Positions 1 through 47,682 of a DNA stretch of 47,682 nucleotides are shown one piece after another. Position numbers and translations under genes: made by a program. Source of the stretch: Actinomycetota bacterium (GTDB lineage: Bacteria > Actinomycetota > Actinomycetes > Actinomycetales > Microbacteriaceae); NCBI GenBank assembly GCA_013297625.1, contig JAAFHT010000008.1, forward strand, positions 1 through 47,682, in the 5' to 3' direction. The notes beneath the pieces were generated by a model. That model was not told where the DNA came from and made no database searches. It saw only the letters and a list, made by a program, of their open reading frames with translations. The stretch's first letter is position 1. Each line of letters begins with the position of its first letter.

Positions 1-74
1 TGCCGTACGGCTAAATCGAGCGAGCCCCGTTCGGCCTGGTCACACCGCGGATTCAGCGAGTGTTCATCGCGTGA

Positions 75-1403
75 TCACGGTGGGGTGAAGTCGTAGCCGT
101 CGACCCACCAGCCGATGTGCATCCAGGCAAACTGACCGACGATCCCCAGCACGACGGCGAGCACGACGAGCACTACTCTCACCACGAGTCTCGTGCGCTC
201 TGACCAGCGACCCGACAGCCGCCCGGCGCCCACACTCGCGATGCCGAGCGCGACGGCGCCCAGCACGGGGGCGAGCGGCACGAGCAACCGAAACGTGCTC
301 GACTGCGGAAAGAACACCGCGAGCAGGTAGAGCGAATACGCGATGATCCAGAACCGCAGTTCGATGGGCATGCGGCGCATCGCGGGCAGCATGAAAGAGA
401 GCCCGGCGAGAATCAGCAGGCTGATCAGGATGACCGGCCCGAGCACTTCTCCCATTGACCACGGAAGCCCCGGCAGCGGCGGCCCCGGCCACCACTGTTG
501 CCCGCCCCACCACTGCGCCCCCTGAAACCACGGAGTGAACGGCAAGAGCTCGACGTCGCCGATGTAGGGCCGACGCCAGGCGAGCTCGGTGTCGATGTAG
601 GCGAAGAGGTCGCCCGTGCGCAGGGCGACGATGCCCGGCCACGCAAGACCGGCAAACCCCGCAATGACGGCCGCGAGACCGAGGCGCAGCCGCTCGACGG
701 GGGCGAAGTCAACGTCGTGGCGGCGCATCCACCGCCAGCCCCACACGAGGGCGAGCATGAACGCGAACGCGAGACCGCTCGGCCGCGTGAGGGCCATGAC
801 CGTGACGACGAACGGCAACACGACCCAGCGGCGATCGAGCACGAGAATGAGCGCGCCGAACAGCAGAGCGAGGTGCAGCGACTCGGCGTAGCCCACTTGC
901 ATGATCGGTGAGAGGGGGGCAACGCAGAACAGTGCTGTCGCGAGCAGCGCCGTGCCCGACGAGAGCCAGCGCCGGGCGAGGGCGAAGAACAACAGCGTGG
1001 CCACCAGGCTTGCGATGACCGAGATCGTGACCGCAACGGCGGCAAAACCCTGCGGCGAGAAGTCGCCCGTGAGCGCCATGCCCACGCGAATGAGGGAGGG
1101 GTAGACGGGCATGAATGCCCACGCGTTCTCTCCCGCGAGGCCGTTTTCGTCGCGAGGAATTTCGCTGGGGTAGCCGACGGCGGCGATGATGTAGTACCAG
1201 TGGGCATCCCACAAGCGAGCGAAGTCGAGGTAGCCAGGGTTGGCGCTCGTCCACGCATTCTCGCCCTGGCGGGCGGCGAACGACAGCATGATGGCCGTCG
1301 TGACAAGCCGCGAGGCGGCCCACACGCCAACGACCGCGAGCCACCAGCGCGCGCCGCTGCGCCTCAGGCTGAGGTCAGCCACGCCCGCAACCCTCGCTCG
1401 CAC
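75..1403 (-). CDS. PIG-V-like integral membrane mannosyltransferase
   Basis: A 442-residue polytopic membrane protein of the GT-C type. The N-terminal region has a first membrane helix and then an acidic WDAHWY motif, followed by a FMPVYP motif. This is the pattern of PIG-V-family mannosyltransferases, which use a lipid-linked mannose donor at the membrane; the acceptor in this organism is unknown. About ten hydrophobic segments follow and there is no signal peptide separate from helix 1. The GTG start at 1403 overlaps the 3' end of dapE by 40 bases; a second in-frame GTG at 1382 would cut the overlap to 19. No clear ribosome binding site distinguishes them, so the start is uncertain. The family assignment is from motif recognition and the mannose specificity is inferred. 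Confidence 0.75.
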   Translation of the reverse strand: MRARVAGVADLSLRRSGARWWLAVVGVWAASRLVTTAIMLSFAARQGENAWTSANPGYLDFARLWDAHWYYIIAAVGYPSEIPRDENGLAGENAWAFMPVYPSLIRVGMALTGDFSPQGFAAVAVTISVIASLVATLLFFALARRWLSSGTALLATALFCVAPLSPIMQVGYAESLHLALLFGALILVLDRRWVVLPFVVTVMALTRPSGLAFAFMLALVWGWRWMRRHDVDFAPVERLRLGLAAVIAGFAGLAWPGIVALRTGDLFAYIDTELAWRRPYIGDVELLPFTPWFQGAQWWGGQQWWPGPPLPGLPWSMGEVLGPVILISLLILAGLSFMLPAMRRMPIELRFWIIAYSLYLLAVFFPQSSTFRLLVPLAPVLGAVALGIASVGAGRLSGRWSERTRLVVRVVLVVLAVVLGIVGQFAWMHIGWWVDGYDFTPP

Positions 1404-2470
1404 GCGATGATCTGCTCGCCCGGCACCCGCTCGTCGTCGGTGTGGGCGAGCGAGGGGTCTCCGGGGCCGTAGTTGACGGCCGGGATGCCGAGCTCGGCAA
1501 ACCGCGCGACGTCGGTCCAGCCGTACTTGGGCGCGGGGGTGCCGCCGACCGAGGCGATGAAGTGCTGCGCGAGCGGAGCATCCAGCCCCGGGCGCGCTCC
1601 GCCCGCCGAATCAGTGACGACGAATTCAAGCTCGGGCGCCGCGGCTGCAAACAGGCTGCGCAGATAGTCTTCGGCCTCGGCCGCCGTCGCGGCGGGAGCG
1701 AAGCGATAGTTGACGGTGAGCACGCCCGCGTCGGGGATGACGTTGCCGGCGACTCCCCCGCTGATGCCCACGGCGTTGAGGCCTTCGCGATACACGAGCC
1801 CGTCGACCTCGATCGAGCGCGGCTCGTAGTTCGCGAGCACGGCGAGCGCGGGCGCGAGGGCGTGAATGGCGTTCTCGCCCATCCAGGCGCGGGCCGAGTG
1901 GGCGCGGCGGCCGGTCGCCCGCAGCTCGATGCGCAGCGTGCCATTGCAGCCGCCCTCGACGACAGCGTTCGACGGTTCGCCGAGAATGGCGAAGTCGGCC
2001 GCGAGCAGCTCGGGGTGTGTGCGCGCGAGTCGACCCAGACCATTGAGGTCGCTCGCAACCTCTTCGTGGTCGTACCAGACCCACGTGACGTCGTAGGCGG
2101 GCGCGTCGAGCTGCACCGCGAGCGCGAGCATGACGGCACAGCCGCCCTTCATGTCGACGGTGCCGCGGCCGTGCAGCGTGCCCGACGCCGCGTCACCCTC
2201 GAGGCGGCTCGGCAGGTTGTTGTTGATCGGCACGGTGTCGATGTGGCCCGCGATGACGACGCGGTGCGCGCGGCCCAGCTGGGTGCGGGCGACGAGCGCG
2301 TCACCGTCGCGCAACACCTCAAGGTGCGGGGCGTGGATACTCAGGGCGCGCTCGATCGCGTCGGCGAGCATCCGCTCATCGCCTGAGACGCTCGGCACAT
2401 CGCACATCGCCCGCGTCAGCGCCACAACGCCCTCTAGCACGGGCAGGTCGGGGGCCGCGGTCTCGATCAC
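1364..2470 (-). CDS. dapE: succinyl-diaminopimelate desuccinylase
   Basis: A 368-residue M20-family metallopeptidase that removes succinate from N-succinyl-LL-diaminopimelate in lysine and peptidoglycan precursor synthesis. The expected ligands are visible: H76 and catalytic D78 in GHIDTV, D106 in GTVDMKGG, E136 and E137 in DHEEV, and E165 in LGEPS. The GTG start at 2470 fits family length. An upstream continuation of the frame runs antisense through dapD and is not credible. There is no strong Shine-Dalgarno; TACGCT lies exactly six bases before the GTG, so the mRNA is probably leaderless. It is divergent from dapD with only 36 bases between starts, and its 3' end overlaps the mannosyltransferase gene. 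Confidence 0.95.
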   Translation of the reverse strand: MIETAAPDLPVLEGVVALTRAMCDVPSVSGDERMLADAIERALSIHAPHLEVLRDGDALVARTQLGRAHRVVIAGHIDTVPINNNLPSRLEGDAASGTLHGRGTVDMKGGCAVMLALAVQLDAPAYDVTWVWYDHEEVASDLNGLGRLARTHPELLAADFAILGEPSNAVVEGGCNGTLRIELRATGRRAHSARAWMGENAIHALAPALAVLANYEPRSIEVDGLVYREGLNAVGISGGVAGNVIPDAGVLTVNYRFAPAATAAEAEDYLRSLFAAAAPELEFVVTDSAGGARPGLDAPLAQHFIASVGGTPAPKYGWTDVARFAELGIPAVNYGPGDPSLAHTDDERVPGEQIIACERGLRAWLTSA

Positions 2471-2506
2471 GGTTCCAGCGTAATCGGGCCCCGATAGCCT
2501 GGAGTC
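2471..2506. promoter_or_regulatory. 36-base divergent dapE/dapD promoter region
   Basis: Two -10-like hexamers point outward: TACGCT on the minus strand (2477-2482) and TAGCCT on the plus strand (2495-2500). Each is followed by exactly six bases and then the start codon (GTG at 2470, ATG at 2507). This predicts leaderless transcripts on both sides, with each -35 region inside the opposite coding sequence. Inferred from sequence only. Confidence 0.7.
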
Positions 2507-3505
2507 ATGTCGAGCTCGAACGCCCCCGCCACCGCCACCGACTCTGAACGCGCGACGCGTCACGCCTGGGGCTATGGCCTTGCCACTGTGCGCCTTGCCG
2601 ACGGCGAGGTGCTCGACACCTGGTACCCGCGGCCCGAGCTCGGCACGCTGCCGCACGGCCGCGACCCCTACATCGTTCCCGCCGAGATCGAGCACTTGCA
2701 GGGCGAAGATGCTCGCCGGGGCGTGCGCCGCGAGGCCCGGACGGTGACGATCGATCTGGATGCGCCCCCGGCATCCACCCCCGATGCCTACTTGCGCCTG
2801 CACCTGTTGAGCCACCGCCTCGTGCAGCCCAACACGCTGTCGTTGGATGGCATCTTCGGCCACCTGCCCATCGTCATGTGGACGACGGCAGGCCCCGTGC
2901 ACCCCGACGACTTCGATGCGCGGCGCCCCGCGCTGCAGCAGGCGGGCATCTCGGCGCTCGGAGTCGACAAGTTTCCGCGCCTGCTCGACTACGTCACGCC
3001 GCCGCGCGTGCGCATCGCCGACGCCTCGCGCGTGCGCCTCGGCGCGTACCTCTCGCCCGGCACGACGGTCATGCACGAGGGCTTCGTGAACTTCAACGCC
3101 GGAACCCTCGGCACCTCGATGGTCGAGGGCCGCATCAGCCAAGGCGTCGTCGTGGGTGACGGCAGCGATATCGGCGGCGGAGCCTCGATCATGGGCACCC
3201 TCTCGGGCGGCGGCACGCACCGCATCGCGATCGGCGAGCGCGCCCTGCTCGGCGCCAATAGCGGCGTGGGCATCTCGATCGGCGACGACTCGGTCGTCGA
3301 GGCGGGCCTCTACGTGACGGCCGGCCAAAAGGTCGTCGTGGTCGACGGCACGGTCGGGGCCGACGGCCAGCCGCGCACCGTCAAGGCTTCTGAACTCTCC
3401 GGGGTTGCGGGGCTGCTGTTCCGCCGCAGCTCGGTCACGGGAGCCGTCGAGGTGCTGCCCCGCACGGGCGCGGGCGTGCAGCTTAACGACGCCCTGCACG
3501 CGTAG
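2507..3505 (+). CDS. dapD: 2,3,4,5-tetrahydropyridine-2,6-dicarboxylate N-succinyltransferase
   Basis: A 332-residue protein matching the actinobacterial DapD type, which transfers succinyl from succinyl-CoA to tetrahydrodipicolinate. The N-terminal half is a mixed globular domain. The C-terminal half (about residues 165-285) contains left-handed beta-helix hexapeptide repeats, including a glycine-rich stretch SDIGGGASIMG. The ATG at 2507 is preceded six bases upstream by TAGCCT, consistent with a leaderless mRNA. A divergent dapD/dapE arrangement is also known in mycobacteria, which supports both calls. It ends at a palindromic hairpin facing a convergent reductase gene. Confidence 0.95.
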   Translation: MSSSNAPATATDSERATRHAWGYGLATVRLADGEVLDTWYPRPELGTLPHGRDPYIVPAEIEHLQGEDARRGVRREARTVTIDLDAPPASTPDAYLRLHLLSHRLVQPNTLSLDGIFGHLPIVMWTTAGPVHPDDFDARRPALQQAGISALGVDKFPRLLDYVTPPRVRIADASRVRLGAYLSPGTTVMHEGFVNFNAGTLGTSMVEGRISQGVVVGDGSDIGGGASIMGTLSGGGTHRIAIGERALLGANSGVGISIGDDSVVEAGLYVTAGQKVVVVDGTVGADGQPRTVKASELSGVAGLLFRRSSVTGAVEVLPRTGAGVQLNDALHA

Positions 3506-3513
3506 GTCGCGAC

Positions 3514-3543
3514 GTCGGGATGCTCGCGGCGAGCATCCCGCAC
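3514..3543. repeat. Palindromic element, probable terminator, copy 1
   Basis: A perfect 12-bp stem (3516-3527 with 3529-3540, one unpaired base) lies between the convergent dapD and reductase stops. It has the form GTCGGGATGC-N9-GCATCCCGCACG, shared in sequence and spacing with the element at 39484-39513. No U-tract follows on either strand, so it would be a hairpin-only terminator. It lies five bases past the minus-strand stop codon. Confidence 0.7.
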
Positions 3544-3545
3544 GC

Positions 3546-4460
3546 CTATTTCTTCGGCCGCCGCCGCTGCCACCACTGCGCGAGCCGCAGGTCGTCCCAG
3601 CCGAATCGGCCCGCGTCGGGCAGTGCGGCGCGAATGCTCTCGTCGCTGAACGGGCTCGACGGGCGAATGTCGGCGGGCACCTCGGGAGCCCACGGCAGCG
3701 GCTCGCTCACGCCCTCGGCAAGCATGCGCGCTTGAGCTTTGGCGACGAGCGGCACGATCATCGTCCACTCGGTGACCTGGGCGAGCGCACGGATGCTCCA
3801 CACGGGCAGCGCGATGAACACGGGCGTGCGGCCCGCGACGCGAGCCACGCGGCGAACGGCGTCGGAGAGCAAGAGTTCTTCCGCGCCCATCACGGCCACC
3901 GTCGGATCGGGGATACGGCCGTCGGCGGCCGCGATGAGCACGGTGACGAAGTCGTCGATCGGAATGGGTCGCACGGTCTTGCCGCGAAACCCGACAGTGC
4001 CGAACACGGGCCAGGTCTTCACGGCACGACTGACGTGGTCGACCATGTGGTCTCCGAGCCCGTAGACCATCGACGCCTTGAGAATCGTGTGGTCGATTCC
4101 CGACTGTCGAATCAGCTCTTCCGCCTCCCACTTCGACTCGTGGTACGGCGAGCCGCAGTCGGGGCGAGCTCGCAAGAAGCTGACCATGACGATGTGTGCA
4201 ACGCCCGCCCGGCGGGCGGCCTTGATCATCGCGCGGGTTCCCTCGACGTGCACGCGCGCGAAGGTCTGATCGCCGATCTCGCGGTTGATGCCTGCTGCGT
4301 GCACGACGACGTCGCACCCCGCGAAGGCGGCCGTGAGGGCCGCGACATCGTCGATCTCGGTGCCCGTGCGCCGAGAGACCACCACCGTGTCGGATGCCGG
4401 CAACCGTGCCGCGAGGTTTCGGCCGACAAACCCTGTTCCGCCGGTGATCGCGATGCGCAT
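3546..4460 (-). CDS. NAD(P)-binding epimerase/reductase of the atypical SDR (NDUFA9/NmrA-like) type
   Basis: A 304-residue protein opening with a Rossmann nucleotide-binding motif (TGGTGFVGRNLA, residues 6-17). It has a downstream VVHAAGINR segment and a YHESKWEAE motif equivalent to the SDR YxxxK. It resembles atypical SDR proteins related to complex I assembly/NDUFA9 and NmrA; the substrate cannot be read from sequence. The ATG at 4460 has a strong GGAGG seven bases upstream. It is divergent from an ArsR-type regulator across 73 AT-rich bases that contain repeats, so regulation by that neighbour is likely. The terminator hairpin at 3514-3543 follows the stop. Confidence 0.8.
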   Translation of the reverse strand: MRIAITGGTGFVGRNLAARLPASDTVVVSRRTGTEIDDVAALTAAFAGCDVVVHAAGINREIGDQTFARVHVEGTRAMIKAARRAGVAHIVMVSFLRARPDCGSPYHESKWEAEELIRQSGIDHTILKASMVYGLGDHMVDHVSRAVKTWPVFGTVGFRGKTVRPIPIDDFVTVLIAAADGRIPDPTVAVMGAEELLLSDAVRRVARVAGRTPVFIALPVWSIRALAQVTEWTMIVPLVAKAQARMLAEGVSEPLPWAPEVPADIRPSSPFSDESIRAALPDAGRFGWDDLRLAQWWQRRRPKK

Positions 4461-4533
4461 GCGTGCCTCCGTGTCTAATTAGCTAAATTGCTACATTAGG
4501 CACTCTATCTAGCCTCGGTGCTATATTGCAAAA
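4461..4533. promoter_or_regulatory. AT-rich divergent promoter with candidate ArsR operator repeats
   Basis: This short region is clearly AT-rich against GC-rich surroundings. Direct repeats TGCTACATT (4489-4497) and TGCTATATT (4519-4527) lie 30 bases apart, about three helical turns. An 8-bp perfect palindrome TTAGCTAA occupies 4479-4486. The second repeat contains the TATATT box of the arsR promoter, so a repressor bound there would block its own gene. Protein binding is inferred. Confidence 0.55.
4522..4527 (+). promoter_or_regulatory. -10 box of leaderless arsR-type gene
   Basis: TATATT lies exactly six bases before the GTG start at 4534, which has no Shine-Dalgarno sequence. The transcript is predicted to start at the first base of the start codon. 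Confidence 0.65.
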
Positions 4534-4878
4534 GTGGTAGATACAGCGAGCGACATCTTTACGGCTCTCGCTCACCCGACCCGCCGGCAGATTCTGCAAG
4601 ACCTCAAAGACGGCGAACTCACGGCCGGCGACATCGCGGCGCGATTCACCTCGTCGGGCCCCACGATCTCGCGCCACCTCGGAGTCTTGCGGCAAGCGGG
4701 GCTCATCTCAGAGCGCCGCGACGCCAACCGAATCTTTTACTCGCTCGTGAGCGACCGCCTGGCTCTCTCCGTCGGCGACTTCCTGTCGACGGTGTGCCCC
4801 GAGCAAATCGTGCTGCGCGAGGTGCGCAAGCGCGTGCTTCCGGGCGAAGCGGCGCCTGAGGCGCCGGCTATCGCCTGA
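4534..4878 (+). CDS. ArsR/SmtB-family winged-helix transcriptional regulator
   Basis: A 114-residue helix-turn-helix protein. The N-terminal FTALAHPTRRQIL motif and the recognition region SGPTISRHLGVLRQAGLI (about residues 40-58) are typical of ArsR/SdpR regulators, followed by the wing ERRDANRIFYSL. No CXC metal-binding motif is present in helix 3, so arsenic or metal sensing is not supported; it may be a non-metal SdpR-like repressor. The GTG start is preferred because it is preceded at six bases by TATATT, and no ATG is available. It is divergent from the atypical SDR gene, its likely target. A 7-bp hairpin (4850-4866) lies inside its 3' end and may terminate transcription toward gltA. Confidence 0.9.
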   Translation: MVDTASDIFTALAHPTRRQILQDLKDGELTAGDIAARFTSSGPTISRHLGVLRQAGLISERRDANRIFYSLVSDRLALSVGDFLSTVCPEQIVLREVRKRVLPGEAAPEAPAIA

Positions 4879-4890
4879 TCGCGGATCTGC

Positions 4891-6192
<1,302 letters not shown>

Positions 6193-6295
6193 TGCGCCTC
6201 CTCGCGGAAAGTGATCAGGGTGTGATCGGTGTGTGGGGGCGGGGTCCCGAGAACGAGCCAGGGTGGTGGTGGCGGCTCGGGAGTGACCCGCCTAC

Positions 6296-6323
6296 AGCCT
6301 ATGGGGAAAGACCCACTAGTCAC
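6296..6323 (-). promoter_or_regulatory. Candidate gltA promoter
   Basis: On the minus strand GTGACT (4 of 6 to the -35 consensus) and TAGGCT are separated by 16 bases. They would give a 5' leader of roughly 95 bases before the Shine-Dalgarno-bearing gltA start. Repeated GTGATC words (6211-6226) lie in the leader, with no assigned role. Confidence 0.4.
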
Positions 6324-6343
6324 GTACGAGCCAACAGCAGGCG

Positions 6344-7471
6344 TCAAGCCTTAGAGAATTGCGCCAAACGGGTGGCCGCGGCGGCGATGCGCCCGTCGGT
6401 TGCCGTGAGCGCCAGCCGCACGTGCTGCGAGCTCTCGCCCTCGTAGAACGTGCCCGGAGCCGCGAGAATGCCGTGCTCGGCAAGCACGGCAATCGTGTCG
6501 AGAGCGGGCTCGCCGCGCGTGGCCCACAGGTAGAGCCCGGCCTCGGAATGATCGATGCGAAATCCCGCACTCTCGAGCGCCGCACTCAGCACGGCACGGC
6601 GCGCGCGGTAGCGTTCGCGCTGCTCGGCAACGTGCTGGTCATCGCCCAGCGCCGCGATCATCGCCGCTTGCACGGGCGCCGGCGGAATGAGCCCCACGTG
6701 CTTGCGCACTTCGAGCAACTGGCGCACGATCGCCGGGTCACCCGCGAGAAAAGCCGCCCGGTAACCGGCAAGATTCGACTGCTTGCTGAGCGAGTAGACG
6801 CTGAGCAGCCCCGTGTGGTCGCCATCGGTCACGCGGGGGTCGAGGATGCTCGGCACACGTGCGTCGTCGGCCGAGCTGCCCCACCGCTCGGGCTGCCAGC
6901 CCAGCTCGGCATAGCACTCGTCGTTCACGAGCACGGCACCGAGTTCGCGGGCTCGAGCAACCGCGGCTCGCAGAGCCGCGACGCCGAGCACGGCGCCTGT
7001 CGGGTTACCCGGGCTGTTGAGCCACACGAGGCGAGTGGAGGCGGGCCAGTCATCCGGGGAATCCGTGGCGACGCCGGCGGTGCGAGCGATGACCGAACCC
7101 ACGGCGTAGGTCGGGTAGGCCGTGCGCGGGTACACGACGGTGTCGCCGAGGCCGAGGCCGAGCAGCAGGGGCAGGAGGCCGACGAGCTCTTTGGATCCGA
7201 TCGTCGGCAGCACAGCATCCGTCGCCAAGCCCTCGACACCACGGCGGCGGGCGTACCAGGCGGCAATCGCGGCGCGCAGTTCGGGCGTGCCCATCGTTTG
7301 CGGATAAGCGTGAGCGTCGGTCGCGGCGACGAGCGCATCACGCACGAGCTGCGGAGTTGGGTCAACGGGAGAGCCGACCGAGAGATCGACGATGCCGTCA
7401 GCGTGCTCGCGCGCGCGGGCGGCGAAGGGTGCGAGAGAGTCCCAGGGAAAGTCGGGTAACTCGATCGTCAC
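6344..7471 (-). CDS. dapC: succinyldiaminopimelate transaminase
   Basis: A 375-residue fold-type I PLP aminotransferase. N152 lies in LNSPGNPTG, and the Schiff-base lysine is K230 in YSLSKQSN. The overall pattern matches actinobacterial DapC, which converts N-succinyl-2-amino-6-ketopimelate to N-succinyl-diaminopimelate with glutamate. The adjacent 7Fe ferredoxin gene is the classical actinobacterial neighbour. The GTG start at 7471 lacks a Shine-Dalgarno, but TAGTTT lies six bases upstream; the TAG of this box is the fdxA stop codon. dapC may therefore have its own leaderless promoter as well as read-through from fdxA. Confidence 0.92.
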   Translation of the reverse strand: MTIELPDFPWDSLAPFAARAREHADGIVDLSVGSPVDPTPQLVRDALVAATDAHAYPQTMGTPELRAAIAAWYARRRGVEGLATDAVLPTIGSKELVGLLPLLLGLGLGDTVVYPRTAYPTYAVGSVIARTAGVATDSPDDWPASTRLVWLNSPGNPTGAVLGVAALRAAVARARELGAVLVNDECYAELGWQPERWGSSADDARVPSILDPRVTDGDHTGLLSVYSLSKQSNLAGYRAAFLAGDPAIVRQLLEVRKHVGLIPPAPVQAAMIAALGDDQHVAEQRERYRARRAVLSAALESAGFRIDHSEAGLYLWATRGEPALDTIAVLAEHGILAAPGTFYEGESSQHVRLALTATDGRIAAAATRLAQFSKA

Positions 7472-7477
7472 AATCGA

Positions 7478-7483
7478 AAACTA
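7478..7483 (-). promoter_or_regulatory. -10 box of dapC overlapping the fdxA stop codon
   Basis: TAGTTT on the minus strand is six bases before the dapC GTG. Its first three bases are the fdxA TAG stop. Confidence 0.55.
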
Positions 7484-7798
7484 GGCCTGCGGCGGCAGCG
7501 CGGCGACGATCGGGTGGTCGCCCGCGATGACGCCGACCTTCGAGGCGCCGCCGGGCGAACCGATCTCGGCAAAGAACTCGACATTGGCCGTGTAGTAGTC
7601 GGCCCACTTCTCGGGAGTGTCGTCTTCGTAGTAGATGGCCTCGACGGGGCATACCGGCTCGCACGCACCACAGTCGACGCACTCGTCGGGGTGGATGTAC
7701 AGCATGCGGTCGCCCTCGTAGATGCAGTCAACGGGGCACTCGTCGATGCAGGCGCGGTCTTTCACGTCGACGCAGGGCAGGGCGATCACGTAAGTCAC
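7481..7798 (-). CDS. fdxA: 7Fe ferredoxin
   Basis: A 105-residue soluble electron carrier. C9, C17 and C21, with C25 as part of the surrounding set, form the first cluster region (CX7CX3CP). C40, C43, C46 and C50 form the second, in CVDCGACEPVCP. This is the 3Fe-4S plus 4Fe-4S arrangement of actinobacterial FdxA/FdxC proteins. The GTG start at 7798 overlaps the upstream gene's stop as GTGA, indicating translational coupling. A longer reading frame upstream has no ferredoxin homology and is rejected. Confidence 0.95.
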   Translation of the reverse strand: MTYVIALPCVDVKDRACIDECPVDCIYEGDRMLYIHPDECVDCGACEPVCPVEAIYYEDDTPEKWADYYTANVEFFAEIGSPGGASKVGVIAGDHPIVAALPPQA

Positions 7799-8232
7799 GG
7801 CAGTGGTCGATCCTCTTGTTGAACGAGAGCGGGCTGTTCCATCGTAACGCTCGCGCGCTGGGGAACCCGCTGGATGCGCGGCCAGCCGAGCGCAAAGAAG
7901 GCGATCACGGCGATGCCGCCGAGCCACGCGTAGCCCACAAGGTTGGCCGGAACGAGCACCGAGCCGCCCGTGGCCATGGCGAGGATTCCGGCGACGAGGC
8001 CCACGCCGATGGCACCCGCGGCCGCGGGAGTGCGCACACCACCCCACACGCGCAGACCCACGATGTAGAGCCCGATCGTGATGAGTGCGATCGCTACCCC
8101 CACGGGCGGCAACGACTGGTGCGTGAAGGTACCGACGAGCGCGAGCGCGGCACCTCCGCCCATGCAGAGCGCAATCACGCCCACCCGCGCGGGTGCGGCC
8201 ATGCTCTCGAAGTCAGGATCGAGTGAACTCAT
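7795..8232 (-). CDS. Small membrane protein, DUF6113-like
   Basis: A 145-residue protein with about four hydrophobic segments between residues 15 and 120 and a short charged C-terminal tail. Its position directly before fdxA-dapC matches the conserved membrane protein (DUF6113-like) often found there in actinobacteria; that family label rests mainly on position and topology. Its function is unknown. The ATG at 8232 has a weak AAGG upstream. Its stop overlaps the fdxA start by four bases, and it starts 14 bases after ilvE, so ilvE-8232-fdxA-dapC could be one transcript. Confidence 0.65.
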   Translation of the reverse strand: MSSLDPDFESMAAPARVGVIALCMGGGAALALVGTFTHQSLPPVGVAIALITIGLYIVGLRVWGGVRTPAAAGAIGVGLVAGILAMATGGSVLVPANLVGYAWLGGIAVIAFFALGWPRIQRVPQRASVTMEQPALVQQEDRPLP

Positions 8233-8246
8233 GATGCCTTACCGAC

Positions 8247-9359
8247 TCAGGCGTCGAGCCGCAGCATCCAGCCGTGCGGGTCGGGGCGGCGGCCGTATTG
8301 AATGTCAGTGAGCTCGGCGCGCAGCGACATCGTGAGCTCGCCGGCCGGGGCGTCGGCGCTACCGATCTCAAAGTCGGCGGCCTTGATCATCGCGATCGGA
8401 GTGACCACGGCGGCCGTGCCGCACGCGAACGCCTCGACGATGTCACCGGATGCCGCACCCTCACGCCACTCGTCGATGCTCACGCGGCGACGCTCAACCC
8501 GGTGCCCGCGGTCTTCGGCCAGCTGCAAGATCGAGTCGCGCGTGATGCCCTCGAGAATCGAGTCGCTTAGCGGAGTCACGAGCGTGCCGTCTTTGTAGAC
8601 GAGCACGACGTTCATGCCGCCGAGTTCTTCGAGCCACTTTCCTTCGACGGAGTCAAGGAAGAGCACCTGGGCGCAGCCGTGCTCGGCGGCCTCGGCTTGA
8701 GCGACGAGCGACGAGGCGTAGTTTCCGCCCGTCTTCGCGGCACCCGTGCCGCCCTTGCCGGCGCGCGAGTACTGCGTCGAGAGCCAGATCGAGACGGGCT
8801 TGACGCCTCCCGTGAAGTAGGCACCGGCGGGCGAGGCGATGACGTAGAACGCCACCTTGTGTGCCGGGCGCACGCCCAAGAACGCCTCTTTCGCGAACAT
8901 GAAGGGGCGCAAGTAGAGGCTCGTCTCGGGCGCGCTCGGCACCCACTCGCTGTCGACGGCGATGAGGTGCTTGAGAGCCTCGATGAAGTACTGCTCGGGC
9001 AGCTCGGGTAGGGCGAGTCGCTTGGCCGAGCGCTGCAGGCGACGCGCATTGGCGTCGGGGCGGAACGACCAAATCGAGCCGTCAGCGTGCCGGTAGGCCT
9101 TGAGGCCCTCGAAGATCTCTTGACCGTAGTGCAACACCGACGCGGCCGGGTCGAGCGTGATGGGGCCGTAGGCCTGCACGCGCGGGCGGTGCCAGCCGCC
9201 CATCTCGCTCCAGCAAATGTCGACCATGTGGTCGGTGAAGTGCTTGCCAAAGCCGGGGTCGGCGAGAATCGCGTCGCGCTCGGTGACCGCGCGGGCGGCA
9301 TCGTTGGGGGTCACGGCCCATGTGAGCTCGCGGGTGGCCATCGGCAGCAGATTCGTCAT
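8247..9359 (-). CDS. ilvE: branched-chain amino acid aminotransferase
   Basis: A 370-residue fold-type IV PLP aminotransferase carrying out the final transamination to leucine, isoleucine and valine. The PLP lysine is K209 in [12 protein letters not shown], and a FEGLKAYR motif is visible near residue 84. Length and ends match the actinobacterial IlvE group. The ATG at 9359 follows GAGGAA; an in-frame ATG six codons later is possible but has poorer spacing. It lies downstream of leuB (125-base gap) in the same orientation, matching a shared branched-chain role. Confidence 0.95.
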
Positions 9360-9484
9360 CGGGATTCCTCGAGAGGTCGCCGGCGGCCCGCAGGCCCCGG
9401 AAGAGCGTGGGTACAGCGTACCCCGCGGCGGTGCGCGGTTCTCAGGCCAATCGGGCGGCGCTGGCCGGGGTGCTGGCCGGGCGG

Positions 9485-10531
9485 CTAGGCCAGGCGCGCG
9501 GCGATCGCATCTCCGACTTCGCTCGTGCGGCGGGGCGACGCGCCCCGCTCGGCGAGGTCGGCGAGCACCGCGGTGCGGATGCGCGCCGCGGCATCCGTCA
9601 GCCCCTGCTGGTCGAGCAGAATCGCCACCGACAGAATCGCGGCGGTCGGGTCGGCTTTCTCTTGCCCCGCAATGTCGGGCGCCGAGCCGTGCACAGGCTC
9701 GACCATGCTCGGAAACGCTCCCGAGGGGTTGAGGTTGCCTGAGGCCGCGAGGCCGATGCCGCCGCCGATCGCCGCCGCGAGGTCGGTGAGGATGTCGCCG
9801 AACAGGTTGTCGGTGACGATGACGTCGAAGCGCGAGGGGTTCGTGGCCATGAAGATTGTCGCCGCGTCGACGTGCAAGTAGTCGACGGTGACGGATGCGA
9901 ACTCGGGTGCAACGCGATCAACCGTGCTCTGCCACAGCGCGCCGGCGTGCACGAGCACGTTGGTCTTGTGCACGAGCGTGAGCCGCTGACGTCGCGCCGC
10001 GGCCTGCGCGAAGGCGAAACGCACGACGCGCTCGACACCGTGGGCCGTGTTGATCGAGACCTCGGTGGCGACCTCGTGCGGGGTGCCCTGGCGGAATCGA
10101 CCGCCGTTGCCCACGTAGGGGCCCTCGGTGCCCTCGCGCACGACGACGAAGTCGACCTCGCCCGGGTCACTCAGCGGAGACGCGATGCCGGGGGCCAGCA
10201 GCGTGGGTCGCAGGTTTACGTAGTGATCGAACGCGAACCGCAGCTTGAGCAGCAGGCCGCGCTCGATGATGCCGCCCGCGAGGCGCGGGTCGCGGGGGTC
10301 GCCGCCGACAGCCCCGAAGAGAATCGCGTCGTGCTGCGCGAGCGCCGCGAGGGTCTCGTCGCTAAGAATCTCGCCGGTGGCCAAGTAGTGCTCGGCCCCG
10401 AGCGGGTAGACGGTCTCGGCCACGGTCACGTCGTCGCCCACGGCCGCGCGCAAAACCTTCAGCGCTTCTGCCGTCACCTCGGGGCCAACGCCGTCGCCGC
10501 CGATCACGGCGAGGTCAAGAGTGCGCTTCAC
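9485..10531 (-). CDS. leuB: 3-isopropylmalate dehydrogenase
   Basis: A 348-residue decarboxylating dehydrogenase of the isocitrate/isopropylmalate family, the third step of leucine synthesis. Motifs seen are GGDGVGPEV near the N-terminus, RLRF-type substrate contacts ([10 protein letters not shown]), [10 protein letters not shown] for metal binding, and [11 protein letters not shown] for NAD binding. The GTG at 10531 is chosen because GGAGGA sits five bases upstream. A start 30 codons further up has no homology and no ribosome binding site. Confidence 0.95.
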
Positions 10532-10683
10532 GGATTCCTCCAAGGGGGCGGGGGGCGGCCCGGAAACCCGGGGGCTGACGACGACTCCAGAGTAGTCGGG
10601 CACGCGACGGCCGTTTGTCAAGGGGGCGCGGCCCCGCGGGGTTGACCCATAGAGTCACCCAACGAATCGAAAGGGGCTCTCAC
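10532..10683. promoter_or_regulatory. leuB / small membrane protein divergent intergenic region
   Basis: For leuB, TACTCT (10589-10594, minus strand) could be a -10 box with TTGACA at 10616-10621, but the 21-base spacing is long. A 5-bp CCCGG/CCGGG hairpin (10559-10572) lies in the leuB leader. On the plus strand TTGACC (10642-10647) has no good -10 at normal spacing. The promoter calls are weak. Confidence 0.3.
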
Positions 10684-10941
10684 ATGAGCATGGGATTCGG
10701 AATATTCCTCTTGGCCCTCGGCGCCATCCTCGCCTTCGCGGTGCAGGTCAGCGTCGAGTGGATCGCTCTCACGACCACGGGGTACATCCTCATGGTCGCG
10801 GGCGTCATCATGATTGTGATCGGCGGGGTACTGATGTCGCGAAAGCGCTCATCGGTCACGACGCAACACACGCAGGTTGACCCCGCCGCTGGCGAGAAGG
10901 TGACGCGCCGCGAATCGGTCGCGAGCGACCCGGTGGAATAA
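10684..10941 (+). CDS. DUF6458-like small membrane protein
   Basis: An 85-residue protein with two closely spaced hydrophobic helices (about residues 4-22 and 30-52) joined by a short turn. A basic segment (SRKRSS) and a polar tail follow. The order GFGIFLLALGAILAFAV... GYILMVAGVIMIVIG matches the actinobacterial DUF6458 type, whose function is not known. The ATG at 10684 is preceded by AAAGGGG at suitable spacing; longer in-frame starts have none. It is convergent with serA, with only four bases between stops. Confidence 0.7.
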   Translation: MSMGFGIFLLALGAILAFAVQVSVEWIALTTTGYILMVAGVIMIVIGGVLMSRKRSSVTTQHTQVDPAAGEKVTRRESVASDPVE

Positions 10942-10945
10942 GGCC

Positions 10946-12538
10946 CTACTGCTCGACGACCGTGATCTCGCGCATGACGCTCGCGTCGATCGCCGTGCGC
11001 AGTCTCTCGAGCAACTCGTCGGGCACGCGCGAGTCGACGGTCAGCACGCTCAGTGCTTGACCGCCGGCCGTGCGCCGCGCGATCTGCATGCCCGCGATGT
11101 TGATCGAGGCCTCGCCAAAGGCTTTGCCATAGATCGCGACGATGCCGGGGCGGTCGGTGTAGATCATGACGATGAAATGCTCAGCCATGGGCACTTCAAC
11201 GTCGTAGCCGTTGATCTCGACGATCTTCTGCACTTGCTTGGCGCCGACGAGCGTGCCACTCACCGACAACTGCGTTCCGTCGCTCAGCGAGCCGCGGATC
11301 GTCAGCAGGTTGCGGTATTCCTCGCTCGCCGCATCCGTCAGCAGGCGCACGGCAACCCCGCGCTGCTCGGCTAGTAGCGGAGCGTTGACATAGCTGACCT
11401 GCTCGCTCGAGATGCGGCTGAAGATGCCCTTGAGCGCCGCGAGCTTGAGCACGTTGACGTCGTGCGCGACGATCTCGCCGCGCACCTCAACGTCGATGCT
11501 CGCAAACGAAGCATCGGCGAGTGCCGCGAATACCTGGCCGAGCTTTTCCATTAGCGGGATGCCCGGACGCACGCTCGGGTCGATGACGCCCCCCGCCACG
11601 TTGACGGCATCCGGCACGAGCTCACCGTCGAGCGCGAGGCGCACCGACTTCGCGACCGAGACTCCGGCCTTCTCTTGCGCCTCATCGGTCGACGCACCGA
11701 GGTGCGGCGTGAGCTGGATGGTGGGGAGGTCGAGCAGCGGCGAACCCACAGGCGGCTCGTGCACGAACACGTCGAGGCCAGCGCCGGCAATGCGGCCGGA
11801 GACGAGGGCCTCGCGGAGGGCATCCTCGTCGATGATGCCTCCACGGCTGGCGTTGACGATGCGCAACGAGGGCTTCGCGAGGGCGAACTGTGCCGTGCTG
11901 ATGAGGTTGGTCGTCTCGGGCGTCTTCGGAATGTGAATGGTGATGAAGTCACTGCGTTGCATGAGCTCGTCGAGCGTCACGAGCGTGACGCCGAGTTGCT
12001 GCGCGCGCGCCGGCGGCACGTAGGGGTCGTAGGCGACGAGCTCAACACCGAACGCGGCGAGGCGCTGGGCAACGAGCACGCCAATGCGGCCGAGGCCCAC
12101 AACGCCCACCGTCTTTTCGTAGAGCTCGACGCCCGTGTACTTCGAGCGCTTCCACTCCCCCGCCTTCATCGAGGCGTTCGCGTCGGGCACGTGGCGAGCG
12201 AGCGACAGCAAGTGCGCAATCGCCAACTCGGCGGCGCTGATGACGTTGCTGGTCGGAGCGTTGACGACCATGACACCCGCGCTCGTGGCGGCGGGCACGT
12301 CGACGTTGTCGAGACCCACGCCCGCGCGCGCGATCACCTTGAGGGCGCTCGCGGCGGCGATGGCTTCGGCATCCATTTGCGTCGCTGACCGGATGAGCAC
12401 GGCGCTCGCCTCGGCCAACGCGGCCAGCAGCGCGGGTCGATCGGTTCCGTCAACGTGACGAATGTCGAAGTCGGGCCCGAGGGCGTCGACGGTGGCGGGG
12501 CTGAGTTCTTCGGCGATGAGCACGACCGGCTTGGGCAC
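10946..12538 (-). CDS. serA: D-3-phosphoglycerate dehydrogenase
   Basis: A 530-residue long-form SerA, the first committed step of serine synthesis. The N-terminal catalytic domain contains the NAD motif GVVGLGRIG (about residue 145) and NASRGGIIDE. It is followed by an allosteric substrate-binding domain and a C-terminal ACT domain (FIVMIYTDRPGIVAIYGKAFGE), expected to bind serine. The length matches the mycobacterial type. The GTG at 12538, with AGGA nine bases upstream, is chosen over a start 23 codons earlier whose extension has no family similarity. Confidence 0.96.
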   Translation of the reverse strand: MPKPVVLIAEELSPATVDALGPDFDIRHVDGTDRPALLAALAEASAVLIRSATQMDAEAIAAASALKVIARAGVGLDNVDVPAATSAGVMVVNAPTSNVISAAELAIAHLLSLARHVPDANASMKAGEWKRSKYTGVELYEKTVGVVGLGRIGVLVAQRLAAFGVELVAYDPYVPPARAQQLGVTLVTLDELMQRSDFITIHIPKTPETTNLISTAQFALAKPSLRIVNASRGGIIDEDALREALVSGRIAGAGLDVFVHEPPVGSPLLDLPTIQLTPHLGASTDEAQEKAGVSVAKSVRLALDGELVPDAVNVAGGVIDPSVRPGIPLMEKLGQVFAALADASFASIDVEVRGEIVAHDVNVLKLAALKGIFSRISSEQVSYVNAPLLAEQRGVAVRLLTDAASEEYRNLLTIRGSLSDGTQLSVSGTLVGAKQVQKIVEINGYDVEVPMAEHFIVMIYTDRPGIVAIYGKAFGEASINIAGMQIARRTAGGQALSVLTVDSRVPDELLERLRTAIDASVMREITVVEQ

Positions 12539-12644
12539 GAGAAAAGGTCCTAACACGGAAAGAGACCGGCAAGAGTGTGGTGGCGGCGCCGACGCCAGTG
12601 GAGGCAACCGATGCGTTCAGGCTATCGCAGGGCGCGGGGGCAGA

Positions 12645-13040
12645 ATGGCGACCATGACTGCGATCGATTCCGTTGACCTCGCCCGGGTGATCACGGCCAT
12701 CGTCTTCATCGGCATCGGCATCACGCACTTCGTGCCGCCGATCGTGCGGCCCATGGCTGCGATGGTTCCGCGGGTCTTTCACGGTCGCCCATTCTCACCC
12801 CGCGCCTGGGTGTGGGTCACGGGAGTCGCCGAGATCGCGGGAGGGCTCGGCTTGCTGTTCGAACCCACGCGCGCGGCTGCAGGCATTGCCCTCGCGGTCT
12901 TTCTCGTGTGCGTGTTTCCGGCGAACGCCTATGCGGCACAACACCGCGACCAGTTCGGGGCCATCGCCGTGCCGTTCTGGCCGCGCCTCGCGATGCAAGT
13001 GCTGCTGATCGCGCTCGTGCTGTGGGTGGGGCTCGCGTGA
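12645..13040 (+). CDS. DoxX-like membrane protein
   Basis: A 131-residue protein with four hydrophobic helices and the motifs GITHFVPP, VTGVAEIAGGLGLL and FPANAYAA, which mark a DoxX-like family in actinobacteria. Its biochemical role is not established. Two starts are possible: ATG 12645 with a GGGGG run four bases upstream, and ATG 12654 three codons later; the first is preferred. It is divergent from serA (106-base gap) and convergent with the next gene. Confidence 0.75.
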   Translation: MATMTAIDSVDLARVITAIVFIGIGITHFVPPIVRPMAAMVPRVFHGRPFSPRAWVWVTGVAEIAGGLGLLFEPTRAAAGIALAVFLVCVFPANAYAAQHRDQFGAIAVPFWPRLAMQVLLIALVLWVGLA

Positions 13041-13050
13041 GCCGCCCCGA

Positions 13051-13365
13051 CTAGAACAGTGTGATCGAGCCCGTCGCGAGCGCGATGAGCGAGAGACGCA
13101 CGGTTGCCGTCGCGGCGAGCGCCACAATCAGCACGAGCGTGAAGCGCGTGAGCGACAGCCGCCGACCCACGATGACCGCCGCGGCGTAGAACACCACGGG
13201 CATGATGACTCCCGCCCACAGAGCAACCCACGGCACGTTCGCGGGGTCGACCCCGAGCAGGGCGTAGTAGGCGGGCAAGCCCACAAGCGAACTCACGGCG
13301 TCGAAAACGAACCAGCCAACAACAAGCGAGAGCAAGGCTGCCACCCCGACGTGCGTGCGCGTCAC
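13051..13365 (-). CDS. Uncharacterised small membrane protein
   Basis: A 104-residue protein with three hydrophobic segments (about residues 8-28, 40-62 and 74-98). No motif is recognised. The GTG at 13365 overlaps the stop of the upstream gene as GTGA, so the two are very likely co-translated. A longer frame would extend antisense-like basic sequence and is not credible. Its partner is the membrane protein at 13362-13838. Confidence 0.65.
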   Translation of the reverse strand: MTRTHVGVAALLSLVVGWFVFDAVSSLVGLPAYYALLGVDPANVPWVALWAGVIMPVVFYAAAVIVGRRLSLTRFTLVLIVALAATATVRLSLIALATGSITLF

Positions 13366-13838
13366 GAGAGCACCCCCACAACGATCGGCCACGGCACGAG
13401 CACAAGGGTGCCGAGCGCGAGCCAGCCAAACCGATGCGCCGCGCGCCCATCGCGCGTGAGCGCGACGACCGCGGCGAACCACAGTGCGCTCGCGAGCAAG
13501 GCAAGAAACTCACTGAACTGGTACATGATCTCGATCACGAGGGTGGGGCCGCTGACAGGCACGAGGCCGATGCTGATGATCCAGCCCACCGAGTAGGCGA
13601 GGTAGACCACGGCGAAGACGGCCGTGAGCAGCGTCGTGAGGGCCGAGCTACGGGGTGCTGCGCCGGGCTCGAGATCGGCATCCGTCGTCGCATTATCGGC
13701 ACCGGATGCAGAGCTCTCGTCGCCCGTATCTCCGACACCGCGAGCCGCAACAGCGGCGTCAGACTCGACATAGCTCGGGTCGTCGAACTCATCCCACCGC
13801 AGGGCGGCGTCGTCGTCGGGAGCGGGCGTGCGGGGCAT
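13362..13838 (-). CDS. Uncharacterised membrane protein with acidic N-terminal region
   Basis: A 158-residue protein. Residues 1-60 are acidic and low-complexity (many Asp, Glu, Ala), probably a disordered cytoplasmic tail. Three hydrophobic segments follow (about residues 66-90, 98-122 and 134-156). No family is recognised. The ATG at 13838 has no Shine-Dalgarno; TAGGCT lies six bases upstream, indicating a leaderless mRNA shared with the overlapping gene at 13051-13365. Confidence 0.65.
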   Translation of the reverse strand: MPRTPAPDDDAALRWDEFDDPSYVESDAAVAARGVGDTGDESSASGADNATTDADLEPGAAPRSSALTTLLTAVFAVVYLAYSVGWIISIGLVPVSGPTLVIEIMYQFSEFLALLASALWFAAVVALTRDGRAAHRFGWLALGTLVLVPWPIVVGVLS

Positions 13839-13844
13839 AAGTCG

Positions 13845-13850
13845 AGCCTA
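13845..13850 (-). promoter_or_regulatory. -10 box of leaderless membrane-protein operon
   Basis: TAGGCT on the minus strand is exactly six bases before the ATG at 13838. Confidence 0.55.
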
Positions 13851-13861
13851 CCCAGCGCGGA

Positions 13862-14293
13862 TTAGCCGAGGGTGACGAGAAGGGTGATGAAAACCACGAA
13901 TGAGATGATCGGAGTCACAACCGCGAGGATCAGCGCCACGATTCCAGCGGTGCGACCCCAGTCCGCCGCGATGGCGACGATCGACTGAACGATGATCCAG
14001 AGACCCACGAGTCCGCCGACCACGACGTGAAGCGGTGAAAGCACGCCCAAGAGAGACACCGTCGGCCGCGGATCACCGAACTGGAAGTTGAACTGGAAGC
14101 CCCCTCCTGTGCGATCGACATACGGTGCGCCCAGCGCGCCAAACGTCACGGACAGCGCGAGCGAGAGAACGGCGAGAATAATCGCCGCAATGAATACGTT
14201 CCGCCCCGCCCGATGGGCGCGCGCCGACTCGGGAGTAGCTGGCACCGAAACTGGAGTCGGTTCGGGCGCTGAGAGAGTCTCGGGTGAAGTCAC
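13862..14293 (-). CDS. Uncharacterised membrane protein
   Basis: A 143-residue protein. It has a proline-rich N-terminal tail (residues 1-25), a hydrophobic helix (about 33-55), a polar loop with FQFNFQFGD near residue 70, and two further helices (about 88-112 and 115-140). Nothing in it is diagnostic of function. The GTG at 14293 is six bases after TAGGGT, again a leaderless configuration. It lies 23 bases upstream of the next membrane gene, which has its own -10-like box. Confidence 0.6.
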   Translation of the reverse strand: MTSPETLSAPEPTPVSVPATPESARAHRAGRNVFIAAIILAVLSLALSVTFGALGAPYVDRTGGGFQFNFQFGDPRPTVSLLGVLSPLHVVVGGLVGLWIIVQSIVAIAADWGRTAGIVALILAVVTPIISFVVFITLLVTLG

Positions 14294-14299
14294 GCCTCA

Positions 14300-14305
14300 A
14301 CCCTA
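14300..14305 (-). promoter_or_regulatory. -10 box of leaderless gene at 13862-14293
   Basis: TAGGGT on the minus strand is six bases before the GTG start at 14293. Confidence 0.5.
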
Positions 14306-14333
14306 GGCGTGCGGCCGCTACGGTGGGTAGTGC

Positions 14334-17300
14334 TCAGACTCGCGGCTCACCAGATCTCGGCCCGTGGGCCTGCGGCTCGACAGAGTCGGCCCCGAGCGCC
14401 GCGATTGTGACACTCGACATCTGAAGCACCTTGTCGTACTGCATCGTCACCGCCACGGCGAACTCGTCGTCGGCGACTCCGTATCGACCTTCCGCGCCGA
14501 GGGCAACGATGTTCCAGGGCCGGTTGTTGGTGGGCCGCTCGTCGACTCCGCTTTCGAGCGCGAACTGCGGGTAGTCGTAGGGCGCCGACACGCTCGCGCC
14601 CAGCCGCGGCGAGTACGTGTCAACGAGCAACTGACCCGCGGCGAGGTCCCACTGCAGCAGCCGCAGGAAGCCGGTCGCGCGCTCACCCGAGTCGGTGCGG
14701 AACTCTTGATAGTCAGCGAGCAGCTCAACGACGTGGTGCCCCTCGATGCCCCCCGCGTTCGGCGTGACGATCGCCCCGAGCCCGTGATAGTGACCAGCGA
14801 GCACGGCCACGACGTTGCGGTGGGGTTCAACAACGCGCTTCCAGAGTTCGTCGGCGCGACTCAACCAACGGTTATCGGTCGCCCGTCGCGATGGGTCCCA
14901 GCGCGTGAGAGGCGTGAGGTGCTCGTGCGTCGCGATGACGACGTTGTGATCGGGATGCTGCAGCACCACGCTCTCGGCCCACTCCAGCTCTCGCTCGCCA
15001 TAGCCATAGCCGATCGAGAGCACGAGCACGGGCGCCGGGCCGGCCTGCACGATCGTGTAGCTCGACGTCGCATCGTCAGGGGTGATCGATTCGACGAGTC
15101 CCGGAGCGGTCGCGTAGCGCTCGGGCCCGAAGTACTCGTTATAGAGGCCCGTGTCGATACCGCGCTTGGTGTCGTGATTGCCCGGCACGACAGTCGTGGA
15201 GAGCCCCGCGTCTTCCATGATCGATTGGGCGGCGGATGCCCGCTCAAACTCAATCCGCGCCCGAGCATCTGACTGGTCAGGGTCGACCCAGCTCTGCACG
15301 AGGTCACCCGTGTGCACGACGGCCGCGACGTCACGCTGCTGCGCGAGCTCGACGATCCACTGCGCCATGCGCTCGTACTCTTCGGGATACCCCTCGCTCA
15401 AGTACTGGGTGTCGGTGAGGTGCACGATGCTCGCATCGATGTCGGCGACCTGCTCGAACTCGCCGTTCGGGACGAGGTCCGCGTCGGCGCGCTGCGCGGG
15501 CAAAACCTGAACGAGCACCGCGTCGCTCGCCAGCCCCTCGGGCGCTTCTCCCGTGACGACCACCTGGCCGGCGGCGTCGGCAACGGCCTCGCCGATGATC
15601 GTCCACTGCGCTGCGGCGTCGTTCCACGCCGACAGCACGACGCGGTGGCGCGGGCTGACGATGCCGCGCCAGTCGATCGCGCTCGTGATGGGCTGCGCCA
15701 TTTCGAGTCTCACCGCGGGAAAGGCGAAGCCGTCAGCGGTCGCAGTGATGTCCTCGATCTCGAGCGCCTCGCCCCGGCCCAGAACGCGCTCATTGTCGAG
15801 CTGCCAGGCCCCGGCGTTCTGGCTGTCAGTGGTTCCCGACACCGCGCGCACGATGACGAGCTCGGCTGCTGAGGGGGCCGTCGCCCTCAGGGCCGTTGGC
15901 GCGAGTGAGGCGCCGATGAGCTGCGCTTCCGGCAGCGCGGCTCGCGTGCGACTCACGAGGGCCCGAACTTGCTCGTCACTCGCCGCCGCCGCGAGCGGCG
16001 AAACACCCGAGCCGGGCGTCGCCCCAGCCGTCACGAAGTCGACGAGATCAACGCCCGAGCGCGAGACGCGGTGAAAGGTTTCTCCGCGCACGCGATCGGG
16101 CTGGAAGGCCACGAGTGACACCTCGTTGGTGCACGGCGAGGGCGGCTCGACGCTTTCATCCATCTCGTTCAGGTGGAACGCGCCGACTCGATCCGCGATG
16201 CCGCCATCGGCCGTCTCGACCAGCACACCGGAGCCGAGAAAGTCGAGCGGGCGGTCGAACCGGTGCGCAGCATCCGTCGACGTTCCCGCCGCAGCGATGA
16301 CGATCGAGGCGCCCGGTGCCAGTCGCTCGGCGCCGTCGAACTCGGCGAGGGGTTGTGCTCGGCGCATGCCGTCGGCGTCGCAGGCCCACACGCTCCACCC
16401 CGCGACGTCGACACTGCGGTCAGAGAGGTTGGTGAGTTCGACAAAGTTGTGGGGCTCGGCAATCGCCGAAACCGTCAGCGGGTCAGTCGCCAGCTCGGTG
16501 ATCACGACGCCCGTCGTGAGCGGTTGCGCCGCGCGCAGTGAGAGCTCGGTGCGCGCATTCGCGGCACCGGGAGTGCGCGGAGCCACGATCCAGCCGCTGC
16601 CGTCGCTGTGGCGCTGGTGGCTCTCACCGCGCGATGCATCGAGCTCGGCCGGCAACTTGTCGGCGCCCGATTGGCACGCACTGTCTCGCTGGTGCGCCGA
16701 CGCCACCTCGTCAACGACGAGGCCATCCGCATCGAGCACTTGCAGACCAAAGGCCGCGTCGGCGAGCGACGTCGACATCACGGCGTCGGCATTGCGGATG
16801 CTCGACTCGGGCCCCACGATCAGCAGCTGCCCCCCCGGCGCCAGGGAGTCACCCTCGTCGAAGGTCGCTTGCGGTGCGCCAAGCCACCGCCCGCCCTCGG
16901 CGGTGCACCGCACGAGGCTCCAGCCATCGAGCGAAACCGGCTCGGGTCCGTCGTTGCGCAGCTCGACGAGGTCGTCACCGCTGCCTCCCGGCCCGAACGG
17001 AGCGACCTCGGCGATCACGATGCCCGTGCCGGCGCCGCGCTGCGTCGGCTCACCCACGGTGACCTCGCCCGGAGTCGCCTGTGCGATCAGGAAAGCGCCA
17101 TCGGTCGACTCGGTGGCGCCGACTCTCTGGTAGCTCTCGCCGGCCGCGGTGTCGATGATGTCGGGCAGCGAACCACTCGGGTCGCACTCGCTCTGCATCA
17201 TCCACGGCGTGGTCGGATACACAGCGACCAAGTCGGCGATGCGCTGCTCGGGGTCTTCGAGCACATAGCCATAACCGCCGGGGGCAAACGGCGCGCTCAT

Positions 17301-17705
17301 GACGTCGTCGGGCTCGACTCCGGCCGGGCGCTCACCCGCGCGAGCGATGAGATAGGCCTCGCCGGGATCGAGCACAACTCCCGAGAACTCAGAATCGGGG
17401 TTCCCGCGCTTTGCCCGCAGGCCCTCGTCAGAGCAGCGGTAGAGGTTCCAGCCGGTCAAGTCGACGGCCTCGTCGGAGACATTCTGAAGCTCGACGTAGC
17501 TCGCTTCGGGTCGGTCTCCCCAGCCTGGGGCGATCTCGCTGATGATGACTGGGTGATCGTCTCGCGACTCGTGTGAACCGCTGCTGACACCCTCAGCAGA
17601 CTCGGCGGCCATCGCCGCGGTCGGCGCAAACCCGACGCTAGCCACCAGGCCCGCCAGGAGAACGACGGCAATTCGAGAGGTCACACGCGAGCGCATCGCA
17701 ATCAC
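14334..17705 (-). CDS. Secreted metallophosphoesterase with three lamin-tail domains
   Basis: An 1123-residue exported protein. Residues 1-34 form a Sec signal peptide ending at AMA-A. Three successive lamin-tail (LTD) domains occupy about 51-212, 228-382 and 398-565; each opens with a VI(I/A/T)E segment, has a VEL-N-(S) / L-GW strand pair and closes with a TPG. A beta-rich linker follows (about 610-740). The calcineurin-like phosphoesterase domain is at about 755-1060 with D765-T-Q767, GD801LV, GN843H844D, H927-E-H929 and GH972YH974G. Q767 stands where many family members have His. It is expected outside the membrane or on the wall; the substrate is unknown. The GTG at 17705 and an ATG at 17696 are both possible starts. 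Confidence 0.88.
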   Translation of the reverse strand: MIAMRSRVTSRIAVVLLAGLVASVGFAPTAAMAAESAEGVSSGSHESRDDHPVIISEIAPGWGDRPEASYVELQNVSDEAVDLTGWNLYRCSDEGLRAKRGNPDSEFSGVVLDPGEAYLIARAGERPAGVEPDDVMSAPFAPGGYGYVLEDPEQRIADLVAVYPTTPWMMQSECDPSGSLPDIIDTAAGESYQRVGATESTDGAFLIAQATPGEVTVGEPTQRGAGTGIVIAEVAPFGPGGSGDDLVELRNDGPEPVSLDGWSLVRCTAEGGRWLGAPQATFDEGDSLAPGGQLLIVGPESSIRNADAVMSTSLADAAFGLQVLDADGLVVDEVASAHQRDSACQSGADKLPAELDASRGESHQRHSDGSGWIVAPRTPGAANARTELSLRAAQPLTTGVVITELATDPLTVSAIAEPHNFVELTNLSDRSVDVAGWSVWACDADGMRRAQPLAEFDGAERLAPGASIVIAAAGTSTDAAHRFDRPLDFLGSGVLVETADGGIADRVGAFHLNEMDESVEPPSPCTNEVSLVAFQPDRVRGETFHRVSRSGVDLVDFVTAGATPGSGVSPLAAAASDEQVRALVSRTRAALPEAQLIGASLAPTALRATAPSAAELVIVRAVSGTTDSQNAGAWQLDNERVLGRGEALEIEDITATADGFAFPAVRLEMAQPITSAIDWRGIVSPRHRVVLSAWNDAAAQWTIIGEAVADAAGQVVVTGEAPEGLASDAVLVQVLPAQRADADLVPNGEFEQVADIDASIVHLTDTQYLSEGYPEEYERMAQWIVELAQQRDVAAVVHTGDLVQSWVDPDQSDARARIEFERASAAQSIMEDAGLSTTVVPGNHDTKRGIDTGLYNEYFGPERYATAPGLVESITPDDATSSYTIVQAGPAPVLVLSIGYGYGERELEWAESVVLQHPDHNVVIATHEHLTPLTRWDPSRRATDNRWLSRADELWKRVVEPHRNVVAVLAGHYHGLGAIVTPNAGGIEGHHVVELLADYQEFRTDSGERATGFLRLLQWDLAAGQLLVDTYSPRLGASVSAPYDYPQFALESGVDERPTNNRPWNIVALGAEGRYGVADDEFAVAVTMQYDKVLQMSSVTIAALGADSVEPQAHGPRSGEPRV

Positions 17706-17787
17706 GCGGCCACGCTCGCCGTCGCAAGTGAACAGATGCCCACACTGACGGGTGTGTCGCGTGAACGCCCGGGGGCGCCGCCAACAG

Positions 17788-17829
17788 CACGAGGCCGCGA
17801 CCCCTGGTTGCGGGGGCCGCGGCCTCGTG
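17788..17829 (-). terminator. Strong GC-rich hairpin downstream of ilvC
   Basis: A perfect 12-bp stem (17788-17799 with 17818-17829, CACGAGGCCGCG) with further C/G pairing inside. It lies about 35 bases past the ilvC stop in minus-strand orientation. There is no U-tract. Confidence 0.7.
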
Positions 17830-17832
17830 GGT

Positions 17833-17853
17833 TTCTCGGCGGATGGCCGAGAA
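17833..17853 (-). terminator. Second hairpin just after the ilvC stop
   Basis: An 8-bp stem TTCTCGGC/GCCGAGAA with a five-base loop begins about ten bases past the ilvC stop codon, immediately before the larger hairpin at 17788-17829. The tandem arrangement suggests a two-step terminator or 3'-end protection. Confidence 0.5.
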
Positions 17854-17862
17854 GGTCAGTGA

Positions 17863-18924
<1,062 letters not shown>

Positions 18925-18930
18925 CTAGAA

Positions 18931-19440
18931 CTAGTTCTTGAGCACGCGCTCGCTGATGCTCTTCGAGCCGCGACCGATGGCCAGTAGGCCCGACTGCGCG
19001 ATCTCCTTGATGCCATAGGGCTCGAGCACCCGTAAGAGGGCCTCGACCTTGGCGGTGTCACCCGTCACCTCAATGACGAGCGAGTCAGTGGCAACATCAA
19101 CCACGCGCGCACGGAAGAGGTTGGCCGCCTCGAGAATCTGCGAGCGAGTGGTGTTGTCGACGCGCACCTTGATGAGCATGTGCTCACGCTGCACCGAACT
19201 CGAGGGGTCGAGTTCGACGATCTTCAGCACGTTGATGAGCTTGTTGAGTTGCTTGGTGATTTGCTCGAGGGGCAAGCCCTCAACCTCGACGACGACCGTG
19301 ATGCGCGAGAGGCCTTCGACCTCGGTCGTGCCGACGGCGAGCGAACGGATGTTGAACCCGCGTCGGGCAAACAGGCCCGCCACCCGGGTCAGCAAGCCGG
19401 GCTTGTCTTCAACGAGCAGTGACAGCACGTGATAGGTCAT
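18931..19440 (-). CDS. ilvN: acetolactate synthase small (regulatory) subunit
   Basis: A 169-residue regulatory subunit. The N-terminal ACT domain (residues 3-78, with EDKPGLLTRVAGLFARRGFN) binds valine in homologues and mediates feedback inhibition. The C-terminal region has the conserved GDT(A/P)xK(V/I) area (TGDTAKVEALL). It begins six bases after the ilvB stop and is followed 42 bases later by ilvC, forming the usual ilvBNC order. Confidence 0.96.
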   Translation of the reverse strand: MTYHVLSLLVEDKPGLLTRVAGLFARRGFNIRSLAVGTTEVEGLSRITVVVEVEGLPLEQITKQLNKLINVLKIVELDPSSSVQREHMLIKVRVDNTTRSQILEAANLFRARVVDVATDSLVIEVTGDTAKVEALLRVLEPYGIKEIAQSGLLAIGRGSKSISERVLKN

Positions 19441-19446
19441 GGCGGC

Positions 19447-21282
19447 TTACTCCTCGTACCAGTCGGGGGCGTGGTCGCGCGCGTATTGCACCGACGAGTT
19501 GCCGACACCTTGCGGAACCATTGGCCAGACCATGGCGTCGCGGCTCACGATGAAGTCAATGACCACGGGGCGGTCATTGGTCTCGATCGCCAAGCGGATG
19601 GCCGGCTCAACCTCTTCGGGCTTCGTCACGCGAATGCCGAGCGCGCCGTACGAGTCGGCCATCTTGACGAAGTCGGGGATCATGCGGGTTTCTTCACCCG
19701 CACGCATCGAACCCGTCTCGAGGTCGGTGAACGAGTGGCGGCCGTCGTAGAAGAGCGTCTGCCACTGCCGCACCATGCCGAGCGACGAGTTGTTGATGAT
19801 CGCGACCTTGATCGGGATGTTGTTGATCGTGCAGGTCGCGAGCTCTTGATTGGTCATCTGGAAGCAACCGTCACCGTCGATCGCCCACACGAGGCGTTCG
19901 GGCTGAGCAACCTTGGCGCCCATCGCGGCCGGAACCGCGTAGCCCATCGTGCCCGCGCCGCCCGAGTTGAGCCACGCGCCCGGGCGCTCGTACTTGATGA
20001 ACTGCGCCGCCCACATCTGGTGCTGCCCCACGCCTGCGGCGTAGACCGCTTCGGGGCCCGAGATCTTGCCGATCGCCTCGATGACCGCTTGCGGAGCGAG
20101 CAAGCCGTCGTCGGGGTCGTCGACGTAGCCGAGAGGGTATTGCGTGCGCAGGGTCTCGAGCCGCTTCCACCAGTCGACGATGTCGGGCGCGGTTTCGGCG
20201 GCCGCTGCCTCGAAGGCGGGCAGCAGGTCGAGCAACACCTCGCGGGCATCCCCCACGATCGGAACATCGGCGTGGCGAATCTTGCCGATCTCAGCCGGGT
20301 CGATGTCGATGTGGATGACCTTCGCACCGGGAGCGAACTCACTCACCTTGCCCGTCACGCGGTCATCAAACCGCGATCCGATGGCCACGAGAAGGTCGCT
20401 CTCTTGCAGCGCAAGCACAGAGGGAACGGTGCCGTGCATGCCCGGCATGCCGAGGTTCTGGCGGTGCGAGTCGGGGAACGCGCCGCGCGCCATGAGGGTC
20501 GTCACCACGGGGGCGCCGGTCTTCTCGGCGAAAGCGAGCAGCTCTTTGTGGGCGCCCGAGCGCACGACGCCGCCACCCACGTAGAGCACGGGCTTGCGCG
20601 ATTCGACGATGAGTTGAGCGGCCGCCTGAATCTGCTTGCCGTGGGCCTTGGTCACGGGCCGGTAGCCGGGCAGGTCGATCTTGGGCGGCCAGATGAACGG
20701 AGCCGACTTTTGCTGCGCGTCTTTTGTGACGTCAACGAGCACGGGGCCGGGGCGGCCGCTCGTCGCGATGTGCACGGCCGCGGCAATCACGCCCGGCACG
20801 TCTTCGGGCTTCGTGACGAGGAACGAGTGCTTCGTGATCGGCATCGTGATGCCCGTGATGTCGACCTCTTGAAAGGCATCGGTGCCCATCGAGGTCGAGA
20901 ACACCTGGCCCGTGATGGCGAGCAGAGGCACCGAGTCCATGTGCGCATCCGCGATGGCCGTGACGAGGTTGGTCGCGCCCGGGCCCGAGGTGGCGATGCA
21001 CACGCCGAGGCGGCCGCTCGCAGCGGCGTAGCCTTCGGCTGCGTGACCGGCGCCTTGCTCGTGGCGCACGAGAATGTGGCGAATGGCCGTCGACGACATG
21101 AGTTCGTCGTAGAACGGCATGATCGCGCCACCGGGCAAGCCGAATACGTCGGTGATGCCGAGCTTTTCGAGTGCGGCCAGAATGGCGCCCGAGCCCGTGA
21201 GCATGGGCGGGTCACTCTTCTTGGTGGCACTTGCCGACGACGATGCGGCGGCGCTCGGCACGGGGTTGGATTCCGTGGTCAT
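19447..21282 (-). CDS. ilvB: acetolactate synthase large (catalytic) subunit
   Basis: A 611-residue ThDP-dependent enzyme forming acetolactate or acetohydroxybutyrate. The activating glutamate is E75 in [14 protein letters not shown], and the ThDP motif [14 protein letters not shown] lies near residue 475, followed by INN. An alanine/serine-rich N-terminal tail of about 28 residues precedes the catalytic fold. The ATG at 21282 has AAGGAAG upstream. The gene lies 51 bases after ilvD, too short for an elaborate leader-peptide attenuator. Confidence 0.97.
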
Positions 21283-21333
21283 GATGGAGAGCTTCCTTGG
21301 GAGTGAGTGGTCACGACAGGATTGACCGCATTA

Positions 21334-23028
21334 CTACCCGGTGATGGCGCCCTCGGAGGCCGAGTGAACGAGCTTGGCGTACTTCGCAAGTACGCCACGG
21401 GTGTAACGCGGAGGCAGGGGCGCCCAGTCGGTGCGGCGCGCCTCAAGCTCGTCTGCGTCGACCAGTAGGTCGAGGGAGCGAGCAGCGATATCAACCCGGA
21501 TCAGATCACCATCGCGCACGAAAGCAATAGGACCAGCGTCTACTGCTTCGGGAGCTACGTGGCCGATGCACAGTCCGGTTGTGCCGCCTGAGAATCGACC
21601 GTCGGTCAAGAGTAGTACATCTTTTCCGAGTCCTGCCCCCTTGATGCGCGCCGTGATGGCGAGCATCTCGCGCATTCCCGGCCCGCCCTTGGGGCCCTCA
21701 TAGCGGATGACGATGATGTCGCCCTTGTTGATCTCGTTGGCCGAGAGAGCATCCATCGCCGCGCGCTCGCGCTCGAACACGCGAGCCGGGCCTTCGAAGA
21801 CGACCGAGTCGAAGCCTGCGGTCTTGACGACCGCGCCCTCTGGCGCGAGTGAGCCGTGCAGAATCGTGATTCCACCCGTCTTGTGAAAGGGGTTGTCGAG
21901 CTTGCGAAGAACCTTGCCGTCAAGCGGGCGCGGGTTGAGTTCTTCGAGGTTCTCGGCCATGGTCTTGCCGGTCACAGTGAGCGCATCGCCGTGCAGCAGC
22001 CCCTCGTCGAGCAGGGCCTTCATGAGCACGGGAAGCCCACCGTGGCGGTCGACATCGTTCATGACGTAGTTGCCGAACGGCTTGACGTCGGCGATGTGCG
22101 GAACCTTGTCGCCGATGCGGTTGAAGTCGGCGAGCGTGAGGGGCACCTCGGCTTCATTGGCGATCGCCAGCAGGTGGAGCACGATGTTGGTCGAGCCACC
22201 GAGCGCCATGCCCACGGCGATCGCGTTCTCGAAGGCCTTCATCGTCATGATGTCGCGAGCGGTCGTGCCGTTCTGCAGCATGCGCACGACAGCCTCGCCC
22301 GAGCGGTGTGCGAAGTAGTCGCGACGGCGGTCGTACGACGCCGGACTCGCCGAACCCGGAAGGCTCATTCCCAGGGCCTCGGCAACGGAGGCCATGGTGT
22401 TGGCCGTGTACATGCCGCCACAGGTTCCTTCACCGGGCGCAAACGCGCACTCGATGAGCTTGGCGTCTTCCATCGACATCTTGCCGGCCTGAACGGCCCC
22501 GACGGCTTCGAAGCTGTCGATAATGGTGATCTCTTTTTCGGTGCCGTCAGAAAGCTTCACCCAGCCGGGGGCGATCGAGCCCGCGTAGAGAAACACGCTC
22601 GCGAGGTCGAGCCGCGCGGCCGCCATGAGCATGCCGGGGATCGACTTGTCACAGCCCGCGAGGAGCACCGAGCCGTCGAGCCGCTCGGCCTGCATGACCG
22701 TCTCGACGCTGTCGGCGATGACCTCGCGGCTCACGAGCGAGAAGTGCATTCCCTCGTGGCCCATCGAGATGCCATCGCTCACGCTGATCGTGCCGAATTG
22801 CAGGGGGTAACCGCCGCCCGCGTGCACGCCCTCTTTCGCTCCCTGTGCGAGTCGCCCCAACGACAGGTTGCACGGCGTGATCTCGTTCCACGAGCTCGCG
22901 ATACCCACCTGGGGCTTGTCCCAGTCTTCGTCGCCCATGCCGACGGCACGCAACATGCCGCGCGCAGTCATGGCTTCGATGCCGTCAGTAACGGCGCGGG
23001 AACGGGGCTTGTGGTCCGGCTTCGACAT
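21334..23028 (-). CDS. ilvD: dihydroxy-acid dehydratase
   Basis: A 564-residue iron-sulfur dehydratase producing the 2-oxo acids for valine and isoleucine. Cluster cysteines are visible at C53 (TPCN), C126 (AGCDKS) and C203 (GTCGG), a three-Cys pattern that in the family can hold a 2Fe-2S cluster. The ATG at 23028 has no Shine-Dalgarno; TAGAAT lies six bases upstream and its TAG is the mnhG stop codon. The gene follows the Mrp operon by nine bases, so it may be both read through and separately transcribed. Confidence 0.96.
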
Positions 23029-23034
23029 GGCTCG

Positions 23035-23040
23035 ATTCTA
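23035..23040 (-). promoter_or_regulatory. -10 box of ilvD overlapping the mnhG stop codon
   Basis: TAGAAT (minus strand) is six bases before the ilvD ATG; its TAG is the mnhG stop. It predicts a leaderless ilvD mRNA independent of the Mrp operon. Confidence 0.6.
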
Positions 23041-23475
23041 TGACCCGGCACCCCGTGGGTTCGACGAGCCACCATCGGCCTCGTCGTCCCACGATCCGCC
23101 CGGCAGCTCGCTGCCTCGAGCGGCATCGACGTCGGCCGCGAGCTCATCGACGAGTAGCGTGCTCGGCTCAAAGTCGCCGTTGCGATAGCCCGCACGCCCC
23201 ACCATGTGGGCTGAGATCGGCGCCGTCAGCAGCTGAAAGACGACGACCGGAATCAGCAGCAGCAAGACGGTTGCGCTGCGCGCGCTCAGGGCAATCGCGA
23301 CGACCACGAGCAAAAGCCCGAGAATCTGGGGCTTCGTCGCCGCGTGCAATCGAGACAGCGGGTCAGGAAACCGCAAGAGCCCGATCGCCGCCGCGAGCGT
23401 GAGCAGCGCGGCCACGATGAGCAAACTAGCGGCGGCAATGTCGAGGATGCTGTTCCATTGCTCCTCACCGAACAT
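23038..23475 (-). CDS. mnhG: Mrp-type Na+/H+ antiporter subunit G
   Basis: A 145-residue subunit with three hydrophobic helices (about residues 10-30, 45-65 and 68-88) and the family motif LLRFPDPLSRLHAATKPQ between helices 1 and 2. A polar, acidic tail of about 45 residues, beyond the usual MnhG end, contains several Asp, Glu, Gly and Ser residues. It works only as part of the hetero-oligomeric Mrp complex. Its start overlaps the mnhF end by 11 bases. Confidence 0.92.
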   Translation of the reverse strand: MFGEEQWNSILDIAAASLLIVAALLTLAAAIGLLRFPDPLSRLHAATKPQILGLLLVVVAIALSARSATVLLLLIPVVVFQLLTAPISAHMVGRAGYRNGDFEPSTLLVDELAADVDAARGSELPGGSWDDEADGGSSNPRGAGS

Positions 23476-23767
23476 CGCTGCCCTCCTCTGCGTCGGGCGT
23501 TGCCGGGCTGGCGGTGGCGCGCGTCACAAACCGCGCAACGGCAACGCTCGCGAGTATCGCGGTGGCCGCGAGCACGACCATCAGCGGAATGCTGCGCGTG
23601 TGGCCCGAGATCACCATCTCGGCGCCCACCACCAGAATGAGCGTCGTCAACAACACGTCACTCGCAATGAGTCGATCGATCAGGGTCGGGCCCGTGATCA
23701 GGCGCACGAGCACGAGCAACACGGCCACCATGGCAATGGCCCCGGCGATCATCCACAGCACGGTCAT
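23465..23767 (-). CDS. mnhF: Mrp-type Na+/H+ antiporter subunit F
   Basis: A 100-residue protein with three helices and the subunit F motif GPTLIDRLIASD near residues 26-37. The ATG at 23767 overlaps the mnhE stop as ATGA. Upstream in-frame codons would extend into mnhE without homology. It is a structural subunit of the Mrp complex in the cytoplasmic membrane. Confidence 0.92.
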   Translation of the reverse strand: MTVLWMIAGAIAMVAVLLVLVRLITGPTLIDRLIASDVLLTTLILVVGAEMVISGHTRSIPLMVVLAATAILASVAVARFVTRATASPATPDAEEGSDVR

Positions 23768-24309
23768 GAGCGCACCGCTTCCCACTCTTCGCGTGAGCCC
23801 CACGCGCGCAGCAAGCTGCGCTCGAGACTCAGTACGTGGGCTCGAGCCTTTTCGACCTGTGCGGGCGAGTGCACCGAGAGCGTGTGCACGTAGAGAACCG
23901 TGCTCGCACGGTCGACTTCGACCACGATCGAGCCCGGAACGAGCGACACCGCGAGCGCCGTGCCCGTGAGTATGAAGTCTGAGCGCGTGTGAAGGTCAAC
24001 CTTCACGAGAGCACTCTCGTGTCGCGAACGAGGGCCGATCGCGAGCACGGCGACCTGGAACGACGCCACGACCATTTCGCCGAGCACCCGGCCGACGAAG
24101 ACGATGAACCAGAAGAGATTGAAACGCCCCGAGAGCTCGACGGGCGGCAAGTAGAACGCGCGCGTGACGCCGAGAGACACCACGACTCCGGTGGCGATCG
24201 TGAGGGGCGTGATCGAGCCCCAGAGCAGCATCCACAAGATGACGAGGGCGAGCAGCAGGGGAAGCTTCTGGCGCAGCGTCACGCGCGCGCGTTGTTCGAC
24301 GGCCGTCAT
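23764..24309 (-). CDS. mnhE: Mrp-type Na+/H+ antiporter subunit E
   Basis: A 181-residue subunit. The first two helices (about residues 15-50) contain LWMLLWGS and a later FNLFWFIVFVGRVLGEMVVAS segment. The soluble C-terminal half has the conserved SLVPGSIVVEVDR motif. Four-base ATGA overlaps on both sides show tight translational coupling with mnhD and mnhF. Confidence 0.92.
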   Translation of the reverse strand: MTAVEQRARVTLRQKLPLLLALVILWMLLWGSITPLTIATGVVVSLGVTRAFYLPPVELSGRFNLFWFIVFVGRVLGEMVVASFQVAVLAIGPRSRHESALVKVDLHTRSDFILTGTALAVSLVPGSIVVEVDRASTVLYVHTLSVHSPAQVEKARAHVLSLERSLLRAWGSREEWEAVRS

Positions 24310-25883
24310 TCGCCCTCCCCCGTTGTGGCACCCGGAAGAACGAGCTCGATGTAGTCGCTCGAGCCATCGAGCCCCTGGGCAGCGCGGTCAGCGAGGCCAT
24401 ACAGCGGCCCCGCAAAGACCGTGAGCGAGAGTCCCACGATCACCATGCCGACGGTGCTGAGCGTCATGAGGCGCGGGGTCGCGCGGGTTTCGGCGAGCGT
24501 CGCCGTGCTGTCGGGCGCTTCTTCGACCGCGCGCAGCAACCGCGACTCGTCGCCCTCGACATCGGCGGCGGGCCGCCAGAACGCGAGGTTCCACACGCGC
24601 ACGAGTGCGTAGAGCGTGAGAAGCGAGACGAGGGCGCCCGCCCCGATGAGCACGTAGGCGAGAGCATCGCCTTGCTCGGCGGTCGCCTCAAACAGGCCGA
24701 GTTTGCCGATGAAGCCCGAGAACGGGGGGATGCCGCCCAGACTGAGGGCGGGAATGAAGAAGAGCACCGCGACGAGTGGCGCACTCGCGAGCAGCCCGCC
24801 AATGCGCGTGATCGAGGTACTGCCCGCTTCGCGCTCGACGAGGCCCGCGGCGAGGAACAGAGTGGTCTGCACGACGATGTGGTGAACGATGTAGTAAATC
24901 GCGGCTGCCGTGCCCGCCACGGTTCCGAGAGCGACACCCAAGATCATGTAGCCGATATGGCTCACGAGCGTGAACGACAGAATGCGCTTGATGTCGGCTT
25001 GCGCTACAGCACCGAGAGCGCCGACCACCATCGTTAGCAAAGCCACGACCATGAGCGCGGGATTGAGTTCGGGGCTCGGAAAAATGACGGTTTCGGCGCG
25101 AATGATCGCGTAGACGCCGATCTTGGTGAGCAGCCCTGCGAACGCGGCGGTGACCGGGGCCGGGGCCGAGGGATAGCTGTCGGGCAGCCAGAACGACAGC
25201 GGAAAGACGGCGGCCTTGATGCCGAAGGCAACGAGCAACATGACGTGCAGCACGATCTGCACGTCGATCGGAAGCTCGCTCATGCGGTCGGCAATCTGCG
25301 CGAGGTTGACGGTTCCGAGGGCGCCGTAGATCATGGCGATCGCCGACAAGAAGAGGATCGACGAGAGCAGGCTCACGATCACATACGTCACACCGGCACG
25401 AATGCGGGCTTGCGTACCGCCGAGAGTGATGAGCACGTAGCTCGCGACAAGCAAGATCTCGAAACCCACATAGAGGTTGAAGAGGTCACCCGCGACGAAG
25501 GCCACCATGACGCCCGTCGTCAAGATGAGATAGGTCGGGTAGTAGATCGACACGGGAGTCTCGTCATCGCCATCGGCAAGACCCTGCCCGATCGAGAACA
25601 CGAGCACCGCGAGCAACACGAGCGACGAGACCACGAGCATGAGCGCCGCCAGTCGATCGACGACGAGCACAATGCCAAACGGCGTGGGCCAGTTGCCGGC
25701 CTCGACGACAACGGCGCCCTGCTGGTCGACCCCGATGAGCAACACGATGCTGATCACGAGCACGGTCGTGAGGGCGAGCGCGGCGACAATACGTTGCGGC
25801 CGGGCGCGGCGGCCGAGCACGAGCGTGAGTGCCGCCGCGATGAGCGGCACGAGCACTACGAGCGGAACCAACGCAGCAATCAT
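24306..25883 (-). CDS. mnhD: Mrp-type Na+/H+ antiporter subunit D
   Basis: A 525-residue, 14-helix subunit homologous to the NuoL/M/N proton-channel subunits of complex I. The conserved region FWLPDSYPSAPAPVTAAFAGLLTKIGVYAI contains the transmembrane lysine expected in the proton path. FPLSFWLPDSYP and SHIGYMILG are also characteristic. About 60 polar residues near the C-terminus precede the last helix. ATGA overlaps link it with mnhC and mnhE. Confidence 0.95.
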   Translation of the reverse strand: MIAALVPLVVLVPLIAAALTLVLGRRARPQRIVAALALTTVLVISIVLLIGVDQQGAVVVEAGNWPTPFGIVLVVDRLAALMLVVSSLVLLAVLVFSIGQGLADGDDETPVSIYYPTYLILTTGVMVAFVAGDLFNLYVGFEILLVASYVLITLGGTQARIRAGVTYVIVSLLSSILFLSAIAMIYGALGTVNLAQIADRMSELPIDVQIVLHVMLLVAFGIKAAVFPLSFWLPDSYPSAPAPVTAAFAGLLTKIGVYAIIRAETVIFPSPELNPALMVVALLTMVVGALGAVAQADIKRILSFTLVSHIGYMILGVALGTVAGTAAAIYYIVHHIVVQTTLFLAAGLVEREAGSTSITRIGGLLASAPLVAVLFFIPALSLGGIPPFSGFIGKLGLFEATAEQGDALAYVLIGAGALVSLLTLYALVRVWNLAFWRPAADVEGDESRLLRAVEEAPDSTATLAETRATPRLMTLSTVGMVIVGLSLTVFAGPLYGLADRAAQGLDGSSDYIELVLPGATTGEGE

Positions 25884-26308
25884 CGAGACGCCTCCGCCGG
25901 AAAGTCGGTGTCGTCCGCGTCGAACGCAACCTCTTCGGCCGGCATCGCGACCGTGCCGTCGCGCAGCGCAACGTCGTCGGCGTCGTCGGTCAGGTCATCG
26001 GCATTCGCCAGTCGCCACGACCGGTAGATGAGAGCGAGCAAGAATGCCGACACCGCAAAGGTGATGACGATCGCCGTGAGAATGAGCGCTTGCGGCAACG
26101 GGTCGTTGTACTGCGCGGGGTCGAGGTCTTCGTTGTAGATCGGCGCGAAGCCCGCGGGGCCGCCCATGATGAGAATGAGCAGGTTGACGCCATTGCCAAT
26201 CAGCAAGAACCCCAGCACGACGCGCGTCAGGCTGCGCTCAAGCAAGAGATAGACACCGCACGCGATGAGCGCGGCCATGATGACGACAAGCACGAGAGAG
26301 ACAGTCAT
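25880..26308 (-). CDS. mnhC: Mrp-type Na+/H+ antiporter subunit C
   Basis: A 142-residue NuoK-like subunit with three helices. Residues 28-48 carry the RVVLGFLLIGNGVNLLIL motif, and DPLPQALILTAIVI is the subunit C signature. An acidic tail of about 35 residues rich in Asp and Glu extends past the normal end. It is coupled to mnhA and mnhD by ATGA overlaps. Confidence 0.94.
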   Translation of the reverse strand: MTVSLVLVVIMAALIACGVYLLLERSLTRVVLGFLLIGNGVNLLILIMGGPAGFAPIYNEDLDPAQYNDPLPQALILTAIVITFAVSAFLLALIYRSWRLANADDLTDDADDVALRDGTVAMPAEEVAFDADDTDFPAEASR

Positions 26309-29277
26309 CGCTTTTCTCCCGTTTCTGAGATCGTGACGACGGATGCCGACTCCGCGCCCGCCGCAGGCGCCAGTACATCGCCCCCCTGTCGGTCGACTTC
26401 ACCGCCGAGGCTGCGCAAAACGTCGAGCACGAGACCCACGACGACGAGGTAGACCCCAATGTCGAAGATCGTGGACGTCACAAACTCGACCTCACCGAGC
26501 AACCACAGCTCGCCTTCCCAGTAGGTCGAGGTGAGGGGTGGCGCCCCGAAGAACAGCGGAGCAAGCGCCGTGCCCGCGGCGATGAGCAGGCCCGTGCCGA
26601 GCACGGCTCCGGCCCCGAGCGGCAGTGCGGCACCGAGTTCGTAGCGCCCGCCAGCGAGGTATCGACCCACGAGCGCGAGGCCCGCCACGAGCCCGCCCAC
26701 AAAGCCGCCGCCCGGCAGGTTGTGGCCCGCGAAGAGCAAGTAGAGCGAAATGACGATGATCGCGTGAAAGGTGAGGCGCACGACGACCTCGAGCAAGATC
26801 GAGCGGTGGCGGGGGTCAAGCGTGGGCCCCGCGAGAATCCAGGCGTTGCGCAGCTCGCCACTCTCGCCCTGCTCACGAACCCGGTCAAGCCGCGCCGAGA
26901 TGCGCTTCTTGACCGCGGCGCGCCCGGGGCGCGGCGGCGATTCACCCCGACCGCGCAAGAAGAGCAAGCTCGCCACCCCGGTAGCGGCAGCGATCACGAC
27001 CGCGAGCTCGCCCATGGTGTCCCAGCCGCGCAAGTCGACGAGTGCAACGTTGACGGTGTTGCGACCGTGTCCGATCTCATAGGCCAGCAGTGGCCACTCC
27101 AGCGAGATCGGTTCGGCGATGCGCGCGCCCGCGGCGACGACCGCGACGACAGCCATGACGAGGCCGACACCGATGCCGATGCTCGCGCGCAGCATCCGAT
27201 GAGTGCTTCCGTGCTTGTCGCCCAGGCGGGCGGGCAAACGGCGCAAGACAAGAACGAAGGCGATGAGCGTGACGACCTCCACGAGAATCTGCGTGAGCGC
27301 GAGGTCGGGAGCACCCTGCAAGGCGAACAGTGCCGACATGCCGAGGCCCGTCGTGCCCACGATCACGAGTGCGGCGAATCGTTTCTGCGCCTGAGTGGCA
27401 GCAATGGCCGCGATCACCATGACGATGCCAATGCCCAGTTGAGCGGGGTGATCCCACAGGCGTAGCTCAACCTCCCACGGCCCGCCGGCGATGAGCGCGG
27501 CGCTCGTGACGCCGATGACGACCACGAGAATGACCCCGAGATAGAAGGGCAGCGAGCCTCGCTGGGTCATTCCCGTCACGCGCACGGCGAGACGATCGAC
27601 GGCGCCCATGATGTCCCAATAGGCGTCGGAGGCAGTGGTCGTACGTGCCAGCTTCGACTGCAGGCGTCGCACGGGTTCGCGCGCCACGAAGAGTGCGATG
27701 CCCAGCACGATCGCCACGAGGGTGAGCCCGAGTTCCGGCGTCAGGCCGTGCCAGAGCGCGAGGTGGTAGATCTCACCGGCCGACTCGCGGCTCGCGAAGA
27801 GCGCCGCATAGGGGGCGAGACCGGTGTCAACGATCGACGCGAGAGGCCCGAGAGCGAGGCTCGCGACCGCGAGCACGGCGGGCGCGAGCATGAAGCGGCG
27901 GCTGACGACCGCGAGCGTGGTCACGTCATCGACGCCGGGCTTGCGGGCAAACGCTCCCCAGAAGAAACGGATGCTGTACGCGACCGTGAGCGCCGATCCC
28001 ACGACCACTCCGACCGTCGCAATCGCCGCCCACGTTTGCCCGGCCGCGTCGAGGGCGGCCGTGCCCTCCCCCGTCGCCGCCGACAGCAGTGCGTAGAGGG
28101 CCGTCTCTTTCGCGACGAACCCAAATACGGGCGGAAGCCCCGCCATCGAGGCGAGCACGATGAGGGTGATGCCCGCGAGCCACGGCGAGCGCCGACCCAG
28201 CCCCGAGAGTTTGCGCAGGTCGCGTGTTGCGGCTTTGTGGTCGATGATGCCCACGACAAGAAAGAGAGCAGCTTTGAAGAGCGCGTGCGCGAGCAAGAGC
28301 GCGAGAGCGGCGAGAGCCGTGTCGCGCGTGCCGAAGCCCGCCACAACGACGAGAAAGCCGAGTTGACTCACGGTGCCATAGGCGAGCAAGAGCTTGAGGT
28401 CGGTCTGCTTGAGCGCGGCCCAGCCCCCGAGCAGCATCGTGGCGACGCCGAGCACGACGACAACTTCGCGCCACCCCGGCACGTCGACCGTCGCGGGCGC
28501 GAGCCGCAGCACGAGGTAGATGCCCGCCTTGACCATCGCGGCCGCGTGCAGGTAGGCACTCACGGGAGTGGGCGCGGCCATCGCTCCCGGTAGCCAGAAG
28601 TGCAGGGGGACGATTGCCGACTTCGACAGGGCTCCGACGAGCACGAGCATGATCGCGGTCGTCGTGAGCGGCCCCGCGGGCAGCTCGGCGAGAATCGTCG
28701 TGAGGTTCGAGGTGCCCGCCTGCACGGCGAGCAGCACGAGGCCCACGAGCATGACGAGCCCGCCAAACGTCGTCGTGATGAGCGCTTGTAGGGCGGCACC
28801 GCGGCTGGCCTTGCGGTGGGTGTAGTGACCGATGAGCAAATACGAGAAGACGCTCGTGGCCTCCCACAGCACAAACAACAGGTACACATCATCGGCGAGC
28901 ACGAGTCCGTACATCGTGCCCGCGAAAGCGAGCAGAACCGCAGCGAACCGGCCTAGGCCGGGCTCGTCGTCACGAAAGTACGAGGCGCAGTAGAGCAGAA
29001 CGAGACTGCCCACACCCGTCACGATGAGCGCGAGCACCCACGAGAGTGCGTCCATGCGCAGGTCGAGAGAAAGCTGCAGTTGCTCGATCCACATGACTCG
29101 CTCGACCGGATGCTGTGCCGCATCGTTCGCGAGCGCGAGGGGCGCCTGCAGCAGCGTGTGCACGAACGCCCCGAGCGGAACGAGGGCTGCGACCCAGAAG
29201 ACCCGAGCGCGCAGAACTCGAGCGAGCGGCACGAGCGCGAGAGCGGCCACCGCAAACACCATCAGGACGATGAACAT
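26305..29277 (-). CDS. mnhA: Mrp-type Na+/H+ antiporter fused subunits A and B
   Basis: A 990-residue protein. The N-terminal part (about 1-700) is a NuoL-like proton channel with FWLPGAMAAPTPVSAYLHAA and KAGIYLV around residues 220-255. The following segment carries the MbhD/E-like helices. The final part (about 830-960) is the subunit B domain, recognised by LLFAGHNLPGGGFVGGLVAGLA. No separate mnhB exists in the operon, so this is the fused AB form common in actinobacteria. The ATG at 29277 has a strong GGGAGGA. It heads the operon that runs to mnhG. Confidence 0.95.
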   Translation of the reverse strand: MFIVLMVFAVAALALVPLARVLRARVFWVAALVPLGAFVHTLLQAPLALANDAAQHPVERVMWIEQLQLSLDLRMDALSWVLALIVTGVGSLVLLYCASYFRDDEPGLGRFAAVLLAFAGTMYGLVLADDVYLLFVLWEATSVFSYLLIGHYTHRKASRGAALQALITTTFGGLVMLVGLVLLAVQAGTSNLTTILAELPAGPLTTTAIMLVLVGALSKSAIVPLHFWLPGAMAAPTPVSAYLHAAAMVKAGIYLVLRLAPATVDVPGWREVVVVLGVATMLLGGWAALKQTDLKLLLAYGTVSQLGFLVVVAGFGTRDTALAALALLLAHALFKAALFLVVGIIDHKAATRDLRKLSGLGRRSPWLAGITLIVLASMAGLPPVFGFVAKETALYALLSAATGEGTAALDAAGQTWAAIATVGVVVGSALTVAYSIRFFWGAFARKPGVDDVTTLAVVSRRFMLAPAVLAVASLALGPLASIVDTGLAPYAALFASRESAGEIYHLALWHGLTPELGLTLVAIVLGIALFVAREPVRRLQSKLARTTTASDAYWDIMGAVDRLAVRVTGMTQRGSLPFYLGVILVVVIGVTSAALIAGGPWEVELRLWDHPAQLGIGIVMVIAAIAATQAQKRFAALVIVGTTGLGMSALFALQGAPDLALTQILVEVVTLIAFVLVLRRLPARLGDKHGSTHRMLRASIGIGVGLVMAVVAVVAAGARIAEPISLEWPLLAYEIGHGRNTVNVALVDLRGWDTMGELAVVIAAATGVASLLFLRGRGESPPRPGRAAVKKRISARLDRVREQGESGELRNAWILAGPTLDPRHRSILLEVVVRLTFHAIIVISLYLLFAGHNLPGGGFVGGLVAGLALVGRYLAGGRYELGAALPLGAGAVLGTGLLIAAGTALAPLFFGAPPLTSTYWEGELWLLGEVEFVTSTIFDIGVYLVVVGLVLDVLRSLGGEVDRQGGDVLAPAAGAESASVVTISETGEKR

Positions 29278-29349
29278 GCGTCCTCCCTCGGTGTCGGTGG
29301 TTCGGCAAGGGGGCAGGGCGTCTCGGCGCGGTCGCCGGATGCCTCCAGC

Positions 29350-30135
29350 CTACTGAGCGATTCCGAGTGATTGCCTCAGGGCGCAAAGGGTGCGCAGCAC
29401 GTGCGCGATCGCCTCCGGATCAGCGACTCGATAGACAGCGCAGGTCGCCGCCGCACCCACCTTGATGCCCACGTCATGCGGCTCGAGCGCGGCAAAGCCG
29501 TCTTCGTCGGTCACGTCGTCACCCGCAAAGAGCACCGCATCGGGGTCGAATCGCGCGCGCACTGCGCGCAACCCGTCACCCTTGGTCGCGTCGCGCACCG
29601 AAAACTCGACGACGTTCTTGCCCTCGCGCACGGTGAGTGCTTCGTCGAGCTCGAGAGCCGCCGCCGTCACCGCGTGATGGAGAGCGGATGCCGCGGGCGC
29701 GTCGACGAGGCGCGTGTGCACCGCGACGCCCGCCGGCTTGAGCTCGAGCCAGGCGGCGGAGGTCGACGCGACGAGGGGCTCGAGCCGCGACTGCAGGGCG
29801 CGCACGCGATCTCGGTCGGCGGCGTCGATTGCCGGGTGGGCATCCCGCGCATCGAATCGCACCTCGAGGCCGTGCGAGCCCACGAGCGGCACATCGCCCG
29901 GAAGCTCACTCGCGGAAGCGAGGCTCACGAGTGCGCGGCCAGAAATCAGTGCGATCGTCACGCCGGGCAGCTCACGCAAGCAGAGCAACGCCTCGTGTGC
30001 CGCGGGCAGCGCGCGAGCGCGAGCGGGGTCGTCGACCTCGGGGGCGAGGGTTCCGTCGAAGTCGAGGGCGATGAGAATGCGCTCGTGCGCGACAAAGCGC
30101 GTGAGCGTCGCGAGCAGGTCGGGGGGCACCGTCAT
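29350..30135 (-). CDS. otsB: trehalose-6-phosphate phosphatase
   Basis: A 261-residue HAD-superfamily phosphatase that dephosphorylates trehalose 6-phosphate. The nucleophile motif is ALDFDGTLAP with D25 and D27, and the C-terminal metal-binding motif is GDDVTDEDGF. GREGKNVVEF-type cap residues (VREGKNVVEFS) are also present. It overlaps the otsA stop by four bases as ATGA, so the synthase and phosphatase are co-translated. Confidence 0.94.
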   Translation of the reverse strand: MTVPPDLLATLTRFVAHERILIALDFDGTLAPEVDDPARARALPAAHEALLCLRELPGVTIALISGRALVSLASASELPGDVPLVGSHGLEVRFDARDAHPAIDAADRDRVRALQSRLEPLVASTSAAWLELKPAGVAVHTRLVDAPAASALHHAVTAAALELDEALTVREGKNVVEFSVRDATKGDGLRAVRARFDPDAVLFAGDDVTDEDGFAALEPHDVGIKVGAAATCAVYRVADPEAIAHVLRTLCALRQSLGIAQ

Positions 30136-31562
30136 CGTGCGCTCGAGTGGTGATTGGCGTGCCGCAGGGTGTCGAGAAACGTCGTGGACCAGCGCACGAC
30201 GTCGTTGTCGCGCACCCGACGGCGCAAGGCGCGCATGCGCGTTGTGCGCTCGCGTTGTGGCATGCGGGCGGCCGTGACGATCGCGCGCTTGAGCCCGTCG
30301 ATGTCGTGGGGGTTCACGAGCAGTGCGTTCTTGAGCTCATCAGCCGCGCCCGCGAACTCGCTCAGCACGAGCACGCCGTCATCGTCGAGCTGACACGCGA
30401 CAAACTCTTTCGCGACGAGGTTCATGCCGTCGCGCAGCGCCGTGACGAGCATGACGTCGGCAGCGAGATAGAGGGCGACCATCTCTTCGCGCGGATACCC
30501 GTGGTGAAGGTAGGCAACGGCACTGTGACTGATCGTGGCGTAGGTGCCGTTGAGGCGGCCCACCGTCAACTCGATCTCGTCACGCAACTGCATGTAGGCG
30601 GCCACGCGTTCGCGGCTCGGGCTGGCCACTTGCACGAGCACGGTATCGCCGACCGCCAGCTCACCCTCATGCAGCAGCTCGCCAAAAGCCTTCAAGCGGT
30701 GACGGATGCCCTTCGTATAGTCGAGGCGGTCAACGCCGAGCATGATCGTCGACGGGTTGCCCAGGTCATCGCGAATCTGTTGCGCGCGAGCCTGCACCTC
30801 GGGCCGCCGAGCGATCTCTTCGAACTCCGCGACGTCGATCGAAATCGGAAAAGCTTTGGCGATGACTGTGCGGTGACCACCGAGCCCGTCGGGAACGCGA
30901 ATCTCGGGGGCACGCGTGGCATAGCCAAACAGCCGTCGCACGGCGCGCGAAAAGTTGCCGGCATCGGCAACGCGCTGAAACCCAATGACATCGGCACCGA
31001 GCAAGCCCTCGATGACTTGCGTGCGCCATGGCAATTGCGCGTAGAGCCCAAACGGCGGAAAAGGAATGTGGTTGAAGAAGCCGATCGTGAGGTCGGGGCG
31101 CTGCTCGCGCAGCATGCGCGGCACGAGCTGCAGTTGGTAGTCCTGCACCCACACGGTTGCCCCGGGGTTGGCGACGCGAGCGCTCGCGTCGGCAAACCGT
31201 TGGTTGACCTCGACATAGGCCTCCCACCACTCACGGTGAAAACTCGGGCGCGCGATGACGTCGTGGTACAGCGGCCACAGCGTGTCATTGCTGAAACCCT
31301 CGTAGTAGTTCTCGATCTCGAGCGGGCTCAGCGCCACGGGCACGAGCGTGGCCTCGTCGAAAGCAAAGGGCTCAATCTCGAGATCGGGCTGGCCTGCCCA
31401 GCCCACCCAGGCGCCGTGCGAGGCGCGCATGACGGGTTCGAGTGCCGCCACAAGGCCCCCCGGCGAGCGCTGCCAGCGCGCCGTGCCGTCGGCGTCGATG
31501 ATGCGATCGACTGGCAATCGGTTCGAGACCACGACAAAGTCGTAGCGCAGAGTGTCGGTCAT
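30132..31562 (-). CDS. otsA: alpha,alpha-trehalose-phosphate synthase
   Basis: A 476-residue GT20 glycosyltransferase making trehalose 6-phosphate from UDP/ADP/GDP-glucose and glucose 6-phosphate. Motifs are VVVSNRLPV at the N-terminus, GWAGQ, WVQDYQLQLVP, VDRLDYTKGIRHRL and ALRDGMNLVAKEF. The ATG at 31562 is chosen because homologues begin about ten residues before the VVVSNRLP strand. A GTG 23 codons upstream is possible. It is the first gene of an otsAB operon supporting osmotic or desiccation tolerance, matching the nearby Mrp antiporter. Confidence 0.95.
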   Translation of the reverse strand: MTDTLRYDFVVVSNRLPVDRIIDADGTARWQRSPGGLVAALEPVMRASHGAWVGWAGQPDLEIEPFAFDEATLVPVALSPLEIENYYEGFSNDTLWPLYHDVIARPSFHREWWEAYVEVNQRFADASARVANPGATVWVQDYQLQLVPRMLREQRPDLTIGFFNHIPFPPFGLYAQLPWRTQVIEGLLGADVIGFQRVADAGNFSRAVRRLFGYATRAPEIRVPDGLGGHRTVIAKAFPISIDVAEFEEIARRPEVQARAQQIRDDLGNPSTIMLGVDRLDYTKGIRHRLKAFGELLHEGELAVGDTVLVQVASPSRERVAAYMQLRDEIELTVGRLNGTYATISHSAVAYLHHGYPREEMVALYLAADVMLVTALRDGMNLVAKEFVACQLDDDGVLVLSEFAGAADELKNALLVNPHDIDGLKRAIVTAARMPQRERTTRMRALRRRVRDNDVVRWSTTFLDTLRHANHHSSAR

Positions 31563-31715
31563 GTCGCTCGCTCGTTTCCGGGGCTGGTGCTCGGAGGAAT
31601 CGTCGGTGCGGGGCTGTCCGGCTTTCTCCACGGTATCAGCCGTGTTGCCGCACGGTTCGACGAACGGTCATGAGGCGTTCACTCCCGCCTCGCCGATCAG
31701 CACGCGTAAGCGGCC

Positions 31716-31721
31716 TACCCT
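31716..31721 (+). promoter_or_regulatory. -10 box of leaderless isomerase-like gene
   Basis: TACCCT is six bases before the GTG at 31728 and no Shine-Dalgarno is present. Confidence 0.55.
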
Positions 31722-31727
31722 GGCCCC

Positions 31728-32555
31728 GTGATCAGCATCGGAATGGGCACCACCAGTGTCTTGCCGCGTCGCTTGCACGACGCCTTCCGCTTGGCCGCCG
31801 AGGCCGGCTACGACGGGGTCGAGATCATGGTGACGAGCGACCCCGACACGCGCAACCCGCGCGTCATCAGCGCGCTGAGTGAGCGGTACGGGATGCCCGT
31901 GCTCAGCATCCACGCCCCCGTTCTGGTCTTGACGGCCTTCGTCTTCGGCGCCGACCCGCACCGCAAGCTCGACCGTTCGGCGGCGCTCGCGCGGCAGGTA
32001 GGAGCGCACACGGTTGTCGTGCACCCCCCGTTTCGCTGGCAGGCTCGATCGGCTCGCAACTTCACACGATCGGTGCGCGAGGTAAGCGACCGCTACGGCG
32101 TCATGGTCGCGGTCGAAAACATGTTTCCGGTCACGGTCGGCGGGCATGACCGCAATGCCTACGCTCCCGACTGGAACCCGGGCGGTCTTGACGTTGACGC
32201 CCTGACGCTCGACTTTTCGCACGCGGCCCTCGCGGGCGTGAGCGCCCTCGACCTTGCACAGCAGTGGGGCACCCGGCTGCGCCACGTGCACTTGTGTGAT
32301 GGCTCATCACTCGAACCGAACGACCTCATGTTCGATGAGCACCTGATTCCGGGCCACGGGGTTCAGCCCGTCGCCGAGGTCGTCGCTCTTCTCGCGCGCC
32401 GCGGCTTTTCGGGCTCGATCATTGCCGAAGTGACGACTCGCGCGTGTGGAGCCGACGACGAACAGCGGCTCGCATTGCTGCGCGAAACTCTCGCGTTCGC
32501 GCGCCAGGCTGCCGCGACACAGCCCGAGCCCGCCCGCACCGGTACGCCGCGCTGA
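31728..32555 (+). CDS. Sugar phosphate isomerase/epimerase-like TIM-barrel protein
   Basis: A 275-residue xylose-isomerase-like TIM barrel. Divalent-metal ligands are suggested by VVVHPPF (H near residue 98), AVENMFP, HVHLCDG, EHLIPGHG and IIAEVTT. These fit the AP-endonuclease 2 / sugar isomerase superfamily, but the substrate cannot be determined. The GTG start follows TACCCT by six bases (leaderless). It is divergent from otsA and convergent with the GntR gene 19 bases away; no functional link is evident. Confidence 0.82.
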   Translation: MISIGMGTTSVLPRRLHDAFRLAAEAGYDGVEIMVTSDPDTRNPRVISALSERYGMPVLSIHAPVLVLTAFVFGADPHRKLDRSAALARQVGAHTVVVHPPFRWQARSARNFTRSVREVSDRYGVMVAVENMFPVTVGGHDRNAYAPDWNPGGLDVDALTLDFSHAALAGVSALDLAQQWGTRLRHVHLCDGSSLEPNDLMFDEHLIPGHGVQPVAEVVALLARRGFSGSIIAEVTTRACGADDEQRLALLRETLAFARQAAATQPEPARTGTPR

Positions 32556-32574
32556 GGTCGCGCGTGGCCGGCGG

Positions 32575-33363
32575 CTACGCGAGAAACGCCCGCAAGAGCG
32601 ATTGCGAACCCTCGAGGTGTTCTGCCATGGCCGTTGCCGCCCGATCGGCGTCGCCGACAAGCACCGCCCACACGATCTGCTCATGTTGCTCATCAGAGTG
32701 CGCGATGTTCGGTGCGAGTAAGGGAATGCGGTCGAGTAGCCCATTGACCGTCATGCGGTTCTCGGCGATGAGCGACACGAGGCTCGGGCTACCCGAGAGT
32801 TCGGCGATCGTAAGGTGCAAGCGCGAGTCGAGCCGGCGGTAGTCGGCGGGGTCGGCCGCGGCGAGCTCGCGCAATCGCACGTGCAGCGACTCGCGCTCGA
32901 GGGCCGTCAGGGTGCGACCAGCGGCGGCTCGCGCGGCCCCCACCTCGAGCACCGATCGCAGCGTCAAGATGTCGTCAAGGTCAGCGGCAGCTACCGCCGG
33001 GGCAGGTTCACCCGCCGCCACCGGGAGCGGGTCGCAGACAAACGTGCCGCCATAGCGACCTCGCCGCGACTCAAGGTAGCCAGCGTCGGCGAGTGAGCGA
33101 ATCGCCTCACGCACGGTGTCACGACTGACTTCAAAGCGCGCGGCGAGTTCGCGCTCGGGCGCGAGGGCCTCTCCGGGGCCAACGATGCCGAGCCGAATGA
33201 GCTGCAAGAGTCGCGCCAAGGTCTCTTCAAACGCATTACCCCCGCGCACCGGCCGAGAGAGCGCCTCGTGCGCGAGCGACTCGAGCGGCTCGAGCGGTTC
33301 GCTCGCGAGCGCGACGGGCGTCTCACCACCGACACCGGTGGCGTCGCCCTCCGCGCTCGCCAT
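32575..33363 (-). CDS. FadR-subfamily GntR transcriptional regulator
   Basis: A 262-residue regulator. An atypical acidic N-terminal extension of about 40 residues precedes the winged helix. The helix-turn-helix at about 70-100 contains LAARFEVSRDTVREAIRSLADAGYLESRRG, and the C-terminal all-helical FCD domain (about 128-255) has the DILTLRSVLEVGAA, RLHLTIAELSGSP and SDEQHEQIVWAV motifs whose histidines usually bind a metal. It ends the catabolic cluster and is the best candidate to control it. TAGGGT lies seven bases before the ATG; its TAG is the SDR stop codon. Confidence 0.92.
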   Translation of the reverse strand: MASAEGDATGVGGETPVALASEPLEPLESLAHEALSRPVRGGNAFEETLARLLQLIRLGIVGPGEALAPERELAARFEVSRDTVREAIRSLADAGYLESRRGRYGGTFVCDPLPVAAGEPAPAVAAADLDDILTLRSVLEVGAARAAAGRTLTALERESLHVRLRELAAADPADYRRLDSRLHLTIAELSGSPSLVSLIAENRMTVNGLLDRIPLLAPNIAHSDEQHEQIVWAVLVGDADRAATAMAEHLEGSQSLLRAFLA

Positions 33364-33370
33364 GGTCGTG

Positions 33371-33376
33371 ACCCTA
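33371..33376 (-). promoter_or_regulatory. -10 box of gntR overlapping the SDR stop codon
   Basis: TAGGGT on the minus strand is seven bases before the regulator's ATG; its first three bases are the preceding gene's TAG stop. Confidence 0.45.
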
Positions 33377-34162
33377 TAGCGGCGTCACGTAGGCGCCGCT
33401 GATGCCGCCGTCAACCAAGAAGGTCGAGGCGGTGATGAACGACGAGTCGTCGCTCGCGAGGAAGGCGACCGCCGCGGCCAGTTCTTCTGCCTCGGCGAAG
33501 CGACCCTTCGGAATGTGCACGAGGCGACGCTGCGCACGCTCGGGGTCTTTCGCGAACAGCTCTTGCAGCAGTGGCGTGTTGACCGGGCCCGGGCACAGGG
33601 CGTTGACACGGATGCCCTGCCGAGCAAACTGCACCCCGAGTTCACGCGTCATGGCGAGCACGCCACCCTTGCTCGCGGTGTACGAAATCTGGCTCGTGGC
33701 ACTGCCCATGACGGCGACGAATGAGGCCGTGTTGATGATCGAGCCCGACTGCTGGGCAACCATGTGGCGCAGTGCGGCGCGCGAGCACAAGTAGACACTC
33801 TTGAGGTTGACCTCTTGCACCTTGTCCCACGCGGGAAGCTCGGTGGTTTCGATCGAGTCGTCGTCGGGCGGCGAGATGCCCGCGTTGTTGAAGGCGATGT
33901 CGAGCGAGCCGTAGGTGGCCTGAGCCGTGTCGAAAAGGTTGTTGACCTCGGCCTCGTCGGTCACGTTGACCTTCACGAAGAGACCGCCGACCTCGGCGGC
34001 CGCGGCCTCACCCGACTCGGGGTTCATGTCACCGATGACGACGATCGCGCCCTCGGCGGCGAAGCGACGCGCGGTGGCAAGACCGATACCGCTCGCGCCA
34101 CCCGTAATGACGGCAACTTTGCCCTTGAGCCGCTGAGTGAGATCGATGGGGGTAATGGTCAT
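33374..34162 (-). CDS. SDR-family NAD(P)-dependent alcohol dehydrogenase
   Basis: A 262-residue classical SDR. The cofactor motif TGGASGIG is at residues 20-27, NNAG at 92-95, the catalytic pair is Y161 and K165 in YTASK, and a catalytic Ser lies near residue 147. It is annotated by family as a 3-oxoacyl-ACP-reductase-like dehydrogenase, but here it sits 13 bases after an aldehyde dehydrogenase in an amine-catabolism cluster. A likely role is oxidation of the hydroxyl of gamma-glutamylethanolamide to the aldehyde. The ATG at 34162 has AAGGAG, which overlaps the aldehyde dehydrogenase TAA stop. Confidence 0.85.
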   Translation of the reverse strand: MTITPIDLTQRLKGKVAVITGGASGIGLATARRFAAEGAIVVIGDMNPESGEAAAAEVGGLFVKVNVTDEAEVNNLFDTAQATYGSLDIAFNNAGISPPDDDSIETTELPAWDKVQEVNLKSVYLCSRAALRHMVAQQSGSIINTASFVAVMGSATSQISYTASKGGVLAMTRELGVQFARQGIRVNALCPGPVNTPLLQELFAKDPERAQRRLVHIPKGRFAEAEELAAAVAFLASDDSSFITASTFLVDGGISGAYVTPL

Positions 34163-34175
34163 GGTCGTGTGCTCC

Positions 34176-35534
34176 TTAGCTGTGAGAGAAGAAAACGTTC
34201 TTGGTTTCGGTGAAGGCGAGCGGAGCATCCGGCCCCAGCTCGCGCCCGAGTCCGCTCTGCTTGAACCCGCCGAAGGGCGTGGCGTAGCGCACCGACGAGT
34301 TCGAGTTGACGCTCAGCGCGCCGCTCTCGACGCCGCGGGCGACACGGATGGCGCGGCCCAGGTCGCGCGTATAGATCGACCCCGAGAGGCCGAAGATCGA
34401 GTCGTTCGCGAGCGCGATGGCGTCGGCTTCATCGTCGAAGGGCAGCACCGAGACGACGGGGCCAAAGATCTCGTCGGTCGCGACGCGATCGGTGCGGTTG
34501 GGCAGCAATACCGTCGGGGCCATCCAGTAGCCGGGGCCGTCGGGCGCCGTACCGCTGAAGGCGACGGGCACGCTGCCGTCGAGAAACTCGGCGACGGTGT
34601 CGAAGTGGCTCTTCGAGACGAGCGGGCCCATGTCGACGCCCTCCTCGGCGGGGTTACCGACGCGAAAGCCCTTGACGGCTGGCTCGAGCAACTCGAGAAA
34701 ACGGTCGAGCACACTGCGCTGCACGAGCAGTCGCGACCGTGCACAGCAGTCTTGCCCCGCGTTGTCGAACACCGCGCCCGGGGCTCCGGATGCTGCTGCC
34801 TCCAGATCAGCGTCGGCGAAGACGATGTTCGCACTCTTGCCGCCGAGCTCGAGCGTGACAGGTTTCACCTGCGCCGCGCATCCGGCCATGACGTGCTTGC
34901 CGACCTCGGTCGACCCCGTGAAGACGACTTTGCGCACCTGCTCGTGCGTGACGAAGCGGTCGCCCACGACCGAGCCGCGGCCCGGCAGCACCTGGAAGAG
35001 GTTCTCGGGCAGCCCCGATTCGAGAGCGAGCTCGCCGAGGCGAATGGCCGTGAGCGGCGTCCAGTCGGCGGGCTTAAGCAGCACGGCGTTGCCCGCGGCG
35101 AGCGCGGGAGCAAAGCCCCATGCCGCGATCGGCATAGGAAAGTTCCAGGGAACGATGACGCCGACGACACCGAGCGGTTCGTGGAAGGTCACGTCAAGGC
35201 CGCCTGCCACGGGAATCTGCTGGCCGATCATGCGCTCGGGCGCGCCGCTGTAGTAGTCGAGCACGTCGCGAACGTTGCCCGCCTCCCAGCGAGCGGCCCC
35301 AATCGGGTGCCCCGAGTTGCGCACCTCAAGCTGCGCGAGTTCTTCGATGTGCGCGTCGACTGTGGCCGCGAACCGCCGCAGCGCACGTGCCCGATCGACG
35401 GGAGCGAGGGCGAACCACGCCTTCTGGGCGACGACAGCACGCGCGACGGCCGCGTCGACCTCGTCGAGCGTCGTGTGTCGCACCGTGCCGATGACCGTCT
35501 CGTCGGCGGGGTTGACGAGCGTGGTTTCGCTCAT
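34176..35534 (-). CDS. NAD-dependent aldehyde dehydrogenase
   Basis: A 452-residue ALDH. N131 in PWNFP, the general base E229 in TLELGG and the nucleophile C263 in NAGQDCC are all present, so it should be active. It is slightly shorter at the N-terminus than typical 480-500-residue relatives. In this cluster it probably oxidises a gamma-glutamyl amino-aldehyde to the acid (gamma-glutamylglycine if the substrate derives from ethanolamine, gamma-glutamyl-GABA if from putrescine). The ATG at 35534 overlaps the preceding stop by four bases. Confidence 0.9.
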   Translation of the reverse strand: MSETTLVNPADETVIGTVRHTTLDEVDAAVARAVVAQKAWFALAPVDRARALRRFAATVDAHIEELAQLEVRNSGHPIGAARWEAGNVRDVLDYYSGAPERMIGQQIPVAGGLDVTFHEPLGVVGVIVPWNFPMPIAAWGFAPALAAGNAVLLKPADWTPLTAIRLGELALESGLPENLFQVLPGRGSVVGDRFVTHEQVRKVVFTGSTEVGKHVMAGCAAQVKPVTLELGGKSANIVFADADLEAAASGAPGAVFDNAGQDCCARSRLLVQRSVLDRFLELLEPAVKGFRVGNPAEEGVDMGPLVSKSHFDTVAEFLDGSVPVAFSGTAPDGPGYWMAPTVLLPNRTDRVATDEIFGPVVSVLPFDDEADAIALANDSIFGLSGSIYTRDLGRAIRVARGVESGALSVNSNSSVRYATPFGGFKQSGLGRELGPDAPLAFTETKNVFFSHS

Positions 35535-36304
35535 GCGCGGGCCTTCCGGTTCTCTTGGTACTGCACCGCGGCCTCGACGAGGCCCGCAAACAGGCGTGCG
35601 TCTTCGGCCGCTGATTCTTCGGGGTGCCACTGCACCGCGACACCGAACGTCATGGCGTCAACATCGACGGCCTGGATGATGCCGTCGTCACCGCGGGCAC
35701 TCACGGTGAGGCCAGGCGCGACCTCGTCGATTGCCTGGTGGTGGTAGCTCTGCACCGTCACGCGGTCACCGAGCAGCTCGGCGGTCTTGGTGCCCGGCTC
35801 GATGATCGCCGGGTTGGCGGTGAAGACTCCACCACCCGCGTTGTAGCGCGTCGAGCCGATCGCGTCGGGCACGTGTTGAATGAGGCTGCCGCCCAGCGCC
35901 GTGTTGAGCACCTGCAGGCCACGGCAGATGCCCAAGAAGGGAATGTCGCGCGCGATCGCCCGGGCGAGCAGCACGTCTTCGATGGCGTCGCGATCGAGCC
36001 GCGGCACATCGTTCGTGGGGTGCGGTTCTTGCCCGTAACGCCGTGAATCGACGTCTTTGCCACCGGTCAGAATGAGCCCGTCGAGCCCATCGAGCACGGC
36101 GTCGGCCCCGGCCTCATCGAGAGGCTGCGGCGGCACGAGCACCGCGATGCCGCCCGCACGCGAGACCGCCTCGAAGTAGACCTTCGGCAAAAACGCTGCG
36201 GGAACATCCCACACCCCGCACTGCGTCTGCTCGAGATAGGTCGTCAGCCCGATGACGGGGCGACGGCCATCGATCGCGCCCGACTCAGAACCGTTCGAAG
36301 CCAC
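35531..36304 (-). CDS. Class I glutamine amidotransferase-like gamma-glutamyl hydrolase (PuuD-like)
   Basis: A 257-residue peptidase C26 enzyme. The catalytic triad is clear: C127 in FLGICRGLQ, H227 and E229 in VQWHPEE. It resembles gamma-glutamyl-gamma-aminobutyrate hydrolase, which releases glutamate from gamma-glutamyl acids. The GTG at 36304 overlaps the upstream ligase gene by 20 bases and has GGGAG eight bases before it. It would carry out the last step of the cluster, regenerating glutamate and releasing the amino acid derived from the amine. Confidence 0.88.
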   Translation of the reverse strand: MASNGSESGAIDGRRPVIGLTTYLEQTQCGVWDVPAAFLPKVYFEAVSRAGGIAVLVPPQPLDEAGADAVLDGLDGLILTGGKDVDSRRYGQEPHPTNDVPRLDRDAIEDVLLARAIARDIPFLGICRGLQVLNTALGGSLIQHVPDAIGSTRYNAGGGVFTANPAIIEPGTKTAELLGDRVTVQSYHHQAIDEVAPGLTVSARGDDGIIQAVDVDAMTFGVAVQWHPEESAAEDARLFAGLVEAAVQYQENRKARA

Positions 36305-37664
36305 GGATGCGCTCCCAGTCGGTAATCGCCGCGTCAAAGGCCGACAGCTCAACGGCCGCCATGTTGAGGTAGTGCGCCATGACCTCGTCACCGAACGCGG
36401 CGCGCGCGAGTTCGGAGCCAGAGAACAGCTCGGCCGCGTCGCGCAGAGTCGAGGGCACGCGCGGCAGATCGGCCGCGTAGGCGTTGCCCGTGAAGATCTC
36501 GGGCAGCGTGAGCTTGTTCTCGATGCCGTAGAGGCCAGCCGCGATGATGGCCGCCGTGGCGAGGTAGGGGTTGACGTCGCCTCCGGGTACGCGGTTCTCG
36601 ATGCGCAGGCTGTGGCCCTGGCCGACGACGCGCAGAGCGCACGTGCGGTTGTCGAAGCCCCACGCGATGCCCGTGGGCGCGAAGCTACCGGGCACATAGC
36701 GCTTGTACGAGTTGATCGTGGGGGCGAAGAACAGGCTGAGCTCGCGCATGGCAGCAAGCTGGCCCGCAAGCCAGTGCTCCATGAGCGGCGAGAAGCCGTG
36801 CGCGCCGTCGCCCGCCATGACGGCCGAGCCATCGGTGCCGCGCACGCTCAAGTGAATGTGGCAGCTGTTGCCCTCACGCTCATTGAACTTGGCCATGAAG
36901 GTCAGTGCCTTGCCGTGCGCGTCGGCGATCTCTTTCGCGCCGTTCTTGTAGATGACGTGGTTGTCGCACGTGGCGAGGGCGTGAGCGTAGCGGAAGGCGA
37001 TCTCTTGCTGACCGAAGTTGCACTCGCCCTTGACGCCCTCGCAGTACATGCCGGCGCCATCCATGCCGTTGCGAATGTCGCGCAGCAGCGGCTCCATGCG
37101 GCTCGAGGCCAAGAGCGCGTAGTCGATGTTGTAGTCGCTCGCGGGCGTGAGGTTGTCATAGCCCTTCGCCCAGGCCTGGCGGTAGGTCTCGTCGAAGACG
37201 ATGAACTCGAGTTCAGTGCCCACGTAGGGCACGAGGCCGTGCTCGGCGAGGCGATCGATCTGCTGCTGCAGAATCTGGCGCGGGTTGGGGGCAACCGGGC
37301 CGCCGTCCATGCGCTTGAGGTCAGCGATAACGAGCGCGGTGGCCGGCAGCCACGGAATACGACGCAGCGTGCCCATGTCGGGCTGCATGACCATGTCGCC
37401 ATAGCCGGTCTGCCACGACGAGAGCGCGTAGCCCGCGACGGTGTTCATCTCAACGTCGACGGCGAGCAAATAGTTGCAGCACTCGGCGCCGTGGGCGGCG
37501 ACTTCTTCGCGGAACAGTCGCGCCGAGACGCGCTTGCCGACGAGGCGACCCTGCATGTCGGCGAAAGCGACGATGACCGTGTCAACCTCCCCCGCGTCGA
37601 TGAGGCTTTCGAGTTCAGCGATCGTGAGATTTCCCGAGCGAACCGTCGTCGGTGCTGCAGACAT
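36285..37664 (-). CDS. Glutamine-synthetase-family gamma-glutamyl-amine ligase (PuuA/GlnA4-like)
   Basis: A 459-residue GS-fold ligase. E151 and E153 in GTELEF, a GECNFGQQE segment (about residue 205), HIHLS (about 263) and the NRVPGGDVNPYL arginine loop fit the divergent GS group that attaches glutamate to amines rather than ammonia. PuuA (putrescine) and Streptomyces GlnA4 (ethanolamine) belong here. The ATG at 37664 has GGGAGG at good spacing; an upstream extension lacks support. It is the first gene of the catabolic operon and is divergent from the permease. Confidence 0.87.
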   Translation of the reverse strand: MSAAPTTVRSGNLTIAELESLIDAGEVDTVIVAFADMQGRLVGKRVSARLFREEVAAHGAECCNYLLAVDVEMNTVAGYALSSWQTGYGDMVMQPDMGTLRRIPWLPATALVIADLKRMDGGPVAPNPRQILQQQIDRLAEHGLVPYVGTELEFIVFDETYRQAWAKGYDNLTPASDYNIDYALLASSRMEPLLRDIRNGMDGAGMYCEGVKGECNFGQQEIAFRYAHALATCDNHVIYKNGAKEIADAHGKALTFMAKFNEREGNSCHIHLSVRGTDGSAVMAGDGAHGFSPLMEHWLAGQLAAMRELSLFFAPTINSYKRYVPGSFAPTGIAWGFDNRTCALRVVGQGHSLRIENRVPGGDVNPYLATAAIIAAGLYGIENKLTLPEIFTGNAYAADLPRVPSTLRDAAELFSGSELARAAFGDEVMAHYLNMAAVELSAFDAAITDWERIRGFERF

Positions 37665-37685
37665 GGAGCCTCCCTTGGCGCAAGT

Positions 37686-37758
37686 GTCGACCATTAGTAC
37701 CACAGGGCCCCACCCCTGACCGAGGACACGGCTGAACTTTTCGATTCCAATGGTAGAC
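37686..37758. promoter_or_regulatory. Inverted repeat between ligase and permease, candidate operator
   Basis: The arms GTCGACCATTAG (37686-37697) and CCAATGGTAGAC (37747-37758) are inverted copies matching at 10 of 12 positions, with centres about 61 bases apart. Each arm overlaps or adjoins a TA-rich -10-like sequence reading outward: TACTAA on the minus strand and TAGACA on the plus strand. The cluster's GntR protein is the obvious candidate to bind. Binding is inferred. Confidence 0.5.
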
Positions 37759-37864
37759 ATCGCCCACCTTTACGGCCATGCTCATGTGCCAAGGCGCATT
37801 GTGGCGTTTTCGCTCGTGCGCTGACCCGTCCCCACCACCCCCGCCGCTCCCCTGGAGGATATTC

Positions 37865-39412
37865 ATGAGCACAAGCACCACAAAGGCTTCGGGCGCCACG
37901 TACCAGCGCGCCGAAGAGGGCTACTTCGAGAAACGCGGACTCCGGCGCACCGCTGGATTCTGGGGACTCTGGGGAATCGGCATCGCTGCCGTCATCTCCG
38001 GTGCATTCTCGGGATGGAACGTCGGCCTCGCGACTACCGGATGGGGTGGCCTGCTCATCGCCACCCTCATCATCGTGGTGATGTACTTCACCCTTATTTT
38101 CTCCATCGGCGAGATGTCGGCGGCCATGCCCCACACGGGTGGCGCTTATTCGTTCGCTCGGGCCGCGATGGGACCGTGGGGCGGCTTCATCACCGGCCTG
38201 GCCGAGACGATTGCGTACGTCGTCACGACCGCCGTCGTGGTGTGGTTCTCGGCCATCTATGCCGACAGCGCGTTGCTGGGCCTCACCGGTCTCTCCATTC
38301 CGCAGCCGGTGTGGTGGCTCATTCTCTACGTTGCCTTCGTCGGTCTGAACTCGCTCGGGGCGCAGGTCGGATTCCGCTTCGCCCTGATCGTCGCCATCAT
38401 CTCGTTGGCCGTGATTCTGTTCTTCGCGGTCAGCGCGCTCGCGACCGGCTCGGTGAACTTCGACTCGCTCCTCAACATCCCGGCGACCGACGGCAACACC
38501 GCGTTCTTGCCCTTCGGTGCGATCGGCATCTTGTTCGCTCTCCCGTTCGCGATTTGGTTCTTCTTGGGCATTGAGTCGCTACCGCTCGCGGCTGAAGAGT
38601 CGAAAGACCCGAGCAAAGACATTCCCAAGGCCAGCGTGTGGGGTGTCATCACGCTCGCGTTCTTCGCGATCGTGGTGCTCGTTCTCAACCCGGCCGTGAC
38701 GGGAACCGCCGCGATTTCAGAGGGTGCCGACAGCGGTGAACCGTTGCTCGCCGGATTCCGGGTGTTCTTGCCCGAGTCGGTGGCCGCGGTTCTGGCGCTC
38801 TTCGCGCTCGTCGGATTGCTCGCGTCGCTGCAAGGCATCATGTTCGCCTACGGGCGCAACATGTACTCGCTCTCGCGTGCGGGCTACTACCCCAAGTTCC
38901 TCTCGCTCACGGGCAAGAAGCACAAGACCCCCTGGGTTTCACTTCTTGTCGGCGCGATCGTGGGGTACATCATCCTGACGCTCGTTCTGCTCGTCATCCC
39001 GGCAATCAACCCTGATGCAGCAGGATCGGCCTCGGGCGTGATCTTGTTCATCGCGGTCTTCGGCGCCGTGATCGCCTACATCATGCAGATGGCCTCGTTC
39101 GTCATCCTTCGCCGCAAGTTGCCCGACGTGAAGCGGCCGTACGTTTCGCCGACGGGCGTGGGCGGAGCGGTTGTCGCCGGCGTCATTGGCGTGGCGACCC
39201 TGTTGGGAATTCTCTTGAACCCGGTGTTCTTCTTGGCGGTCGTGACCTTCGCGGTGCTCTTCGTCGTCAGCATCGTGTTGTTCGCGCTCGTCGGCCGTCA
39301 CCGCCTGGTGCTCTCACCCGAAGAGGAGTACGCCCTCTCAGGCGGCGCCCACGGTGACCCTCAGGTTGAGGGCTATGACGCCATGGAGGCCGAGGTCTTC
39401 GACAAGAAGTAG
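37865..39412 (+). CDS. APC-superfamily permease, ethanolamine-permease type
   Basis: A 515-residue cytoplasmic-membrane transporter with 12 predicted helices. The N-terminal RTAGFWGLWGIGIAAVISG, then FSGWNVGL, and the later PHTGGAYSFARAAMGPWGGF match the ethanolamine permease group more closely than putrescine or GABA permeases. The ATG at 37865 has CTGGAGGA. It faces the ligase operon across about 200 bases holding an inverted repeat. It ends in a hairpin. Substrate assignment is by motif memory and context; an amino-acid permease is the alternative. Confidence 0.8.
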   Translation: MSTSTTKASGATYQRAEEGYFEKRGLRRTAGFWGLWGIGIAAVISGAFSGWNVGLATTGWGGLLIATLIIVVMYFTLIFSIGEMSAAMPHTGGAYSFARAAMGPWGGFITGLAETIAYVVTTAVVVWFSAIYADSALLGLTGLSIPQPVWWLILYVAFVGLNSLGAQVGFRFALIVAIISLAVILFFAVSALATGSVNFDSLLNIPATDGNTAFLPFGAIGILFALPFAIWFFLGIESLPLAAEESKDPSKDIPKASVWGVITLAFFAIVVLVLNPAVTGTAAISEGADSGEPLLAGFRVFLPESVAAVLALFALVGLLASLQGIMFAYGRNMYSLSRAGYYPKFLSLTGKKHKTPWVSLLVGAIVGYIILTLVLLVIPAINPDAAGSASGVILFIAVFGAVIAYIMQMASFVILRRKLPDVKRPYVSPTGVGGAVVAGVIGVATLLGILLNPVFFLAVVTFAVLFVVSIVLFALVGRHRLVLSPEEEYALSGGAHGDPQVEGYDAMEAEVFDKK

Positions 39413-39420
39413 GCAGGCCA

Positions 39421-39457
39421 CAACGGCCCCGACCTCATCTCGAGGTCGGGGCCGTTG
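39421..39457 (+). terminator. Terminator hairpin after the permease
   Basis: A perfect 15-bp stem, CAACGGCCCCGACCT pairing with its complement at 39443-39457, seven-base loop. It starts eight bases past the permease stop. Only a short T-rich patch follows. Confidence 0.8.
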
Positions 39458-39483
39458 GTCGTTAAGCGGGACGTGTGGGATGG

Positions 39484-39513
39484 GTCGGGATGCCCACGCG
39501 GGGCATCCCGCAC
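39484..39513. repeat. Palindromic element, probable terminator, copy 2
   Basis: A 10-bp stem CGGGATGCCC/GGGCATCCCG with a five-base loop (39486-39510). It lies four bases past the YhgE-like gene's stop on the minus strand. It shares GTCGGGATGC-N9-GCATCCCGCACG with the element at 3514-3543. Confidence 0.7.
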
Positions 39514-39514
39514 G

Positions 39515-41380
39515 TCACGCGGTGACCTGCGTGAGGGTTGGAGCGAACGCGGCGAGAGCATCCCGTCGCCGCGCGCGACCGGCGGCCAGGCGCGCGACGA
39601 TGAGCGAGCCCGCGGCGAGGAGGCCCATGACGGCCACCGCCGCGACAACGCGCGAGGGGTCTCCGCCCGCGAGCAGGGCCTGCATGCCATCGACCGCGTA
39701 GGTGAGCGGCAGCACCGCGCTGAGCGCGGGGAACGGGTCTGCGAGCGCGGCAATCGGAATGATGCCGCCCGTCGCCACAATCTGCACCGCGAGCAGCAAG
39801 AGCGAGACCACGAGCCCGGCGCGCCCGAGCGTCAGGGTGAGCGCCGCGTGAAACGCCGTGAAGGCGAGCGCGATGACGGTCGTGAGCCCCAGCGTGGCCG
39901 GCAGCAGCGCCCAATCGACTCCACTCACGAGGTGCATGAGCAGCGTCACCAGGGCGGCCTGAGCGAGCGCAATCAACGACGCTCGACCGATCGCGCGGCG
40001 CACGATGATGCCGCCCGCCGCCGACGTGCCGATGACACCGCGCGCCGCCGGACGCAGAGCCAGGAAGGTCGCGAGCGCGCCGATCCAGAGGCCGATGGGC
40101 ACGAGGGTTTCGGCGATGACCGACCCCACACCGTCGACGGCGTTCGTGCGCGTCGACTCCACGACAACGGGCTCGCTCGCGACCGAGCTGTCGCCCGCCT
40201 CGGGAACCTGGCCCGCGCCTGACGAGAGGCCCGACGCGAGTTCGTCAACGCCGCTCGCGAGCGACTCGGCGCCCGAGGTGATCTCGCTCGTACCGCCGGC
40301 GAGAGCACCGAGCCCACTCGCAAGTTCTGACGTGCCGCTGCGCAACGCAGCACCGCCCGCGGCGAGCTCTGCCGCACCGCCCGCACTCTGCCCGAGGCCC
40401 GACTGAATGCCATCGAGGCCGCCGTTGAGCTGAGGGATGACCGCGCCGGCCGTGCCCGCGAGCACCTGAGCGGCACCGAGAGCCTCAGCGAAAGCCTGCT
40501 GATCGGCCGCGCTGAGGTTCGACGATGCCACGGCGGCACTCAGCGCCGACAAGTCACCCGCGAGAGCGCCAGCGCTGCCGGGAATACCGGCGGCCGCCTG
40601 CTGCAGGGGGTCGAGCTGCGTTGCGCCCGCACGCAATTGGGCGAGCCCGCTGGAGAGCCCACTGACGCCGAGGGTGTAGTCGGTGACTCCACTCGAGAGG
40701 TCACGGGCTCCCCCGGCCGATGCGCGTGCCCCGGCGGTCAAGTCGACGAGACCCGCGCTGAGCGCACTCGCCCCGTCGCCGAGTTGCGTGGCGCCGTCGG
40801 CCGCCGTGTCAAGCGCGGCCCCGAGCTCTCCGAGTCCACTCGTCAACCCATCGAGGTATCGAGCCGTAATCTCTGCCCCAAACTGCTGGGCGAGACCGCT
40901 ACCGACGGCCTGCACGACCGAACCCGCGAGATAGCTGTGGGCGTCATCCGTGACAACCTGCAGTTGCGCCTGCACGGGGTCGGGCGAACCGATCGTCAGG
41001 AGCGATGCCGAGAAGTCGCTCGGAATCGTCAAGACGGCGTAGACCTCGCCGCGTTCGAGGGCGGCGTCGGCTTCGGCTGAGCTCGTGACGTTCCAGTCGA
41101 AGCCCGTGTCGTCGCCGCCCGTGAGTTCGGTGACGAGCTGGCGACCGGCGAATACGATCTGGTCGTTGCCGTCAGCGTCGGTCGTCGTCAGCAGCTCATC
41201 GTTGTTGACGACGGCGGCCGGGATGCGCTCGAGAGCCGACGAGTCGTTGCCGACGGCGGCCAGCGCGATGCCGACGAGCGCGAGCGGAACAGCGACGGCT
41301 GCGGCCATCGTCAGCCAGCGGCGCAAGCGCCCGCGATGCGCGAGCGGCGTGGGGACGAGGGGAGCTTCGGCGGCGGTCAT
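39515..41380 (-). CDS. YhgE/Pip-family ABC-2-type membrane protein
   Basis: A 621-residue protein with one N-terminal helix (about residues 23-43) and a large extracytoplasmic region of about 390 residues. That region has a glycine/serine/leucine repeat zone (about 170-395) with recurring SGL-L--G motifs that would form a long helical stalk. Five or six helices (about 430-600) follow. This is the YhgE/Pip layout, related to ABC-2 permeases and phage-infection protein; the cargo is unknown. It overlaps the MMPL gene by ATGA and probably works with it. Confidence 0.88.
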   Translation of the reverse strand: MTAAEAPLVPTPLAHRGRLRRWLTMAAAVAVPLALVGIALAAVGNDSSALERIPAAVVNNDELLTTTDADGNDQIVFAGRQLVTELTGGDDTGFDWNVTSSAEADAALERGEVYAVLTIPSDFSASLLTIGSPDPVQAQLQVVTDDAHSYLAGSVVQAVGSGLAQQFGAEITARYLDGLTSGLGELGAALDTAADGATQLGDGASALSAGLVDLTAGARASAGGARDLSSGVTDYTLGVSGLSSGLAQLRAGATQLDPLQQAAAGIPGSAGALAGDLSALSAAVASSNLSAADQQAFAEALGAAQVLAGTAGAVIPQLNGGLDGIQSGLGQSAGGAAELAAGGAALRSGTSELASGLGALAGGTSEITSGAESLASGVDELASGLSSGAGQVPEAGDSSVASEPVVVESTRTNAVDGVGSVIAETLVPIGLWIGALATFLALRPAARGVIGTSAAGGIIVRRAIGRASLIALAQAALVTLLMHLVSGVDWALLPATLGLTTVIALAFTAFHAALTLTLGRAGLVVSLLLLAVQIVATGGIIPIAALADPFPALSAVLPLTYAVDGMQALLAGGDPSRVVAAVAVMGLLAAGSLIVARLAAGRARRRDALAAFAPTLTQVTA

Positions 41381-44238
41381 GAGCCGCTCCTTTCAGCAAC
41401 AGCGGATGCAGAGTCAAGCGTCACGGTCGTCGCACTCTCGGCGACCGGGCTGCCGGGTTCGCGGCCCCACACCCGCACGACGGGAACAGGCGCGAGGCGC
41501 TGCACGACGGCATCGAGCTGATCGATGTCATCGGGCTTGAGCGAGTCATCGCGGTGGTCGAGCACGATCACGGGGGTGCCATCGAGGGTGGCCACGGCGG
41601 CGAGCACGAGAGCCCTGCGCCTCGCGTCGAGGCTGGCGACGGGCGTCTCGGGGTCAGCGACACCGCGCGGCTCGATGCCGGCCGCCGCGAGGGTTGCGGC
41701 GAGTCGGGCGATCCAGCGCCGCGTGCGCCGCCACCCGCGGGGGTAACCGGCCGCAAGCGCGATGCGCTCGCTCACGAGGGCTGCGATCGTGATGCTCGGC
41801 GCGAGCCGGTCTCCGCTCACATCGACGAGAGTGACGCGGCGCGAGGCGCGACCCGACTCCGACGGCAGCACGGCATCGGCGACGACCGCGAGACCCGAGC
41901 CAGGAGGCAGGTACCCCGCGAGGGTGGCACCGGCGATTCGTCGGTGCGCTGGCTCGCCCACGAGATCGACGCGCGATCCCGGTGCCGCGCTGAGCGACAG
42001 CTCAACGTCGGTGCCGCTCAGGCCGAGGCGGTCGGCCACGATGACGGCGTCGCCGTGACTCGCCGCCCACTCGCGGTGATCGCGGTGGTGGCGAAGCTTC
42101 TCGCCTTCGACGTCGAGGTCGGGCAACGCGCGGTCGAGCGAGCGCGGGAACCACCACGCGGCTTTGCCGAAGAGTGTCATGAGCGCAGGGCCTAGTGTCA
42201 TGCGCACGAGGAACGCGTCGATCGCAATGCCCACGGCGAGGCTCAGGGCGATGGGCTTGATGAGTCCGGCACCCTCCGGCACGAAGGCTGCGAAGACGAA
42301 GAACATGATGAGCGCCGCAGCCGTGACGACGCGCGCGCCGTTAGCAAAGCCGTCATCGATCGCCTGGCGGGCATCACCCGTGCGCACGAATTCTTCGCGC
42401 ATGCCAGAGACCAAGAAGACCTCGTAGTCCATCGCGAGCCCGAAGAGCACGGCCATGAGAATGATGGGCATGAAGCTCAAGATGGGGCCGGGCTCGGCGT
42501 GCAACAGCTCGGCGCCCCATCCCCATTGAAAGACCGCGACGGTGATGCCCATGGCGCTACCGACCGAGAGCAAGAAGCCCAAGGCGGCCTTGACCGGAAC
42601 GAGCACCGAGCGGAAGACCGCCATCAGCAGAATGACCGAGAGGCCGACGACGACGAGCCCGAAGGGAATGAGCGCGCCGGTGAGTCGCGTCGAGATGTCG
42701 ATGCCGACGGCCGTGACCCCCGTGACCGCCATGGGCGTGCCGAACTCAGCCTCGATGGCGTCGCCCGCAGCGCGCAAGTCGGCAACGACGACCTTGGTTG
42801 CGGGGTCATCGGGCGCCGTTTCGGGTGCCACCTGGAAGATCGCGGTTTCGAGCCCCGGCGAGGGAATGCCCTGGCTCACGCTCGCGACCCCATCGACCTG
42901 TTCAAGCTCGCCCCGAATGGCCGCGAGGTCATCAAGAATGTCGGTCGTCTGCGTGATGTCGAGCGTGACGAGCAACGGCCCAGCAGTGCCAGGGCCGAAC
43001 GCGTCCGCGATGAGGTCGTACGCCTCACGCTGCGTCGATCCCGCGGGCTCACTGCCGCCGTCGGGCAAGTTGAGGTCGAGCGAGAAGGCCGGAATCGAGA
43101 GCACCCCGAGCACGGCAATGACCGAAACACTGGTGAGCACGGGGCGCTTCATGACGCCGCGCACCCAGCGGCGGCCCATGGTGGGGCCGGCCGTCGAGTC
43201 GGGGTGAGCGCGCTTCCAGGCGCGTGATCCTTCTTTGGGGGCAAGCTTTGCGCCCGCGACGCCGAGGAAGGCGGGCAAGAGGGTGACGGCTGCGGCGATG
43301 GCGACGAGCACCGCGAATGCGGCTCCGACACCCATGACCGAGAGGAACGGCACGCCCACGACAAGCAGGCCCAGCAGCGCGATGATGACGGTCGCGCCCG
43401 CGAAGACAACCGCGCTACCCGCCGTGCCCACGGCAACGGCTGCCGACTCGGCCGGATCCATGCCGCGCGCCAGTTGCCCTCGATGTCGCGACACGATGAA
43501 GAGGGCATAGTCAATGCCGACCGCGAGGCCAATCATGACGGCGAGCAGGGGTGCAGAACTCGAGACCGGCAAGAACGCGGCGAGAGCGAGAATCGCACCC
43601 ATGACGATCCCTACGCCGATGAGTGCCGAGGCCAGCGGCATCCACGCGGCCCGCAGTGATCCGAACGTGACGACGAGCACCGCGCCGGCGAAGAGCACAC
43701 CGAGCACCTCGGTGACGGTGAGGCCCACGGTCGTGTCTTGAAAGACCTGCCCGGCGAACTCGACGCGAACATCCACCTTTTCGGCCGTCGCGAGGAGCTG
43801 CGCGATCGTTTCCTCGCTGACGTTTGACGAGGCACTGTCGAGTTGAACGCGCACGATTGCGATCGTGCCCTCGTCGCTCACTTGACCATTAGCGAACTCG
43901 TCGAAGGGGCCGAGCACCGAGTCGACGCCGTCGACCGTCGTCAGAGCGCGCTCGAGCGCGTCAATCTCGTCACGGATGCTCGCATCAGTCACCTCTGAGC
44001 CCTTAGGCGCCACAACCACGGCCTGGGCGCTCGCGCCCGAAACGGCCGGAAAGAGTGCGTCAAGTTGATCGAGCGCTACTTGCGACTCGGTGCCCGGAAT
44101 GCTGAAGGTTTCATCGGTCTGGCCGCCGAGGGCCACGCCACCACCGATCGCCGCGGCGAACAACAGCAGCCACGTCACGATGACCAGGCGCGCGCGCGAG
44201 TAGGAATACCGGCCCAGCCGGTAGAGCAACGTAGCCAA
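41377..44238 (-). CDS. MMPL-family (RND) exporter with degenerate ABC ATPase-like C-terminal domain
   Basis: A 953-residue protein. Residues 1-715 are a normal 12-helix MMPL transporter with two extracytoplasmic loops; GIDYALFIVSRHR and GLAMDYEVFLVSGMR carry the proton-relay aspartates. Residues about 716-953 are extra and soluble. They follow the order of an ABC nucleotide-binding domain: an antiparallel strand region, VDLVGEPAHRRIAG where a P-loop should be (757-770), TLAGYLPPGSG, a helical part, ASLDARRRALVLAAV at the signature position (868-882) and PVIVLDHRDD at Walker B (889-898). The P-loop lysine, LSGG and Walker B glutamate are absent. A TTG start follows AAGGAG overlapping the tetR stop. 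Confidence 0.88.
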   Translation of the reverse strand: MATLLYRLGRYSYSRARLVIVTWLLLFAAAIGGGVALGGQTDETFSIPGTESQVALDQLDALFPAVSGASAQAVVVAPKGSEVTDASIRDEIDALERALTTVDGVDSVLGPFDEFANGQVSDEGTIAIVRVQLDSASSNVSEETIAQLLATAEKVDVRVEFAGQVFQDTTVGLTVTEVLGVLFAGAVLVVTFGSLRAAWMPLASALIGVGIVMGAILALAAFLPVSSSAPLLAVMIGLAVGIDYALFIVSRHRGQLARGMDPAESAAVAVGTAGSAVVFAGATVIIALLGLLVVGVPFLSVMGVGAAFAVLVAIAAAVTLLPAFLGVAGAKLAPKEGSRAWKRAHPDSTAGPTMGRRWVRGVMKRPVLTSVSVIAVLGVLSIPAFSLDLNLPDGGSEPAGSTQREAYDLIADAFGPGTAGPLLVTLDITQTTDILDDLAAIRGELEQVDGVASVSQGIPSPGLETAIFQVAPETAPDDPATKVVVADLRAAGDAIEAEFGTPMAVTGVTAVGIDISTRLTGALIPFGLVVVGLSVILLMAVFRSVLVPVKAALGFLLSVGSAMGITVAVFQWGWGAELLHAEPGPILSFMPIILMAVLFGLAMDYEVFLVSGMREEFVRTGDARQAIDDGFANGARVVTAAALIMFFVFAAFVPEGAGLIKPIALSLAVGIAIDAFLVRMTLGPALMTLFGKAAWWFPRSLDRALPDLDVEGEKLRHHRDHREWAASHGDAVIVADRLGLSGTDVELSLSAAPGSRVDLVGEPAHRRIAGATLAGYLPPGSGLAVVADAVLPSESGRASRRVTLVDVSGDRLAPSITIAALVSERIALAAGYPRGWRRTRRWIARLAATLAAAGIEPRGVADPETPVASLDARRRALVLAAVATLDGTPVIVLDHRDDSLKPDDIDQLDAVVQRLAPVPVVRVWGREPGSPVAESATTVTLDSASAVAERSGS

Positions 44239-44249
44239 CGAGGGTCTCC

Positions 44250-44807
44250 TTAAGCGATGCGGGATTCGGCGGGCACGAGCAAGTCGTGCAAGATCTCAAG
44301 AAGCGCAGAGCGCACTTCGTCGATCGGGATCTCGCCGTTGAGTCCCAGTCGCTCGGCGGCCGCCAGGGTGTAGGCGACACCGCCGAATGCCACGCCAAAA
44401 CGCAGCTTTTCAAGAGTCGAGCCGCTCGCGAGCCGAAACAGCTCAGAGATGCGGCGCATAAGGAGCGTGGCCCGGTGCATGACCGGAACGTCGTCGAGCG
44501 TGGCGCCCTGATTGATGACGAGCGGCACGACCTGCCGATGCGTCAGCAAGAGGTCAACGAAGCGCTCGACGAAATCTCCGTGGCGCAGGGCACCCGCCTG
44601 GTCAATGGACACGATGAGGGTGTCGAGGTCGTCGAGCGCGGGGTTGACGATCTCAGCAAGCAGTCGATCTTTTGACTCGAAGTGATAGAGCACGCTGGCT
44701 TTCGACATGCCGGCGAGGTCAGCGATGCGCTGCAGAGACGTGGCCGCGAAGCCCGCCGTCGCAAACTCGGCCAGAGCGATGGCGCGCAGTTCGTCGTGAC
44801 GGGACAT
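44250..44807 (-). CDS. TetR-family transcriptional repressor
   Basis: A 185-residue regulator with the N-terminal helix-turn-helix TSLQRIADLAGMSKASVLYHFESKDRLLAEI (about residues 22-52) and a variable ligand-binding domain. The ATG at 44807 is preferred; GTG codons at 44813 and 44816 would add two or three residues. TACCGT lies seven bases before the ATG. Two palindromic operator-like sites lie just upstream at its presumed -35 region. The TAA stop lies in the Shine-Dalgarno of the MMPL gene 11 bases away, so it heads a tetR-MMPL-YhgE operon and probably represses it. Confidence 0.93.
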   Translation of the reverse strand: MSRHDELRAIALAEFATAGFAATSLQRIADLAGMSKASVLYHFESKDRLLAEIVNPALDDLDTLIVSIDQAGALRHGDFVERFVDLLLTHRQVVPLVINQGATLDDVPVMHRATLLMRRISELFRLASGSTLEKLRFGVAFGGVAYTLAAAERLGLNGEIPIDEVRSALLEILHDLLVPAESRIA

Positions 44808-44814
44808 GTTCACC

Positions 44815-44820
44815 ACGGTA
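44815..44820 (-). promoter_or_regulatory. -10 box of tetR
   Basis: TACCGT on the minus strand is seven bases before the ATG at 44807 and directly beside the operator at 44821. Confidence 0.45.
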
Positions 44821-44856
44821 CTGACCGATCGGCCAGGTATCTGACCAACCGGTCAG
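44821..44856. promoter_or_regulatory. Tandem TetR-type operator palindromes
   Basis: CTGACCGATCGGCCAG (44821-44836) and CTGACCAACCGGTCAG (44841-44856) are two 16-base palindromes repeating every 20 bases, about two helical turns. The half-site is CTGACC/GGTCAG, with one mismatch in the first copy. They overlap the -35 region of tetR, the expected place for autorepression. Confidence 0.75.
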
Positions 44857-44944
44857 TTTCGAAGGATGCTCTATGACTCTTCCCAGGCTTGGCGCACATG
44901 CGCGCAACACGCGCTAGCGTGGGAGTCGACGTGAGGAGCCTCTA

Positions 44945-45142
44945 GTGCGCAAGTTCTTGTTCAACGGCGCGGTCTTGAGCGCGGCGTTTTCCGCGGTCGG
45001 CGTCGTCAACGCCACGCGCAACGGCCCTCGTGACTGGCGCCTCGCTCTCATGTGGGTCAGCTGGGGAATTAGCGTGGCCATCGCCGTCGGCACGGTCATC
45101 GAAGAGAACCGCGAGCACGACCCGCTCGAGCTCGACGACTAG
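44945..45142 (+). CDS. Small probable membrane protein
   Basis: A 65-residue protein with a short N-terminal hydrophobic stretch (residues 4-22), a basic NATRNGPRDWR segment and a second hydrophobic helix (about 33-52), ending in an acidic tail. No family is recognised. A clear GAGGAG precedes the GTG start at 44945, and TAGCGT (44915-44920) is a possible -10 box giving a short leader. It is convergent with the LysE gene and the two stop codons share a CTAG. Confidence 0.65.
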   Translation: MRKFLFNGAVLSAAFSAVGVVNATRNGPRDWRLALMWVSWGISVAIAVGTVIEENREHDPLELDD

Positions 45143-45774
45143 CTGGTCGTGGCAGTGGCGGCCATGACGCCGCCGAGGCCAATGAGCGCCGTCCCGCCGA
45201 TCGCACGCATGCCGCTCATGCGCCGCGGGTTCGTCGCGAACCAGTCACGCGCCGCACCCGCCGCGAGCGCATAGACACTGTCGCCGGCGACACCCAGCAC
45301 CAAGAAGATCGCGCCGAGCTCAAGCATCTGTAGCACCGCGCTGCCCGCGCCCGGAACAACAAACTGTGGCAGCGCGGCCACGAAGAACACCACGGTCTTC
45401 GGGTTGCTGATGCCGACCACGAAGCTCTCGCGCAGCAGGCGTGCCGGGCGCGTCGACACGGCCGCGGCATCGGTACCCGCCGTCGCGTGTCGGTGTCGAA
45501 TGGCCTGGATGCCCAACCAGATGAGCACGCCGGCCCCCACGATCTTCAGCACCGTGAACAGCACGACCGACTGCGCCACGATCATTCCTAGCCCTGCGGC
45601 CACCGCGATGATCTGGATGGCGACGCCCGCCGCGTTGCCCAGCACGCTCAGCAGCGCGCCCTTCTTGCCGAGCACGAGCGCGCGGCCAATGACGAAGAGC
45701 ACGCTCGGCCCGGGGATGGCGATGATGACGATCGACGCCACGACGAAGGCGAGCAACTCGGGCAGCGGAACCAT
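45139..45774 (-). CDS. LysE/RhtB-family amino acid exporter
   Basis: A 211-residue protein with six predicted helices. The family signature IPGPSVLFVIGRALVLGKKGALLSVLGNA lies at residues 20-48, and the central GISNPKTVVFFVAALPQFV at about 120-138. It is likely to export an amino acid or derivative; the substrate is undefined. The ATG at 45774 is preceded six bases away by TACGCT and has no Shine-Dalgarno, so it is probably leaderless. A second family member follows upstream. Confidence 0.88.
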   Translation of the reverse strand: MVPLPELLAFVVASIVIIAIPGPSVLFVIGRALVLGKKGALLSVLGNAAGVAIQIIAVAAGLGMIVAQSVVLFTVLKIVGAGVLIWLGIQAIRHRHATAGTDAAAVSTRPARLLRESFVVGISNPKTVVFFVAALPQFVVPGAGSAVLQMLELGAIFLVLGVAGDSVYALAAGAARDWFATNPRRMSGMRAIGGTALIGLGGVMAATATTS

Positions 45775-45780
45775 CTCACG

Positions 45781-45786
45781 AGCGTA
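45781..45786 (-). promoter_or_regulatory. -10 box of leaderless lysE-family gene
   Basis: TACGCT on the minus strand is exactly six bases before the ATG at 45774. Confidence 0.55.
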
Positions 45787-45813
45787 GCGAGCCGAGTCGC
45801 CTCCGGCCGATGG

Positions 45814-46425
45814 CTACAACTGCCAGGGCAGCAAGACGCCGATGAGTACGAAGAGACCGCCGGTCGCGCGGTTGAACCAGCGGCCCGCCCGCGCGAGCAC
45901 CGGTTGCAGCGACTGCGAGAGCGCCGCGACCACGAGCTCGAACACGAACTCGATGACGATGAACGTGCTAGCCATGATCGCGAACTGCACCACCAAGTCG
46001 CGCTGCGGGTCGATGAACTGTGGCAAGAAGGCGACGAAGAAGAGAATGCCCTTGGGGTTCGTGACGGCAGCCAGTAGCCCCTGCTGAAACAGTGACCACC
46101 GCGACGCCGTGGGGCGCTCGGTGGATGCTGCGACCGCGATCGCCGGCGCCCGCCACACCATCACGCCCAAGTAGACGAGGTAGGCGCCGCCGACCCACTT
46201 GAGCACCACGAGCAAATCAGGAAAGACCGTGAGCAGCGCCCCGATGCCAAACATCGCCACCGCGATGACGATCAAGAAGCCCAGCGCGCCTCCGAGCACC
46301 GTGAACACGGTGCGGCGCGCGCCGTACAGCGCCCCGTGTGTGAGAGCGAGCAACCCGTTGGGGCCGGGCGTGAACGACAGGCCGATCGCCGCGACGAGAA
46401 AGACCAGCCAGGTGTCGAGAGTCAC
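45814..46425 (-). CDS. LysE/RhtB-family amino acid exporter
   Basis: A 203-residue six-helix protein with SFTPGPNGLLALTHGALYGARR near the N-terminus and AVTNPKGILFFVAFLPQFI in the middle, the same signatures as its downstream neighbour but clearly diverged. The GTG at 46425 is chosen because an upstream extension is arginine/serine-rich with no family match. The two exporters are in the same orientation with 39 bases between them, though the downstream one has its own promoter-like box. Confidence 0.87.
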   Translation of the reverse strand: MTLDTWLVFLVAAIGLSFTPGPNGLLALTHGALYGARRTVFTVLGGALGFLIVIAVAMFGIGALLTVFPDLLVVLKWVGGAYLVYLGVMVWRAPAIAVAASTERPTASRWSLFQQGLLAAVTNPKGILFFVAFLPQFIDPQRDLVVQFAIMASTFIVIEFVFELVVAALSQSLQPVLARAGRWFNRATGGLFVLIGVLLPWQL

Positions 46426-46453
46426 CCGACCATCCTGCCCCTCTCCAGAGGCG

Positions 46454-47682
46454 TTACGGCACCATCCAGCCGAGCGCGCCGGGAATCGACTGCAGCACGA
46501 TGAGCACGGTGATGAGCGCGAGCAGGCCCAAGCTCCACGGCAAGAGTTTGCGCAACAGCGTGCCCTCCGAGCCGACCATGCCAACGGCAGCGGCGGCGAC
46601 CGCGAGGTTCTGCACCGAGAGCATCTTGCCGAGCACACCAGCCGACGAGTTCGCCGCTGCCATGAGCACGGGCGGCAGACCCACTTGTTCTGCCGCCGCG
46701 ACCTGCACGGGGCCGAAGAGCACGTTCGACGAGGTGTCAGAGCCGGTCAGGGCCACGCCAATCCAGCCGATGATCGGCGAGAGCACGACGAAGAATCCAC
46801 CGGCCGAGGCGAGCGCGACACCGAGCGAGGTGGCTTGACCCGACAGGTTCATGACAAACGAGAGGCCGAGCACCGACGCGACGGTGACGATGGTCCAGCG
46901 CAATTGGTGCAGCGTCGAGCCGTAGGCCTTCAAGGCCGTGCGCGGCACGATGCGATACAGCAGCGCCGTCAGCAGGCCCGAGATCAGCAGCAGGGTGCCG
47001 GTCGCCTTGAGGGTGTCGAAGTGCATGATCTGCGCGCCCGCGGGCTCTCCCGCGGCCGTCACGACATCGAGCCCCGGCCAGGGGAAGATCACGGTGCCGA
47101 CCACCGCGAGCCACTGCTTCACCGCCGGAATCTGAGCGATCGAGAACACGAGCATGATGATGAGATACGGCGCAACTGACATGAGCACCTCGCGCGCCGG
47201 CGGGCGCTGCACCGCGGGGGCGCCGGCCTCGACGGCCCCACTGATGCCCACGAGTTCGGCGGGCTGCCACACGCGCAGCATGAGCAGCACGGCCGTGATC
47301 GTAGCCACGGCGGCCACGACGTCGGTCAGTTCGACGGCGAAGAAGTTCGAGGTCACGAACTGGGCGAGGCCGAAGACGATGCCGGCCACGAGCGCAACAG
47401 GCCAGGTCTGGCGCACGCCGCGGCGGCCATCCACGAGAAAAACGAGGATGAGCGGCACGAGCACGGCGATGAACGGCGTCTGTCGGCCCGCCATCGACGA
47501 CAGGTCTTGCAAAGGTAGACCCGTGACGCCCGAGAGCGCGATGACGGGGGCGGCCAGCGCTCCGAACGCCACGGGAGCAGTATTGGCGAGCAACGACACG
47601 AGCGCCGCCTTGAGCGGAGCCATGCCGGCCGCGAGCAGCATCGCGGCCGAGATCGCCACGGGGGCGCCGAAGCCCGCGAGCG
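46454..47682 (-). CDS. L-lactate permease family transporter, partial
   Basis: At least 409 codons, with the N-terminus beyond the right edge of the window. It has many hydrophobic helices and the LctP-type motifs FGAPVAISAAMLLAAGM, LTGSDTSSNVLFGPVQ and AANSSAGVLGKMLS, which identify a lactate/glycolate proton symporter. It is truncated by the window only; no frameshift is seen. The stop is 28 bases before the LysE-family gene. Confidence 0.9.
   Translation of the reverse strand, partial: LAGFGAPVAISAAMLLAAGMAPLKAALVSLLANTAPVAFGALAAPVIALSGVTGLPLQDLSSMAGRQTPFIAVLVPLILVFLVDGRRGVRQTWPVALVAGIVFGLAQFVTSNFFAVELTDVVAAVATITAVLLMLRVWQPAELVGISGAVEAGAPAVQRPPAREVLMSVAPYLIIMLVFSIAQIPAVKQWLAVVGTVIFPWPGLDVVTAAGEPAGAQIMHFDTLKATGTLLLISGLLTALLYRIVPRTALKAYGSTLHQLRWTIVTVASVLGLSFVMNLSGQATSLGVALASAGGFFVVLSPIIGWIGVALTGSDTSSNVLFGPVQVAAAEQVGLPPVLMAAANSSAGVLGKMLSVQNLAVAAAAVGMVGSEGTLLRKLLPWSLGLLALITVLIVLQSIPGALGWMVP

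Follow-up and report, generated by a model that had tools for sequence, protein, structure and literature searches.

An MMPL transporter with a predicted, degenerate ABC nucleotide-binding domain beside a YhgE/Pip gene in Microbacteriaceae

The window, by which we mean the whole 47,682-nucleotide stretch of DNA that was analysed, carries on its minus strand three tightly packed genes that code, in this order, for a TetR regulator, an MMPL protein and a YhgE/Pip protein:

44250-44816, minus strand: TetR-family regulator, first gene of the unit (Pfam TetR_N, E 2.8e-12)
41377-44238, minus strand: MMPL protein of 953 aa with a TTG start (ORF; Pfam MMPL)
39515-41380, minus strand: YhgE/Pip permease-like protein of 621 aa (TIGR03061, TIGR03062, Pfam ABC2_membrane_3)

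The gap between the TetR ORF and the MMPL start is 11 nt, and the start of the YhgE ORF overlaps the MMPL stop by 4 nt (ATGA). An ATGA or GTGA overlap was found at 92 of 102 homologous fused MMPL-YhgE junctions, a count in which some genomes are represented by duplicate copies. These co-directional genes, in which the MMPL protein carries the pseudo-ABC domain described below, probably constitute an operon. The assignment of the last gene was based on the N- and C-terminal YhgE/Pip models of NCBIfam, both of which scored above cut-off (TIGR03061, E 2.2e-33, 115.2 bits for a cut-off of 96.15; TIGR03062, E 1.3e-39, 136 bits for a cut-off of 102.2), and the same ORF matched Pfam ABC2_membrane_3 (E 1.5e-16). 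The genome to which the window belongs gave a single MMPL match (E <= 1e-30) and a single YhgE match (E <= 1e-10). Three further ORFs of the same orientation lie upstream of TetR: two adjoining ones for LysE-type translocators (45139-45774 and 45814-46638; 8.1e-25 and 1.1e-31 in Pfam) and one, overlapping, that is lactate permease-like (46454-47659; 6.5e-93).

The first three quarters of the MMPL protein correspond to an RND-type pump with two Asp-Tyr pairs:

42124-44238, minus strand: MMPL (RND-type) pump core, residues 1-705 (Pfam MMPL; MmpL3 PDB chain)
43507-43512, minus strand: Asp243-Tyr244 pair, first half of the presumed proton relay (aligned with an MmpL3 DY pair)
42424-42429, minus strand: Asp604-Tyr605 pair, second half of the presumed proton relay (aligned with an MmpL3 DY pair)

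With an E value of 7.6e-83 and 278.6 bits against a gathering score of 20.5, this core belongs to the Pfam family MMPL, and its best match to the MmpL3 chains in the PDB had an E value of 2.7e-50. MmpL proteins use the proton gradient by means of Asp-Tyr pairs. The aspartate and the tyrosine of both D243-Y244 and D604-Y605, which we take to be the transmembrane proton relay of MMPL transporters, were present in all 29 aligned proteins. An earlier note on this DNA had described a fusion to an MMPL protein, and this description holds, with the Asp-Tyr pairs of the pump intact.

Beyond the 705-residue core, the protein continues for another 248 residues, in agreement with the approximately 240 extra C-terminal residues that had been claimed for it. 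This tail contains the following features:

41380-42123, minus strand: tail, residues 706-953, consisting of a short linker (PDLDVEGE...) and a predicted degenerate ABC nucleotide-binding domain (NBD) (AF2; VIA)
about 41929-41958, minus strand: P-loop remnant GEPAHRRIAG, with Arg at the Lys position (sequence; alignments)
about 41611-41637, minus strand: position of the ABC signature, ASLDARRRA, without LSGGQ (alignment with bridging and canonical sequences)
about 41557-41571, minus strand: Walker B strand VIVLD, then H in place of the catalytic Glu (AF2 strand 185-189 of the tail; alignment)

The linker motif P-x-x-D-x-E-G was considered as part of the fused domain and rejected, since most tailless MMPL proteins also end with it, which makes it an MMPL feature.

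Taken alone, the tail matched no Pfam family. Among 31 tails, three matched Pfam ABC_tran at E values up to 1 (best 0.021), and that of the window was not one of them. Against NCBIfam, the window tail retrieved nothing other than weak ABC ATPase models (best E 0.022), and a PDB sequence search returned chance-level matches only. Hence, the window sequence by itself is insufficient proof of ABC identity, and the resemblance goes beyond chance because of the AF2 fold, the Foldseek and VIA matches, and bridging homologues that reach Pfam ABC_tran. The AF2 model of the tail, built on the 31 tails, had a pLDDT of 92.5 and a pTM of 0.89, and the full-length MMPL model had overall scores of 82.8 (pLDDT) and 0.74 (pTM), which carry no information on the placement of the domain relative to the membrane part. 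The best match listed by VIA was the ABC ATPase 4yer_A (Z 17.0, 3.2 A over 212 residues), followed by MlaF, FtsE, ECF and LptB subunits. The VIA listing consisted of ABC-type chains only, which in itself leaves room for other folds: its 50 entries (Z 15.3-17.0) were ABC-type proteins by their titles, including SufC and a few others that are presumably ABC-type. Of the 1023 PDB matches that Foldseek returned at E <= 0.001, the best 50 were nearly throughout ABC-type ATPases or transporters. The tail of the window MMPL protein is thus confidently predicted to have the fold of an ABC NBD. The earlier note had proposed this fold from the letters of the sequence; AF2, Foldseek and VIA bear it out, and an unrelated fold, the outcome that it had named as refuting, was not obtained.

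The same note had quoted GEPAHRRIAG, ASLDARRRA and a Walker B lacking its Glu, letters that are correct in the sequence, and had concluded that the ATPase motifs are gone, as they indeed are. The window tail has no Walker A motif GxxGxGK[ST], no LSGGQ and no Glu after Walker B. When the patterns G....GK[ST], xSGG and hhhhDE were searched as regular expressions in 82 full-length fused tails, each was found in 0 of 82, and none of the MMPL ORFs in 32 named loci contained G..G.GK[ST]. The counts for the 82 tails, like those given below for 55 stand-alone partners, refer to ORFs; some genomes are present twice, L216 and later loci are excluded, and two loci with interrupted frames (L110, L134) fell outside the linked group. 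Based on the motifs, the ATPase motor of the tail is apparently dead. Fused tails of 181-228 aa were found in 21 ORFs from other families of the order, and alignment indicated that in several of them the N-terminal half runs straight into the Walker-B-like strand. Some fused versions therefore seem, from the alignment, to have lost the helical subdomain including the signature. Several fused tails from other families or genera (L136-L153, L162, L163, L169, L175) resemble a 'headless' NBD.

NBD pairs in which one of the two sites is degenerate are familiar, for instance from TAP and CFTR, and bacterial genomes encode many other ABC ATPases. The domain could accordingly form such an asymmetric pair under YhgE with a catalytic ABC ATPase whose gene lies elsewhere, so that ATP would still drive the permease. 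We consider such an arrangement distinctly unlikely here. A script check found no window ORF of at least 150 aa with both the P-loop G..G.GK[ST] and xSGG, and there is thus no catalytic ATPase gene at hand in the cluster; furthermore, the window tail has lost both its P-loop and its signature, which leaves little for a composite ATP site.

To place the fused protein in its family, we examined 150 genomes of Microbacteriaceae, and 70 of them matched the tail at E <= 0.001. Among these matches, the weaker ones lay in shorter ORFs, many of which are probably ordinary ABC ATPases. The nearest named relatives of the tail came from a pond MAG of Microbacteriaceae, then from Yonghaparkia and Microcella, and we take all relatives bearing genus or family names to be Microbacteriaceae. 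A tailed MMPL gene was present in 49 of 52 neighbourhoods taken from the family genomes; all 49 had a YhgE gene and 46 had a BLAST homologue of the TetR gene. Likewise, 31 of the 32 named loci contained YhgE, the remaining one being truncated within the MMPL gene where its contig stops. TetR was present in 31 of them as well, the other one being cut by a contig end. Interrupted MMPL, tail or YhgE reading frames were seen in the assemblies at L110, L115 and L134, reflecting either errors or real interruptions.

As a control set, 50 genomes were chosen from the 150 rather than drawn at random; the tail match was strong in 30 of them, weak in 6 and absent in 14. After split profile matches of one gene had been merged by hand, these genomes comprised 80 MMPL places and 83 YhgE places. 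At 48 of the 80 MMPL places, YhgE followed directly downstream, with 588-1089 nt between the MMPL core and YhgE, and the domain was present at all 48 (37 from the earlier loci and 11 from a later check). Conversely, the domain was absent from all 30 examined MMPL places without YhgE (of 32, the two left out, G058:C1 and G045:C2, being fragments), where the proteins extended only 8-58 aa beyond the core; the tie to YhgE put forward in the earlier note is in line with this distribution, and the second outcome that the note had named as refuting, a tail widespread on MMPL proteins unconnected with YhgE, was not seen among these 30 places. The domain also appeared without MMPL: 32 of the 35 YhgE places not located behind an MMPL gene had an NBD-like ORF directly upstream. 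The tail profile detected 23 of these ORFs; the other nine were recovered only with a second profile, for which 44 stand-alone partners detected by the first had been used. In total, an NBD gene or domain was directly linked to YhgE at 80 of the 83 places in the 50 chosen genomes. The three without an NBD-like partner directly upstream were L168, L182 and L187. At L182 and L187, the ORF upstream of YhgE resembles a TetR regulator by eye. At L166, two YhgE genes (5871-8468 on the minus strand and 8964-11905 on the plus strand) stand back to back, each with its own stand-alone NBD-like ORF.

A similar picture emerged in the class, where 27 of 197 genomes matched the tail of L216, a fused locus from another order, at E <= 1e-18. 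YhgE was present at all 28 class loci with the domain, of which three had it fused to MMPL and 25 had it as a stand-alone ORF. In the stretches examined for fifteen other class MMPL loci (L217-L231), the domain and YhgE were both absent. Two MMPL genes from another class family (L224, 5484-8123; L225, 5275-7929) carry a different tail of 153-158 aa, with no YhgE in the stretch, and the tail of L224 matched Pfam CarboxypepD_reg below the cut-off (5.4e-6). Taken together, the surveys confirmed that a conserved MMPL - pseudo-ABC - YhgE module exists in Microbacteriaceae and in some other actinobacteria.

The constant company of these genes could also be read differently, with the pseudo-NBD serving MMPL alone, in regulation or as a platform, and YhgE being just a functionally related neighbour. 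The domain is, after all, covalently part of MMPL, the cytoplasmic C-terminal regions of MmpL proteins are able to bind partners, and the short versions without a helical subdomain suit a platform better than an NBD dimer. We nevertheless regard this explanation as unlikely, as a separate domain ORF stands beside YhgE without MMPL at 32 of 35 family places and 25 of 28 class loci, and the domain is missing from the 30 examined MMPL places that lack YhgE. Both observations tie the domain to YhgE rather than to MMPL.

The stand-alone partners offer a view of how the ATPase motifs changed. Among the 25 stand-alone homologues of the class, 23 had Arg at the position of the P-loop Lys, and regular expressions found GK[ST] in one, xSGG in none and hhhhDE in two. 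Among the 55 stand-alone ORFs beside YhgE, GK[ST] occurred in 15, GK or GR followed by S/T in 29, xSGG in one (L126), hhhhDE in one and hhhhDD in 24. The hhhhDE of L159 proved to be a chance string located before the P-loop, outside Walker B, and a P-loop-like string of L140 was a chance match located after the real P-loop region. Judging from these motifs, degeneration among the class stand-alone partners is common but not universal. Since the stand-alone partners are mostly degenerate too, the entire YhgE-linked group is unusual, the window version being one that lacks every one of the three motifs. The earlier note had mentioned separate ABC ATPase genes beside YhgE/Pip and an inactive, fused domain here. 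Separate partner genes do adjoin YhgE; these are mostly degenerate as well, however, so to contrast separate, active ATPases with fused, dead ones is too simple.

Despite their degeneration, 8 of 10 stand-alone partners reached the Pfam ABC_tran cut-off. L216 proved particularly informative, since it combines in one chain matches to MMPL (1e-87) and ABC_tran (4.1e-15), both past the Pfam cut-offs, with an intact P-loop (GPSGSGKT), and has YhgE directly downstream. The same P-loop was found in L237, from a second genome of the same genus; Walker A is thus kept in the fused proteins L216/L236 and L237 of this other order, and the short fused tail of L175 has kept GGHHSGKS. The fused L216, with its intact P-loop and both domains past their cut-offs, indicates that a real ABC domain was fused and degenerated later. 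The tail derives from a P-loop-bearing ABC domain. A phylum search with A1 gave no fused match outside the window's order; the later search with the MMPL core found one, showing that the phylum search was insensitive. In a tree of 126 domains and one outgroup row, fused and stand-alone domains were separated by one change, so that one fusion is enough to explain them, although this was a quick tree with a single outgroup row, and long branches limit its reading.

The gradual disappearance of the motifs raises the question of whether the domain is a decaying, functionless relic hitchhiking on MMPL. Motif loss does look stepwise, with Lys in the fused L216, L237 and L175, Arg in many stand-alone partners and neither in the window's family. 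In 10 pairs of relatives, the tail also evolves faster than the core, with omega values of 0.10-0.58 for the tail and 0.03-0.21 for the core (1.2 to 3.9 times the core value). All 10 tail values are nonetheless below 1; the tail is under purifying selection, looser than that on the pump core. Thirteen columns are invariant among the 31 tails, in which R61 of the tail is invariant and R62 nearly so. Given this conservation, a predicted fold that is compact and confident (AF2), and the retention of the domain at all 48 YhgE-linked MMPL places, we find a relic highly improbable.

In the most likely reading, with docking and transport both putative, the pseudo-NBD is an adaptor that connects YhgE to the pump, which suggests that two transporter classes are wired into one machine. 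In ABC-2 transporters, the permease is driven through NBDs that sit on its cytoplasmic coupling helices. The tail domain would be the partner NBD of YhgE, an ABC-2-like permease, and may still dock on its cytoplasmic side while no longer burning ATP. Being covalently joined to the last helix of MMPL, it would hold pump and permease together, and the proton-driven MMPL cycle could then power or gate export, either through YhgE or along it, of a hydrophobic compound of the envelope. Such docking, in a hybrid exporter under putative TetR control, had also been proposed in the earlier note. The pseudo-NBD might merely hold the two proteins together, gate YhgE or transmit force. We put the chances slightly better than even that it is the docked, ATP-free partner of YhgE and couples it to the proton-driven MMPL for export. 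The main point against the adaptor comes from the short tails. In ordinary ABC transporters, the helical subdomain is part of the docking groove, and the short tails seem to be without it; they would need another mode of docking. The constant gene order is also compatible with two transporters merely serving one pathway. A bolder and on balance doubtful version of the adaptor would have an ABC-2-type permease re-powered: the ATP motor was fused to an RND/MMPL pump, catalysis was lost, and mechanical coupling now feeds in proton-motive force, the YhgE partners of actinobacteria being more broadly a family of pseudo-ATPases.

The proton-driven and ATP-driven superfamilies, normally separate, meet here in a single polypeptide and its partner gene, with an ATP motor that is apparently dead. 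YhgE/Pip is not known to have a clear transport mechanism, and its Pip members in Firmicutes are known as single genes without an NBD. The family thereby gains a partner that accompanies it regularly, together with a testable proposal for this partner's role. If true, the view of YhgE partners as pseudo-ATPases would help explain the seeming lack of an ATP motor in YhgE/Pip. In addition, the series running from an intact P-loop (fused) to Lys-to-Arg (stand-alone), motif-free fused and fused without a helical subdomain offers a natural experiment in the passage from ATPase to scaffold.

A study on Saccharopolyspora hirsuta and cholesterol reports a 3.82-fold increase for the YhgE/Pip gene F1721_04135 and a 3.33-fold increase for the MMPL gene F1721_04140, which are near each other by locus tag (PMC9782250). 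Sterols would therefore be a tentative first guess for the inducer of the TetR regulator. Searches of titles and abstract starts in the open-licence PMC literature found neither a fusion of MMPL with an ABC domain nor a module of MMPL and YhgE described. The MMPL - pseudo-ABC - YhgE module is a new combination of known parts, for which we infer a mechanism.

Compared with known systems, the window protein resembles MmpL3 and its MMPL/RND relatives in its 705-residue core and in the retention of the Asp-Tyr pairs. In the alignments listed for MmpL3 chains, the best stretches do not go past residue 712, leaving the tail outside, and the protein scores 191 of 1400 bits with the MmpL3 equivalog model, far below its cut-off. 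The window YhgE is like other members of the YhgE/Pip family (PIP, TC 9.B.74), with both TIGR domains above cut-off, and differs by its link to an MMPL-fused pseudo-NBD; the PIP family is reported to have homologues within the ABC-2 superfamily (PMC3924187). The predicted fold of the tail is shared with the ATPases of ABC-2 exporters of the NodI or DrrA kind. When the fused L216 tail and four of the stand-alone partners were scanned against NCBIfam, the top models were NodI (three), DrrA (one) and a putative F420-0 ABC ATPase (one), although none of the best 25 models for each of these five members reached its cut-off and the five remained far below the cut-offs of the NodI/DrrA-kind models. 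The window tail differs from such ATPases in having no LSGGQ, no Walker B Glu and no P-loop Lys. In this respect it recalls the degenerate NBDs of TAP1 and CFTR, which likewise combine an ABC fold with lost catalytic residues. Those domains, however, pair with a second, catalytic NBD in one ABC transporter, whereas the domain described here is joined to an RND-type pump.
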